NCBI GenBank assembly: GCA_027019265.1
Contig: JALUWX010000122.1
Coordinates: 52,041-116,040 of the forward strand
Length of the DNA stretch: 64,000 nt
Source: Phycisphaerales bacterium
GTDB lineage: Bacteria > Planctomycetota > Phycisphaerae > Phycisphaerales > UBA1924
Direction of reading: 5' to 3'
Positions 1-64,000 of this stretch are shown in pieces (the first letter of the stretch is position 1; each line of letters opens with the position of its first letter). The notes under the pieces were generated by a model. That model saw only the letters and a list, made by a program, of their open reading frames with translations, was not told the DNA's origin and did not search any database. The position numbers were made by a program, and so were the translations under genes.

Positions 1-21
1 TTTCGATCGGATGGCGCGGGG

Positions 22-483
22 TCAGGTGTCGCGCGTGTAGGTCGCGTTCATGAAGACGGTCCAGGAGCCGTCGTCTTCGCGCTTCTGGGATCGGAGTGTG
101 CGTGTGTTGTCGTCGAGGACGGTGTAGATGTCCTGGTAGGGGACGAGTTTGGTCGGGTCCTCGAAGCTCGGGCCTTCGGTGTCGAGAGTGAGGGTGTCAC
201 CGTCTCGTGTGCCGTTGTAGATGAACATCTGCGCCATGGGTCCCCCGATCCAGGTCCCGATGTAGCGTTGGGTGTTGGGGTCGTACCCGAGGGTGAGGCG
301 CATGCGCATGGTGTCGTCGGTCCCGGGGATCTCGCCCTGTCCGTCCCCGACGATCCAGAGATCGGAGAAGGCGCGGACGGTTTCGGATCCGCTCGAGGAC
401 ATGTCGCCGCACTCGTGGGTGAAGGTCCAGTCTCCGAGGAGTTTCTTGAGCCATTCGTGGTGTTCGGTGGGTTCGCTGAACAT
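22..483 (-). CDS. DUF1579-like protein
   Basis: ORF from MFSEPTEHHEWLKKLLGDWTFTHECG...; W-L-GDW and lipocalin-like strand pattern resemble DUF1579. Confidence 0.7.
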   Translation of the reverse strand: MFSEPTEHHEWLKKLLGDWTFTHECGDMSSSGSETVRAFSDLWIVGDGQGEIPGTDDTMRMRLTLGYDPNTQRYIGTWIGGPMAQMFIYNGTRDGDTLTLDTEGPSFEDPTKLVPYQDIYTVLDDNTRTLRSQKREDDGSWTVFMNATYTRDT

Positions 484-569
484 GGGGTCTCCTGCGCGAT
501 GATGGTGGCGCACGATAGCGTCCATGTGTGGAGGTGTGCAAGCGGAGTTGGGGTGGGAAGGGGTGGAGC

Positions 570-1010
570 TCAGGCCGCGTTCGATCGAGAAGCGCTGAGT
601 TCTTGCTTGAATCGGTTGAGCGCGGCGAGGGCGGCGCGGCCGGAGACGGCGGGCTCGCCTCGCGCTTGGCGTGCGATGAAGCGGAAGACGGAGCGATCGA
701 GATCGACCCGATCGGAGAGATCGAGGACCCCCATCCCCCAATCGTCGAAGGAGCGGGCGCGGATGGGGGTATCGAACAGGACCTCGATGTTGGTGTGTCT
801 CGGATCTCGTCGGATCTTCTCGAACACGGTGTCGAGGTCGTCCCGTGATCCCTCGAGGACCTGGATGAAATGGGTCCCGGAGTAGAGGAGGAGCCCGGTG
901 AGCCCGTGCTTGGTGTTCTTTGCGTTCGCGATCCGGGCGAGCTCGTCGAGCTCGGATCGATCGAAACCCTCCCATGCGCTGCTCAGGTACACGATGTGAT
1001 GGAGGTCCAT
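570..1010 (-). CDS. BLUF domain protein (canonical Tyr8 and Gln present)
   Basis: MDLHHIVYLSS...GLTGLLLYSGTHFIQVLEG...DPRHTNIEVL matches BLUF pattern. Confidence 0.85.
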   Translation of the reverse strand: MDLHHIVYLSSAWEGFDRSELDELARIANAKNTKHGLTGLLLYSGTHFIQVLEGSRDDLDTVFEKIRRDPRHTNIEVLFDTPIRARSFDDWGMGVLDLSDRVDLDRSVFRFIARQARGEPAVSGRAALAALNRFKQELSASRSNAA

Positions 1011-1085
1011 CTCGATTCCTCTCGGGCCGCGATCAAGCGGGGTTGCGGGGGTGTGCGGGTCTGGGCATTGCAGGGCCGGGAACGG

Positions 1086-1532
1086 TCAGGCGACATAGCT
1101 GTCGCTGATCCAGGTGGTGTTATCGAGGTAGAAGTCGAGGAGCATCCGGTAGGCGGCATCGCCGGCGCTGCTCGGATCTTGTTTTGCCTTGTCCGCGATC
1201 TTCCGGATCCGTTCTCGATCGAGAGGCTCCATCCGGGCCATATTCAGGACACCCATCGAGCTGGAGATGAAGCTTCGTTCCTTGATGCGTGTGCTGAGGA
1301 GGACCTCGATCTCGGTGTGTCTGGGATCCCGTGCGATCTTCCCGAACATGGTGTCGAGCTTGTCTTTCTCTCCTTCGAGGACCTCGATGAAGTTGCCGTC
1401 GCAATAGATGAGGAGCCCGGTGATCCCGGCGCGCTCATTGTTGGATGAGGCGATAAGCGAGAGGTTCGAGAGCTCGAGCTCGGAGAACGGCCGGATCGCG
1501 GTGCTCATAAAAACGATGGTGTGGAGGTCCAT
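1086..1532 (-). CDS. BLUF-like protein with substituted photoactive residues
   Basis: MDLHTIVFMST...GITGLLIYCDGNFIEVLEG...DPRHTEIEVLL; Phe at the Tyr position, Glu at the Gln position. Confidence 0.8.
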   Translation of the reverse strand: MDLHTIVFMSTAIRPFSELELSNLSLIASSNNERAGITGLLIYCDGNFIEVLEGEKDKLDTMFGKIARDPRHTEIEVLLSTRIKERSFISSSMGVLNMARMEPLDRERIRKIADKAKQDPSSAGDAAYRMLLDFYLDNTTWISDSYVA

Positions 1533-1755
1533 ACGCAGCTCCTGTCGATCGGAAACCGTTCCGGATCGCAGCCTGACAGATCGGGCCGTGTTCGGATGAG
1601 CTTGTTCGAAAGCAGTGAAGATGTGCTTTCCAACACGCTGTCCGGCGAATAGAACATCGGGGGATGCGGGTGTTTCCCCTTGTCGTGGGAGTCCGGATGC
1701 GATTCGATCCATCTGGATGGGACCGGTAACCTGCCGTGGGTGAGGAGGACAAGCG

Positions 1756-2235
1756 ATGGCGAACCCGGACTGGAACCCGAGGACCTACGAGACGTTCGAT
1801 GATGTTCGAGCTGAGCTGGATCGCTTCGAGGAGGCGCATGCGCGTGGGACCCTCCGGGCGACGGGGGGTTGGAGCGCGGCGCAGATCTTGGAGCACTGCT
1901 CGATGCCGATCCTTGGCGCGTTGGACGGAGCGACTGGTGTGCAGCTTCCGCGGTACATGCGTGTGGCCGGGCGGTTTGTCTTTAAACCGATGCTCGGGAG
2001 GAGCCGGATGAAGCCGGGGATCAAGCTCCCGAAGAGCGCGTCGGCATGGATCCCCGAAGAATCACTGACGTTCGAGCGTGGGATGTCTTCGATGCGTGGG
2101 GTGCTCGATCGTCTCTCCAGCGGAGAGCGGATGATCCACGATTCGCCGTTGATGGGGAAAATGTCGCATGAGCAATGGACAACGCTGAATCTCGACCACT
2201 GCCGACTTCATTTCGGGTTCATCCAGTGCGATTGA
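1756..2235 (+). CDS. DUF1569-like protein
   Basis: W(S)AAQILEHCSMPI... and LNLDHCRLHFGFIQCD C-terminus resemble DUF1569/DinB-like proteins. Confidence 0.65.
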   Translation: MANPDWNPRTYETFDDVRAELDRFEEAHARGTLRATGGWSAAQILEHCSMPILGALDGATGVQLPRYMRVAGRFVFKPMLGRSRMKPGIKLPKSASAWIPEESLTFERGMSSMRGVLDRLSSGERMIHDSPLMGKMSHEQWTTLNLDHCRLHFGFIQCD

Positions 2236-2249
2236 TCTGTTCAATGTCC

Positions 2250-2286
2250 GTCGGCGGAACCCACGCGCGAGCGTGAGTTCGCCGAC
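2250..2286. terminator. Long GNRA-capped hairpin between convergent genes
   Basis: GTCGGCGGAACCCACGC-GCGA-GCGTGAGTTCGCCGAC; no T-run. Confidence 0.5.
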
Positions 2287-2337
2287 AGAACCCCTTGAGA
2301 CCCGGTCCTTCGAAGGTACCCGAAATCAAGGGGTTGC

Positions 2338-2829
2338 TCAAGCGTGTTCGTTGGAACCTGTGAGATCCTGCGCCCCCGAGGACCCGGGTTCGATGATGCA
2401 TGGAGCGCCGGACGACATGGCGTGATAGAACTCGGTGAGCATGCCCAGAGCGGCTTCGCCGGCGCGTTCGGTGTTCTGGAGCGCTGTATCCGCGATCATG
2501 GTGAGCGACTCACGATTGACGACCTTGTTGGGCTGGGAAGGGAGCACCCCCATCGAGGTGTCGGTGATCCATCGAGATTCGATCGGGCGATAGAGGAGGA
2601 CCTGGATATTGCCGTGCCGCTCGTCTCTGCTGATCCGCCCGAGGACCCGATCGAGGTCATCGCTATCACCCTCAAGGACCTCGAAGATGTACTCGGGGGA
2701 GTAGAGGAGCACGCTCTTGACATTGACCTTGGCGGCCCGCTCATGGATCTCACACGCGATCGCTTTGAGTTCGTGTTCTTCGAGCGGCCTGCGCGGGTTG
2801 CTCATAAAGACGAGAGTGTGAAGCCCCAT
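2338..2829 (-). CDS. BLUF-like protein with substituted photoactive residues
   Basis: MGLHTLVFMSN...VLLYSPEYIFEVLEGDSDDLDRVLGRISRDERH. Confidence 0.75.
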   Translation of the reverse strand: MGLHTLVFMSNPRRPLEEHELKAIACEIHERAAKVNVKSVLLYSPEYIFEVLEGDSDDLDRVLGRISRDERHGNIQVLLYRPIESRWITDTSMGVLPSQPNKVVNRESLTMIADTALQNTERAGEAALGMLTEFYHAMSSGAPCIIEPGSSGAQDLTGSNEHA

Positions 2830-2932
2830 GTCCCGATTCTCCTCAGTGACGATTCTTCCTGTTGTACAGGACTATCGTCTCAGGGGAGTCGAAGCGGACA
2901 AGATTGTGACGGAATGGGGCAAGTCACCGATT

Positions 2933-3508
2933 TTATCGCCCCGGATTCGGGGGTGATTCTTGCTCGATCGACCACGACAGCGACTCTCCTGTGCAGTCGA
3001 TGTGGATCGCGAAAAAGCCCGGGCCGCCGTCGGATCCGCTGTGTTCGTGCTTCCGGACCATCGGCCAGATGATCTCACGATCGGTGTTGGGAACGGGGAG
3101 GGAATCGAGCTCGTCGAGGGTGTGCCAACGGAGCTCGCCCTCGTCCATGTGCCCGTCCACGACTTCCACGGGGGTCATGACCCGGAAGTAGAAGAGGAGC
3201 CAGTGGGTTTTGGCTTCGAAGGCTTTCTCGGAGATGAGCCCGACGAGACGGATGTCATCGATCCCGACATCGATCCCGGCCTCTTCCTTGATCTCGCGCT
3301 GGGCGCATTGGGTGGGTGATTCCCCCAGCGCCATCTCGAGCTTCCCGCCGATGGGTGAGCAGAGCCCTTTGTTGGGTTCCTTGTTGCGATGGAGCAGGAG
3401 GAGTCTGCCGTCCTTGTCGCGCAGATCGCAGAGACACGCGAGCTTGTAGGGGAGTGTGTTGCTCGGGTCTTCGGTCAAACCCGGGAGGATGTTCGCGGCG
3501 TCGCTCAT
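2933..3508 (-). CDS. NUDIX hydrolase
   Basis: Nudix box GGKLEMALGESPTQCAQREIKEEAGI. Confidence 0.9.
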   Translation of the reverse strand: MSDAANILPGLTEDPSNTLPYKLACLCDLRDKDGRLLLLHRNKEPNKGLCSPIGGKLEMALGESPTQCAQREIKEEAGIDVGIDDIRLVGLISEKAFEAKTHWLLFYFRVMTPVEVVDGHMDEGELRWHTLDELDSLPVPNTDREIIWPMVRKHEHSGSDGGPGFFAIHIDCTGESLSWSIEQESPPNPGR

Positions 3509-3665
3509 GGGGGAGGGTAGGTCCTGAGGAGGTTGGGGGGGCAGAATGAACGATTTCTCACTGGCGGGGGACGTGGTGGTTGGTAGGGTAGAAGTGCACC
3601 AACTTTGAATCTTGCAGGCACAACACAGCGGCGATGGGTGCGGCCGCGAGAAAGGACGCCGGATC

Positions 3666-3956
3666 ATGCACGAAGCCACGGTCCATCGGAACCCCTCAGC
3701 ACATCAACGTTCGGACAGCGCGCGATCCGATCCCGAGGGTCGTCCCGCGCACCCCGAGATCGGGACAAAGTCGATCAGTATTCTGCTCATGAGTGTCGTG
3801 GTCGCGCTACTTGTCGCGGCGATCGTGCTCGCGATCTTCACGACATGGCCGTTTGCTGTTGCGGTCGGGGCGCTCGGGTTGCTGCTGTATGTGGGGAACC
3901 CCGTCGTGTGGGCGGCGATCCTGAGAACCCAAGACACGTCGCGCTTCGGCGGGTGA
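3666..3956 (+). CDS. Small membrane protein, unknown function
   Basis: Two hydrophobic segments; isolated ORF. Confidence 0.5.
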   Translation: MHEATVHRNPSAHQRSDSARSDPEGRPAHPEIGTKSISILLMSVVVALLVAAIVLAIFTTWPFAVAVGALGLLLYVGNPVVWAAILRTQDTSRFGG

Positions 3957-5189
3957 TCAGGAGATCACCCCGACACGCTTGAGGGCGCGTTCGAACTGGG
4001 ACCAGCGCTGCTCGACGCTCCCCGTGTACCCGATGGAGATGCGCACAAGACCCGGCGCGATCCCCGCTTGGCGCAGCGCCTCGTCCGTCATCTCGCTCGA
4101 GGTCGATCGCGCGGAGCACGACATCAGGGTGTCGAAGTACCCGAGGGAGACGGCCATGTACCCGAAGCGCTCGTCGTTCTGGAGGGTCTCCATGAGCGCG
4201 TCCGCGCGTTCGCTCGACCCGACATCGAGCGCGAAGACACCCCCCGCGCCGTAGTCGTCGTTCGCGATGCGTTTGAGCACCTCGTGATCCGGATGGTCCG
4301 TGAGCCCCGGGTAGATCACGTCGATCCCGAGATCCTGGATGCGCTGCGCGAAGATCGAGGCGCGTTTCCCGTGCTCGACCATGCGCAGTCCGAGGTGGGG
4401 AAGGCGCAGGGAGATATCGAAGGCCGTCCTCGGATCCATGGTGGGTCCGAGGAGCATGAGCGATCCGACATGGAGATCCATGAGGGATCCGATGAACTCG
4501 TATGAGCCGCAGATGACCCCGGCGATGAAGTCGGACGCGCCGTTGAGGAACTTGGTCGCGCTCGCGACGACGACGTCCGCGCCCAAGCGGATCGGGGAGA
4601 CGACGAGGGGGGTGAAGGTGTTGTCCACGACGAGTTTCGCGCCCCGATCGTGCGCGATCTTCGCGAGCTTGGGGATGTCGCTCACGCGCAGGGTCGGGTT
4701 GCTCATCGTCTCGACGTAGAGGACCTTGGTGTTGTCACGGAACGCGTTCTCGACCTGTTCAAGATCGTGCGCGGCGACGAACGTGGTTTCGATGTTGCAC
4801 TTGAGGGGGAGGTAGTCGTGGAAGAACGCGTAGGTCCCGCCGTACAGGGTGTCGGTGGAGACGATGTGGTCCCCGGCGTTGCAGATCTGGGTGATCGCGG
4901 CGCTGATCGCGCCCATCCCGGAGGCGCACGCGTATCCCGCTTCGGAGCCCTCGATGGCCGCGACCTGTTTCCCGAGGTTGTAGACCGTGGGGTTGAAGTG
5001 CCGGCCGTAGAGGTAGCAGCCCCCTTCGTCGGGTCCGTGCTGACCCTGGAAGATCTCGGGCATGGTGTGCGCGTTCATGACGGTGAAGGTGGTGGACGCT
5101 TCGATCGACATGTTGACGCCGCCGTGCTCTCCGAACTCGTGCTTGGCGTCGGCGAGGGCTTCGATGGGGTTGGCTTTGATGGGGTCCAC
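3957..5189 (-). CDS. Cys/Met metabolism PLP-dependent enzyme (trans-sulfuration family)
   Basis: YGRHFNPTVYNLGKQVAAIEGSEAGYACASGMGAI; VVASATKFLNG PLP Lys motif; GTG start. Confidence 0.9.
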   Translation of the reverse strand: MDPIKANPIEALADAKHEFGEHGGVNMSIEASTTFTVMNAHTMPEIFQGQHGPDEGGCYLYGRHFNPTVYNLGKQVAAIEGSEAGYACASGMGAISAAITQICNAGDHIVSTDTLYGGTYAFFHDYLPLKCNIETTFVAAHDLEQVENAFRDNTKVLYVETMSNPTLRVSDIPKLAKIAHDRGAKLVVDNTFTPLVVSPIRLGADVVVASATKFLNGASDFIAGVICGSYEFIGSLMDLHVGSLMLLGPTMDPRTAFDISLRLPHLGLRMVEHGKRASIFAQRIQDLGIDVIYPGLTDHPDHEVLKRIANDDYGAGGVFALDVGSSERADALMETLQNDERFGYMAVSLGYFDTLMSCSARSTSSEMTDEALRQAGIAPGLVRISIGYTGSVEQRWSQFERALKRVGVIS

Positions 5190-5315
5190 GGGTCGTCCTC
5201 TCTCCGGTGCTGACAATGGGCGCGCCGTCGCGCGGAACACGGAATGAGTATTGGCGTTTCAGGGCTCGAAAATCAGTGAGAACCGTGCGCGGACCTCAAC
5301 CGGGCTTCGGAACAG

Positions 5316-7145
5316 TTACTCGTGGACCCAGGCCGTGCGGTCCGTCGCGACGTGGTAGTGGGGGTCTTCGGAGATATTCACTTCCACGAGGTCCCCAGCG
5401 CGATCGAGGAGTCGGCGGCAGTCCTCACTCAGGTGGCGCAGATGGAGCTGTTTGCCCTGCTTTTGGTAGCGTTCCGCGAGCGCGTTGATCGCTTCGAGCC
5501 CGGACTGGTCGTACACGCGCGAGAAGTAGAAATCGATGACCACGTCGTCGGGGTCGCGCGCGGGGTCGAAGAGGTCCCGGAAGCGCGAGACGGACCCGAA
5601 GAACAGCACACCGTGGAGCTGGTAGATCCGGGACCCGTGCTCGTTGTCCTGGACATCGGCGACGAGGTACTTGCTTTTGTTCCACGCGAAGACGAGCGCG
5701 GACAGCGCCACCCCGATGACGACGGCCGTCGCGAGGTCGTGCATGAACACGGTGTAGAGCGCGACGACAAGCATGATGAGGACTTCGGGGATGGGGATCC
5801 GGCGCCAGGTCTGGAGCGTGGTCCATTCGAAGGTCCCGATGACGACCATGAACATGACCCCGACGAGCGCCGCGACGGGGACGGACTCGATGAGGGGGGA
5901 GAGGAAGAGGATGAAGAGGAGCATGGTGATCGCGGCGGTGATCCCGGAGAGGCGCCCGCGCCCGCCGCTCTTCACGTTGATGAGGGATTGGCCGATCATT
6001 GCGCACCCGCCCATAGACCCGAAGAACCCGGAGGTGATGTTCGCGATCCCCTGACCCACGCATTCCCGGTTCCCGCTCCCGCGCGTTTCCGTGAGCTCGT
6101 CTACGAGGGTCATGGTCATCAGTGATTCGATGAGCCCGACCCCGGCGAGGACCACGGAGAAGGGGAGGATGATGAGGAAGGTGTCCCAGGTGAAGGGTGG
6201 GAGCTCGAAATCGAACCACGCGGGTCTCGGGAGACCCCCGGCAATCCCGACGGTGTCGAGGTCCACGGAATCGATGGCCGCTTGTGTCTCCGCTTCGGTG
6301 AGGGGCGCGATCGGCGCGTGCTCGCTCGGGACCGCTTCGACCCCCTCGGGGAGGGTGGCGCTCAGGGCGCTGAGCGCTTGGGTGTCCTTCTCGTGCTGCG
6401 CCGTTGCGACGGCGGCCGCTCTTGTGTTGTCGATGAGGACATCGCGCACGGTGAGGACGGTGCGCTCGGGTTCGGTGCCTTCGGTGTCCGACGCGCTGTT
6501 CGCGTTGATCACCAGCGCGACGAGAGAGATGGAGACGATCGCGACGAGCGAGGACGGGACGGCGCGGGTGAGCTTGGGGAGGATCGCGATGATTGCCATC
6601 GTGACTCCGACGAGCGCGAGCATGAGCCAGAGGCGGGATCCCGAGACGTACTCGAGGACCCCGTTGTCCCCGAGGGTTTTGAAGCTCCCGAACTGCGCCG
6701 TGAGGATGACGATCGCGAGCCCGTTGACGAACCCGAGCATCACAGGGTGGGGGACGATCCGGATGAGCTTCCCGAGGCGCAGGACCCCGACGAGGATCTG
6801 GAGGATCCCGCACAGCACGATCGCCGGGAAGAGGTATCCGATCCCGTGGTGGGTGACGAGACCCACGGCGACGACGGCCATCGCGCCGGTTGCGCCCGAG
6901 ATCATCCCGGGTCGGCCTCCGAAGATGGAGGTCAGCAGACACATGATGAATGCGGCGTAGAGCCCGACGAGGGGTGGGACGTTCGCGACAAACGCGAACG
7001 CGACGGCTTCCGGGACGAGCGCGAGCGCGACCGTGATCCCAGAGAGGACCTCCGCTTTGGGTGATCCGGACATCGCGGAGCGGATGTCGAACACGAGGAG
7101 TTTGGATTTGAGCTTGTCGGAGAGGGTGTTCGTGGAGTCGGACAT
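5316..7145 (-). CDS. SulP family anion transporter with STAS domain
   Basis: [43 protein letters not shown]-terminal STAS-like region. Confidence 0.9.
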
Positions 7146-7406
7146 CCGGGTTTGTCCTCGTGACAGGGGGACAACAGCTCGCGCGTCTCTGCGCGGGTTG
7201 GTCGTATCTGGTGATTCTGGCAGGTGGGCCGCGGATCACGGCCGGGCACGCAAGGTCAAGGGTAGGCCGCAGATCCGGACGATCGGAATGGGCTTGGATC
7301 TGTGGTTCGGGTGCTGATCCTCGGCAATCCGGGCAGAGGAGGGTATCATCCGCACTCGTACGTGGACCCAGACGCGCCCCGATCAGGTGAGAAGGAAGGC
7401 CGCTTC

Positions 7407-8801
7407 ATGTCGTTTCCGGAGTCATTTTTGTGGGGGGTCGCGTCCGCGGCGTTTCAGGTCGAGGGTTCGCCGGACGGCGACGGGCGGGGCGCGAGCGTGT
7501 GGGATACGTATTGCGACACGGAGGGCAAGGTCTTCCAGGGACACACGGGGAAGGTCGCGTGTGATTCGTACCAGCGGTATCAAGAGGATGTCGATCTGAT
7601 TTCCGGGCTCGGGGCCGGGGGGTATCGGTTCTCGATCTCGTGGTCGCGATTGTTCCCGAACGGGATCGGGGATCGGAACGAAGCGGGCTTCGAGTACTAC
7701 GACAAGCTGATCGATGCGCTCCTCGAACGCGGGATCCAGCCCTGGGTGACCCTGTTCCACTGGGACCTCCCCCAGGCGCTCCACGACAAGGGCGGGTGGC
7801 TGTCCGAGGATGCGCCGCGATGGTTCGAGGAGTACACCCGCGCGGTGGTCGATCGCTACTCGGATCGGGTGACCCACTGGTTCACGCTCAACGAACCGGC
7901 GATTTTCCTGGGGCAGGGGCATCAGCTCGGGATCCATGCGCCGGGTCTGAAGCTCCCGCGCAAGGACGTGCTGCGCGCGACCCATCACGCGCTGCTCGCG
8001 CACGGGCGTGCCGTCAAGGTGATCCGTGAACACGCGAAAGCGACCCCGACGATCGGGTTCGCGCCCGTCGGGAATCTGAGTGTTCCCCACACGAACACGG
8101 ACGCGGACATCGCGGCCGCGCGTCGCGCGTCATTCGAGATCCAGGACTGCGACAACTGGACCTACAACTACAGCTGGTACTGCGATCCGGTTCTGCTGGG
8201 TCACTACCCGGAGCAGGGGCTCCGGTTTTTCGGGGACGATGCGCCCGAGTGCTCTCAGGCCGACCTTGATCTGATGTGCCAACCCCTCGACATGTTCGGG
8301 GTGAACATCTACGGCGCGGGGACGGTCCGCGCGACGGGGAACGGGGGGGGCGGGGACGACTACGAGTTTGTCCCGCGCCCGCGCGGGTTCCCGATGACGA
8401 TGTTCCGTTGGGAAGTGGTCCCCGAGGCGCTGTACTGGGGTCCGAAGTTCCTCCAGGAGCGCTACAAGCTCCCCGTGGTCATCACGGAGAACGGGCTCGC
8501 GTCGATGGACTGGGTGCACCATGACGGCAAGGTCCACGATCCCGCGCGGATCGATTACCTGACGCGCTATCTCAATGCCCTGCGCCGAACGATCCGGGAC
8601 GGGGTGGATGTGCGCGGGTACTTCCAGTGGTCGATCCTCGACAACTTTGAGTGGGCCGAGGGGTACGCGCTCCGTTTCGGGCTCGTGTACATGGATTACA
8701 CGACCATGCGTCGGATCCCGAAGGACTCGTACGGGTGGTATCGGGACGTGATCCGAACGAACGGTGAACAGATCCCCGAGGATCTGGTCCCGTTGATGTA
8801 A
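7407..8801 (+). CDS. GH1 beta-glucosidase
   Basis: MSFPESFLWGVASAAFQVEG...TLNEP...VITENGLA. Confidence 0.95.
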   Translation: MSFPESFLWGVASAAFQVEGSPDGDGRGASVWDTYCDTEGKVFQGHTGKVACDSYQRYQEDVDLISGLGAGGYRFSISWSRLFPNGIGDRNEAGFEYYDKLIDALLERGIQPWVTLFHWDLPQALHDKGGWLSEDAPRWFEEYTRAVVDRYSDRVTHWFTLNEPAIFLGQGHQLGIHAPGLKLPRKDVLRATHHALLAHGRAVKVIREHAKATPTIGFAPVGNLSVPHTNTDADIAAARRASFEIQDCDNWTYNYSWYCDPVLLGHYPEQGLRFFGDDAPECSQADLDLMCQPLDMFGVNIYGAGTVRATGNGGGGDDYEFVPRPRGFPMTMFRWEVVPEALYWGPKFLQERYKLPVVITENGLASMDWVHHDGKVHDPARIDYLTRYLNALRRTIRDGVDVRGYFQWSILDNFEWAEGYALRFGLVYMDYTTMRRIPKDSYGWYRDVIRTNGEQIPEDLVPLM

Positions 8802-8892
8802 CAGTCCCGGACCTTCCGGGTGGTCCATTCAAAAAAGTCCTTGGATCAGGCGATTTCAGCTTCCCCAAGCTGGGGTGTGCGTGTTACGATGA

Positions 8893-8905
8893 TGTAACAG
8901 TTACA
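8893..8905. promoter_or_regulatory. Palindromic operator candidate TGTAACAGTTACA
   Basis: 13-bp perfect palindrome 31 bp upstream of ATG 8937. Confidence 0.7.
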
Positions 8906-8936
8906 AACACCACTCTTGAAAACAGGAGAGTTCGAG

Positions 8937-9626
8937 ATGTTCAACCGTCTGACAACGTCGATCGCGCTTGCGTGTGTGTGCACCGGTGCGCACGCCCAAA
9001 ACCTCATGTCCAATGGCTCGTTCGAGACCCCGGGTCCCGGATTCGTGCTGTTCCAGGACTGGCAGAACTTCGGGAACGTGTTCGCCGACATCGGCGGCGT
9101 TGAAGTCCCCGCGCAGGAAGGGATGGCGAGCTGCAAGATGTTCGGTTCCTCCATCGGGACCCAGAGCGACCAGGTGCTGCTCCAGACGGTGCCCGGGATC
9201 AACGCGGGTGAGCTCTACACCCTGTCCGGGTTTGTCTGGGAGAACTCCGCGGACCCGCTCGGGGACGAGAACATCATCATCCTCCAGATGAACTTCCAGG
9301 ACGCCGGCGGCACGACGCTCGAGACGGTCGAAGTCAACATGTTCGATCCGATGAGCGATCCCTCCGACGAGTGGATCCCGGGTTCGGTTTCGGGGATCGC
9401 GCCCGCCGGGACCTCGCAGATCCTTGTCGCCGTGCTCCACATCCAGCTCGGCGCGGACCAGGGCTTCCCGACCCAGGGTGGTGGCGCGTCGTTCTGGGAC
9501 AACATCCAGCTCGTCGCGGGTGATGCGCCCTGCAACAACCCGGCGGACTTCGACGGGAACGGGGAGCTCGACTTCTTCGACATCTCCGCGTTCCTCAACG
9601 CGTTTGCCGAGGGATGCCCCGAGTAA
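8937..9626 (+). CDS. Secreted protein with carbohydrate-binding-like region and dockerin-like tail
   Basis: Signal peptide; C-terminal NPADFDGNGELDFFDISAFLNAFAEGCPE. Confidence 0.8.
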   Translation: MFNRLTTSIALACVCTGAHAQNLMSNGSFETPGPGFVLFQDWQNFGNVFADIGGVEVPAQEGMASCKMFGSSIGTQSDQVLLQTVPGINAGELYTLSGFVWENSADPLGDENIIILQMNFQDAGGTTLETVEVNMFDPMSDPSDEWIPGSVSGIAPAGTSQILVAVLHIQLGADQGFPTQGGGASFWDNIQLVAGDAPCNNPADFDGNGELDFFDISAFLNAFAEGCPE

Positions 9627-9657
9627 GCCGATTTACGCTTCTCGTGTTTGAACCACG

Positions 9658-9693
9658 AACGGGCGGGTCCGGAAGGGCTCGCCCGTTTCTTTG
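9658..9693. terminator. Rho-independent terminator between convergent genes
   Basis: AACGGGCG...CGCCCGTT followed by TCTTTGT. Confidence 0.75.
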
Positions 9694-9713
9694 TGTGGAC
9701 TCGGTGCTCGGGT

Positions 9714-10562
9714 TCAGCCCTTGACCGCGCCGCTGGTGAGTCCGGAGATGAACTGCTTCTGGAGGATGAGGAAGAGGAGCGCGACGGGCGCGACCGAGAC
9801 AACGGTCGCCGCCATCAGGAGCCCGTAGTCGGTTCGGTAGACACCCCGGAGCTGCGCGATCGCGACGGAGAGGGGCTGCTTGTCCGCGCTCTGGATGACA
9901 ATCTGGGGGGAGATGAAGTTGTTCCACATCGCGAGGAACGTGATGAGCATGAACGCCCCGATCATCGGACGGATCAGGGGGAGCACGATGACGAAGAAGA
10001 TGGAGAGCTCGGAGCACCCGTCGATGCGCGCCGCTTCGAGGAGCTGATCGGGGACGCTCTGAAGCACGGCCTGTCTGAACAGGAACACCCCGAATGCGGG
10101 CGCGAAAGCGGGGAGCAGCAAACCCCACGCGGTGTCGAGCAGCCCGAGGTCGTAGAGGAGCTCGTACCCCGGCGCGATGAGGAGTGAGGGGGGGACGATG
10201 AGCGCGCCGAGGATGAGGAGGGTCAGGAGCCCGTTCCCACGGAAGCGGAACTTCGCGAGCGCGTAGCCGGTCGAGGCGCAGAAGAGGGTGGCGAAGATCG
10301 CGGCGGCCGACGAGTAGAAGATGGAGTTGAGCAGCGCACGTCCGAACCCGAGCCCGAAGAGGTTGGTGTAGTTGTCGAGGGTGAGCGCGCCCCAATCGAC
10401 CCCGAAGAGCCCGTCCCCGGGGGGGAGGAAGAGGGCGCTGAAGAACGCTTCGCTGGGTTTGAGCGACGCGATGATGAGCCACGCGAAGGGGATGAGCACG
10501 ATGATCCCGAGCGCGATGAGCCCGAGGTGGAGCGCGAGCTTGTGGAGGAGGGGTTTGCTCAT
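9714..10562 (-). CDS. Carbohydrate ABC transporter permease (MalG-like)
   Basis: Permease EAA-like motif EAARIDGCSELSIFFVIVLPLIRP. Confidence 0.9.
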   Translation of the reverse strand: MSKPLLHKLALHLGLIALGIIVLIPFAWLIIASLKPSEAFFSALFLPPGDGLFGVDWGALTLDNYTNLFGLGFGRALLNSIFYSSAAAIFATLFCASTGYALAKFRFRGNGLLTLLILGALIVPPSLLIAPGYELLYDLGLLDTAWGLLLPAFAPAFGVFLFRQAVLQSVPDQLLEAARIDGCSELSIFFVIVLPLIRPMIGAFMLITFLAMWNNFISPQIVIQSADKQPLSVAIAQLRGVYRTDYGLLMAATVVSVAPVALLFLILQKQFISGLTSGAVKG

Positions 10563-11452
10563 CCGAGTCGCTCCTGACGACGGATCATGTTCATCTGGAT
10601 CAGCGCGAGGACGATGAGCATGATCGCGAGCGCCCACCCGATCGCGCTCGCGTATCCCAGATCACCCAGCTCGAACCCGTTCTGGTAGAGGTACATGACC
10701 ACGGTGAGCCCGGAGTTGCTCGGGCCTCCGGAGCTGTCGAGGAGGATGTAGGGGAGCTCGAAGAGCTGGAGGGACCCGATCATCGAGAGGAGCACGACGA
10801 AGGTTGCGACGGGTTTGATGCTCGGGAGGATCACGTGGCGCAGCCGCGCGATGGGTCCTGCGCCGTCGATCTCGGAGGCTTCGATGAGCGATCGGTCCAC
10901 GTTCTGGAGCGCGGCCAGGAAGTAGATCATGTTGAACCCGGCGTAGAGCCAGAGGGAGAGCAGGACGAGGGTCGCCATCACGTGTTCCTGGAGCCAATCG
11001 AGCTCGAGGAGCTCGGAGTTCCCCGTGACCCACGCGAGGGATCGGTTGACGAGCCCCATGCGCTTCTCGAACGCGAGCACCCCGAGGATCGAGACGAACA
11101 CAAGCCCCATGAGCTGGGGTGAGAAAAAGACAAGGCGGTAGATGGAACGTCCGCGGAGCTTGGGTGAGTTGAGCGCGAGCGCGAGCGCGAACGCGATGGG
11201 GAGCTGGATCAGGAGGGACCCGAGGGTGTAGACGAGGGTGTTCTTGAGCGCTTTCCAGAAGAGGGGGTCGTTGATGAGGAGGGAGAGGTTGTGCGCGCCG
11301 ACGTATTCGCGCGTTCCCGGGCCGTAGGTCTGGTGCGCGGCGAGGACGGCGGACTGCGCCAGGGGGTAGAGCATGAACACGGAGAAGATGAGGACAAAGG
11401 GCGCGAGGAGGATGGTGAGGAAGAGGGCGCGGGATGTCCGTGGTGAACTCAT
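10559..11452 (-). CDS. Sugar ABC transporter permease (MalF-like)
   Basis: EASEIDGAGPIARLRHVILPSIKP; overlaps next gene by 4 bp. Confidence 0.9.
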   Translation of the reverse strand: MSSPRTSRALFLTILLAPFVLIFSVFMLYPLAQSAVLAAHQTYGPGTREYVGAHNLSLLINDPLFWKALKNTLVYTLGSLLIQLPIAFALALALNSPKLRGRSIYRLVFFSPQLMGLVFVSILGVLAFEKRMGLVNRSLAWVTGNSELLELDWLQEHVMATLVLLSLWLYAGFNMIYFLAALQNVDRSLIEASEIDGAGPIARLRHVILPSIKPVATFVVLLSMIGSLQLFELPYILLDSSGGPSNSGLTVVMYLYQNGFELGDLGYASAIGWALAIMLIVLALIQMNMIRRQERLG

Positions 11453-12885
11453 TGCTCGCGATCCTCCTGTTCGGGGAGCGCGGCGAACGCGTTGCGCGAC
11501 ATCATCCGGACGACGTTGGTCTGCGCGCGTTCGAGGAGTTGTTTCGCGCGCGGCTCGATGGATTCGACATCGTTGAAGCCGTACCCGCGCGACTGCGCCC
11601 AGTCGACGAGCGCGATGGCCGCGTCTCGGACTTCGAGGACGGCCGCTCTGTTGTAGGGGGACGAGGTGCGGATCGGGATCATCGGCGCGAGCTCGATGAA
11701 CATGCGCCCCTTGGGCTGACCCATGAAGTACGGGTCGGGCTGGTCGTAGACGGGGTCGTCCCAGAGGGAGCGGACGGGGGTGATGATGTCCACGAGGGTG
11801 TAGAGCTCACGCGCGACATCGGGGGAGGTGTAGAGGGTCTTTGCGTAGGTCCACGCTTCGTCGGGGTGCTCGGTCGTTGTGGGGATCCCGAGCATGGTCC
11901 CGCCGCGCACGCTGGTGCGTCGTCCCCCGGGTTCGAAGGCCGGGAGGGGCATGAGCTTGAGTTTCCCGTCGAGCCCGGGGACGTGCATGCGCCAGATGGA
12001 GCACATCCAGTCGGGACAGAGGTTCCCGATCGAGACCCCGTCAACACGCGCTTGGTGACCGGCGGCGCTGAACTCCTCGATGTCTACAGCGACCCGTCCA
12101 TCGGGGAGACACCACGACACGATCCGCGCGAGGAGCTGGGCGTTCCGATCCGAGTCGATGGCGGGGACCCCGTGCTCGTCGAAGAGGGCGCCGTCCCCCT
12201 GGAGCATGAGGAGCTCGACTGTGTCGGGCTGGGTGTACCACGCCGCGAGGGGGTAGTGGTCGATGCGCCCGTCGTTGTCGTTGTCGCGCATCAGGGGACG
12301 GAGCATTGCGAAGTACTCGTCCCAGGTCTGCGCTTGGGTGAGGTCGATCCCGGCCGACTCCGTGATGTCCGCGCGATACGCGAGCATCACGGGGTGGACA
12401 TCGTGGGGGAGCCCGAAGACGCGCCCGTCCGTGCTCCACGGGCTCAGGGACGGGGGGTTGATCTGATCGAGGAGCCCCTCCGATTCAAGGAGGGGGGTAA
12501 GGTCGGTGAACCCGATCGCTTCGGTCGGTCCCATGAAGACCTGTCCGATCGTGGCGCGTTCGACTTCGATGAGGTCGGCCGTGGGGAGTCCTCCGAAGAA
12601 TCCGCTCATCATGCGCGACTGGATCGCGGCGATGCTCATGATCGAGATATCGAGGGGTGCGTCGGTGTCGGAGGTACGCGCCGCGATCGGGTCGTACATG
12701 AGCTTGTGCTCGGGGGAGAAGACCCACATCGAGAGGGCACGATCATCGCGCGAGTCGGATCGGTCCGTCAGGACGAGCGCGGCCGCGCTGAGGATGAGGA
12801 GCGCGAGGATGACCCAGACCCCGACGGAGAGATGACGGATCGCGAGCACGAGGAGCGTGACCCGTTCGATCCGTGGTGGTGTCAT
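11449..12885 (-). CDS. Extracellular solute-binding protein of carbohydrate ABC transporter
   Basis: N-terminal hydrophobic segment; TWDEYFAMLRPL, AWTYAKTLYTSPD; operon context. Confidence 0.85.
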   Translation of the reverse strand: MTPPRIERVTLLVLAIRHLSVGVWVILALLILSAAALVLTDRSDSRDDRALSMWVFSPEHKLMYDPIAARTSDTDAPLDISIMSIAAIQSRMMSGFFGGLPTADLIEVERATIGQVFMGPTEAIGFTDLTPLLESEGLLDQINPPSLSPWSTDGRVFGLPHDVHPVMLAYRADITESAGIDLTQAQTWDEYFAMLRPLMRDNDNDGRIDHYPLAAWYTQPDTVELLMLQGDGALFDEHGVPAIDSDRNAQLLARIVSWCLPDGRVAVDIEEFSAAGHQARVDGVSIGNLCPDWMCSIWRMHVPGLDGKLKLMPLPAFEPGGRRTSVRGGTMLGIPTTTEHPDEAWTYAKTLYTSPDVARELYTLVDIITPVRSLWDDPVYDQPDPYFMGQPKGRMFIELAPMIPIRTSSPYNRAAVLEVRDAAIALVDWAQSRGYGFNDVESIEPRAKQLLERAQTNVVRMMSRNAFAALPEQEDREQ

Positions 12886-12928
12886 GGGGAGGCGCCGCCG
12901 AGGGTGTATCGCTCAGGACAATCCGACG

Positions 12929-13984
12929 TCAGGAGTCCTTGACGATTGTACCGTCGGAGTCGATGCGCACGGGGTTCGGGTTCGCGAAGCTCGTGGTCTC
13001 GAGGACCTCGAAGGTCGTGGGGCGCGTCTCGCGGAAGATCTCCATCGGGACATCGTCCTCGGTCTGGGCCGCCCGGGTGATCCAACGCGCCGCTTCGATC
13101 CCGAGGGAGACGGCGTCCTGACAGACGGCGGTGTATCTCGGGAAGGTCTGGAAGCGTGTGACGGAGTCGTCCACCCCGACGATGGACAGATCGCGCGGGA
13201 CCTTGATCCCGACGCGCAGGCACTTGTGGAGCGCGCCGATCGTGGACATCGGGTTGGTGAAGAAGATCGCGGTGGGGGGGCTGTCGAGCTCGAGGAGACG
13301 GGTGAGCATGATCTCGCCCCCTCCCGTGTTGGCTTCCGCGCGGACGATGAGCGCGGGGTCGATCTCGATCCCGGCGTTCTCCAGCGCTTCCCGATACCCC
13401 GCTTCACGGTCCTGGTGGTCCGTGTCGATGATGTTGTGCATCGCGAGCCCGATGCGCGTATGCCCGAGCCCGAGGAGGTGCTCGATCGCGTGGCGCGAGG
13501 AGTCGCGCGAGACGGAGTCGATGTAGTTCACCCGCGCATCGTCGGAGCGGTCCGCAACGAGCAACGTCGGGAAGTCCTCGCTCGCGATCTTCTCGACGAG
13601 GGAGGTGTCACCGAGCGAACGCATGATGATCGCGCGGACCCCCTTGCGATGGAAGAACTGCGTGAAGGTCTCGTCGGCGTGCTTGTCGCGCCCGGCGCTG
13701 ATGAAGGTCAGGTCGTGACGCTTCTCGTACACCCCGCGCAGGATCCCGGAGAGGAGCGCCGCTTCGAAGTCACCCAGGTCGGACTTGACGGGTTCTTCGG
13801 GGTACACGAGCCCGATGACGTTGGTGGGCTTCTTCCCCGTGGAGGGTCGGTACCCCGAACGGTCCGCGGCCTCGAGGACCCGTCTCCGGGTTTCCTCGCT
13901 CACCCCGGCGTGCTGGTTGATCGCGCGCGACACAGTCGCAACGCTGATCCCCAGTTCCTTCGCGATTTGACGGACAGAACTCAT
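12929..13984 (-). CDS. LacI family transcriptional regulator
   Basis: MSSVRQIAKELGISVATVSRAINQHAGVSEETRRRVLEAADRSGYRPS. Confidence 0.95.
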   Translation of the reverse strand: MSSVRQIAKELGISVATVSRAINQHAGVSEETRRRVLEAADRSGYRPSTGKKPTNVIGLVYPEEPVKSDLGDFEAALLSGILRGVYEKRHDLTFISAGRDKHADETFTQFFHRKGVRAIIMRSLGDTSLVEKIASEDFPTLLVADRSDDARVNYIDSVSRDSSRHAIEHLLGLGHTRIGLAMHNIIDTDHQDREAGYREALENAGIEIDPALIVRAEANTGGGEIMLTRLLELDSPPTAIFFTNPMSTIGALHKCLRVGIKVPRDLSIVGVDDSVTRFQTFPRYTAVCQDAVSLGIEAARWITRAAQTEDDVPMEIFRETRPTTFEVLETTSFANPNPVRIDSDGTIVKDS

Positions 13985-15006
13985 GGCGCCCTCTGATATC
14001 CGAGCTCGCGGTTCTCCACGCGCTCATCCAATACGGACCAGAGCACACGATACGTGCTCCGGTACTCCATAGCGTTGTCGTCCCGGTTGAAGAGTTCCGC
14101 CGGGGAGTAGCTGGAGACATGCCCGTCCACGAACGCGAAGTTCGGTTGCCCATCGACCTTGAACGGATCGTCCGTGCGCCTCGGGTGGCGATAGAACGGG
14201 ACGTACCCCTCCGGGGTCGCGGACGTGTCGCTCCCCATCTCGGGGGCGCGGGGGAAGTTGCCGTTCCCGCGCCATGTCCCTTCCCAGGTTTCTTCGTTGA
14301 TCCCCTCGGGGTTCCCCCCGAATCGTTCCCCGGGGAGCCCGAGCCGACCGATGGAAGCGGCCGTGAACCAGGTGCGTTCCCCGATATCGTCGGTGATCTC
14401 GGAGGTCCAGAGCCCCCAGGCCTCGCCGATGAGGAGGACACTCGCCGCGCGATCCACGGTTGATTTGAAGGGTTCCCCGAACTGGAAGTTGCTCGCGTCG
14501 GGGTTGCGTCCGGGTTTGAAGAGCTGGAGGGTCCCCGTGTTGAAGTTGGGGCGGTATTCCGCGGCGGAGGATGCCCAGTAGTTCATCGCGTAGGAGCGCC
14601 CCGCGTCCGGGTGGTTGGGGCAGGTCATGACCGTGCCGCCGACGGTGGGGTTCTGCGCGTTGTTGACGGAGAGGTTCTTGAAATCGCCTTGGGGGAGGTA
14701 GCGTCCGATCCGGTTCACGTCGTGCCAGGTCATGTTCTGCTTGTCGTTCTCGGGATCGATGACGAACTGACCCCCGATGTTGGTCGGGTAGGCGTCTTTG
14801 TAATCGTTCGCGTAGACCGTCAAGGCCGTCGCGACCTGGCGCATGTTGGTCTTGCACAGAACATCGCGCGCCGTGTCCCTCGCGCGGCCGAGCGCGGGGA
14901 GGAGGATCCCGATCAGGAGGGCGATGATCGCGATCACGACCAGCAACTCGATCAGGGTAAAGGCACGGCTCAGACGGCGATCAGCGGGAGAGAGAGAGGT
15001 GTTCAT
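13981..15006 (-). CDS. Prepilin-type N-methylation protein (pseudopilin-like, H-X9-DG type)
   Basis: RAFTLIELLVVIAIIALLIGILLPALGRAR; C-terminal NFAFVDGHVSSYSPAELFNRDD. Confidence 0.85.
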   Translation of the reverse strand: MNTSLSPADRRLSRAFTLIELLVVIAIIALLIGILLPALGRARDTARDVLCKTNMRQVATALTVYANDYKDAYPTNIGGQFVIDPENDKQNMTWHDVNRIGRYLPQGDFKNLSVNNAQNPTVGGTVMTCPNHPDAGRSYAMNYWASSAAEYRPNFNTGTLQLFKPGRNPDASNFQFGEPFKSTVDRAASVLLIGEAWGLWTSEITDDIGERTWFTAASIGRLGLPGERFGGNPEGINEETWEGTWRGNGNFPRAPEMGSDTSATPEGYVPFYRHPRRTDDPFKVDGQPNFAFVDGHVSSYSPAELFNRDDNAMEYRSTYRVLWSVLDERVENRELGYQRAP

Positions 15007-15027
15007 CGGGGTGCTCCTCGCGAGAAC

Positions 15028-15038
15028 GTAACTGTTAC
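15028..15038. promoter_or_regulatory. Palindromic operator candidate GTAACTGTTAC
   Basis: Perfect 11-bp palindrome upstream of the operon start at 15006. Confidence 0.7.
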
Positions 15039-15189
15039 ACAAGTGTCGCGGATCTCCGGGCTGATGTCAAGGGTCCATAAACCCGGATTCCCGAACAAAT
15101 CGCTATTTTGGATCAAAAATGCTGCTTTCGGATCCATGCGGGATTCGTGAAGGGAGCTCGGGCATCCCGGGGGCTCGCCTTATTCACAC

Positions 15190-15200
15190 GGAACTGTTAC
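15190..15200. promoter_or_regulatory. Operator candidate GGAACTGTTAC
   Basis: One mismatch from the palindrome; 9 nt upstream of ATG 15210. Confidence 0.5.
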
Positions 15201-15209
15201 GCTCCTCCC

Positions 15210-16514
15210 ATGATCCAGTTTACCTCACGTTGGCCGATCCTGTCCCTGCTCTGTTTCGCCGTCCTTCTCGTGGGCTGCGCTTCGACGAATACCCGCGCTT
15301 CATATGAAGGGAGCGTGGTGACTTTGGAGCACGACGACGGTCGCTATACCCTCCTGAAAGACGGCGAACCCTATGTCATCCACGGCGTTGGTGGTTCGTC
15401 CAACCTCGCGCTCCTCAAGGAACGCGGAGGCAACACCATCCGGACCTGGGACGCGGAAGGGATCGACAGCACACTCGACGAGGCGCACGAGCTGGGGATC
15501 AGTGTCGTGGTCGGGATCTGGATCGCGCACCAGCGACACGGGTACGACCACAGCGATCCCGCGCAGCGCCGGGCGCAGCTCGATCGGGTTGAGAAGTTCG
15601 TGAGGATGTACAGGGATCACCCGGCCGTGCTCGCTTGGGGTGTGGGCAACGAGCTCGAGCTCGGGGGTGATCTCGATATCGCGATCGAGCAGATCAAGGA
15701 AGCATCGGCGCTCGTGAAGTCGCTCGACAAGAACCACCCCGTGATGGCCGTCGTTGCCGGGCTCGGGGAGAACAAGGCGAAGCGGATCCAGGATGAGTGC
15801 CCGGACGTGGACTTCCTCGGCGTGAACTCGTACGGGGGGATGGCTGATGTTCCCAACGAGCTGCGTCGTCAGGGCTACACGGGCGCGTACGCGATGACCG
15901 AGTACGGGGTCGTCGGTCACTGGGAAACGAGCAACACATCGTGGGGCGCTCCGATCGAGCAGTCGTCCCACGAGAAAGCGGAGTTCCTGAGGACGAGCTA
16001 CGACAAAGCGATCACGGCGCAGCTCGGGAAGCAGTGTCTCGGGGGGTTCGCGTTCCTCTGGGGTCAGAAACAGGAGCGCACCCCCACGTGGTACGGGCTG
16101 CTCCTCGAGTCCGGGGAAGCGACGGAACGGGTCGATGTGCTCGAGGAGCTCTGGACGGGCGAGCAACCCGAGAACCGCGCCCCGATCGTGAAAGAGGTCC
16201 GTCTCATGGGGCGCGGTGAGCGCGTCTATGAACCCGGGCAGCGCATCCTCGTGATCGTCGAAGTCCAGGAGCCTGACGCGGATGTGATGGACATCGAGTG
16301 GGAAGTGCTCCCCGAGTCCACGGCGACAACCACGGGGGGCGACTTCGAGAACTCGCTCGAGCCGCTCGATGTGTATATCGAGAAGGATACGGTGAGGCGG
16401 TACTTCATCACCATGCCCCAGCAGGAGGGCGCGTACCGGGTGTACGTGACGGTGCGCGATACCGAGGGGCACGCCGGGACGGCGAACATGCCCTGCTACG
16501 TCGGGACCCCCTGA
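15210..16514 (+). CDS. Lipoprotein with glycoside hydrolase-like TIM-barrel domain
   Basis: Lipobox LLVGCAS; GGNTIRTWDAEG...VLAWGVGNELEL...AMTEYGVVGHWE resembles GH2/GH5-like barrels. Confidence 0.75.
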   Translation: MIQFTSRWPILSLLCFAVLLVGCASTNTRASYEGSVVTLEHDDGRYTLLKDGEPYVIHGVGGSSNLALLKERGGNTIRTWDAEGIDSTLDEAHELGISVVVGIWIAHQRHGYDHSDPAQRRAQLDRVEKFVRMYRDHPAVLAWGVGNELELGGDLDIAIEQIKEASALVKSLDKNHPVMAVVAGLGENKAKRIQDECPDVDFLGVNSYGGMADVPNELRRQGYTGAYAMTEYGVVGHWETSNTSWGAPIEQSSHEKAEFLRTSYDKAITAQLGKQCLGGFAFLWGQKQERTPTWYGLLLESGEATERVDVLEELWTGEQPENRAPIVKEVRLMGRGERVYEPGQRILVIVEVQEPDADVMDIEWEVLPESTATTTGGDFENSLEPLDVYIEKDTVRRYFITMPQQEGAYRVYVTVRDTEGHAGTANMPCYVGTP

Positions 16515-16548
16515 TCCGATCCGGATCGGATCTCGCAGTTCAGAACAA

Positions 16549-16585
16549 AAGCCCCGATCGGACGGGTCCGGTCGGGGCTTTGTTG
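16549..16585. terminator. Rho-independent terminator between convergent genes
   Basis: AGCCCCGA...TCGGGGCT followed by TTGTTGTT. Confidence 0.8.
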
Positions 16586-16610
16586 TTGTGGGGATCGTGC
16601 GGGGTCGGGG

Positions 16611-18071
16611 TTACGGACACCCGCCCGAGTAGATCGAGAGGAACGCGGAGACATCGAAGAAGTCGAAGTTCCCGTCGGGGTTCAGGTCCGCGCCGGGTTC
16701 CTGGTTGGTGAGCGCCGTCAGGAACGCGGAGAGGTCGAAGAAGTCGAGCTCGCCGTAGGGTTCGGAGAAGTCGGCGGCGTTGCATTGCCCGGATTCGATG
16801 CTGAACCAGTCGAGGTTGAACTCGGAGCCCGCGCCTCCCGAGTTGAAGTAGCGGATGATCTGCTCACCCGCTTCGAGATCGATGGTCCCGGAGATGGTGG
16901 TCCAGTTCTGCCAACCACCCGTGGGGGGCGCGGTCATGACGGAGGAGATGATGTCGAGGGCTTCGTTCTGGAAGATGAACTCGCCACCGTTCGCGTTCGA
17001 AGCGACGCGCGCCGTCAGCTCGTAGGTCCCCGCGCTGGGGACATCGATGGTGTACTCGAGCCATTCGTCCTCGCGCATCCACCCGACGTTGTACCCGCCG
17101 TCATTGGTCGCTTCGATATCGACGTCCGTCGTGCGGTACTGGTTCCCGTTGTTGCCCGTGTCGGTGTCGAAGTAGCTCTGCCCGTTGTATCCCTCGTCGA
17201 AGTCTTCCGCTTGGATCGTCCCGGGGAGCGCGATGGGGGCGCCGTTGTAGGGCGCCTGGTTCGCGCCGTAGACACGGACGTACTCGACTTCCATCGTCTG
17301 GGGGAAGCTCGAAGCGCCGTTGGGGTTCCCTGGGAAGTCGCCTCCGACGGCGACGTTCAGGAGGATGTGGAACGGGGTGTCGAACGGAGCGCGGGTGTTC
17401 CCCCCTCCGTTGTCAGAGAACCATTGATCGCTCGTCAGGGTGACGTAGTTGATGTCGTCCACGTACCAGCGGATCTGATCGGGTTCCCATTCGATGGCGT
17501 AGACATGAAAGTCATCGGAGAAGTCGGTGCCGTCGGCGAGGGTCCCGCCGGCGTGCTGGTTGTTGGGCCAGTTGGAGCCGTAGTGGATGGTCCCGTACGC
17601 GCGGTCCGCGTAGTTGACGGATTCCATGATGTCGATCTCTCCGGAAGACGCCCACCCCCCGTAGGGCGAGTTCGTGGGGAGCATCCAGAAGGCCGGCCAT
17701 ACCCCTGGGGTGGAGGGGATCTTGATCGATGCTTCGACACGCCCGTAAAGGAAGTCACGCTTGCCCATCGTGCGGATCCGCGCGGAGGTGTAGCTCGCGC
17801 CCCCGAGATTCTGCTGACGCGCCGTGATCGTGAGCTTCCCCCCCGAGACACTGATGTTCCCGGCGAGGTTCGTGTAGTACTGGAGTTCGTTGTTCCCCCA
17901 CCCGGCCGGGAGCCCGTAGGACTGCCCGTTCCCGATCATGTACTCCCAGGACGAGGTGTCGAGCGTGGTCCCCTCGAACTCATCGCTCCAGACGAGTTCC
18001 CAGGACTGGGCTGCAGCGCCGGAGGAGAGCAGGGAGAACGCAATCGAAAGGGTTGGTGCAACGATTTTCAT
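16611..18071 (-). CDS. GH16 family endo-beta-glucanase with CBM6-like domain and dockerin-like tail
   Basis: WELVWSDEFEGTTLDTSSWEY; GEIDIMESVNY catalytic motif; YDEGYNGQ..WLEYTIDVPSAG CBM6-like; tail ending SGGCP. Confidence 0.9.
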   Translation of the reverse strand: MKIVAPTLSIAFSLLSSGAAAQSWELVWSDEFEGTTLDTSSWEYMIGNGQSYGLPAGWGNNELQYYTNLAGNISVSGGKLTITARQQNLGGASYTSARIRTMGKRDFLYGRVEASIKIPSTPGVWPAFWMLPTNSPYGGWASSGEIDIMESVNYADRAYGTIHYGSNWPNNQHAGGTLADGTDFSDDFHVYAIEWEPDQIRWYVDDINYVTLTSDQWFSDNGGGNTRAPFDTPFHILLNVAVGGDFPGNPNGASSFPQTMEVEYVRVYGANQAPYNGAPIALPGTIQAEDFDEGYNGQSYFDTDTGNNGNQYRTTDVDIEATNDGGYNVGWMREDEWLEYTIDVPSAGTYELTARVASNANGGEFIFQNEALDIISSVMTAPPTGGWQNWTTISGTIDLEAGEQIIRYFNSGGAGSEFNLDWFSIESGQCNAADFSEPYGELDFFDLSAFLTALTNQEPGADLNPDGNFDFFDVSAFLSIYSGGCP

Positions 18072-18133
18072 GGGTCGTGGTCCTGATGGTGCTACAGATA
18101 TCATCGTGTGTCGGGGATCCGTGTTGGGGTCAA

Positions 18134-18146
18134 TGTAACAGTTTCA
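18134..18146. promoter_or_regulatory. Operator candidate TGTAACAGTTTCA
   Basis: One mismatch from palindrome; divergent intergenic region of 18071(-)/18232(+). Confidence 0.55.
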
Positions 18147-18231
18147 TTGGTCCGGGTCCATCCCTTCCCCCATATTCGGTACACTCTGAGGACTTTCAGT
18201 TCCGATCAGACACCGAACCCCAGGGCTTCCC

Positions 18232-19305
18232 ATGTCGTCGATCTCGCTCCGATCGATCTCCAAGACCTATCCCGACGGCAAATGCGCCGTACGCGATGTC
18301 TCGCTCGAGATCGAGGACGGGTCGTTCGTGGTGCTCGTCGGTCCCTCCGGGTGCGGGAAGTCCACGACCCTGCGCATGATCGCTGGGCTCGAGACGATTT
18401 CGTCGGGGGTTCTCGAGATCGACGGGGAGCGCATGAACGAGGTGCGCCCGAAGGACCGGGACATCGCGATGGTGTTCCAGAACTACGCGCTGTATCCCCA
18501 TCTGAGTGTCGAGGACAACATGGGGTTCGCACTCCGCATGCGCGGGGTCCCGAAGAAGGAACGAGCGGCGCGTGTTCGGCGCGCGGCGGACCTGCTGGGG
18601 ATCGACGACATCCTGCGCAAGAAACCGGGTCAGCTCTCGGGTGGTCAGCGCCAGCGCGTGGCGCTGGGACGCGCGATCGTGCGCGAGCCCAAAGCGTTCT
18701 TGTTCGATGAGCCGTTGTCGAATCTCGATCCGGATCGACGGGTCTCGACCCGCGCGGAGATCCGGAGAATCCAGCGTGAACTGGGGACGACGACGATCTA
18801 CGTCACCCATGATCATGAGGAGGCGATGGCGCTCGGGGATGTCATCGTTGTGATGAAGGATGGCGATGTGCTCCAGTCCGGGCCTCCGGGTGAGGTCTAC
18901 GACGCGCCGGCGAGCGCGTTCGTCGGTGCGTTCCTCGGATCCCCCACGATGAACATCCTGTGCGGGGTCTATCGAACGAGCGCGGGATCCGGGTTGGTCG
19001 AGATCACGGGGGTGGGGGAGGGGGATCCGCTCCAGATCCCGACCCGAGAGGGTCATCCGGCGATGACGGACGGCGATCCGTGCCTCCTCGGGGTGCGCCC
19101 CCAGCTCATCCGGATCGATGGGGACGGACCGATCGTCGGCGAGGTCGTGGATCTGGAAACCCTCGGATTCGGGACGGACGTGTCAATCCGGGCCGGGGAG
19201 CACGAGATCCGGGTCCGGATCGAGGGTGGGCACGGGTTGGGGATCGGGAGCAAGGTCCGGATAACCATCGATCCGGGGTCCTGCCACCTGTTCCCCCCCG
19301 GCTGA
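18232..19305 (+). CDS. Carbohydrate ABC transporter ATP-binding protein (UgpC/MsmK-like)
   Basis: GPSGCGKSTTLRMIAGLE, LSGGQRQRVALGRAIVREPKAFLFDEPLSNLD. Confidence 0.95.
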   Translation: MSSISLRSISKTYPDGKCAVRDVSLEIEDGSFVVLVGPSGCGKSTTLRMIAGLETISSGVLEIDGERMNEVRPKDRDIAMVFQNYALYPHLSVEDNMGFALRMRGVPKKERAARVRRAADLLGIDDILRKKPGQLSGGQRQRVALGRAIVREPKAFLFDEPLSNLDPDRRVSTRAEIRRIQRELGTTTIYVTHDHEEAMALGDVIVVMKDGDVLQSGPPGEVYDAPASAFVGAFLGSPTMNILCGVYRTSAGSGLVEITGVGEGDPLQIPTREGHPAMTDGDPCLLGVRPQLIRIDGDGPIVGEVVDLETLGFGTDVSIRAGEHEIRVRIEGGHGLGIGSKVRITIDPGSCHLFPPG

Positions 19306-19381
19306 TTGCCCGGGAGTGGGGTTGGGGTGGAATTCAAGAAATCCGAGCGCGAATAGGGTTCGGCGCTTGAAGCCGGAAAAC

Positions 19382-19392
19382 GTATCAGTTAC
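19382..19392. promoter_or_regulatory. Operator candidate GTATCAGTTAC
   Basis: One mismatch from palindrome; upstream of 19529 CDS. Confidence 0.5.
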
Positions 19393-19528
19393 ATTTTCAG
19401 ATGAACCAGTATGAAATGGCATCGTGCTCGTGACGGTGTCCATCGCTCAGAATGAGCGTGGTTCAGCGGGAATCAGAGTGATGAGCGCGGTGAGAGGCGC
19501 TCCGAAACGAAAGAGAAGAGAGGACACC

Positions 19529-20263
19529 ATGAACATCAAAGCCCAGCGTAACGGTTTCGTCGCGCTCTCGGTGTGTGCGCTCGCCGGAGCCGCCAACGCG
19601 GACATCTCGACCTATTCCGAGGACTTCGAGTCGCTCAACGCGGCTTCGCCGACGGCGCTCGGGGATGCGGGCTGGCTCGTCGGCGCGAACGTGTTCGATT
19701 CGACCGGGACGAACTTCCTGTACAACTACTTCTCGTTCCCCGCGCCGAACGGGGGCGCCGCGTTCAGTGCGATCGCGTCGGGTGAGGGCGGGATGGCGCA
19801 GGGGGCGCAGCAGCTCTCGGTCTACAACGATTACAACAACTCGGATCACGGGATCGGGAACCGGATCGAAGCGAACGTCTTCCGTGAGTACACGGTTGGC
19901 GCGGGCGACGCGGGTGTCTGGACCTTCGCCTTCGATGCGAAGCTCGGGAACCTCGAGGGCGCTTCGACGGCCGTCGCGTTCATCAAGATCCTGGATCCGA
20001 ACAACGGGTTCCAGCTCTCCGGGTTCCAGTCGATCGACATGACCAACACCCCTTCGGAGTGGACCGGGTACTCGATGGACATCAATGTGGACTCGTCGAT
20101 GGAAGGTCACCTGTTCCAGATCGGGTTCTGGAGTGTTGCTTCGAACTTCGAAGGATCGGGTGTCTTCTACGACAACCTGAACCTGAGCTATGAGGTGCCC
20201 GCGCCCGGCGCGGTCGCGCTCCTCGGTCTTGGTGGGCTCATGGGCGCGCGTCGTCGGCGCTGA
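19529..20263 (+). CDS. PEP-CTERM sorted secreted protein
   Basis: Signal peptide; C-terminal VPAPGAVALLGLGGLMGARRRR. Confidence 0.85.
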   Translation: MNIKAQRNGFVALSVCALAGAANADISTYSEDFESLNAASPTALGDAGWLVGANVFDSTGTNFLYNYFSFPAPNGGAAFSAIASGEGGMAQGAQQLSVYNDYNNSDHGIGNRIEANVFREYTVGAGDAGVWTFAFDAKLGNLEGASTAVAFIKILDPNNGFQLSGFQSIDMTNTPSEWTGYSMDINVDSSMEGHLFQIGFWSVASNFEGSGVFYDNLNLSYEVPAPGAVALLGLGGLMGARRRR

Positions 20264-20305
20264 TCCGATTGAACCAAACACACACAAACGGAAAGAGGAC
20301 TTGAA

Positions 20306-20941
20306 ATGAAGAAGACACTCACGATTGCGCTGCTCACGGGTCTGGCTTCGGTCGCTTCGGCGAGCATCGTGAACAACGGCGGGTTCGAGGACGGGAGCGG
20401 CTCCGATGCCGCGGATTGGACCGAGATCGTCGGCGGCCCCTCGGGCTCCGTCGGGCGCTCCGACAACATGCCCAACTCCGGGAACTGGAGCGCCTACATG
20501 GCGTTCGATCACATCAACAACCCGGCCGCGGGCGGCGCGTACTTCATCGAGCAGGTCATGCCCGTGGGGAGCATCGTTGCCGGTCAGAGCTACAACCTCT
20601 CGTTCTACGCAAAGATGGAGTCGATGGACTTCACCGGGATGGACACATTCTTCCAGATCCTCTGGCTCGACCAGGACGGGTCGGACGGCGGTGGAGTCCG
20701 TGGTGAACAGCTCACGTCCCTCATCGGGCAGGGGATCGGCACGGATTACCAGCAGTTCTCGTTCGATCTGACGGCGGCCGCGGGTGCTGATTCGTTCTTG
20801 CTCCGCTTCCAGCTCTCCGCTGGCGCGGTGACCGGGATCGCCAACGGGCTGTATGTCGATGACGTGGCGCTCGTTCCGGCGCCGGGTGCGATCGCGTTGC
20901 TGGGCCTTGGTGGCCTCGCGGCGACCCGTCGTCGTCGCTGA
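20306..20941 (+). CDS. PEP-CTERM sorted secreted protein
   Basis: Signal peptide; C-terminal VPAPGAIALLGLGGLAATRRRR. Confidence 0.85.
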   Translation: MKKTLTIALLTGLASVASASIVNNGGFEDGSGSDAADWTEIVGGPSGSVGRSDNMPNSGNWSAYMAFDHINNPAAGGAYFIEQVMPVGSIVAGQSYNLSFYAKMESMDFTGMDTFFQILWLDQDGSDGGGVRGEQLTSLIGQGIGTDYQQFSFDLTAAAGADSFLLRFQLSAGAVTGIANGLYVDDVALVPAPGAIALLGLGGLAATRRRR

Positions 20942-20970
20942 TCCAACGATCTGAGACTCTTGTGCAACTG

Positions 20971-21003
20971 AGCGGCGCCCGGCGACGGGCGTCGTTCGTT
21001 TTT
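20971..21003 (+). terminator. Rho-independent terminator
   Basis: CGCCCG-GCGA-CGGGCG then GTCGTTCGTTTTT. Confidence 0.7.
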
Positions 21004-21099
21004 GGTATGAACGACCCCCGGCCTGTGTCTTGAAGTCTGGTTCTACCATGCCTTGTCGGTGCGACGCGTTCCGCGTGGGCACGATCAAGGAGACCCGGC

Positions 21100-22152
21100 A
21101 TGTACCAAGCGAAGGCCTATGGGGTGGACAGCAAATCGTCGCCGTTCGAAGCGCGTGAGATCCCCCGTCGAGAAGTCACGGATCGGGATGTGCAGATCGA
21201 AATCCAGTACTGCGGGATCTGTCACTCGGACCTCCACCAGGCGCGAGACGAGTGGAACAGTGTGATGCCCACGGTGTACCCGTGTATCCCGGGTCACGAG
21301 ATCGTCGGGAAGGTGACCAAGGTCGGGTCCGGGGTCAGCACCTTCAAGGTCGGGGACACGGTCGGGGTCGGGTGTATGGTCGATTCGGATCATGAGTGCC
21401 CGATGTGCAAATCGGGTCTGGAGCAGTTCAGTCCCAAGACGGCGTTTACGTACAACTCCCCGGACAAGCACGGGACCGCGCCCGTCACCTACGGGGGGTA
21501 CTCCGAGAGCGTGGTGGTGGACGAGCGGTTCGTGCTCCGGGTTCCCGAGAATCTGGAGCTCTCCGGCGCGGCCCCGCTGCTGTGCGCTGGGATCACGACG
21601 TACTCGCCGCTGAAGCGTGCGAACGTCGGGCCGGGGATGAAGGTGGGGATCGTCGGGCTCGGTGGTCTCGGTCACATGGGTGTGAAGATCGCGAAAGCGA
21701 TGGGCGCGCACGTTGTGGTGTTCACCACGTCCCCAAGCAAGGTCGATGACGCGAAGCGCCTCGGCGCTGACGAAGTGATCCTGTCGAAGGACCCCGAGCA
21801 GATGGCCGCGCATCAGGGGACGTTCAACTTCATCCTCGACTGTGTGTCGGCGAAGCACGACATCAACATGTACCTCGGGATGCTCGCGCTGGAGGGTGAA
21901 CTGACCCTCGTGGGCGCGCCCGAGGAACCGCTCGAGGTCTCCTCGTTCGCGCTCTTGTTCGGGCGCAAGCGTTTGTCCGGGTCCCTCATCGGGGGGATCG
22001 CGGAGACCCAGGAGATGCTCGACTTCTGTGGGAAGCACAACCTTGTTGCGGATGTCGAGGTCATCAAGCCCAGCGAGATCAACGAGGCATACGAGCGGCT
22101 GCTCAAGAGCGATGTGAAGTATCGGTTCTCGATCGATATGTCAACGCTCTGA
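21100..22152 (+). CDS. Zinc-dependent NAD(P) alcohol dehydrogenase (YahK/CAD-like)
   Basis: CGICHSDLHQARDEW; PCIPGHEIVGKV; GLGGLGHMGVKIAKAMG. Confidence 0.92.
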   Translation: MYQAKAYGVDSKSSPFEAREIPRREVTDRDVQIEIQYCGICHSDLHQARDEWNSVMPTVYPCIPGHEIVGKVTKVGSGVSTFKVGDTVGVGCMVDSDHECPMCKSGLEQFSPKTAFTYNSPDKHGTAPVTYGGYSESVVVDERFVLRVPENLELSGAAPLLCAGITTYSPLKRANVGPGMKVGIVGLGGLGHMGVKIAKAMGAHVVVFTTSPSKVDDAKRLGADEVILSKDPEQMAAHQGTFNFILDCVSAKHDINMYLGMLALEGELTLVGAPEEPLEVSSFALLFGRKRLSGSLIGGIAETQEMLDFCGKHNLVADVEVIKPSEINEAYERLLKSDVKYRFSIDMSTL

Positions 22153-23082
22153 CGCGCGATCGATCACGACGACCTCGCCGACGGATTCCTGGATGACGCG
22201 CTCGGGGTGATCGCTGGCGCAGGTCAGGAGTCGGCGCATGGGTTCGTCCATCGGTTCGTCGGAGAGCTCGAACGTCGAGTGGTGGACGGGGAGCAGGTAC
22301 TGAGCGCCCGTTTGTGTGAACATGCGCCAGACCTGTTCGGGGGTAGCGTGCATGTGCTCCCAGGGCTCGTACGCGCCGATCCCGAAGACGGCGAGGTCGA
22401 GATCCCCGATCCCGTTGAACGTGTTGGTCTCCGCCGTATCCCCGGTGAAGAGCACGGAGCCCTCGTCGTGGCGGATCTCGTAGGCGCAGAATCCCCGCCT
22501 CCGGTCGAGCCATGCGCGGGATCCCCAGTGGCGCGGGGTGTGGGCGCGGATCGTCGCGCCCCCGAAATCGATCGTCGATCCGGAGGGGAGTTCGTGGACG
22601 CGCGCGAACCCACCGGGGATCAGGTTCGCGCAGCGCGGGGGAACAACCACGGCCGTGCGCGAATCAGCGAGCTTCATCAGGGTGGGGCGATCGAGATGAT
22701 CGAAATGCGCATGGGTGATCAGGATCAGATCGACCCCCTTGAGCGCCTCGGGAGAGATCGGCGCTTCGGTTCGGCGCGAGAGCCCGATGGTCCGTCTCCC
22801 GATGCGCACCCCGATCCGATCCGACAGCACGGGGTCCACGGCGATGGTGAGCTGTCCGAGGGTGACGACGACGGATCCGTGACCGAGCCAGCAGACGGCC
22901 ATCCCGTGGGGCGCGAGCTCGGTGAGCAGGTCCCTGAGCGAGCGCGTCGGTTCTCCCTTGGGGGATCGGAGCGAACCGATGAGCTCCGGGGGATATCGGC
23001 GCAGGGATGACTTCGCGGCGGCCGCTGCGCGCCGGAACCACCCTCGCTGGCGTTGATCCGGGTTGGATGGGTCCGATCGCAC
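22141..23082 (-). CDS. MBL-fold metallohydrolase (UlaG/NAPE-PLD-like)
   Basis: ITHAHFDHLDRPTL; WLGHGSVVV; TGDTAETNTF. Confidence 0.9.
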   Translation of the reverse strand: MRSDPSNPDQRQRGWFRRAAAAAKSSLRRYPPELIGSLRSPKGEPTRSLRDLLTELAPHGMAVCWLGHGSVVVTLGQLTIAVDPVLSDRIGVRIGRRTIGLSRRTEAPISPEALKGVDLILITHAHFDHLDRPTLMKLADSRTAVVVPPRCANLIPGGFARVHELPSGSTIDFGGATIRAHTPRHWGSRAWLDRRRGFCAYEIRHDEGSVLFTGDTAETNTFNGIGDLDLAVFGIGAYEPWEHMHATPEQVWRMFTQTGAQYLLPVHHSTFELSDEPMDEPMRRLLTCASDHPERVIQESVGEVVVIDRASER

Positions 23083-23102
23083 ACAGTACCGTAGGATCGG
23101 GG

Positions 23103-24554
23103 ATGCTGAGCCATGCGCCCTGGGCCGCGATCGGGTCGTTGACGTTCCACATCGTGGTCGCGATGCTGATCTCGCTCCGGGTGATCTCGAAGCGCCGATC
23201 GACGGAGGTCGCGCTGTCGTGGATCATCCTGGTCGTGACCTTCCCCGTTGCGGGCGCAGTGTTCTATGTGCTGGTCGGGGAGCCCTGGTTGAGCCGGAGA
23301 CGGAGTGCGCGCCGGGCGCACCTTTCGGAGCAGATCCGCGCACCGATCGCGCAGCTCGAGCAGCGTTTCGGGTGCGAGGGGATGTTCGAGCACCCCGCTT
23401 CTCGGGCTGTTGCGGCGCTGGGTCACACGAGCGGGCTGAGCCCGGTGCTGTGCGGGAACACGATCGACATCCTGGAGGACTCGGATCGGTTCTTCGATCG
23501 GATCATCGAGGACATCGACCACGCGACGGCGAGCATCGACATGCTCTTCTACATCTGGTCCGTCGGGGGACGCGCGGATCTGGTCGCGGACGCATTGATG
23601 CGTGCATCGGCACGAGGCGTGAAGTGCCGATTGCTCCTCGATGGCGCGGGCTCGAAGGAGATGCTCAGGGGGAAAGGACGATCGATCCTGACCAATGCGG
23701 GGATCGAGGTCCGGACCGCGCTCCCCGTTGGGGTGATCCGGGGGAGTTTCAATCGGATCGACATCCGGAACCATCGGAAGCTGGTGGTCATTGACGACCG
23801 GGTCGCGTACACGGGGAGCCAGAACCTCGCGGATCCCTTGGTGTTCAAACGCGAACTCAACGTCGGACCCTGGGTGGATTTGATGACGCGCATCGAGGGG
23901 CCAAGCGCCGCGCAGCTCAGCGCGGTCTTTGAGCTTGATTGGGCGATGGAGGATGCGCACCCCGTGAATGTCGAGGACTGGTTCCCCGACCCGGTGCGTG
24001 TGGGGGACGCGCCGGCGCAGGTCGTGCCTTCGGGTCCGGGTCAGCGCCCCTCGACGATGTACCGGATGCTGACGGCCGCCGTCCACGGGGCGCAGCATCG
24101 GTTGACGATGACGACCCCGTACTTTGTCCCGGACGACGCGTTCGTTTCTGCGCTCATGTCCGCGGCGATGCGCGGGGTCGAGACCACGGTGGTGGTCCCC
24201 GAGAAGATCGACGGGCCGCTGGTCCGCTTTGCGAGCCGCGCGTATTACGACGACCTGATCGAATCGGGTGTGCGCGTGCTCGCGTACGAGGGGGGGTTGC
24301 TCCACGCAAAGACGATCGCTGTGGATGAAGACCTCGCGATCATCGGGACCGTGAACCTGGATCGTCGGAGCTTCTGGCTCAACTACGAGCTGAGTCTCGT
24401 CATCCATAGCCCGGAAGGGGTCCGGGATCTGGCCGGAGTCCACGCGCGATACATCGAACGGAGCACACCGATCTCGGAGTCCCCCTGGATGCGCCGGCGT
24501 TGGGGGAGGCGCTTCGTGGAGAATACGGCGCGACTCTTCTCCCCGATTCTGTGA
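23103..24554 (+). CDS. cls: Cardiolipin synthase (phospholipase D family)
   Basis: Two HKD motifs: NHRKLVVIDDRVAYTGSQN and LHAKTIAVDEDLAIIGTVNLDRRSF. Confidence 0.9.
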   Translation: MLSHAPWAAIGSLTFHIVVAMLISLRVISKRRSTEVALSWIILVVTFPVAGAVFYVLVGEPWLSRRRSARRAHLSEQIRAPIAQLEQRFGCEGMFEHPASRAVAALGHTSGLSPVLCGNTIDILEDSDRFFDRIIEDIDHATASIDMLFYIWSVGGRADLVADALMRASARGVKCRLLLDGAGSKEMLRGKGRSILTNAGIEVRTALPVGVIRGSFNRIDIRNHRKLVVIDDRVAYTGSQNLADPLVFKRELNVGPWVDLMTRIEGPSAAQLSAVFELDWAMEDAHPVNVEDWFPDPVRVGDAPAQVVPSGPGQRPSTMYRMLTAAVHGAQHRLTMTTPYFVPDDAFVSALMSAAMRGVETTVVVPEKIDGPLVRFASRAYYDDLIESGVRVLAYEGGLLHAKTIAVDEDLAIIGTVNLDRRSFWLNYELSLVIHSPEGVRDLAGVHARYIERSTPISESPWMRRRWGRRFVENTARLFSPIL

Positions 24555-24576
24555 ACCACAACGGATCGGCGCAAGA

Positions 24577-24600
24577 AAGCACCCCGCCGGAGCGGGGTGC
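24577..24600 (-). terminator. Rho-independent terminator (minus strand)
   Basis: GCACCCCGC...GCGGGGTGC followed on minus strand by TTTCTT. Confidence 0.7.
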
Positions 24601-24630
24601 GGGGTGTGCTGTGATATCGAGCTCGGCGCT

Positions 24631-27417
24631 TTACGGGCAGCCCTCGGAGAACGCGTTGAGGAACGCGCTCACGTCGAAGAAGTCGAAGCTTCCATCGCCG
24701 TTGTAGTCCGCTTGGGCTTGCTCATCCTGGTAGGCCGTCAGGAACGTGCTGATGTCGAAGAAGTCGAGCGAACCGTCGCCCGTGAAGTCGGGTCGGCAGT
24801 CGGGCTCGGACGCGCCGAGGTACTCGACGGCATCGACGAACGGGAACTTGACGTACTCGACGAGCGCGTCGCGCTCGGACTCGGACAGCGCGAGGACGGC
24901 GTTTCGCGCGGACTCCGCTTCACCGCCGTGCCAGAGGATGGCTTCCATGATCGTGCGGGCGCGACCGTCGTGGAGGTAGTTGGCTTGCTCCGGGTTCCCG
25001 TTGGGATCGAAGGGATCGACGGGGACTCCGAGGACGTGACCGACGTAGCCGATACCCCAGAGCGGCGGGGTGCGCCATTCGCTCCCGGACGCGCCGTACT
25101 CGGCGCGGTTGTCGGCGAGGCCCTCACCCATGTCGTGGAGGAGCATGTCCGTGAAGGGCTGGATCACCTGGTCCCGGTAGGGCGCGAACTCCGCGTCGGA
25201 AGCGGTCTGCATCACCGGACGGTGGCACGACATACACCCGGCCGCTTCGAAATGCATCTTGCCCTCGAGCGCGACGGGGTCCTTGTGGTTCTCACGGGGA
25301 GGAACAGCGAGACCACGGAGGTACGACACCATGGAGTCGATCGTCCAGCTCTGGACCTCGACGGGTCCGTCGCCGACGAGATCGGTGGTCATCCCCATGT
25401 CGTGCGCGAACGCAGACGCCGCTTGCTGGCGCAGGTCGGGCTGGGACGCTTTCCAACCGAAACGACCGATGGCCGTCCCGCCGTTGTGGAGGTCATCGAC
25501 GTAGTTCGCGCGTCCGGAGATCCCGTCTCCGTCAGCATCGTTCTCGTCGGCCCACGCCAAGATCTCGGATTCGTCGATCGCTTCGAGGAGCCCGAGCCCG
25601 ATGAGCATGGGCGCGACACGGACGGAGACTTCCGCTTCGCCGTTGTACGGGCCATCGATCGGGTTCGGAGCGGGCTCGCCGGGGACGTTGGTCCCGATCT
25701 GCCCGTACTTCAGATCGCTGAACTCGACCCGGGGTTTGCGGAGTTCGTACACAGTGCCGTCATCGAAAGTCCCGTTGACGATGTCCCAGACGAGCGAGGC
25801 GCTCCCCTCGGGGGTCTCGCCGGGGACGGCCTTGATGTCGAGCTGCTCGCCGTAGAACGGGTGGGGGATCGGCGCTTCGCCGGGCGCACCCGGGATGCTC
25901 GTTCGGATCACGTAGTCCTCGAGCGAGTCCATCCCCGTCACGGGCGCGAGCCCGCGCCCGTCGAGCATGTGACACTCGATACAGGAGTTGTTGGTGTACT
26001 GGGGACCGAGCAGGTCGGGCTGGAAGACCGGGCTTGCGCCCATGTTGAACCCGACCGGGCCGCCGTTGCAGTCAAACGCCGTGGGGGGGTTGAAGAGGAG
26101 CCCGTCGTCCCAGTGCGTCTCGAAAACGACCTTGCCCTCCATGAACGCATTGAGGTCTTCCGGGGGAAGGTTCAGCGCGTGCTGGTTGAACGCGAACTGC
26201 TTGATCGTAACCACGGGGATCGACGCATCACCCGCGGCATACGCCATCGGGTCCTGTGACTCACGCTGGAGACGACCATCGCCCATGTAGTAGTAGATGA
26301 ACTCGGAGTAGTAGGTCTGCCCGGCGAGGAGGGTGAACTCGACATCGACGCGCTGTCCGTGGACGAGGTTGTCGATCGTGTGGGTGTGGACGTCGCCGGA
26401 CTTGGCCATCCGGACGCTGATCGCGGAGATGTTGCGATCGCAGAATCCGACGTCGCCGGACTGGTTGTACCACTTGATGTCAACACCGCTGACGGGGACC
26501 TCGGGCGCGGTGGTGACCTCGAAATCGAGGCTCCCCCCGTTGTCCGTGATCTTCAGGTCGAAGGTGCGCCCAACGTCGTAGCCCTGGGGGTAGTGGTCGA
26601 AGCGCCACTCGTTCTCGTGACGATCACGGAAACGGATCGCCGTCACCGTCTCGATCGGGGTGTCGGGGATCGCTGGCGCGCCTTCGCCGAGGGTCCGCTT
26701 GAACCAGGACGTATCGACGGGCTCGATCCCGACGGTGGTCAGGAACGAGTATGAGATCTCATCGCCGGCTTCGACACCCTCGATGATCTTCCCGTAGATG
26801 TGCGCCCCGAGATCGGTCATGGGCGCGGTCTGCATGGGGCCGTTCCCGACCCGGTAGCGGAGCTTCACACCCGTGATCCCGGGGAGCGGCGAAGCGGGCG
26901 CGCCCGTTTCGAGGAGCACGGACCACTCACCAGCGTTCTCGACAACGTCGTGACGGAACGCGCGGGAGTGGGGGAGCCCACCAGCGCCGAAGTCACCCGG
27001 ATCGATATCGTCGTTCCCCCCAACGTCGTCGTCATCATCGTCGCCGTCGTCGTTCCCTCCGGTATCGCCGTCAACACTGAACGAGGTGCACCCGCTCTCG
27101 AGGGTGAAGGTGCGGGGCTGGAACTCGTACTGCCCGGGGATCTGAATGACGAGGTGGAAGCTGAACTCCGTTCCGGGCGCGATCCCCGAGAACGTCTTGG
27201 AGTAGGTCCCGGACCCGTCGTCATCCATGAAGTATCCGCCCCCGGGAGGGGTGGGATAGATGAGCATCGCCGTGGCTGTTGGGGTCGCCGTCACCGAAAC
27301 GGTTACATTTGAGCCGTCGTAGCAAACCTCACCCGTATAGCCCGGTGCGCCGGTCTGCGCCATCGCGCTCACGGACAGCACCATCGCCGCCAGAATGACA
27401 AGGAAAGAGCGGATCAT
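24631..27417 (-). CDS. Di-haem c-type cytochrome/oxidoreductase (DHOR-like) with dockerin-like tail
   Basis: CIECH and CMSCH haem motifs; tail CRPDFTGDGSLDFFDISTFLTAYQ...DYNGDGSFDFFDVSAFLNAFSEGCP. Confidence 0.8.
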   Translation of the reverse strand: MIRSFLVILAAMVLSVSAMAQTGAPGYTGEVCYDGSNVTVSVTATPTATAMLIYPTPPGGGYFMDDDGSGTYSKTFSGIAPGTEFSFHLVIQIPGQYEFQPRTFTLESGCTSFSVDGDTGGNDDGDDDDDDVGGNDDIDPGDFGAGGLPHSRAFRHDVVENAGEWSVLLETGAPASPLPGITGVKLRYRVGNGPMQTAPMTDLGAHIYGKIIEGVEAGDEISYSFLTTVGIEPVDTSWFKRTLGEGAPAIPDTPIETVTAIRFRDRHENEWRFDHYPQGYDVGRTFDLKITDNGGSLDFEVTTAPEVPVSGVDIKWYNQSGDVGFCDRNISAISVRMAKSGDVHTHTIDNLVHGQRVDVEFTLLAGQTYYSEFIYYYMGDGRLQRESQDPMAYAAGDASIPVVTIKQFAFNQHALNLPPEDLNAFMEGKVVFETHWDDGLLFNPPTAFDCNGGPVGFNMGASPVFQPDLLGPQYTNNSCIECHMLDGRGLAPVTGMDSLEDYVIRTSIPGAPGEAPIPHPFYGEQLDIKAVPGETPEGSASLVWDIVNGTFDDGTVYELRKPRVEFSDLKYGQIGTNVPGEPAPNPIDGPYNGEAEVSVRVAPMLIGLGLLEAIDESEILAWADENDADGDGISGRANYVDDLHNGGTAIGRFGWKASQPDLRQQAASAFAHDMGMTTDLVGDGPVEVQSWTIDSMVSYLRGLAVPPRENHKDPVALEGKMHFEAAGCMSCHRPVMQTASDAEFAPYRDQVIQPFTDMLLHDMGEGLADNRAEYGASGSEWRTPPLWGIGYVGHVLGVPVDPFDPNGNPEQANYLHDGRARTIMEAILWHGGEAESARNAVLALSESERDALVEYVKFPFVDAVEYLGASEPDCRPDFTGDGSLDFFDISTFLTAYQDEQAQADYNGDGSFDFFDVSAFLNAFSEGCP

Positions 27418-27510
27418 GATGGGGTCTCCTGCGCCTGCGCTGACCCCAGAACGGGTCAGCCGCGGTGTGTGTCACGGTGCGCGCCATGCGAGTATGCCGT
27501 GGCATCAAAT

Positions 27511-27521
27511 GTAACAGTTAC
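27511..27521. promoter_or_regulatory. Palindromic operator candidate GTAACAGTTAC
   Basis: Perfect palindrome 94 bp upstream of 27417 start. Confidence 0.65.
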
Positions 27522-27750
27522 GATCTATCCATGCAACGCCGAAAGCCCAGAACCCTGGGTTTGTCTCTCAATTGTGGATTGAAACTGTCCGGAATCGAGC
27601 GCAGTGCGCGACTCTCGATCATCTCTTCATCCGGAACGGTGGATCGGGGGCTCGCGCATCGATGCTGTTCCGAGAGCGTGGTCCATGTCCCGTTCGAAGA
27701 TCACGAGATCTCCACATCTCGAGGTGTCGCTGTATCCCAAAAAGACAAAG

Positions 27751-27777
27751 AAGAAGCCCCGCAATACGGGGCTTCTT
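27751..27777. terminator. Rho-independent terminator; likely the original terminator downstream of the split tRNA-Ser locus
   Basis: AAGAAGCCCCG-CAATA-CGGGGCTTCTT; minus strand continues CTTTGTCTTTTTGGG. Confidence 0.65.
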
Positions 27778-27817
27778 CTGCAGTGCTCGGGCTCCTGAGG
27801 AGCCATATCGAGCATCA

Positions 27818-27834
27818 AAGCGGAGAGGGGGGGA
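27818..27834. repeat. att core, left copy: AAGCGGAGAGGGGGGGA
   Basis: Identical to 63971-63987. Confidence 0.85.
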
Positions 27835-27961
27835 CTGTGTCGGCCGGGCACGGCCTGTGCACCATAAACGCGGATCTCGCGCCTTAACTACTGTCAATAA
27901 AGACGTTCCATCGATCGATCCCAAATCATACGATGCGATAAGAACCGTTTCGGATTGGCGA

Positions 27962-27984
27962 ATCTAGGCCAGTTCTAGGCCAAC
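27962..27984. repeat. Inner end repeat, left: ATCTAGGCCAGTTCTAGGCCAAC
   Basis: 22/23 identical to 63875-63897; candidate integrase/excisionase arm site. Confidence 0.7.
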
Positions 27985-28273
27985 TGACAGCGCAGAAGTC
28001 TCGATCCTGTTGAAGGCCTAGCTGCTTTGAATTTCTGGCTGATCTACAAAGGTGCGAAATCTCCCCCAATTCGGGTCGCGATAGCAGTATGTCTCAACGC
28101 CGGTGACGCACACGGGCTGTAGGTCGGGTGTGAAACCATCACGAAAGCCGCTTCGGGATCGTCCAAGTAACTGCGACGGTGCCGCCTGTCCGGCTCACCA
28201 ACAGATCGATCATCGCTCGGAGTAACGGAATCGGACACCGGCCTGGTGGGGAATAGACCGCTCACCCGGGCTG

Positions 28274-28302
28274 TTGGCAGCTAGTCGTTGCCGTGATACA
28301 AT
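28274..28302 (+). promoter_or_regulatory. Sigma70-like promoter TTGGCA-17 nt-TACAAT
   Basis: Near-consensus hexamers with 17-nt spacer directly upstream of first cargo gene. Confidence 0.6.
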
Positions 28303-28312
28303 GGGACGGTCC

Positions 28313-28747
28313 ATGCTCAGAGTTCTTGCCATCACGATCCTGATCGCCGCCGGGCTGCCGAGGCTTGGTGTCGGATTGGTCGCCGGCCAAGATCACTGTG
28401 ATGACACGATATGCCATGAGCCTGTCATTGACATGGACTGCTGCGGCGATTCACTGCCGGACGAATGCTCTGACCTTGATTGCGGCAGCGAGGCATTCTG
28501 CCCGATGAGCGAAGGTCCGTGCAAATGCGGCATATCCGAGACGCCGGCTCCGGATCGGCTTCCTGACGCTCCGCTGCCGCGGACTGACCGCGATTCACCG
28601 ACCGGACTTCCGAACGGCCCGCCGAAGATCACTCCGGTGATCGAGCCCGACGATTCGACGCCTTCGATGGTGTCGCTCGTCGATAGCCTCCGCGCGGGCA
28701 AGACCCACAACGAAATGCAGGCCCTTCTGGGCGTTTGGCAAACGTAG
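28313..28747 (+). CDS. Cys-rich secreted protein, unknown function
   Basis: Signal-like N-terminus MLRVLAITILIAAGLPRLG; many Cys; first gene ahead of efflux operon. Confidence 0.6.
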   Translation: MLRVLAITILIAAGLPRLGVGLVAGQDHCDDTICHEPVIDMDCCGDSLPDECSDLDCGSEAFCPMSEGPCKCGISETPAPDRLPDAPLPRTDRDSPTGLPNGPPKITPVIEPDDSTPSMVSLVDSLRAGKTHNEMQALLGVWQT

Positions 28748-28844
28748 AGCCCGAGTTCCGTAGGGATGGTGCGCGCTGTGAGCGTTGCCCGTCCCTGCGT
28801 CGATCACTCGGACTCACGTTTATCCAAGCACCCAGGAGCCTTTC

Positions 28845-30305
28845 ATGGCCATTCGTCTCGTCGCGTGCGCGGTGGGCGTCGTGGGGGCCGGAATCGTTGG
28901 CGGCTGCTCGTCGCCATTCGATACGACTCGCGATCTGCCGCAGTCCCACGCACGCTCGCTTCCCGATAATACCGAATCGCGCCCGATATCCGTCTTCCGA
29001 GAGGACGAAGCCGAATCCGAAGCGGCGGTTGTCACTCTGCATGTCGATTCCTTGCCAGAAGATTATGTGCGATTCGCGCTGTATCACAGCCCCGCTGTAG
29101 AAGCCGCATACCAGAGATGGCTCGCGGCCTCGGAGCGGCTGCCCCAGGTCCGGGCGTTGCCCGATCCCCGACTGAACTTCGGGTTCTTCCTCGACGAGGT
29201 CGAGACCCGCACCGGCGCTCAGCAGTCGCGTATCGGCGTGAGCCAGGCGTTCCCGTGGCCGGGAATCCTGAGCGACCGTGAGGATGCGGCGGCGATGGCA
29301 GCCCGTGCCGCGTGGCGTCAGTTCGAGGCGGCGCGGCTTGAGGTCACCGAGCGTGTCGTCGAGACGATTCACGAGGTTGCGTATCTCGACGGGGCCATTC
29401 GCATTACGGCTGAGAACCTGGAACTGCTCTCATCGTTCGAGGAGGTCGTACAGGCCCGGTACCGCGTCGGAGCCGGCTCGCACCCGGAACTCATTCGCGT
29501 GCAGGTCGAGCTTGGACAACTCGAAGACCGCCTCGCGCAGCTCAGGGCGATGAGGCCGACGTACGTTGCGGATCTGAACGCGGCGCTCAATCGAGCGACG
29601 GATGCGCCCGTGTCGCCGTTCGCCCGACTCCCCGGCCGGGTCGCGTCGGTCGACGGTCCTGGGCTCGCCGAGATCGCACGGCGTTCGAATCCCGTGCTGC
29701 TCGCACTCGACGAGCGGATCGAGGAGCAACGGATCCGGAGTGAGGTTGCGCGGAAAGAAGGCCTGCCTGATTTCACGGTCGGGCTCGACTACATCGTGAC
29801 CGACGAGGCGATTGACAGCTCGATCGCCGAGAGCGGCGACGATCCGATCCTGCTGAGCTTCGGCATCACCGTGCCACTCTGGCGCGACAAGTACGAGGCG
29901 GGCGTCCGCGAAGCGATGGCCCGCCGCCTCGCCGTGTCGTTCGAGCGTGCCGATGAAGCGAACCGGATCACCGCATCGATCCAGCGGGCGTGGTTCGAGC
30001 ACACGGACGCGCACCGACGGGTCAGGCTGTTCGAGACGACGCTGATCCCCAAGGCCGAAGAGTCGCTCCGGGCTTCACTCGCCGGGTTCCGCGCTGGTGA
30101 GACGAGCTTTCTCGATCTGCTGGACACGGAGCGGACGCTGCTCGAATTCGCGGTGTCCGCCGAGCGGGCACGTGCCGATCGTGGACAGGCGCTCGCGCGC
30201 CTGAATCGTCTTGTTGGCCAGCCCGTGCCAACACAAGGCAAAGCCATCACCGAGGCGTTGGAAGACGAGACGCCGGGCACCGGACCCGACGAGGACACAC
30301 CATGA
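28845..30305 (+). CDS. TolC family outer membrane efflux lipoprotein (CusC/CzcC-like)
   Basis: Lipobox GGCSS; FPWPGILSDREDAAAMAARAAW; coiled-coil TolC repeats. Confidence 0.85.
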   Translation: MAIRLVACAVGVVGAGIVGGCSSPFDTTRDLPQSHARSLPDNTESRPISVFREDEAESEAAVVTLHVDSLPEDYVRFALYHSPAVEAAYQRWLAASERLPQVRALPDPRLNFGFFLDEVETRTGAQQSRIGVSQAFPWPGILSDREDAAAMAARAAWRQFEAARLEVTERVVETIHEVAYLDGAIRITAENLELLSSFEEVVQARYRVGAGSHPELIRVQVELGQLEDRLAQLRAMRPTYVADLNAALNRATDAPVSPFARLPGRVASVDGPGLAEIARRSNPVLLALDERIEEQRIRSEVARKEGLPDFTVGLDYIVTDEAIDSSIAESGDDPILLSFGITVPLWRDKYEAGVREAMARRLAVSFERADEANRITASIQRAWFEHTDAHRRVRLFETTLIPKAEESLRASLAGFRAGETSFLDLLDTERTLLEFAVSAERARADRGQALARLNRLVGQPVPTQGKAITEALEDETPGTGPDEDTP

Positions 30306-32342
30306 GCAAATTCATACAGACGATCCGATCTTCACTCGCGTGGCTGTGGAAACACACCGCGGCGGGTATCGCCGTACTGCTGATCATCACGGCGCTCGTC
30401 GTGGGCTATCGCATGGGCAGTCCTGATGCCGAGCCAGCACCCGAGGAAGCTGAGGCGGAGCATGATCACGCTGATGAGGCGGGTGAGCCGCAGATGTACA
30501 CCTGTTCAATGCACCCTTCGGTGCGTCTGCCCGACCCCGACGCGAAGTGCCCGATCTGCTTTATGGATCTCATCCCCGTGACCGAGGACAGCGGTGAGGG
30601 GAGTGAGTTGCGGGTCACGATGAGCGAGTCCGCGGCCGCGCTCAGCCAGATTGAGACGGCGCCCGTCGGCCGGTTCTTCCCGACCGCGGAGGTCCGCCTG
30701 TACGGCAAGCTGACTTACGACGAGACATCGGTCGCTCGCCTGACCGCATATTTCCCCGGGCGAATAGAGCGGCTATTTGTGAACTTCCTTGGCGTGCCGG
30801 TCTCAAAGGGCGATCATATGGCAGAGGTCTACAGCCCTGATCTGCTTGCCGCGTTCGAGGAGTTTCGTCAGGCTTTGGCCGCAGCTGAAAACAGCGCGTC
30901 AAGCAGCGAGCTTGTTCGTTCGGCGACCCGAGACACGCTTGTCGCAGCACGAGAAAAGCTGAGGCTCTTTGGCATTTCACCGGAGCAGATTGCAGCCGTT
31001 GAGGATGGTTCGTTTGAGTCGGACCGCCTCACGATATTCGCCCCAATCGGCGGTGTTGTGACGCACCTTGCCGTGCGTGAAGGGGACTATGTAGAGACGG
31101 GCGCGCCTATTGCGACCATCGCCGATCTGTCGCGGCTTTGGCTCGACATGGAAGCGTACGAGTCACAGCTCCCGCTGCTTCGCTGGGGGCAGAAGGTGAT
31201 CTTTGAAGTTGAAGCTCACCCGGGTGAGACGTTCGAAGGGCGGATCTCGTTCATCGAGCCGGAAGTCGATACCCGAACTCGGACCGCGGCGGTGCGCGTC
31301 GCTGTTGACAACGCGGATCGCCGCCTCAAGCCGGGCATGTTTGCGTCCGCGGTCGCAAGGACGCGTGTGGCTCAGGATGGCGCGGTTGTGAGCAACGAGC
31401 TCGCAGGACGTTGGGTCAGCCCGATGCACCCAACAGAGGTTCAAGACGGACCTGGGCAGTGCAGCATCTGCGGAATGGACTTGGTGCCTGCTGAGTCGCT
31501 CGGCGTCGTTGGTGATCCAGCGGATGCAGAGGAGCCTTTGGTCATCCCGCGTTCGGCAGTGCTCTTTACAGGCAAGCGCTCGGTGGTCTACGTCGAGGTC
31601 GCGGATGCTGAACAGCCAACATACGAGGGCCGATCCGTCGTGCTCGGCCCGCGTGCTGGTGATTTCTACATTGTGCGTGACGGCCTCACGCGGAACGAGT
31701 CCGTCGTTGTGAACGGAGCGTTCAGGATTGACAGCGCGATGCAGATCGCCGCGAAGCCGAGCATGATGACGCCCGGTGGCGGTGGCGGAGGTAACCCCCA
31801 TGCAGGCCACGGTGGAATGACCGGCGATTCCATGCCGGAGATGCCGAACCGTGTCCCCGTGCCCGACGGTTTCGTCTATGCGCTCAAGCCAGTGTATGCG
31901 GCATACTTTGATGCCCAAGAGGCACTCGCAGCTGATGACCTCGGCGCGTTTGTTCAGGCGGCGTCAGACATCAAAACGGCGCTCGGCTTTGTCGAAGAGG
32001 CGGGGCTCGTTGGTGAGCCACTGGCGGACTGGCGGCGTGCTGCAGCCAGGCTGCGGATCAACGAAGCGATCACAAGCATTGACACCGCCCGCGCTCGCTT
32101 CGAGCGGATGAGCGAGGGCGTTATCGCGTTGCAGCGCCGCTTCGGGCACCGCGGCAGCGAGATATGGCGTCTTGCCCACTGTCCGATGGCGTTCGACAAC
32201 AAGGGGGCCGATTGGCTCCAGCGCGGCACACAGATCAACAACCCGTACTTCGGTGATCAAATGCTCCGCTGCGGAGAGATCCGCGAGGCATACGGCCCAC
32301 TTGATGCATCGCCCGCGGGCAATGAACACGAGGGGCACAGCG

Positions 32343-32350
<8 letters not shown>
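30302..32350 (+). CDS. RND efflux periplasmic adaptor (CusB-like) with two heavy-metal-binding domains and DUF3347-like C-terminus
   Basis: YTCSMHPSVRLPDPDAKCPICFMDL; WVSPMHPTEVQDGPGQCSICGMDLVPAE; HCPMAFDNKGADWLQ..INNPYFGDQMLRCGEI. Confidence 0.92.
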
Positions 32351-36145
<3,795 letters not shown>

Positions 36146-36149
<4 letters not shown>

Positions 36150-37150
36150 GCACAAGGAGATTCTGTATGAAGCCTGCAACACTGATTGCTTGTCTCTGCC
36201 TCACGGCCCCCGCCTCACTTTCGATGGCCCAGCACGCCGGCCATGGCGCGGCAACCGGACAGAACACGGAAGCCGTCAACGCGATGTGCCCGGTCGGTAA
36301 GGAGCCGATCGATGGCAAGACCTTCGTCCAGCACGATGGGAAGACCATCGGGTTCTGCTGCCCTGGATGTGACAAGGCATTCATGAACTGGGACGAGGAT
36401 CGTCGTACGAACTTCGTTCTGGCATCGATGCGCGGGGATGAGCCCGGTGCGGCCGATGCTCACGCCGCACACGAGGTGGATGAGCCCAAGGGCGACCCGT
36501 ACCTGCTCGATACATGCCCGATCTCAGGGCAGAAGCTGGGATCGATGGGCGATCCGATCGTCAAGACGATTGAGGGGCGCGAGGTGCGATTCTGCTGCGG
36601 CGGGTGTGTCGGGCGGTTCGAGGCCGACACAACGAAGCACTTTGCCGAGGTCGACAAGGCTATTGCTAAACAGCAGATGCCGTTCTACCCGCTTGAGACC
36701 TGCGTGGTCACAGGTGAGCCGCTCGCCATAGACGGCGAAGACATCGGCATCAACCATGTCTACAAAAACCGGCTCGTGCGGCTGTGCTGCAAGGGGTGCG
36801 TCCGAGACTTCGAGGCCGACCCCGCCAAGTACCTCAAGGCGCTCGACGAGGCGGTCGTGAAGGCGCAACTGAAGGACTACCCGCTCACGACATGCGCGGT
36901 ACTTGAGAATAGCAAGCTCGGCTCGATGGGCGAGCCCGCCGAGATCGTCGTCGCCAATCGCCTCGTGCAGTTCTGCTGCGCCGGTTGTCAGCCGACCTTC
37001 GAGGCCGACCCGGCGAAGTTCATCACCAGGATTGATGCGGCGTGGAAGCCGGTCCATGAGGCTCAGGGCAAGCTTCACGGCTCTCCGATCCACGAGGGTG
37101 ATCACGACGATCACCGTGGACACGGCGATCACGACCATGGCGACGACTGA
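36146..37150 (+). CDS. Multi-YHS/TRASH-domain secreted metal-binding protein with His-rich tail
   Basis: Four CxxC/FCCxGC units (MCPVG..FCCPGC, TCPISG..FCCGGC, TCVVTG..LCCKGC, TCAVLE..FCCAGC); HDDHRGHGDHDHGDD. Confidence 0.88.
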
Positions 37151-37166
37151 ATCAAGGAGGCCACGT

Positions 37167-38027
37167 ATGAGCACCACCATCCACCGACACCTCACTCCGC
37201 TGTTTGTGCTGCTGGTGTTCATCGCGGCACTCCCCGTTCTCGCGGCTCAGGCACCCTCCCCGGACGGACTCGGGGAGGGGCCAGGGGCCGCCAACACCGT
37301 CTGCCCGGTCACGCCCGAGGAGACGGTCGACCCGAGCTTTTCGGCTGAGTACGAAGGACAGACTGTGTATTTCTGCTGCCGACGGTGCCAGCTGCGTTTC
37401 CAGCAGGACCCCGAGGCGTACGCCGAATCGCTCGCGCTCGTTATGCCGGTCGCGGCGGAGCCATCGGGAAACCAGCCCGTACCCCGCGGCCATGACCACA
37501 ACCATACCGGCGAGACGGCTGGAACCGAGCGCAACACCAACGACGAGCACGACGATGGGCCGGACGATGCGGCGCATGACCATGCCACTGACCACGGGCT
37601 ATCGGCGGTCGCACGGCTCGGGCGGCTGCATGTGGTCGCGATTCACTTCCCGATCGCGTTCTTGATTCTGGCCGGGTTCGTCGAACTCGTGGGCGTCGTC
37701 CGCCATCAATGGCAGAATCACAGCACGGTCCGACTTCTTATCGCTATGGGGGCGCTCTCGGCCCTCGTCGCGACGACGCTCGGCCTGGTCCACGGCTCGG
37801 CGGACGACTACACGGGAACACTCTCGTGGGTGTTCTGGTGGCACCGCGCGCTCGGTATCGCCGTCTCTCTGCTCGCGATCGTGGCATGGATCGCGGTGGA
37901 ACGGCGCGCCAAGAAGCCGGGTGGCCGCTTCGCCACCGTCACTCTGCTCGTAACCGCGGCGCTCGTCGGCGTTGCCGGTCACTTCGGTGGATCGCTCGTG
38001 TACGGCTGGGAGTACCTGTTGCCATGA
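37167..38027 (+). CDS. YHS-domain plus DUF2231-like membrane protein
   Basis: VCPVTPEETVDP..YFCCRRCQLRF; LHVVAIHFPIAFLILAGFVEL. Confidence 0.8.
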   Translation: MSTTIHRHLTPLFVLLVFIAALPVLAAQAPSPDGLGEGPGAANTVCPVTPEETVDPSFSAEYEGQTVYFCCRRCQLRFQQDPEAYAESLALVMPVAAEPSGNQPVPRGHDHNHTGETAGTERNTNDEHDDGPDDAAHDHATDHGLSAVARLGRLHVVAIHFPIAFLILAGFVELVGVVRHQWQNHSTVRLLIAMGALSALVATTLGLVHGSADDYTGTLSWVFWWHRALGIAVSLLAIVAWIAVERRAKKPGGRFATVTLLVTAALVGVAGHFGGSLVYGWEYLLP

Positions 38028-38064
38028 ATGCCCAGCCCGTCACCATCTTGAGGCAATGTTCAGC

Positions 38065-38520
38065 CTATCTCTTGCGCTGGGCTTGCTCTGCACGCTTGGC
38101 AGCTTGTTTCAGACGCGGTGCCATGGTGTCGGCGACATCGAGCACACTCGTACTCTTGAGATACTCGACCTGCTTGGTGTGCTGGGCAACGCACAGGCAG
38201 CCCGGCGGGCACGGGCCGATCTCAGCGCAGTGCCCGAACCCAAACGAACAGTGGCACTCGATCAGGGGGTCATCGAAGGCAACACACAGGTCGTACAGCG
38301 ATACGGATTCTGCATCTACCGCGAGGCGGACGCCGCCCCCAACACCGCGCTGTGTCCGCACGAACTTCTTGCGGGCGAGGGCATTGACGACCTTGCCGAG
38401 TGTCGGGCGGGAGATCCCCGTCAGTTCGACCAGATCGGGGATCTGCATGCCGTCCCCCGAGCCCTCACGCCCGATGAGGCCCATGCACATCGCTGCCATC
38501 GCTACTTGCCGAGAAATCAT
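38065..38520 (-). CDS. Rrf2 family regulator with Cys-rich cluster
   Basis: QIPDLVELTGISRPTLGKVVNALARKKFVRTQRGVGGGVRLA; CHCSFGFGHCAEIGPCPPGCLC. Confidence 0.85.
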   Translation of the reverse strand: MISRQVAMAAMCMGLIGREGSGDGMQIPDLVELTGISRPTLGKVVNALARKKFVRTQRGVGGGVRLAVDAESVSLYDLCVAFDDPLIECHCSFGFGHCAEIGPCPPGCLCVAQHTKQVEYLKSTSVLDVADTMAPRLKQAAKRAEQAQRKR

Positions 38521-38727
38521 CCAATCCTTTCAAGCTGACGGCCGCCGTCTTGTCCAACACAACCCACACAGAATAAGGGTCGTCTCGTTCTGGGGCGACA
38601 ACATGTCGCGCTTGCGAAATACATTCAATGATGATAGTGTTTGCATCTTGCGGGCGATGGCGGGCCGTCTCAGCCCCTATGCGGGCCGCAGACTGTCCGC
38701 GCGGTCACAAACTCAAGGAGCCCTGAT

Positions 38728-39558
38728 ATGACGAGAACACGAGCACAAACGTCGGCCGCCCTCGCGGCCATTCTGACGACAATCGTCGCTGTTGCGCCCG
38801 CCGTGGCCCAAGACCACGACCAGGTCTCTCACAGTGAACACGGAGCGGCTCACAACGAGCCGCAGGACATTGTTCGCGAACTCGCGGCGCTCCGTGCCCG
38901 AGTCGCACAGCTTGAGGCCGTCCTCCAACTCGGGCACCGCCCCGTAACGGCCGAGGACCAGTCCACCCCTACCCACAAGGGCCACGGCTCGAAGGACGGT
39001 CACGGCGCGGACGACGGACAGCGCATGGACATGGGCATGGGCATGGGCAGGGCGATGGCGACAGACGGCGCTATGGCCATGGGCGGTATGCGCGGTATGC
39101 GTGGAATGATGGGGATGGGGCCGAAAGCGAAGGACCAGGGCGGTGTGACCGACGCGATGGAGGTCCGTACCGACCTGCCGGGCTTCCCCGGCGCCTCGCA
39201 TCTCTACCACATCGGTGCTACGGGTTTCTTCCTCGACCACGCCGAGCATATCGGCCTGACGTCCGACCAGCAGGTCCGACTCAACACGAAGATGCAACAG
39301 ACGCTCCTCGCCCAGTCCGAGCACGACCGACGCATCGAGCGCCTTGAGGAAACGCTGTGGTCGTTGACCGCGGCGTCGACGCCGGACATCGAGCGAATCG
39401 AGGAAGCGGTTCGCGCGATCGAATCTGAACGCGCCGAAAAGCGTCTCGCATTCATCCGGGCGGTTGGAGAGGCGGCCAAGGTCTTGACGGATGAGCAGCG
39501 GCAGACGCTCGCCGGGACCCGCCCCGTGGACATGGCGGGCCAGGGTGAGGGTGATTGA
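38728..39558 (+). CDS. Spy/CpxP-like periplasmic metal-stress protein
   Basis: Signal peptide; GLTSDQQVRLNTKMQQ..., LTDEQRQTL; Met/His-rich linker. Confidence 0.7.
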   Translation: MTRTRAQTSAALAAILTTIVAVAPAVAQDHDQVSHSEHGAAHNEPQDIVRELAALRARVAQLEAVLQLGHRPVTAEDQSTPTHKGHGSKDGHGADDGQRMDMGMGMGRAMATDGAMAMGGMRGMRGMMGMGPKAKDQGGVTDAMEVRTDLPGFPGASHLYHIGATGFFLDHAEHIGLTSDQQVRLNTKMQQTLLAQSEHDRRIERLEETLWSLTAASTPDIERIEEAVRAIESERAEKRLAFIRAVGEAAKVLTDEQRQTLAGTRPVDMAGQGEGD

Positions 39559-39587
39559 ACAGAGTCAACAACTGAAAGGAGTATCAG

Positions 39588-39899
39588 ATGCCCAAGCAAG
39601 CGGCAATATCAACGACTTCGCGGATCACGCTCGCCGCGCCGGATGCGTGCGAGGTGTTCGTAGCGGGCTCGTTCAACGATTGGAGCACGACGGCCAACCC
39701 CATGACGCGAGACGACCAAGGATGGTGGGAGACCGAGCTCGCACTCCCACCCGGTCGCTACGAGTACAAGTTCGTGGTCGATGGCCAGTGGTGCTGCGAG
39801 GCTGGCTGCGATCGCCCGAACGGCGGGTCCGAGGGCTGCACGCCGAATCCCTTTGGGACACTGAACCGCGTGCTCGACGTTCCCGAGCACGGGCGGTGA
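39588..39899 (+). CDS. CBM48/isoamylase early-set (glycogen-binding) domain protein
   Basis: APDACEVFVAGSFNDWSTTANPM...GWWETELALPPGRYEYKFVVDGQW. Confidence 0.85.
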   Translation: MPKQAAISTTSRITLAAPDACEVFVAGSFNDWSTTANPMTRDDQGWWETELALPPGRYEYKFVVDGQWCCEAGCDRPNGGSEGCTPNPFGTLNRVLDVPEHGR

Positions 39900-40002
39900 A
39901 TCCAGCACAGTCACACGACCGCAGCGGTCCGCCGCGCACCGGATGCATGTGTTTCCCGGTGCGCGGTGGTGGCTGCTGCTTCGGAGCTGGGAGGCTGCAC
40001 GA

Positions 40003-40980
40003 ATGAGCTCTGAGCAGAGACGCCACTTCTTCAGTGCTGGAATCTGGACTTTCGCAATCACGATGCTGCACTTTCTGATCACCACGCAGTCGCCTTCGCT
40101 GCATTGGCTGCACATTGTGCTTTCCGGTCTTTACATCGTGCCCGTCGTGAGCGCGGCGATTGCATTCGAGTGGGTCGGTGGGCTGCTCTCGTCCTGTGCC
40201 GTGAGTGTCGCGTACTTGGCCCATCTTCTCTGGTCGTGGAGCGACTCGCCGATGGCCAACCCGGACCAGTTCGGCTGGCTCGGCGTGTATCCCGTGATCG
40301 GTCTGATCGCCGGCCGTCTCGTCCATACCGCAAACGTTCGGAAGCGTCAGCGTGACGAGGTCATCGCCCGGACCCGACACGCGGAGCTGATCAACGGCCT
40401 CGCCGGGCTACTGGCGGCTGTGAATGCACGAGATTCCTCCACGGTTTCTCACTCGCGCCGAGTTGCCGATGTCGCGACATCACTCGCGGAGCACCTTGGA
40501 TACGAGGCTGATGCGGTTGGCTGTATTCGTCTCGCCGCGCTCGCACACGACATCGGGAAAGCAGGAATCCCTGATGCGGTGTTGTTCAAGCATGGGCCGC
40601 TCGACACTGAGCAACGCAAGAAGATGCGAGAGCACGTTCAAATCGCTGTCACGATGCTTGACCAGATCCCGGGGACCGAGCAGATATCCCGTCTTGTCGC
40701 CCAGCATCACGAGTGCCCAGACGGGTCGGGGTACCCGCAAGGGCTCACTCAGGAAGAGATTCACCCCTTAGCTGCAGTATTGCACGTCGCGGACATCTTC
40801 GTCGCGCTCACGGAGCCTCGCCCCTATCACGAAGCAATGTCGTCCGAGCAAGCGATCGACGAGATGGCCTCCTTGGTCGGCACCGGGCTCGACCCACGCG
40901 CTTTCGAGGCGCTCCAGCACCTTCACCGCCACTCGCCCGAGTCGATCACGGAACACGCGCAACCGGGAGAACTTGCATGA
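40003..40980 (+). CDS. Membrane HD-GYP domain phosphodiesterase
   Basis: HSRRVADVATSLAEHLG...AALAHDIGKAGIPDAVL...HHECPDGSGYPQGL. Confidence 0.9.
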   Translation: MSSEQRRHFFSAGIWTFAITMLHFLITTQSPSLHWLHIVLSGLYIVPVVSAAIAFEWVGGLLSSCAVSVAYLAHLLWSWSDSPMANPDQFGWLGVYPVIGLIAGRLVHTANVRKRQRDEVIARTRHAELINGLAGLLAAVNARDSSTVSHSRRVADVATSLAEHLGYEADAVGCIRLAALAHDIGKAGIPDAVLFKHGPLDTEQRKKMREHVQIAVTMLDQIPGTEQISRLVAQHHECPDGSGYPQGLTQEEIHPLAAVLHVADIFVALTEPRPYHEAMSSEQAIDEMASLVGTGLDPRAFEALQHLHRHSPESITEHAQPGELA

Positions 40981-42809
40981 GACGCTTCTTCCAGACGACG
41001 AGCATGCTCGCGACACTGCTTCTAGTCGCGCCGAACGCACAATCCCAGGTATCTCCCGAGGAGCACGCCTCGCATCACCCGGACCAGAGTGAGCCAGTTG
41101 GCGAGGGAGACGTTCCGCAGCAGGGCGGCATGCAGGGCATGGGTGACATGGGCGAGATGATGAGCCGCATGGGCGTGCCCCCGCCCAAGGACATCTACCC
41201 GAGCCTGATGGACTTGCCCGACATGACGGCCGAGGAGCGGGACGCCTTCGAGCGACTCGCTCATGACCGAATGCAGACCGGGGCAGCACTCATGGGCCAG
41301 GCGCTCGATGACCTGCTCAAGGCATCGCCGACGCAGGACTTCGGTGCGATGCAGTCCGCCGTCAATGCGCTCCGCGAGGGCCTCGGACAATTCGATAGCG
41401 GTCTCGCGGCGCACCGCGTCATGAACTCGAACACGCCGCCTGACCAAGCCGCCATGACTTGGTTCAAGCGTGAAATGAATCTCTTGCCACCGCCCGCGGG
41501 GGCCGCGAGCACCGGGCCGTTCGGCTGGTCTTGGTTCCATATGTCCGTGATGACCGTGCTCATCGTGTTCGCGATGGCGATGATCGCGCTGTACTTCGTC
41601 AAGATGCGGCGCGCGGCTGAACTGCTGCAGGACCTCGCGGCGCAGCCGCGTGGCCCGTCCGCATCGCCGGCACCTGAAACTTCTGGGGCTACATCGTTAC
41701 AGCCTGCGGCTTCTGTTGCACCGGTCCTCGACGTTCCCGACCAGCCCGCGGCCGCGATGCCGGCCAAAACAACCCGGCGAACCGGTGACCGATGGACGGG
41801 CGCCCTGCAACTCGCCGCGACATTCCAAGAAACGCCAGACATCCGGACCTTCCGCCTGATGCCGCCCTCGGGAGAACCGGTGCCGTTTACGTACCTGCCC
41901 GGTCAGTTCCTCACAGTCGAGGTCCCGGTTGGCGGCAAGGTCGTCAAACGCTCGTACACGATCGCCTCAAGCCCGACGAGGCCGGAGTATGTCGAACTCT
42001 CCATCAAGCGTGAGGACCAAGGCGTCGTGAGCCGAGCGCTGCACGACTCGCTCTCCGTCGGCGACTCGCTCACAGTCACCGGGCCTTCCGGAGTCTTCAC
42101 GTTTACCGGCGATGAGGAAGGCAGCATCGTGCTGGTCAGCGGTGGCGTCGGCATCACACCCATGATGAGCGTGATTCGATACCTCACCGACCGTGCTTGG
42201 GACGGTGACATCTACCTCTTGCACTGCTGCCGGACGACGGACGATTTCTGCTTCCGCGACGAGCTTGAATACCTTCAGCGCAAGCACCCCCGCCTGAATG
42301 TCACGGCCACTATGACGCGCGCCAGAGGCAGCGCCTGGGTCGGCCCGAGCGGGCGATTCTCTGCCGGGCTCATCCGAGAGTGCGTCCCCGAGATCGCCTC
42401 CAAGCTCGTCCATCTCTGCGGCCCGCCGCCCATGATGGAAGCCCTCAAAGGCATGCTCGGCGAGCTGGGCGTACCACAAGACCGCGTCAAGACCGAGGCG
42501 TTTGGGCCCGCGAAGCGACCTCAGGCCACGGAGAGGCCGGGGGCTGGGGCCGCCACGGTCGCCTTCACCGCTTCTGGCAAGTCCGTGCCCATCGGGCCGG
42601 AGACGACCGTGCTCGAGGCCGCGGAATCGGTCGGGGTCGACATCGACAACTCATGCCGTGCCGGCACCTGCGGGAGCTGCAAGGTCCGCCTGCTCAAAGG
42701 CCGGGTGAGCATGGACGTCGAGGACGCGCTCGATGACAACGACCGCCGCGACGGGGTCATCCTCGCCTGCCAAGCGAAATCCGAGGTCGACCTCGAGGTG
42801 GAGGCCTGA
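40977..42809 (+). CDS. Membrane-anchored FNR-type reductase with C-terminal 2Fe-2S ferredoxin domain
   Basis: RSYTIASSPTRPEYVELSIKR; GGVGITPMMSVIRYL; CRAGTCGSCKV; N-terminal signal and TM segment. Confidence 0.88.
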   Translation: MRRFFQTTSMLATLLLVAPNAQSQVSPEEHASHHPDQSEPVGEGDVPQQGGMQGMGDMGEMMSRMGVPPPKDIYPSLMDLPDMTAEERDAFERLAHDRMQTGAALMGQALDDLLKASPTQDFGAMQSAVNALREGLGQFDSGLAAHRVMNSNTPPDQAAMTWFKREMNLLPPPAGAASTGPFGWSWFHMSVMTVLIVFAMAMIALYFVKMRRAAELLQDLAAQPRGPSASPAPETSGATSLQPAASVAPVLDVPDQPAAAMPAKTTRRTGDRWTGALQLAATFQETPDIRTFRLMPPSGEPVPFTYLPGQFLTVEVPVGGKVVKRSYTIASSPTRPEYVELSIKREDQGVVSRALHDSLSVGDSLTVTGPSGVFTFTGDEEGSIVLVSGGVGITPMMSVIRYLTDRAWDGDIYLLHCCRTTDDFCFRDELEYLQRKHPRLNVTATMTRARGSAWVGPSGRFSAGLIRECVPEIASKLVHLCGPPPMMEALKGMLGELGVPQDRVKTEAFGPAKRPQATERPGAGAATVAFTASGKSVPIGPETTVLEAAESVGVDIDNSCRAGTCGSCKVRLLKGRVSMDVEDALDDNDRRDGVILACQAKSEVDLEVEA

Positions 42810-42810
42810 G

Positions 42811-43563
42811 ATGCAAGAGCGCCAACGCGTCATCGTAACCGGCCTGATTGTTCTTCTACTGGTTCTGACGCTCGGTTTCTTCGTGCACCGGGACCCGCGA
42901 TTCGCGGGGAGTCTCGCGGGAGGACTACTCGGCGTGGCCGCCGCGGCGCTCATGCTCGTCCCGCTGCTCTACCTCTTCGTCAAGCGCATCCCGTGGCTCA
43001 AGCGGCGGATCACACCGCACGTTTCGATGCGTACGCTGCTGACTATCCACATCTACACGGGCGTGCTCGCGCCGATCCTCGGCGTGCTCCACACCGGGCA
43101 TAAGTTCCAAAGCGGACTGGGCGTGGCGCTCACGCTCATGATGCTTACCGTCGCCGTCAGCGGTTTCGTCGGCCGCTACCTGCTCGGCCGGCTCTCGACC
43201 GACATCCGCCAGATGCGGGCCGACCGCGACGAGCTACTCACGGCGTACACCTCGCTCTCCAACGAACTTCGGACCCATCCGGAGGTCGCCGCTGTCGTAC
43301 GTCGCGGGGCAACGTTCCCCGGGCGGATCGCCTCGCTTTTCGTCAACCGCAACTCGGACGGCCCGTTTCGCGTTTCCTCGAAGGCGCTCCGAATTGCCGA
43401 ATCGGTCTCCGACCTTGAACTTGCCATCAGAACCCACGGCGCGGCAAAGAGCCTATTTACGCGCTGGCTGACGTGTCACATTGTCATCGCGATTGTGCTG
43501 TACGGGCTGCTTTTCGTGCATGTCTGGTCGGCGTGGTACTTCGGCATCAGGTGGCTCTCATGA
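42811..43563 (+). CDS. b-type cytochrome-like membrane protein
   Basis: Two His pairs each spaced by 14 in hydrophobic helices (TIH..VLH; TCH..FVH); context. Confidence 0.7.
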   Translation: MQERQRVIVTGLIVLLLVLTLGFFVHRDPRFAGSLAGGLLGVAAAALMLVPLLYLFVKRIPWLKRRITPHVSMRTLLTIHIYTGVLAPILGVLHTGHKFQSGLGVALTLMMLTVAVSGFVGRYLLGRLSTDIRQMRADRDELLTAYTSLSNELRTHPEVAAVVRRGATFPGRIASLFVNRNSDGPFRVSSKALRIAESVSDLELAIRTHGAAKSLFTRWLTCHIVIAIVLYGLLFVHVWSAWYFGIRWLS

Positions 43564-44333
43564 AACGACTCGAAATCATCTATGGAGTCCTGACTCTCGG
43601 CGCGCTCGGAGCTGGGTTCGCTTTACCCATTGTTGTCCACCGTGAGGGACCGGACGCCGCGATTGGCTGGCAGGACATGGTCAGTCCAGGTCCGCTCTCC
43701 GAGGCACATGCGTTTCTTGCGAACGATTGCACCGCCTGCCACACCCCTCACGTTGGGATAGAGACATCCAACTGTGTCTCTTGCCACGCGAATAACGAGA
43801 AGCTGCTCTCAACGCCCGATACCGCGTTCCATGCTTCGGTCGACTCATGCGTCGGATGTCACACCGAGCACGCCATGCCGCCATCGACGCCCACCACGAT
43901 GGACCACGAACTGCTTATCGCGATCGCTCGTGCCGATGCGGACGAGGGCACCCTCGCACTCATCGAGAGCCTGCGCGTGCATGCGTCCGCGACGCCGACG
44001 CCGCACGCACGCATCACGTCGACGGAACTGATGCTCGATTGCGCCTCTTGCCACACCAACGAGGAACCGCACCGAACACTCTTCGGGAACAACTGTGCCT
44101 CCTGCCACTCGACGGCGAGCTGGCGCATTCCTGAGTACCGCCACCCTTCGCCGCAATCCACCAGCTGCGTGCAGTGTCACAGCGGTCCGCCCAGCCACTA
44201 CATGGGTCACTTTGAAATGGTCTCGAAGCGCATCGCGGGCGTCGAACATGTCGAGGTCACCGACTGTTTCAAGTGTCACCGCACGAACTCATGGAATGAG
44301 ATCCCGGGGATCGGCTGGTACAAGCACCACTGA
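43560..44333 (+). CDS. Heptaheme c-type cytochrome
   Basis: Seven CxxCH motifs (CTACH, CVSCH, CVGCH, CASCH, CASCH, CVQCH, CFKCH). Confidence 0.92.
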   Translation: MKRLEIIYGVLTLGALGAGFALPIVVHREGPDAAIGWQDMVSPGPLSEAHAFLANDCTACHTPHVGIETSNCVSCHANNEKLLSTPDTAFHASVDSCVGCHTEHAMPPSTPTTMDHELLIAIARADADEGTLALIESLRVHASATPTPHARITSTELMLDCASCHTNEEPHRTLFGNNCASCHSTASWRIPEYRHPSPQSTSCVQCHSGPPSHYMGHFEMVSKRIAGVEHVEVTDCFKCHRTNSWNEIPGIGWYKHH

Positions 44334-44351
44334 AGGAGAGTCGAGCCGCCG

Positions 44352-44693
44352 ATGATCGAAGAACTCATCAGTATCACGGTCCAATTCATCGAGGCGATTG
44401 CCGCCGTCATGATCGCCGCGTCCGTCGTCGCGGCCGCTGTTGAGATCATCTCGGCGGCTGTTCGTCACGGACTGCGCGATCGCACCACCGAAGCCCGCCT
44501 TCGTCTTGCCGAGCGGCTCGTGCTCTCGCTCGAGTTCCTTATCGCCGCGGACATTCTGAAGACTGTTGTCACTCCGACGCTAGAGGAAATGGCGGTGCTC
44601 GGATCGGTCATTGTCATCCGCACGGTCCTGAGTCTGAGCATCGCCTACGAGCTCAGACGCGACGGTCATCCCAGGAGGACTGCGGATGAATGA
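44352..44693 (+). CDS. DUF1622-like membrane protein
   Basis: IEAIAAVMIAASVVAAAVEI...LEFLIAADILKTVVTPT. Confidence 0.8.
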   Translation: MIEELISITVQFIEAIAAVMIAASVVAAAVEIISAAVRHGLRDRTTEARLRLAERLVLSLEFLIAADILKTVVTPTLEEMAVLGSVIVIRTVLSLSIAYELRRDGHPRRTADE

Positions 44694-46116
44694 ACGGATC
44701 AATCACATAACGGCATGGCTCCGTTCACTCAGACTGCGGACACAACTCCTCTTGGCTGTGAATCTGGTCGTCGGCGGAACAACACTCGGCATGCTCTACC
44801 TCGACTACCGAGCGAGCATGGACGCGGCACTCCGAAGTAAGACTGAGTCGCTCACCGACGAAGCCAACGCGATCGCCGAGGCCGTCAACGCGCTCGGCCA
44901 CCACGGTTCCGACGCCATCCAGTCCTATCTCGACAGCGTGTGCACTGCGATGAACTCAGGCACCTCGCCCGGGCACACCGTCGAGGCCTGGCAGGCCACG
45001 GGCCTTTACTTTGCCTCGCACACCCACACGGTTGATAGCGAAAGTACATCACGCATCCGGGGCGAGTCGGGAAGCGACCCAACGCTTGTCCGCGTTTCGG
45101 AGTTGGCGGCCCCCGTAGTCGAGTCTGCGAGAACGACCGCCCTGAGGCGCGCGGCCGTACTCCTGGGAGCGGCAGCCGTGGCTGCTGGGGTTGTGAACAC
45201 CCTCCTGATACGCCTCATGACAACGCCGGTCGAGAATCTGGCGCGCCTTGTGCGAACCTTCGGGCAGACCCGCAGCGAAGTGCCGCTCCCCCAAGCATCG
45301 AGCGCAGAGATCGCGACGCTCACCGGAGAGCTCGGCATCATGATGAGCGACCTCGCGAGGCGCGAGGCGGACAGAACCGCGCAGCTCGCACGGGCTAGAC
45401 GCTTGCAATCCCATCTGATCTCCGCGCCGGCCGGAGACCAGAGACTCGCTGTCGAGTACCACCCCGCCGATGAGGTCGCCGGGGACTTCGTCGACATCCT
45501 CACGCTCCCCTCTGGGGACCGCATCGTCTGCCTCGGGGATGTCGTGGGTCATGGCGTTCCAGCCGCAATGGGTGCCGCGGTGCTCAAAGCACTCGTCATC
45601 TCGCTCCAAGGTCAAGACCTCACGCCGGCCGAGCTGCTCGATGCAGTCAACCGAGGGGTGCTCCGGGCGAGCCTTCCGGAAGATTTTGTCTCGATGATCG
45701 CCGTCCGTCTGCCGAACGGCGATGGGCCCGTGTGCTATGCCAGCGCGGGGCATGAGACATGCTTTGCTGTGCACGCGAACGGTCTCGTGACCGAACTCTC
45801 CTCGACCGGCGGGCTGCTCGGGATCGACCCCAAGGCTGAGTTTGTGGACACCAACCTAGACCTCGATGAGGGCGACGTACTCGTACTCATTTCGGACGGG
45901 ATCAGCGAGGCGATGGACGAGCGCGGCCGGCTCCTCGGCAGGTCGCGAATCTCCGACTCGCTGCGATCCACTCCCTGTGTCAGCGCGAAGTCCACTGCAG
46001 CAAGCGTCCTCGACACCGCCCGGCGTCATCTCGATGGTCGCCCTGCAAGTGACGACATGACCGTCATCGCGCTGGAAGTCTCTACCACGACTCGTGCACA
46101 GGAGGTAAACGGATGA
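44686..46116 (+). CDS. Membrane HAMP + SpoIIE/PP2C-type serine phosphatase
   Basis: VEYHPADEVAGDFVDILTLPSGDRIVCLGDVVGHGVPAAM...SDDMTVIAL. Confidence 0.9.
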   Translation: MNERINHITAWLRSLRLRTQLLLAVNLVVGGTTLGMLYLDYRASMDAALRSKTESLTDEANAIAEAVNALGHHGSDAIQSYLDSVCTAMNSGTSPGHTVEAWQATGLYFASHTHTVDSESTSRIRGESGSDPTLVRVSELAAPVVESARTTALRRAAVLLGAAAVAAGVVNTLLIRLMTTPVENLARLVRTFGQTRSEVPLPQASSAEIATLTGELGIMMSDLARREADRTAQLARARRLQSHLISAPAGDQRLAVEYHPADEVAGDFVDILTLPSGDRIVCLGDVVGHGVPAAMGAAVLKALVISLQGQDLTPAELLDAVNRGVLRASLPEDFVSMIAVRLPNGDGPVCYASAGHETCFAVHANGLVTELSSTGGLLGIDPKAEFVDTNLDLDEGDVLVLISDGISEAMDERGRLLGRSRISDSLRSTPCVSAKSTAASVLDTARRHLDGRPASDDMTVIALEVSTTTRAQEVNG

Positions 46117-46316
46117 AACACCTACTTCTACACGTTCTTGGCTGCGCGCTGCCGCTCCTGGCCGTCTTTCTGCTCCCACTGTTCGGGGTCTCCGGCGAGG
46201 CCGCGGTGTTCGTTTTCATCGTGCTGATGTTCGGGTGCCACCTGCTGATGCTTCGCGGCCACAAACACCATACGACCTCAAGTAAACAAGGAGAAACACG
46301 CCATGAACATCATTAG
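46113..46316 (+). CDS. DUF2933-like small membrane protein
   Basis: HVLGCALPLLAVFLLPLFGVSGEAAVFVFIVLMFGCHLLM. Confidence 0.75.
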   Translation: MKHLLLHVLGCALPLLAVFLLPLFGVSGEAAVFVFIVLMFGCHLLMLRGHKHHTTSSKQGETRHEHH

Positions 46317-46584
46317 CGTCAAAGCCGCAGGGTTCGCAGTCGGCATGGCGTGTGGCACACTTTACATCGCGTGCGCCGCGCTCATGCTGATCGCGCCCAG
46401 AGATGTCGTCGTCCGTTTCTTCAATAGCATCATGCATGGACTCGACATCGAGCCGATCGTCCGCTGGGACATGCCGTGGTGGGAGGCGTGTGTCGGCGTC
46501 ATCGAAATCACAATCCTCGGGTGGTTGATTGGCGCTCTCGTCGCAGCCCTCTACAACCTCGCCGCCGGGAGGGCCGCAACATGA
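46303..46584 (+). CDS. DUF5676-like membrane protein
   Basis: Two TM segments; between metal-related membrane genes. Confidence 0.65.
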   Translation: MNIISVKAAGFAVGMACGTLYIACAALMLIAPRDVVVRFFNSIMHGLDIEPIVRWDMPWWEACVGVIEITILGWLIGALVAALYNLAAGRAAT

Positions 46585-48626
46585 ACGAGAATCACCACCC
46601 AAAGCAACACCATCACGAAGAACACCACGGTCACGGCCATGATGGAGGTGGCCACCACGATCACCACGCGCACATGGTGGCTGACTTCAAGCAACGCTTC
46701 TGGGTATCGCTCGTGCTCACGCTTCCGGTCGTCGCGCTCGCTCCGATGATTCAGTCGTGGCTCGGGCTCTCCGAGACCCTCGACTTTCCTGGCGACTCAC
46801 TGGTCCAGTTCATGTTCGCAAGCGTCGTGTATTTCTACGGCGGATGGCCGTTCCTCTCGGGCCTTGCGTCCGAGCTCCGCAGGCGAATGCCGGGCATGAT
46901 GACCCTCATTGCTTTGGCTATCTCGGTCGCATATTTCTACTCAAGCGCCGTCGTGTTCGGGCTCGCCGGCGAGGTCTTCTTCTGGGAACTGGCCACGCTC
47001 ATCGACATCATGCTCCTCGGGCACTGGATCGAGATGAGGTCGGTCATGGGTGCCTCGGCCGCGCTCGAGAAACTCGTCAAGCTCATGCCCTCGGATGCGC
47101 ACCTCGTCGCCGAGGACGGAAGCACTCGAGACGTACCGGTCACCGACCTCCACCACGGTGACCGCGTGCTCGTCAAGCCCGGCGAGAAGATCCCTACCGA
47201 TGGCGTGATCGTGGAGGGACGTTCAACCATCAACGAGGCCATGCTCACCGGCGAGAGTAAGCCTGCCGAAAAGAGCGAGGGAGACGAAGTCATCGGCGGC
47301 GCTGTCAACGGCGAGGCCGCCTTCACCATCGAGGTCCGCCGCACCGGGGGCGAGACCTACCTCGCCCAGGTCATCGAGATGGTGCGACAGGCTCAGGAGT
47401 CCAAGTCGCGCACGCAAGACCTCGCAAACCGCGCGGCGTTCTGGCTCACGATCATCGCTATCTCAGTAGGCTCCGCCACGCTCGTGACATGGCTGCTCAT
47501 CGGTAAACCCTTCGATTTCTCACTCGAACGCGCGGTCACGGTCATGATCATCGCCTGCCCGCATGCGCTCGGTCTGGCCGTCCCACTTGTCGTGGCGGTC
47601 TCGACGTCGATCTCAGCCGGCAACGGCCTGCTCATCCGCGACCGCACCGCGTTCGAGCGCGGGCGCGACCTCGACGCCATCGTCTTCGATAAGACCGGCA
47701 CGCTCACGGAAGGACGGTTCGGCGTCACCGACGTCATCACGCTTGGAGAACGCTCCGAGGAGGGCCTCCTCCGCCTCGCTGCAAGCCTTGAAAGCCAGTC
47801 GGAGCACCCGATCGCCGAGGGCGTGGTCCGCGGAGCCCAGGAACGTGGCATCAGCTTCCCGCCACCGTCCGAGTTCAGAGCGATCCCGGGCCGTGGTGCC
47901 GAGGCGGTGGTTGACGGAACACGGCTCCGCATCGTCAGCCCCGGCTACCTGCGCGAGCACGACCTCACCGTCACCGACGACCGCGTGCGCGCCGTCGCCG
48001 ATCAGGGCAAAACTGTCGTCTATCTTCTCATCGACGGCGCTGTCGAGGGTGCGATCGCACTAGCGGACATCATCCGTCCGGAGTCGCGCGAAGCGCTCGA
48101 ACGGCTCAAAGCCATGGGAATCCAGGTGATGATGCTCACCGGAGACGCCGAAGCCGTCGCACGCTGGGTCTCGGAAGAACTCGGGCTCGATGACTACTTC
48201 GCCGAGGTCCTTCCGGACCAGAAGGCCTCCAAGATCAAGGAGGTACAGTCGCGAGGGCTCGTCGTCGCGATGACCGGCGATGGTGTGAACGACGCCCCAG
48301 CGCTCACGCAGGCCGACGTCGGCATCGCCGTCGGGGCCGGCACCGATGTGGCGATCGAGTCCGCTGACATCGTCCTCGTCCGCTCTGACCCGCGTGACGT
48401 GACGGCCGTCGTGGAGCTCTCACGTGCGACGTACCGCAAGATGGTCCAGAACCTCTGGTGGGCCACCGGTTACAACGCCTTCGCCATCCCGGCCGCAGCC
48501 GGTGTGCTCTATCCGCTTGGCATCGTGCTCTCACCCGCGGTCGGGGCGGTGTTCATGTCACTCTCAACCGTCATCGTCTCCATCAACGCCCGGATGCTGC
48601 GCATCGACCGCCAGCAACCAGACTGA
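46581..48626 (+). CDS. copB: CopB-type copper-translocating P-type ATPase
   Basis: His-rich N-terminus; ACPHALGLAVPLVV (CPH); DKTGTLTEG; TGDGVNDAPAL. Confidence 0.95.
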   Translation: MNENHHPKQHHHEEHHGHGHDGGGHHDHHAHMVADFKQRFWVSLVLTLPVVALAPMIQSWLGLSETLDFPGDSLVQFMFASVVYFYGGWPFLSGLASELRRRMPGMMTLIALAISVAYFYSSAVVFGLAGEVFFWELATLIDIMLLGHWIEMRSVMGASAALEKLVKLMPSDAHLVAEDGSTRDVPVTDLHHGDRVLVKPGEKIPTDGVIVEGRSTINEAMLTGESKPAEKSEGDEVIGGAVNGEAAFTIEVRRTGGETYLAQVIEMVRQAQESKSRTQDLANRAAFWLTIIAISVGSATLVTWLLIGKPFDFSLERAVTVMIIACPHALGLAVPLVVAVSTSISAGNGLLIRDRTAFERGRDLDAIVFDKTGTLTEGRFGVTDVITLGERSEEGLLRLAASLESQSEHPIAEGVVRGAQERGISFPPPSEFRAIPGRGAEAVVDGTRLRIVSPGYLREHDLTVTDDRVRAVADQGKTVVYLLIDGAVEGAIALADIIRPESREALERLKAMGIQVMMLTGDAEAVARWVSEELGLDDYFAEVLPDQKASKIKEVQSRGLVVAMTGDGVNDAPALTQADVGIAVGAGTDVAIESADIVLVRSDPRDVTAVVELSRATYRKMVQNLWWATGYNAFAIPAAAGVLYPLGIVLSPAVGAVFMSLSTVIVSINARMLRIDRQQPD

Positions 48627-48707
48627 CCGAATGCCCTATGGCTCGGCGGGCGGAGTTCGAGCCGACCAAAGTCCGGCACATCGTGCCGGCGAAAAGGAGT
48701 ATCACCG

Positions 48708-49049
48708 ATGTCTGACAGCGACATGACCAAGTGTGCCGAGACATGCCACGATTGCGCCGATAAGTGCATGGCCCTCATTCCGTACTGCCTCGACCACTGT
48801 GTCGAGAACGGTCGCCCCGCAGAGACTGAGCACATCCAGACGTTGCTCGACTGCGCTGAGATCTGCGGTGTCACACACAACTACCTGAGACGCGGGTCGT
48901 CACGCCATTCGCTCGTGTGTACGGCGTGCGCAGCCGTGTGTGAAGCGTGCGCGACCTGCTGCGAGGCGCTCGGTATCGACGACGAACCGACGAGGGCTTG
49001 CGCGGAGGCGTGCCGCGCGTGCGCTGCCTCATGCAACGCCATGGCGTAG
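48708..49049 (+). CDS. Four-helix-bundle copper-binding protein (Csp/DUF326-like)
   Basis: 18 Cys in 113 aa in CxxxC pattern; no signal peptide (Csp3-like). Confidence 0.88.
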   Translation: MSDSDMTKCAETCHDCADKCMALIPYCLDHCVENGRPAETEHIQTLLDCAEICGVTHNYLRRGSSRHSLVCTACAAVCEACATCCEALGIDDEPTRACAEACRACAASCNAMA

Positions 49050-49168
49050 TTGACCCAACGTCTCCGCGGGGTGACAACCCGGCGGGGGCCTTTGCGAGCC
49101 GTTGTTGTCCCCACACGTGCCCAGATACTGGATTCTGTCCGGACTTGCCTAATGAAAGGAACCGAACC

Positions 49169-49618
49169 ATGAGCCGCAACGTTCCCGCACTGCTTACAGC
49201 TGTCGCGTTGGCCACGATCCTCGTCATCTCGATGAGCGGCCTCACCGCCCGGGCCAGCCAACCGGACGCAAGCACCGTGGATCAACGACGCCTCGACGCA
49301 GCTCGGGCGAAACTTGAGACCGCCGAACGGATCTGTCAGATGTTCCATGATCCTGAGAGCGGTTCACCGCGTGGCGGCGCCGGCGCCGAGTCGAACTACC
49401 TCTGGTCGAAGCGCCGGATGCTGGCCGAGATCGAGCTGATCCAACTTGACCACCGTCAAGGTACTGAAGCCGACGCAATCCAACGCCATCTTCAGTGGAT
49501 GCGGGCCTGGAACGACCGAGTTGTTGAGTCTGGTGTGTTCTCGCCCTTTGGTATTGCCACGACCGAGTACTACATCGCTGAGGCAGAGGCGATGCTCGCT
49601 TCGGCAACGCGCCCCTAG
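49169..49618 (+). CDS. Secreted protein of unknown function
   Basis: Signal peptide MSRNVPALLTAVALATILVISMSGLTARA. Confidence 0.6.
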   Translation: MSRNVPALLTAVALATILVISMSGLTARASQPDASTVDQRRLDAARAKLETAERICQMFHDPESGSPRGGAGAESNYLWSKRRMLAEIELIQLDHRQGTEADAIQRHLQWMRAWNDRVVESGVFSPFGIATTEYYIAEAEAMLASATRP

Positions 49619-49639
49619 CCCACAGGAAGGGCCGATCCC

Positions 49640-50272
49640 ATGGACAACGCCGTCGCCCTTGTGCAGGCATATTTGCGCATCAACGGCTACTTTACGGTCA
49701 CCGAGTTCCCGGTCATTGAGGCGGGCAGGTCAGGCCAGCACCGCACTGCCACCGACATCGATGTCCTAGCGTTCCGCTTCCAAAACGCCGCGAGACTCGT
49801 GCCTCATCATGGCCGCTCGTCCTCTCGCGATGTTGCCGTTACCGACATTGATCCGGCACTCGGCCTGCTCGACGGCGAAGCAGACATGCTGGTGGGTGAG
49901 GTCAAAGAGGGCAAAGCTGTTCTGAACCGCGGTGCTACGCAGCCCGCTGTACTACGCGCCGCGCTCACCCGCTTCGGTTGCTGTGACCACAGTCACGCTG
50001 AACGCCTCGCGACCGAACTCACCAAATACGGGGCAACGAAGACCGAGCACGGCCACCGCATACGCCTCGCCGCGTTCGGCTCCACACGCGGCGAGGGCGG
50101 CGCCCAGGCCTGCCACGTTGTCCTCCTCTCTCAGGTGATCGACCACCTCGAGCGCTACATTGAACGCCACTGGAACACGCTCAGACTCGCCGAGTTCAAG
50201 GAACCTGGGTTGGCATTCATGGGTGTGCTAAAGAAAGCTGGCTTGGTGACACAGAGTCGATCGCATCATTAA
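49640..50272 (+). CDS. PD-(D/E)XK-like protein, unknown function
   Basis: TDIDVLAFRF ... DMLVGEVKEGKA resembles D...ExK nuclease core. Confidence 0.5.
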   Translation: MDNAVALVQAYLRINGYFTVTEFPVIEAGRSGQHRTATDIDVLAFRFQNAARLVPHHGRSSSRDVAVTDIDPALGLLDGEADMLVGEVKEGKAVLNRGATQPAVLRAALTRFGCCDHSHAERLATELTKYGATKTEHGHRIRLAAFGSTRGEGGAQACHVVLLSQVIDHLERYIERHWNTLRLAEFKEPGLAFMGVLKKAGLVTQSRSHH

Positions 50273-50324
50273 AAGCCATTCATCTGTGCACACTAAAACG
50301 AGTTCTCGATAGGAGATAAACAGT

Positions 50325-52190
50325 ATGACAGATAGCACACGCTTCCATTCGGAGCACTGGACACGGCGACGGTTTCTCGGGACAGGTGGCTGCGCGGCGT
50401 TGACGGCCTACGGCATGCTCCACCCCGGCCTTCGCACTGCCCTCGCCGCCTCGCCTTTAGGAGCACCGAATGCACTCGATGCAACCGCGCCCGGCGGAAT
50501 CGACCTGTTCATAGAACGACAATCAATCGCAATCGGGGGGCGGCGGCCGGAGGCGATCACGATCAATGGTGGCGTCCCCGGCCCACTCATCCGCATGCAA
50601 GAGGGACGCGAGGCACTGATTCGGGTACACAACCGGCTCGACGAATCGACCTCTATCCACTGGCACGGCATTCTGCTTCCATTCACAATGGACGGTGTTC
50701 CAGGCGTCAGTTTTGAAGGTATCGGTCCCGGAACCACGTTCACGTATCGCTACCAGGTGCGACAGAACGGCACATATTGGTACCACAGCCACTCCGGACT
50801 CCAAGAGCAACTCGGGCACTACGGCCAGTTGATCATCGATCCTGCGGACGATGATCCGGTGGGCTACGACATTGAACACTCGATTGTCCTCTCAGACTGG
50901 ACCGACATGGACCCACATGTTGTTATGGACAAGCTCAAGACGATGGAGGGGTACTTCAACTACCAGCGACCGACGCTCGCCAATCTCGAGACGCAGGCTG
51001 AGGCGAGCGGGGAGAGCATCGCCGATGTGATCAAGAAACGATTGAGTTGGCAACGAATGCGAATGGATCCGACGGACATAGCAGATGTCACGGGTGCGAC
51101 TTACAAATTTCTGATGAACGGGAAGACGTCGGAAGAGAACTGGACCGCGATTGCCAAGCCCGGTCAGCGTGTCCGCCTCCGCATCGCCAACGCCTCTGCG
51201 CTGACGTATTACGACTTCCGCGTTGAAGGCTTGCCGATGACCGTGGTCCAGGCTGATGGCCAGAACATTGAGCCGGTGGAGACCGACGAGCTGAGGATCG
51301 CCGTTGCCGAGACGTATGACGTGATTGTCACCTTGCCCGACGACCGTCCGCGGACGATTTTCGCAGAGGCTATGGATCGGAGCGGTTTCGCTCGTGGCAC
51401 GATCGCCCCACAATCCGGTCTCCAGGCAGCGATTCCCGAACGCCGACGCCGTCCGATGCTGACCATGGCAGATATGGGCATGATGCACGCGGTCATGGGA
51501 AACGAGTCCGCCGAGACCGGGTCGACAAACCATGGCGACCACAAAGCAACTGCTGGTATGGAGGACGCCGGTTCGGAGCACACCAAGCGTGCCGGTTCAG
51601 CCGGTCCACTTCCAACATCAGGACTTCCAGAACGAATCAAGCACGGGCCTGACACGCACGGGCCAGGCGCCATTGTGATGGGCAAGACGCGTTACCGTCA
51701 ACTGAGTGATCCAGGGTCCGGGCTCGGTGATGACGGACGACGCGTCCTGACCTATTCGCAACTTCGATGCCTCGAGACACCGCCGGATCGGCGTGCTCCT
51801 ACCCGGCAGTTCGACCTGCATCTGACCGGGAACATGCATAAGTACATCTGGGGATTCGATGGTAAGAAGTGGTCCGAGTCGGAGATGATCCGGTTCCAAT
51901 ACGGTGAGCGCCTCCGCATCAACATGATCAACGACACCATGATGAATCACCCTATCCATCTGCACGGCATGTGGATGGACCTCTACGCTGGCGACAACTA
52001 CGCAAAGAACCCCAGGAAACACACCGTTAATGTCCAGCCGGCCGAGCTGCTCACGGTTGACATCACGGCCGACGCCCCGGGGCAGTGGGCGTTCCACTGC
52101 CACGTCCTGTATCACATGAAGATGGGAATGTTCCGCACCGTCGCAGTCGTCCGTTCCCTTGACGAGGAGGCCACCCATGCAGGTTCATAA
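50325..52190 (+). CDS. copA: CopA-type multicopper oxidase
   Basis: Tat-like TRRRFLGTGG; IHWHGILLP; YHSHSG; HPIHLHGMWMDL; HCHVLYHMKMGM. Confidence 0.95.
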   Translation: MTDSTRFHSEHWTRRRFLGTGGCAALTAYGMLHPGLRTALAASPLGAPNALDATAPGGIDLFIERQSIAIGGRRPEAITINGGVPGPLIRMQEGREALIRVHNRLDESTSIHWHGILLPFTMDGVPGVSFEGIGPGTTFTYRYQVRQNGTYWYHSHSGLQEQLGHYGQLIIDPADDDPVGYDIEHSIVLSDWTDMDPHVVMDKLKTMEGYFNYQRPTLANLETQAEASGESIADVIKKRLSWQRMRMDPTDIADVTGATYKFLMNGKTSEENWTAIAKPGQRVRLRIANASALTYYDFRVEGLPMTVVQADGQNIEPVETDELRIAVAETYDVIVTLPDDRPRTIFAEAMDRSGFARGTIAPQSGLQAAIPERRRRPMLTMADMGMMHAVMGNESAETGSTNHGDHKATAGMEDAGSEHTKRAGSAGPLPTSGLPERIKHGPDTHGPGAIVMGKTRYRQLSDPGSGLGDDGRRVLTYSQLRCLETPPDRRAPTRQFDLHLTGNMHKYIWGFDGKKWSESEMIRFQYGERLRINMINDTMMNHPIHLHGMWMDLYAGDNYAKNPRKHTVNVQPAELLTVDITADAPGQWAFHCHVLYHMKMGMFRTVAVVRSLDEEATHAGS

Positions 52191-53076
52191 GCAAATCCTC
52201 CTCGTAGTGCTCATGTACGCCTTCACTTCGTGGTCCGCATTGGCGCAGCACGAGCAGCACCAGCCCACAGACAGTACTGAAGACTCTCAAACACGGGCGG
52301 AGCCTACCGCCGAGCGCCAAAGCGACAATGAGCCCCCGTTGCCGACAGGCATGTCCCTCGACGATGTGCTCGACTACGCCGCTGGGCCGCCACCGTCGCA
52401 CTACCCCGACCCCGTCGCCGACGATGAACTCAGGTTCTTCACTCTCATCGAACAACTCGAGTACCGCCTTCCCGACGGCGGCGGTGCCGGAGAACTAGGA
52501 TGGGAAGCTCAAGGCTGGGTGGGGTTCGATTACAATCGATTCGTCTGGAAGTCAGAGGGTGAAGTGGCCTTTGACGGGGATAGCCAGGGCGAGTCGAGTA
52601 CAGACTTGCTCTACTCGCGTCTCGTAACACCATTTTGGAGCATTCAAGCAGGAGCGCAGTACGCAAACGAGTGGGAGTCCGGAGACTACGAGGATCGATG
52701 GTCCGGCGTGCTGGCACTTCAGGGGCTTGCCCCTGGCATGATCGAGATGGACTCGTCGCTCTACATCTCCGAAGACGCCGATGTTACCGCGGCCGTGGAA
52801 GCAGAATACAACCTCCGGATCACACAGCGCCTGGTCCTTCAGCCCCGCGCCGAACTCGGCTTCGCGTTTCAGGACATTCCCGATCGAGCATTGGGGGCGG
52901 GACTCACCGACGCGAACCTCGATCTTCGCCTGCGATACGAGATCGAGCGGGAGTTCGCTCCGTACGTCGGCGTGCGCTACGGGTTGCTCGCCGGTGAGAC
53001 CGCGAGCATCGCCGAGTCGGCCGGCGTCGATACGGAAAGCGTGTCCTTGATCTTCGGTGTACGCCTTGCGTTCTGA
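52177..53076 (+). CDS. CopB family outer-membrane copper resistance protein
   Basis: VADDELRFFTLIEQLEYR..; beta-barrel with FAPYVGVRYG, ends RLAF. Confidence 0.85.
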   Translation: MQVHKQILLVVLMYAFTSWSALAQHEQHQPTDSTEDSQTRAEPTAERQSDNEPPLPTGMSLDDVLDYAAGPPPSHYPDPVADDELRFFTLIEQLEYRLPDGGGAGELGWEAQGWVGFDYNRFVWKSEGEVAFDGDSQGESSTDLLYSRLVTPFWSIQAGAQYANEWESGDYEDRWSGVLALQGLAPGMIEMDSSLYISEDADVTAAVEAEYNLRITQRLVLQPRAELGFAFQDIPDRALGAGLTDANLDLRLRYEIEREFAPYVGVRYGLLAGETASIAESAGVDTESVSLIFGVRLAF

Positions 53077-53103
53077 TGGCACCCCCCGAGAGAGCTTCCG
53101 GCC

Positions 53104-53562
53104 ATGATCGCCTCGGTCCTCATCAGCGTCACCCTCGTGCTGATTACAACGGGGGTTCGTCTCGCGTTCTTTGTGATCGCGGCGCGATACACCCTCGATG
53201 CCGATCGATTCACTTGGCACCGCTTCTTCTGCCTCATGCTCGGAATTTACGCCAGCCACCTATTCGACATCGTTGTCTATGCGGTGGCGTACTACTTCGC
53301 TTGGCACGCCCTCGACATTGGCACACTAACCGGTGAGCGGACTGACGGACCACTCGGTCACTTCTACGCTTCCGCAGTCATGTACACGACCATCGGCTTC
53401 GGTGACATCCTACCGACCGGACATCTGCGATTCATCGCTGCGACCCAGGGGCTCAGTGGGTTGCTATACATCGCGTGGTCTGCGTCATTCATCTTCGCCG
53501 CGATGAACCGAATGCTCAAAGATCGGAACGCGATATCAGGGAAGACAAATGATGACGACTGA
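53104..53562 (+). CDS. Two-TM potassium channel family protein
   Basis: Selectivity-filter-like MYTTIGFGDILPTGHLR. Confidence 0.8.
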   Translation: MIASVLISVTLVLITTGVRLAFFVIAARYTLDADRFTWHRFFCLMLGIYASHLFDIVVYAVAYYFAWHALDIGTLTGERTDGPLGHFYASAVMYTTIGFGDILPTGHLRFIAATQGLSGLLYIAWSASFIFAAMNRMLKDRNAISGKTNDDD

Positions 53563-54898
53563 TGGCAACGATCACGGGGATCAATACAGAGAAAGCAGCC
53601 TGACGCTCACCGGCTCGATTGCGATGGGCACAGGCGTCATGATCGGCGCGGGCATCTTCGCGCTGACGGGGCAGGTCGCCGAGCTCGCCGGCGGCTTGTT
53701 CCCGCTCGCCTTCATCGCCGCGGCCATAGTCGTCGCCTTCAGCGCCTACTCGTACATCAAGGTGTGCAACGAGTACCCGTCGGCCGGCGGCATCGCGATG
53801 ATCCTCAAGAAGGCCTACGGGCCGGGCGTGGTCACGGCGGGCTGCTCGCTGCTGATGTACTTCTCGATGGTTATCAACGAGAGCCTCGTCGCACGCACCT
53901 TCGGCACCTACACCATGCGGATCTTCGGCGAGGGATCCGACTCATGGCTCGTGCCCGCGCTGGGCGTCGGCCTCATCGTGGTCGCGTTCGTCGTCAACCT
54001 GCTCGGCAACGAGGTCATCGGCGGGCTCAGCAAGATCACCGCGGTCATCAAGATCGTCGGCATCGCGGTCTTCGCCGGCATCGGGCTCTCGGTCTCCGGT
54101 CTTTCGTTCGACACGCTGACCGGTGACAGCGCTGCCTCAGAAGCCCAAGGCGGCGTCGGTGGCTTCCTGGCCGCCGTGGCCCTCTCCATCTTGGCCTACA
54201 AGGGCTTCACGACGATCACCAACAGCGGCGACGAGATCAAGGACCCCAAGAAGAACGTCGGCCGCTCGATCATCTTCAGCCTCTTGATCTGCACGGGGCT
54301 CTACGTCCTCGTCACGCTGGCCGTCGCCGGCAACCTGAGCGTCAACGAGATCATCGCGGCGCGAGACTCCTCGCTCGCCGAAGCGGCCCGCCCCGCCGTC
54401 GGCCAGTGGGGTGAGTGGCTGACCATCGGCCTCGCCATCGTCGCCACGATCTCGGGCATCATCGCCAGTATGTTCGCGGTTTCGCGCATGCTCGCGATGC
54501 TCACGGACATGGACCTCGTCCCGCACCGCCACTTCGGCATGCCGGGACGAATCCAGAAGCACACGCTCGTCTACACGGCCGTCATCGCCCTCGTGCTGAC
54601 GATCTTCTTCGACCTCAGCCGCATCGCCTCGCTCGGTGCGATCTTCTACATCGTGATGGACATGGCGATCCACTGGGGCGTCTTCAAACACCTCCGATCG
54701 GAGCTCAACGCGCGGGGCTGGGTGCTCCTGACGGCATTGGTGCTCGACGCGGTTGTGCTCGGGGCGTTTCTCTATCTCAAGCTCACGACCGATCCGCTCG
54801 TCGTCGGCGTCGCCCTCGGCTCGATGGTCCTGATCTTCGGGCTTGCAGCATGGTTCCTGAGGGCGAAGTCCACCAAGACCAATGACGAGCCCACTTGA
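53549..54898 (+). CDS. APC family permease
   Basis: SIAMGTGVMIGAGIFALTGQVAELAGGLFPLAFI. Confidence 0.85.
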   Translation: MMTTDGNDHGDQYRESSLTLTGSIAMGTGVMIGAGIFALTGQVAELAGGLFPLAFIAAAIVVAFSAYSYIKVCNEYPSAGGIAMILKKAYGPGVVTAGCSLLMYFSMVINESLVARTFGTYTMRIFGEGSDSWLVPALGVGLIVVAFVVNLLGNEVIGGLSKITAVIKIVGIAVFAGIGLSVSGLSFDTLTGDSAASEAQGGVGGFLAAVALSILAYKGFTTITNSGDEIKDPKKNVGRSIIFSLLICTGLYVLVTLAVAGNLSVNEIIAARDSSLAEAARPAVGQWGEWLTIGLAIVATISGIIASMFAVSRMLAMLTDMDLVPHRHFGMPGRIQKHTLVYTAVIALVLTIFFDLSRIASLGAIFYIVMDMAIHWGVFKHLRSELNARGWVLLTALVLDAVVLGAFLYLKLTTDPLVVGVALGSMVLIFGLAAWFLRAKSTKTNDEPT

Positions 54899-54916
54899 CC
54901 TGCAACCTCGGCCTCT

Positions 54917-54933
54917 ATACCCTTAGGGGGTAT
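54917..54933. promoter_or_regulatory. CsoR-type operator candidate ATACCC-TTAGG-GGGTAT
   Basis: Inverted repeat overlapping the ATG of the csoR-like gene. Confidence 0.65.
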
Positions 54934-55240
54934 GGGTACCAAGAACTCAACAAGAGCCGCCACGAACGTCTGCGCCGAGGACCGGGCCAAGAACCTCGCC
55001 CGCCTCAAGCGGATCGAGGGGCAGGTCCGTGGCATCGCGCAGATGGTCGAACAGGACCGCTACTGCGTCGATGTCCTCACCCAGATCGCCGCCGTCCAAT
55101 CGGCCATGAGGTCGGTCGGGAAGGAGTTGCTGCGTCATCACCTCAAGCACTGCGTCGCCGACGCAGCCAAGCTCGGACAAACCGAGTTTGAAGAGGCGAG
55201 CGATGAGTTGATCGAACTGCTCTACAGGAATGCGAGGTAA
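54932..55240 (+). CDS. csoR: CsoR/FrmR family metal-sensing repressor
   Basis: [38 protein letters not shown]...HHLKHC. Confidence 0.9.
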
Positions 55241-55245
55241 AGACT

Positions 55246-56013
55246 GTGTCCACTCAGACAGTGACGATTGGAATCAATGGCATGCACTGCGGCGGCTGTG
55301 CGAGCAAGGTCAGCGCAGCGCTGCTCAAGCTCGACGGTGTAGATACCGCTGAGGTGTCACCTCAAAGCGGCACGGCCGTCATCACGGGCAGTGCAATACC
55401 CGCCGAGGACACGCTCCGCGGAGCCATCGCATCCGCGGGCGACTACACGCTGACGCGTGTGGAGAAGGCCACGCCCGATACAAGATCAGAGGCGTCGGAC
55501 CAGCAGCACCACGCCGTCGCCGAAGACCAACCGAAGGAGAGCCTCTACCCGCTCTTCTTGATCGTCGGCTTCATCACCGGCGTCACGCTGCTCGTCGCCT
55601 ACGCGACGGGCGATTGGTCGGTCGAGCCGATCATGCGGCACTTCATGGCCGGCTTCTTCATCGTCTTCTCGTTCTTCAAGCTCCTCGACCCGCCCGGCTT
55701 CGTCTCCGCCTACCGCGGCTACGACCTCGTGGCCCGCCAGATCCCGGCGTGGGGCTGGGCCTACCCGTTCGTCGAGCTCGCCCTCGGCGTCGCCTACCTA
55801 CTCGCCTGGGCACCGATCGTCACCAACTCGGTCACACTGGTACTCATGCTCGTAGGCGCAGCCGGCGTGCTCAAGGCACTCCTCGACAAGCGAGCCATCC
55901 GCTGCGCCTGCCTCGGGACGGCCCTCAACCTCCCGATGACCAAGGTCACACTCGTCGAGGATCTGACCATGGCAGCCATGGCCGCAGCGATGCTCGGCGT
56001 GATCATGGCGTGA
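55246..56013 (+). CDS. HMA domain fused to MauE/DoxX-like membrane domain
   Basis: GINGMHCGGCASKVSAALLKLDGV; C-terminal membrane region with IRCACLGTALNLPMTKVTLVED; GTG start. Confidence 0.8.
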   Translation: MSTQTVTIGINGMHCGGCASKVSAALLKLDGVDTAEVSPQSGTAVITGSAIPAEDTLRGAIASAGDYTLTRVEKATPDTRSEASDQQHHAVAEDQPKESLYPLFLIVGFITGVTLLVAYATGDWSVEPIMRHFMAGFFIVFSFFKLLDPPGFVSAYRGYDLVARQIPAWGWAYPFVELALGVAYLLAWAPIVTNSVTLVLMLVGAAGVLKALLDKRAIRCACLGTALNLPMTKVTLVEDLTMAAMAAAMLGVIMA

Positions 56014-56115
56014 ACTAGAATGTGACTAATAGGGATCGGCGTTTCAACAGAAGCTCTGCGATACTGCCGGATCATCGCAGAACGGTTCGAGTCGCAATTG
56101 ACGCTAAAACGAATG

Positions 56116-56964
56116 TCAGCCTTGACCTGATGCAGCGGCAACCCAGGCCGGCAGCAGGTGACCGGCGACGATCGGGCGTGCCTCGCGACGAAGCCGCCAA
56201 GTTTGCCCGGTCCGCCGTTCCATAAGCCCGGCTCGATCGAGCAGCCCGGTGATCAGCTTCCAGCCCGGCCGACCCTCGGGCGTGACTTTACACGGGTGGC
56301 CCCAATGCAGCCGGGCGAAGTGCCGGTCCGAGATGACCCAAGTCCACCGACTCTCGCGAAGCGTAACGAGCAGGGCGAGGTCGAATGCCAACGCGATGGC
56401 CGGCTCACGCTCAGCAGGATCCCATCGACGATCGATCGCACCACGCACGTACGTCGGTGCGATGTCCTCGTGGAACACGCTTACCTTGTCGAGGATGATC
56501 AGCGGCGGCCGAAACAGCCTGTCGTCGAGAATGCTGACGCCGGGGTCGAACACTTCGGCAATGCCCTCTGCATCGAGCATCGCCATGAACTTGGCAGCCT
56601 CATCCTCGGTGATCCCTTGGACCGGTGTGTGCTTCCGACGGCTCGGCACCACTCTGTTCCGCCGAGGCCTCGGCTTGGTCTTCGGTGGTTTCCGTTGCGG
56701 CGGCTGAGGGTCGCCCATGAGCCTGACGAGCCGCTCGCACGCACCATGACTGTTCAGGATCAGTTGCTGCACCTTGATGTGACGCTGCCTCCAGAGCGAC
56801 GCCCGCTTGGCAAGCTCGGCCCGGAAGGTCGGACCGCCACTGTCCCAAAGATCGATGAACCGACCGGCGACCGCCCCGTGTGCGTCCACCGTGGTCTGGA
56901 CGAGCAGGGCATCGATGCTCACGAGCCAGGTCCGCTCGATGTCGGTGAGTTCGCCATCCGCCAT
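56116..56964 (-). CDS. Hypothetical protein
   Basis: Long ORF with coherent composition; no confident family. Confidence 0.5.
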   Translation of the reverse strand: MADGELTDIERTWLVSIDALLVQTTVDAHGAVAGRFIDLWDSGGPTFRAELAKRASLWRQRHIKVQQLILNSHGACERLVRLMGDPQPPQRKPPKTKPRPRRNRVVPSRRKHTPVQGITEDEAAKFMAMLDAEGIAEVFDPGVSILDDRLFRPPLIILDKVSVFHEDIAPTYVRGAIDRRWDPAEREPAIALAFDLALLVTLRESRWTWVISDRHFARLHWGHPCKVTPEGRPGWKLITGLLDRAGLMERRTGQTWRLRREARPIVAGHLLPAWVAAASGQG

Positions 56965-57084
56965 GGGTGCCTCCGGTGTTCGACGGCTCCGCCGTCGACG
57001 AAATTTTTTTCTGAAGGCCGCCCCGGGCCGTTGAGCCGAGGGCGGCGAAGTCATCGAAGGATCCGGAAGAACTGGCCGAGATCC

Positions 57085-59040
57085 TCAGGCGGCATTGCGT
57101 CGGCGATGGCAGCCACTGCAGCCCATCGGCTTCCACGGATCCCAGCACGATCCTCGGCACCCCTTCGGCAGATGAACCGACAGCGTGCCCAAGCAGACTG
57201 GCTGCCATTTGTTTGTCCGCCGAGTAGGCTCGGACCCCCGACTCTTCGCGGGACAAACATCGAGCCGTGACAGCATGTTGGCGGGCACCGCGAAGCACAC
57301 CTTGACCGTGCGGGCCTCCACGTCGGCAATCGCCGACTCGATCAGGACTTCACACACGTGGCGGAGCGATGCGTCACGCTCTACGTGCAGTTCGTCCAAG
57401 AGCTGGTGAAGGTCCGCCAGGATTCCGTCGGCCATGCGTTCGATCTCCGCCTCTGTCAGTTGAGGCCCGGCATCGATCTCGACGAGACGATCATCGATGG
57501 CCACCTTCCGCTCACCCAAAGCGTCAAGCTTTGAGCGGACCGTGTCGGCGAAGGGACCCTCCACCGCTTCGTACAGGGCTGCGGCTTTCACTTTGAGTGC
57601 CTCACGCTCCTTGTGGAGCCGCTCAATCTCTCGCGGATCACCGCGTCGTGCCTGATCCTGTGACCGGATCTCTTCGACGAGCATTGGCCGCAGGTCTTCG
57701 ATGCCGCAGAGGATCGCCTCGATGTGATTCAGCACCTCGCGGTCCAGCGGCCGCATAGGGATGAGCTTGTTGGCGTAGGTGGTCTTTGAGCTCGGTGCCG
57801 AGTTGCCCCGTGCCAAGCGGTAGTACTCGTGTTTGCCCTTCGACGCGGTCGTGCCTCGCATGTCCTCGCCGGTATTGCTCTCCTTGAGGATGCCGGACAA
57901 CAGACACTTCCAACCGACGCTCGTCCGCTTCGAGCCCGGCTTCGTCGGCTCATTCGGCAATCGCTTCCCCCCAGCCCGTTTGTCTAAATGCTTTTGTTGA
58001 AACTCGATCGCTCTGGCGCGCACGTCCTCAGGTAGGTAGTTCGCCAGTTCCTCGCACTCGACGCGGTACCAGTCCTCTCGCGGGCGGATCTGCCGCACCA
58101 CGTGACCCTGCTTCCCGGTCACTTTCAGCGGACTGCTTGAGCACTGCATGGCGTAGACGCCTTTCGAATACATGCTGGCGTAGCCGTACCCGACGAAGGC
58201 CGTCGTCTTCAAGAGTGACAGCACCGTAGAACTGCACCACCCCTCGCCGTTCGGAGCAGGGATCCCGTCGTCGTTGAGAGTGCGGGCGATCGCATGGCCG
58301 CCCTTTCGCGACAGAAAGTGCAGGCGATAGATCCGACGCACCACCTCCACGCGATCGTCCGCCCCGGGGACCAGCACAACGCGTTCGTGCTTCTCCTTCT
58401 TGAACCGATCGCCGGGTCCGTACCGGTGGAGTTCGTCGCCGGTGGCGGGATCCAGCTTGACCCGCACCCGGTGGCCGAGGTCCCGCATCAGATACAACGG
58501 CCGGCCTTCGCTGTTCAAGTACAGACGGTCGATCCCGTACGGCGGACGGGTGCAGTAGGTACGACGTCCATCTTCCAACGACTGACGCGAGCCGCTCGCA
58601 GAGTTGAACGCGTTGCTACGGGCAAACTGCTGATCCTGGCTCGACTGCAGCATCCTGAACGCCGGCGTCAGTTCGTGGTCGACCCCACCCGCCCTGATGT
58701 CGATCAGGATGATCTCCGCTTCTTCGAGCATCGTCATCAGCTTGCCGCAGTGGTAGGTGCCGGAGCGGGTGAATCGGCTGATGTCACGGACGATGATTGC
58801 GTCGATCGGTTCACCACCGAGCTTCCGGTCGATGATCGCCTGGACGGCTGCTTCCGAATTGGTTCGGATACTCGCCGAAACGCCGGGCATGAGGTGCGGA
58901 TCCAGAAGGACGATGCCCTCACGCTCCGCGTACGGCTCGATCTCACCCATCTGTGCGGGCAGCGAAGTATCCGCCTGCCATTCGGTACTGGTGCGGAGCC
59001 AAGGCACGGCCCGCAATCCTTTGTATGGAGACTCAATCAT
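57085..59040 (-). CDS. Large serine recombinase family protein
   Basis: LRTSTEWQADTSLPAQ; DAIIVRDISRFTRSG; GHAIARTLNDDGIPAPNGEGWCSSTVLSLLKTTAFVGYG. Confidence 0.88.
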   Translation of the reverse strand: MIESPYKGLRAVPWLRTSTEWQADTSLPAQMGEIEPYAEREGIVLLDPHLMPGVSASIRTNSEAAVQAIIDRKLGGEPIDAIIVRDISRFTRSGTYHCGKLMTMLEEAEIILIDIRAGGVDHELTPAFRMLQSSQDQQFARSNAFNSASGSRQSLEDGRRTYCTRPPYGIDRLYLNSEGRPLYLMRDLGHRVRVKLDPATGDELHRYGPGDRFKKEKHERVVLVPGADDRVEVVRRIYRLHFLSRKGGHAIARTLNDDGIPAPNGEGWCSSTVLSLLKTTAFVGYGYASMYSKGVYAMQCSSSPLKVTGKQGHVVRQIRPREDWYRVECEELANYLPEDVRARAIEFQQKHLDKRAGGKRLPNEPTKPGSKRTSVGWKCLLSGILKESNTGEDMRGTTASKGKHEYYRLARGNSAPSSKTTYANKLIPMRPLDREVLNHIEAILCGIEDLRPMLVEEIRSQDQARRGDPREIERLHKEREALKVKAAALYEAVEGPFADTVRSKLDALGERKVAIDDRLVEIDAGPQLTEAEIERMADGILADLHQLLDELHVERDASLRHVCEVLIESAIADVEARTVKVCFAVPANMLSRLDVCPAKSRGSEPTRRTNKWQPVCLGTLSVHLPKGCRGSCWDPWKPMGCSGCHRRRNAA

Positions 59041-59266
59041 GATTCTCCTCCTCTGTGGAGCTCATCCGCCTGCGGACCATCTCGCGGAGCAAGAGGCGAA
59101 CGGCTGTCGTGGTTGAAGTGACTTCCTCCTCAGTCTGCGGCCGGTACTCGACCGAAACCTGAACCTGCCGCGGCGGACGACCCCGACGACGAGATACGAT
59201 CTCGCCGCTCTGGTCGCCGCCGGATTGCGGCAGGTGTGGTTCGCCCTTCTCATTTCCACGAGTCAT
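59033..59266 (-). CDS. Small hypothetical protein coupled to recombinase
   Basis: 8-bp overlap with recombinase start; basic N-terminal region. Confidence 0.5.
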   Translation of the reverse strand: MTRGNEKGEPHLPQSGGDQSGEIVSRRRGRPPRQVQVSVEYRPQTEEEVTSTTTAVRLLLREMVRRRMSSTEEENHD

Positions 59267-59335
59267 GCCACGACTCCTCCCTCTCGCGTCAGATTTTGGT
59301 GGTGATGGGCGCGACCGATCCGATTTGCAGGTTTC

Positions 59336-59749
59336 TCAGCTTCCGCGCTCATTCACGCGTGTCTGCCAAGGCTTGGTGTCCATGGGAACAATCGGCACCA
59401 CGGCCATCCGCTGCCCGTGCCCGTGTGTACCGCGCGCTTCATCCGCCGCTTCGCGGAAGCCGTCACCAAACTCGCGCGCATACTCGTGCTCAATGGTGTC
59501 GAGCATGCCGTAGAGAGTGCCCATGAGTACCGCGATGTCGCCGCTCGTCATGCCCTTGTCGAGCGTCTGGATCCGGATCCCACGCGGGTCCGCGTGCTCG
59601 CAGTCCGGCGTGCTCACCGGGTCCGGCGCGCTCGCCGCGATGAGCAGCGTGCGCGACAACTCCGCCGTTGCCGTCTCGCAGTTGCTCGCGAGCAGTCTGA
59701 TCTTCCTTGCCATCCCATCCGGGCCGTTGAATGTGTGCGCCGTCGTCAT
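59336..59749 (-). CDS. Hypothetical protein
   Basis: ORF in island right-end module. Confidence 0.45.
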   Translation of the reverse strand: MTTAHTFNGPDGMARKIRLLASNCETATAELSRTLLIAASAPDPVSTPDCEHADPRGIRIQTLDKGMTSGDIAVLMGTLYGMLDTIEHEYAREFGDGFREAADEARGTHGHGQRMAVVPIVPMDTKPWQTRVNERGS

Positions 59750-59832
59750 CGCCGTATCTCTCTATAAAGGACCGAACCACCAAACCCGCCGCGAGGCGTT
59801 GGCCCCGCGACGAGCCTCTCTCCCCTTCTCCG

Positions 59833-60192
59833 TCATCCGCCGCAGTCATCACACAGGTCGAGACCCGCCGCGTCGAGCATCTCCCGCCGTGCCTTGTTGA
59901 CGAGCCCGCGGAAGGGCTGCTCGCCCATCTCCGCGCCCGCAGCCATCTGCGACAACACCATGAGCACCGCCACATCGAGCTGCGCGAGCAGCAGCGCGAC
60001 CTCGGCCTCATTGAGCATCCCGACCGCGCCTGCGACCAATGCCTCCGGCCGCGCCGCGGGGATCGGGCCATCCCGATTCTCGCCTAGCGTTGCCGCCACC
60101 GCGAGCATGCACCCGTGCTCCCTTGCCCATGAGAGCAGCCCGTCTGCCGCCGCCGTGATCTCGTCCGCCGTGTGGGTGTTGTCGTTCGCCAT
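59833..60192 (-). CDS. Hypothetical protein (C-terminal CDDCGG)
   Basis: MANDNTHTADEITAAADGLLSWAREH... Confidence 0.5.
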   Translation of the reverse strand: MANDNTHTADEITAAADGLLSWAREHGCMLAVAATLGENRDGPIPAARPEALVAGAVGMLNEAEVALLLAQLDVAVLMVLSQMAAGAEMGEQPFRGLVNKARREMLDAAGLDLCDDCGG

Positions 60193-60404
60193 CCGATGCT
60201 CCGTTTGTGTACGCCAATGAGGCAATACGGCGTACATAGCAGCGCATTGGAGCGAAGGCAAGGATCCGTTCGTGGCGAACTTGACAATTTCGAGACGAAA
60301 TCGGAGTTGCGTCAGGATCCAGCCCAAACCGCCATGGATCCTGACGTAAATCGCCGAATCTCGGGTACGCGTGCATGCACGCCAACACGCAGATCCGGCG
60401 TACC

Positions 60405-60980
60405 ATGTTCCTCATGCCACGAGCAGGTACTTCAAATCAGTCATGGGGTGATGTGCTTGATGAGGTACGCAAACTCGCGTCGCGCACGGGTACGGGCCGC
60501 ACGAAACTACTCCGCAAGCTCGACGAACTTGACCTCGCGATGACCAGTGAGATCGACACCCTGGACGACGCGCGCCGCCGGCGGATCGTCGGCCCCCGTG
60601 CCCGAGTGCGGGCCGCTACCTACACCGTCGAAGAGTCCCTTCGCGGCCCCGCCCTCGTCGAGATCCGCCCCGGCGCGTCGGCGAGGCCGTACAAGGTGCC
60701 GCTGCCGCACTACCGGGCCGTGGCCGCCGCCGTCGCGGCCACCCCCGAGCCGCAGCTCTTTGCCGTCATCAAGGCCGCCGCGAGCCGGCGGCTCGGTGAG
60801 GAGCTACCCGACTACACCGCTCGCGTCTCGCTGCGGCTGTGGTCCACCGCCGACCTCGTGCAGCACGAGGGTGCTCGATTCACCCGCATCGGGACGAAGA
60901 CCGAGTTCACGCGAGCGACCCGGGAGACGTGGGCGCGGTTGGAACATGAGCCGTTCCAAGTGGTAGCCGCTCAGTCTTGA
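60405..60980 (+). CDS. Hypothetical, paralogue of 63278 CDS (putative DNA-binding)
   Basis: ELPDYTARVSLRLWSTADLVQHEGARFT...; start chosen downstream of inverted repeat. Confidence 0.55.
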   Translation: MFLMPRAGTSNQSWGDVLDEVRKLASRTGTGRTKLLRKLDELDLAMTSEIDTLDDARRRRIVGPRARVRAATYTVEESLRGPALVEIRPGASARPYKVPLPHYRAVAAAVAATPEPQLFAVIKAAASRRLGEELPDYTARVSLRLWSTADLVQHEGARFTRIGTKTEFTRATRETWARLEHEPFQVVAAQS

Positions 60981-62131
60981 TCGGGCTCACTCGGCGGGAG
61001 CTGAATGGCCTCGATCGCCTTGACGGCGTCAGCGTCATACACCGTGAAGTACAGGTCAAGGATCTTGCTCGATCCGTGTCCCATCAATCGCAACGCGTAA
61101 CCGTAGGGCTGGTTCTCTCTCGCAAGCCGCGACGCGAACGCGTGCCTGAAGGTATGTGTCTTGTACTGCGTCGGGTTTGTGAACCCGCACTTTGCACACA
61201 ACGCCTTCACCTGATCCAACAATCGCGTGTCGACGATCTTGCCATTGCCCTTGGGGTATCGCTTGGACGGCCGAGAGTGGAACACCCGATCGTCGATCCG
61301 CGGCATCGACTCCAGGTACGGCCGGAGCTCGGAGTGGATCGGAATCCGACGCGACTTCCCCGACTTGGTGTTGCCGTCAGAACCACCATGCCGGATATCG
61401 AGCGTGCCGTGGCCCTCGGCGTCAAAGTGAACATCTTCCCAGAGCAGATCCCGCATCTCACCGACGCGACAACCGGTGTAGGCGAGGAACACAATGATCG
61501 GCCGGAGATAGTCGTCGGCATTGTCGATCATCTTCCGGACCTGCGCAGGCGTGAAGCACGGCTGCTTCTTCGATGCCGGCTTCTTTAGTTTCAGCGTGCG
61601 GATCGGATTTTTCTGGATGATCTCCGCGTGCTCGCACGACCACTTGAAGAGCTGCTGGACAATCACCATGCGGTCGTAGACCGTCTTCTTGGCCAAGTGG
61701 TTCATCGTCTTCACGAACGCCCAGAACTCGACCTGGCCGAACCGTGCGAGGTAGACAATGGACCGGTCTTTGCAGAACTCTGTAAGCTTCCCGAGCGTGT
61801 ACTCGTATGCCGCCATGGTCCTCGGCTTGAGCCGTCGTGCTCGGCAGGTATCGAGGTAGAGCTGCACCACCTCATCGACGGTGTATTCCTTGGGGGCTTC
61901 GAGGCGTTCACCGTTGCAGATCTTGTCGTGCAGAGCATGGGCCGCGTTGATCGCGGCCGCCTTGTTCTTGGTCTTCAGGCTGCGGCGTTGCTGCTTGTTG
62001 CCGAGGCTCCACTCCGCGTAGTAGGTCTTGGTGCGTGCTGGCGTGCCGTCCTTCTTCCGGTACGACTTGTGCCCCACATGGATGACGGGGTTGCTCGTGC
62101 CCTCGACCGCGAACCGGTTGACCAGCGTCAC
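60971..62131 (-). CDS. int: Tyrosine recombinase/integrase
   Basis: AYTGCRVGEMRDLLWEDV; HTFRHAFASRLARENQPYGYALRLMGHGSSKILDLYFTV; GTG start overlapping upstream stop. Confidence 0.93.
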   Translation of the reverse strand: MTLVNRFAVEGTSNPVIHVGHKSYRKKDGTPARTKTYYAEWSLGNKQQRRSLKTKNKAAAINAAHALHDKICNGERLEAPKEYTVDEVVQLYLDTCRARRLKPRTMAAYEYTLGKLTEFCKDRSIVYLARFGQVEFWAFVKTMNHLAKKTVYDRMVIVQQLFKWSCEHAEIIQKNPIRTLKLKKPASKKQPCFTPAQVRKMIDNADDYLRPIIVFLAYTGCRVGEMRDLLWEDVHFDAEGHGTLDIRHGGSDGNTKSGKSRRIPIHSELRPYLESMPRIDDRVFHSRPSKRYPKGNGKIVDTRLLDQVKALCAKCGFTNPTQYKTHTFRHAFASRLARENQPYGYALRLMGHGSSKILDLYFTVYDADAVKAIEAIQLPPSEPDQD

Positions 62132-62316
62132 CCGTGCTCCTTCATGAGCTCTTGGATGAATCGATCGCGGAGGAACAGCAGGGGCTTGCCGGGTTTGGCC
62201 GACTTCGGGAACCGCCCCTCCGACACAAGCCTCTTGACGGTGAACGGTGATCGCCGGGCGACCTTCGCAGCCTCGTCGAGCGTGATGATCGGCGGCAGCT
62301 CGTACTCCTCCGCCAT
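62128..62316 (-). CDS. Excisionase-like helix-turn-helix protein
   Basis: ITLDEAAKVARRSPFTVKRLVSEGRFPKSAKPGKPLLFLRDRFIQEL; 4-bp overlap with integrase. Confidence 0.8.
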   Translation of the reverse strand: MAEEYELPPIITLDEAAKVARRSPFTVKRLVSEGRFPKSAKPGKPLLFLRDRFIQELMKEHG

Positions 62317-62486
62317 CGCCCGTGCTTCGTGCAAGGGGATGTTCAGGCCGATGAGCCGACGCGGGCTCGGGGCGGTGGAGACCGGCCGCGGCACGCGGAC
62401 GATGAGCCCACGGACGAGGCCGGCACGGCGAAGAAGAAGCCAGACGGCACGGGCCAAACGAACGTGGCTGTTCGAGAACGAAAGCA

Positions 62487-63179
62487 TCAGAGAATCCCCC
62501 GAAGCTCGATCTCACGCACGCTCTTCGCGATCTCGGCACCGTCTCCGGCGAGCCATGCAGACCCGCCCTCGGTGATGCGGTAGTCGAGGACGAAGTTGGT
62601 GTTCGGGCTGGGCGGTACGAGCAAACCGCTCTCAACGGCCAACGCCGCACCCACGTCCACCTCGACCTTCCAGTACATCTCCGAGTCATGGCGTCGATGC
62701 GGGTCCGCGATCGGCCGAGAGGTGAGGTCGTGGAACCACCAGATGTCCTTGCCGGTCTGCAGGAACTCCATCAAGGAAGCCACCGGCCGCCAAACCCGGC
62801 CCGACGTTTCCCCGCGATTCTCGGGTGCGAGATTTGCGTGCAGTTTGAAGAGATGGAGCACGAATGCCATCTCGTGGTGCCATGACCCATACACCTGATC
62901 CGCATCGAGCCCGAGCAGTTGCAGGGCCGGGGCGTTGATGCGGATCTCGTGCGGTTGGCCCGCCTGCGTCAAGCCCGTGAGCAGGCCGATGTCGAGTGCA
63001 TAATCGAGCACGGCGGACGAGGCGATGCTCTGGTAACCCGGGAGGTGGCGGTCGACGGCCTTCGCGTCCGAGGCTGAGACGTAACCCTCCGTCGCCCGCG
63101 TCACCATGTAGTCGAGCACCATGACGAGGTGAGCCCCGGCGACGGGGTGGATCTTTGTCGATGACAGGGGTTGCGGCAT
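62487..63179 (-). CDS. Hypothetical protein of integrase module
   Basis: ORF co-oriented upstream of excisionase. Confidence 0.55.
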   Translation of the reverse strand: MPQPLSSTKIHPVAGAHLVMVLDYMVTRATEGYVSASDAKAVDRHLPGYQSIASSAVLDYALDIGLLTGLTQAGQPHEIRINAPALQLLGLDADQVYGSWHHEMAFVLHLFKLHANLAPENRGETSGRVWRPVASLMEFLQTGKDIWWFHDLTSRPIADPHRRHDSEMYWKVEVDVGAALAVESGLLVPPSPNTNFVLDYRITEGGSAWLAGDGAEIAKSVREIELRGIL

Positions 63180-63277
63180 TCGGTTACCTCTACTAGAGTG
63201 AACCGAGCGTAAGCAGACGCCCGCCGGCGGGCAAGGCCCACGTAGAATTTTCCGTGGGGATGTGGTACTGTCTGCCG

Positions 63278-63814
63278 ATGCCCAACGCCGCCAACGCCCT
63301 CCGACAGATCGACACCGCCCGTGAGGAGCTCACGAAGGTGCTGGGCGAATGCCCGACCTCCGGGGCCCGGATCGCAAAGGTCCTGGCTGCGTTGCAGTCA
63401 CTTGAACGCGAGTTCGTCGCAGACCCCGGCGAGAAGCAGACGGCGCGCCGCCGCGGCCCCAAGGAAGCCAAGACGGTCGAGGACTACAGGGTCGAAAAGT
63501 TCCCATCGCGGCCGGCAGTCCTGGCCGAGTACCGGAGCACCGACGCGGAACCATTTCGCTGCCCGAAGGACATCGTGTTCGCGACCGCCACCGCGGTGCA
63601 GAACCTCAAGCAATGCAAGTTCGTCGACCTCCACGAAGCTGTGCAGAAGGCACTCGGCGAGCGGGTGCCCGACTACCACATCCGGACCGCCCTGAGGTGG
63701 ATGAAGCACGAGCAGCTCATACGCCATGAGCGGGCGATGTTCAGCCCAGCCAAGGCCGGCTCGCTGAAGTCGCAAGCCACTAAGGCATGGAAGCGGCTCG
63801 AAGCTGAAAGCTAA
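63278..63814 (+). CDS. Hypothetical, paralogue of 60405 CDS (putative DNA-binding)
   Basis: RVPDYHIRTALRWMKHEQLIRHERAMFSPAKAG... Confidence 0.6.
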   Translation: MPNAANALRQIDTAREELTKVLGECPTSGARIAKVLAALQSLEREFVADPGEKQTARRRGPKEAKTVEDYRVEKFPSRPAVLAEYRSTDAEPFRCPKDIVFATATAVQNLKQCKFVDLHEAVQKALGERVPDYHIRTALRWMKHEQLIRHERAMFSPAKAGSLKSQATKAWKRLEAES

Positions 63815-63874
63815 CGCTCGCCGACAAACGCTCAGGCACGTATCCGCCGAGCTCGCGGCATCGTCGCGTCGCTG

Positions 63875-63897
63875 ATCTAGGCCAGTTCAAGGCCAAC
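63875..63897. repeat. Inner end repeat, right: ATCTAGGCCAGTTCAAGGCCAAC
   Basis: 22/23 identical to 27962-27984. Confidence 0.7.
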
Positions 63898-63942
63898 AGG
63901 GTCAAACGTCTCGGAGTGCTCCGTCGTAAACCCCTAAAAAAC

Positions 63943-63966
63943 AAGACCCTGCAAATGCAGGGTCTT
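63943..63966 (-). terminator. tRNA terminator supplied by island
   Basis: AAGACCCTGCAAATGCAGGGTCTT; minus strand continues GTTTTTTAGG. Confidence 0.75.
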
Positions 63967-63970
63967 ATCG

Positions 63971-63987
63971 AAGCGGAGAGGGGGGGA
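63971..63987. repeat. att core, right copy: AAGCGGAGAGGGGGGGA
   Basis: Identical to 27818-27834; covers tRNA acceptor stem. Confidence 0.85.
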
Positions 63988-64000
63988 TTCGAACCCCCGA
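63974..64000 (-). tRNA. tRNA-Ser 3' end (truncated by window edge)
   Basis: Minus strand GGGGGTTCGAATCCCCCCCTCTCCG: T-arm, CCTCTCC acceptor strand and G73 discriminator fit tRNA-Ser; no encoded CCA. Confidence 0.8.

Follow-up and report, generated by a model that had tools for sequence, protein, structure and literature searches.

What can a BLUF protein still do once both residues that drive its photochemistry have been replaced, and how should two such proteins be read when they are encoded beside an intact one? The question is raised by positions 570-2829 of a 64,000-nucleotide stretch of DNA from a Phycisphaerales bacterium (the window, meaning the whole stretch that was analysed). The BLUF photocycle requires electron and proton transfer from a tyrosine and a rearrangement of a glutamine (PMC10799861). 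This reactive pair, Tyr8-Gln50 in PixD numbering, is present in the first of the three proteins encoded at the locus, P1, and absent from the other two, P2 and P3.

A canonical BLUF protein and two paralogues

The original prediction of three BLUF-type proteins on the minus strand between 570 and 2829 was borne out. Open reading frames were found for all three (Table 1), each with an ATG start and a plausible ribosome-binding site, and all score above the curated cut-off (25 bits) of the Pfam BLUF profile PF04940, with 101.6 bits for P1, 86.9 for P2 and 63.0 for P3 and a match spanning model positions 1-92 of 92 in each. P1 and P2 share 46% protein identity, and P3 is 35-39% identical to the others (about 38% to P2 and 36% to P1). 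The genes do lie close together, as predicted, with a gap of 75 bp from P2 to P1, which follows it on the minus strand, but they do not form an uninterrupted run, as a plus-strand DUF1569 gene splits P2 from P3. Promoter and terminator scans gave no signal above that of shuffled sequences. The DUF1559-like pseudopilin and DUF1569/DUF1579 genes would fit a planctomycete.

Table 1. Positions of the BLUF genes, their neighbours and a related gene pair in another genus
Feature	Position	Strand	Length
P1, canonical short (PixD-type) BLUF protein	570-1010	minus	146 aa
P2, BLUF paralogue, Phe8/Glu50	1086-1532	minus	148 aa from ATG 1532
P3, BLUF paralogue, Phe8/Glu50	2338-2829	minus	163 aa
DUF1569 (DinB-like) gene between P2 and P3	1756-2235	plus	
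NUDIX hydrolase gene, right-hand border of the BLUF slot, conserved in the genus	2933-3508	minus	
DUF1579 gene between P1 and atpD	22-483	minus	
atpD, just left of the window	G000:C122:50534-51982		
G133 tandem canonical and Phe8/Glu50 BLUF genes	L111:4359-4826 and 5071-5568 (G133:C65)		

The layout is that of the PixD-type short BLUF proteins, with a single domain, two C-terminal helices and about 140-160 aa. Predicted structures of P2 and P3, made from three-sequence alignments and with a mean pLDDT of about 70, are too weak to judge the pocket, but both models have the BLUF fold followed by two C-terminal helices, predicted at residues 106-117 and 120-146 in P2 and at 106-118 and 120-139 in P3. 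Foldseek matched these models, whose confidence is moderate, to PixD, OaPAC and AppA structures with a probability of 1.00, and the best matches were full-length PixD structures, C-terminal helices included. TePixD Y8F (8i98) was matched with E-values of 1.5e-11 (P2) and 4.9e-10 (P3), Slr1694 (2hfn/2hfo) also ranked high, and a further hit is 3mzi, whose title is ‘pseudo-Signaling State of the BLUF Photoreceptor PixD Y8F mutant’. By profile, P1-P3 are members of the BLUF family, and P2 and P3 are so by predicted fold as well. The closest known systems are PixD (Slr1694, Synechocystis) and TePixD (Tll0078), stand-alone short BLUF proteins of equal length with two C-terminal helices, which are among the best sequence matches as well as the best fold matches and with which P1 shares every key residue. 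Unlike in these, Phe8 and Glu50 occur naturally in P2 and P3, Trp91 has been lost from both, and no PixE-type or other partner gene adjoins the locus, the neighbours being housekeeping or DUF genes.

Key residues of the flavin pocket

Residues were numbered as in PixD by alignment to Tll0078/TePixD. At positions 8, 32, 50, 91 and 93, P1 has Tyr, Asn, Gln, Trp and Met, P2 has Phe, Asn, Glu, Ser and Met, and P3 has Phe, Ala, Glu, Thr and Met. The alignment and the codons thus agree with the original assignment of Tyr/Gln to P1 and Phe/Glu to P2 and P3: P1 uses TAC for Tyr8 and CAG for Gln50, and both P2 and P3 use TTT for Phe8 and GAG for Glu50, each replacement amounting to one base change, silent third positions aside. 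The fourth BLUF gene of this genome, away from the locus, encodes Tyr, Asn and Gln.

The same prediction had held that the Asn before the GxTGLL segment was replaced in all three proteins (by His, Ala and Val), which was an error arising from the wrong alignment column. In PixD, it is Asn32 that contacts the flavin (PMC5899715). This Asn lies five residues ahead of the I/L of ITG/LTG; it is kept in P1 (AAC) and P2 (AAT), and only P3 has Ala (GCC). P3 also has VKS in place of the ITG segment, and P2 retains Asp69, Arg71, His72 and Met93 besides Asn32. The case for retained flavin binding by P2 is therefore better than first thought, and from these residues flavin binding appears more likely for P2 and doubtful for P3. 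The broader picture of one canonical and two pseudo-BLUF proteins stands, and is backed by the alignment, the profile scores, the fold matches and the comparative data below.

The BLUF slot beside atpD

The slot between atpD and the NUDIX gene is conserved in the genus and takes four forms. It can be empty, with NUDIX adjoining atpD and no BLUF match (G001, G005, G007, G014 and G017), or hold one canonical BLUF gene (G003, G018 and G006; in G006 atpD adjoins the BLUF gene, but the NUDIX match is poor). In G002, G004, G012, G013, G015 and G016 it holds a diverged Tyr8/Glu50 BLUF gene, with atpD adjacent in all six and the NUDIX border seen in those whose retrieved stretch extends that far. The fourth form, P1 with P2 and P3, is found within the genus in this genome only.

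A seventh Tyr8/Glu50 copy of the genus lies at a contig end (G009), so that 6/7 members of this clade (loci L012-L016, L018 and L019) sit in the slot beside atpD. They resemble P2 and P3 in having Glu for Gln at position 50 and, for these six, in location, and differ in having kept Tyr8 and Trp91, lost Asn32 and the D-x-R-H motif, and low BLUF scores (20.8-44.5 bits). Tyr8, Glu50 and Trp91 are invariant in 7/7 of the clade's proteins. In its two closest pairs dN/dS is about 0.2 (0.21/1.03) and 0.08 (0.15/1.79); judged by its sequences, the clade is under purifying selection.

No orthologous triplet was found elsewhere in the genus. In another genus of the same family (G133), a canonical BLUF gene is directly followed by a Phe8/Asn32/Glu50 one, beside atpD. 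A contig scan with P2 and P3 returned no orthologues; its two hits were distant Flavobacterium proteins with Tyr8/Asn32/Glu50. With P2 as the tblastn query, plasmids yielded nothing but matches below 60% identity, annotated as BLUF or unannotated. Flavobacteriaceae MAGs encode BLUF-like proteins with Tyr8, Asn32 and Glu50 but without Trp91/Met93 at L066:1156-1440 and L067:4001-4249, possibly a further natural Glu50 group outside the phylum.

Census and phylogeny

Family, order and phylum searches gave 102 distinct BLUF domains, a set biased to this family. Most (85) have Tyr/Gln, nine have Tyr/Glu and three Phe/Glu; Phe/Gln, Cys/Gln, Tyr/His and Phe/Ser are single cases, and one domain is truncated. 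Losses of Tyr and of Gln co-occur, Gln being lost in 4/6 domains without the Tyr vs 10/95 with it (Fisher p=0.003, uncorrected for the relatedness of the rows, and with few pairs available to a phylogenetic pair test). Among the departures from the canonical pattern are a tandem BLUF pair (L043:3769-4977; G119:C40) in which one copy has Cys for Tyr8 and keeps Gln, His for Gln50 at L042:1330-1926 and L053:816-1187, with Ser for Asn32 as well in L042, and Phe8 with Ser50 at L106.

In a tree built without the key residue columns, P2 and P3 are sisters (support 98/59) and group with the canonical proteins of the genus (97/84), and the Phe/Glu copy of G133 pairs with its canonical neighbour (80/92). 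A single clade of the three Phe/Glu proteins was marginally rejected (AU p 0.047), and, once the Tyr/Glu proteins of the genus were added, a clade of these with P2 and P3 was not (p 0.488). Glu50 within the genus may thus go back to a single origin, some copies having been lost afterwards. The tree would accommodate two histories: either conversion happened repeatedly, or an old paralogue with Glu50 occupied the slot and was lost in some lineages but not in others. Long branches limit both.

A proposed role for P2 and P3

Having lost Tyr8, the electron donor, and Gln50, the residue that switches, P2 and P3 should be unable to run the BLUF photocycle, and since YnF mutants, AppA Y21F among them, are not photoactivatable (PMC10799861), both should be light-blind. 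The published mutants further suggest in which state they may be held. A review describes PixD Y8F as locked, even in the dark, in its light-signalling conformation (PMC5899715). AppA Q63E and Slr1694 Q50A are cited in one paper's text as locked in a pseudo-light-excited state (PMC6695109), and the title of Dragnea 2010, as it appears in a reference of PMC4780082, concerns a locked state of AppA Q63E. The original suggestion was of light-independent flavin/redox sensors or heteromeric partners of P1; the literature favours a narrower version of it, a light-locked conformation. Because P2 carries both changes while Asn32 and Met93 are intact, a mimic of the lit state is the most economical reading. 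We propose, with moderate confidence, that P2 and P3 act as naturally occurring mimics of the lit state, BLUF subunits insensitive to light through which signalling by P1 or by its partner is tuned.

In our proposal, Phe8 and Glu50 would keep both the pocket and the output through Met93 and the C-terminal helix in the light-signalling form, light or not. P2 and P3 could then report ‘light’ continuously to the same partner as P1, or alternatively might join the P1 oligomer and determine how stable its dark state is and where its threshold lies. As the lit state of PixD dissolves the decamer and frees PixE (PMC5899715), a lit-mimic copy could fix the output or weaken P1 assembly. The lit-like conformation, the mixed oligomers with P1 and the choice of partner are inferences here. 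P3 may be a lit-state mimic like P2 or may have lost its flavin, since without Asn32 and the ITG turn it may bind none at all.

The comparison with the mutants has a limit. PixD Y8F and AppA Q63E each reproduce one of the changes in P2 and P3, site and residue alike, but they are engineered single mutants, whereas P2 and P3 have both together, naturally and long maintained. The mutant data come from AppA and PixD with one residue changed at a time. We found no report of a Phe and Glu double mutant in the literature searched, and the Y7A/Q51A double mutant of A. baumannii BlsA is unlike Q51A (PMC6695109), so the effects of single mutations may not add.

Taking the slot as a whole, we suggest more tentatively, and with some doubt, that a class of constitutively light-signalling BLUF subunits has evolved at this conserved atpD-side locus, perhaps more than once, with Glu50 and with or without Phe8, either alongside the photoactive copy or replacing it.

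P2 and P3 could instead be free of chromophore and kept as interaction modules, either as apo-BLUF scaffolds or as decoys that, with no flavin-dependent state of their own, poison or cap oligomers of P1. We think this possible but rather unlikely. It would suit P3, which has neither Asn32 nor the ITG turn, and the Tyr8/Glu50 slot clade, which has lost Asn32 and D-x-R-H yet is under purifying selection. The insolubility of BlsA Y7A and Q51A, taken as a flavin-dependent folding problem (PMC6695109), also speaks for it. However, an apo scaffold would have no need of the Asn32, Asp69, Arg71, His72 and Met93 that P2 keeps.

The flavin-site residues conserved in P2 would also suit a light-independent sensor of redox state or of a ligand, with FAD bound to P2 and P3 and a redox response through Glu50. 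LOV and BLUF photocycles run only with oxidised flavin, which in principle would allow a coupling to redox state (PMC4844311). However, the locus has neither a redox gene nor a Cys signature, and such a sensor would leave the Phe8 that accompanies Glu50 unexplained, which makes this role improbable in our view.

Age and maintenance of P2 and P3

NG86 dN/dS among P1-P3 was set aside because a shared GC3 bias depresses apparent dS, and was replaced by a test of codon identity at sites with the same residue. P2 and P3 use identical codons at 26/52 such sites, with 29.9 expected if silent sites are randomised, and P1 and P3 at 24/49, with 28.2 expected; for P1 and P2 the count is 45/66 vs 39.2 expected, a slight excess that is not decisive. 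A recent duplication was rejected for P3, as its silent sites are randomised against both P1 and P2. That P3 has nevertheless kept its frame, 35-39% identity, Met93 and the D-x-R-H motif implies long purifying selection. P2 too has an intact frame, Met93 and D-x-R-H, and GC3 is 0.76-0.81 in P2 and P3 vs 0.80 in P1, with normal codon use. On this sequence evidence, P2 and P3 are old, maintained paralogues and not recent debris.

These data largely refute the view, which we consider very unlikely, that P2 and P3 are functionless duplicates decaying before inactivation. In its favour are the high NG86 dN of P1 and P2 (0.59, with an uncorrected dN/dS of 0.82) and the fact that the Phe8/Glu50 forms P2 and P3 come from a single genome. 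Against it, dS is underestimated through the GC3 bias, the frames, ribosome-binding sites and codon use are intact or normal, comparable proteins are found in another genus and within the Tyr/Glu clade, and a neutral gene would not last for as long as it took to randomise the silent sites of P3 with identity and fold kept. That P2 is still photoactive by another route, with a Trp or another Tyr as donor, is highly improbable: Trp91 can donate an electron to the excited flavin in YnF mutants, but these mutants are reported to be non-photoactivatable (PMC10799861) and Trp91 too is lost in P2 and P3.

Natural variants as a test of BLUF signalling

We found no description of a natural BLUF protein with both Tyr and Gln replaced in the open literature searched, most subscription journals lying outside it. 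The search pattern of one BLUF survey demanded both residues (PMC4844311), so such proteins would have been invisible to that survey. BLUF signalling has so far been dissected almost only with engineered mutants, and long-kept natural genes with Y8F and a Q-to-E change at position 50 offer a natural test of the role of the lit conformation. If P2 or P3 is lit-like, it would provide a ready-made light-insensitive control and show a photoreceptor losing its light input while keeping its output; if the reading of a whole subunit class is true, a photoreceptor would have become a signalling subunit whose output is fixed or triggered in some other way.

Finally, P1 has a sub-threshold match to Pfam TEX47 (24 bits against a cut-off of 25), consistent with TEX47 being BLUF-related. 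MOT7 is a eukaryotic axonemal BLUF-domain protein and TEX47 its potential human homologue (PMC10266980). MOT7 offers a case of a BLUF-domain protein within a structural assembly, but its context is unrelated, and the likeness lies in the domain and the weak TEX47 match of P1.
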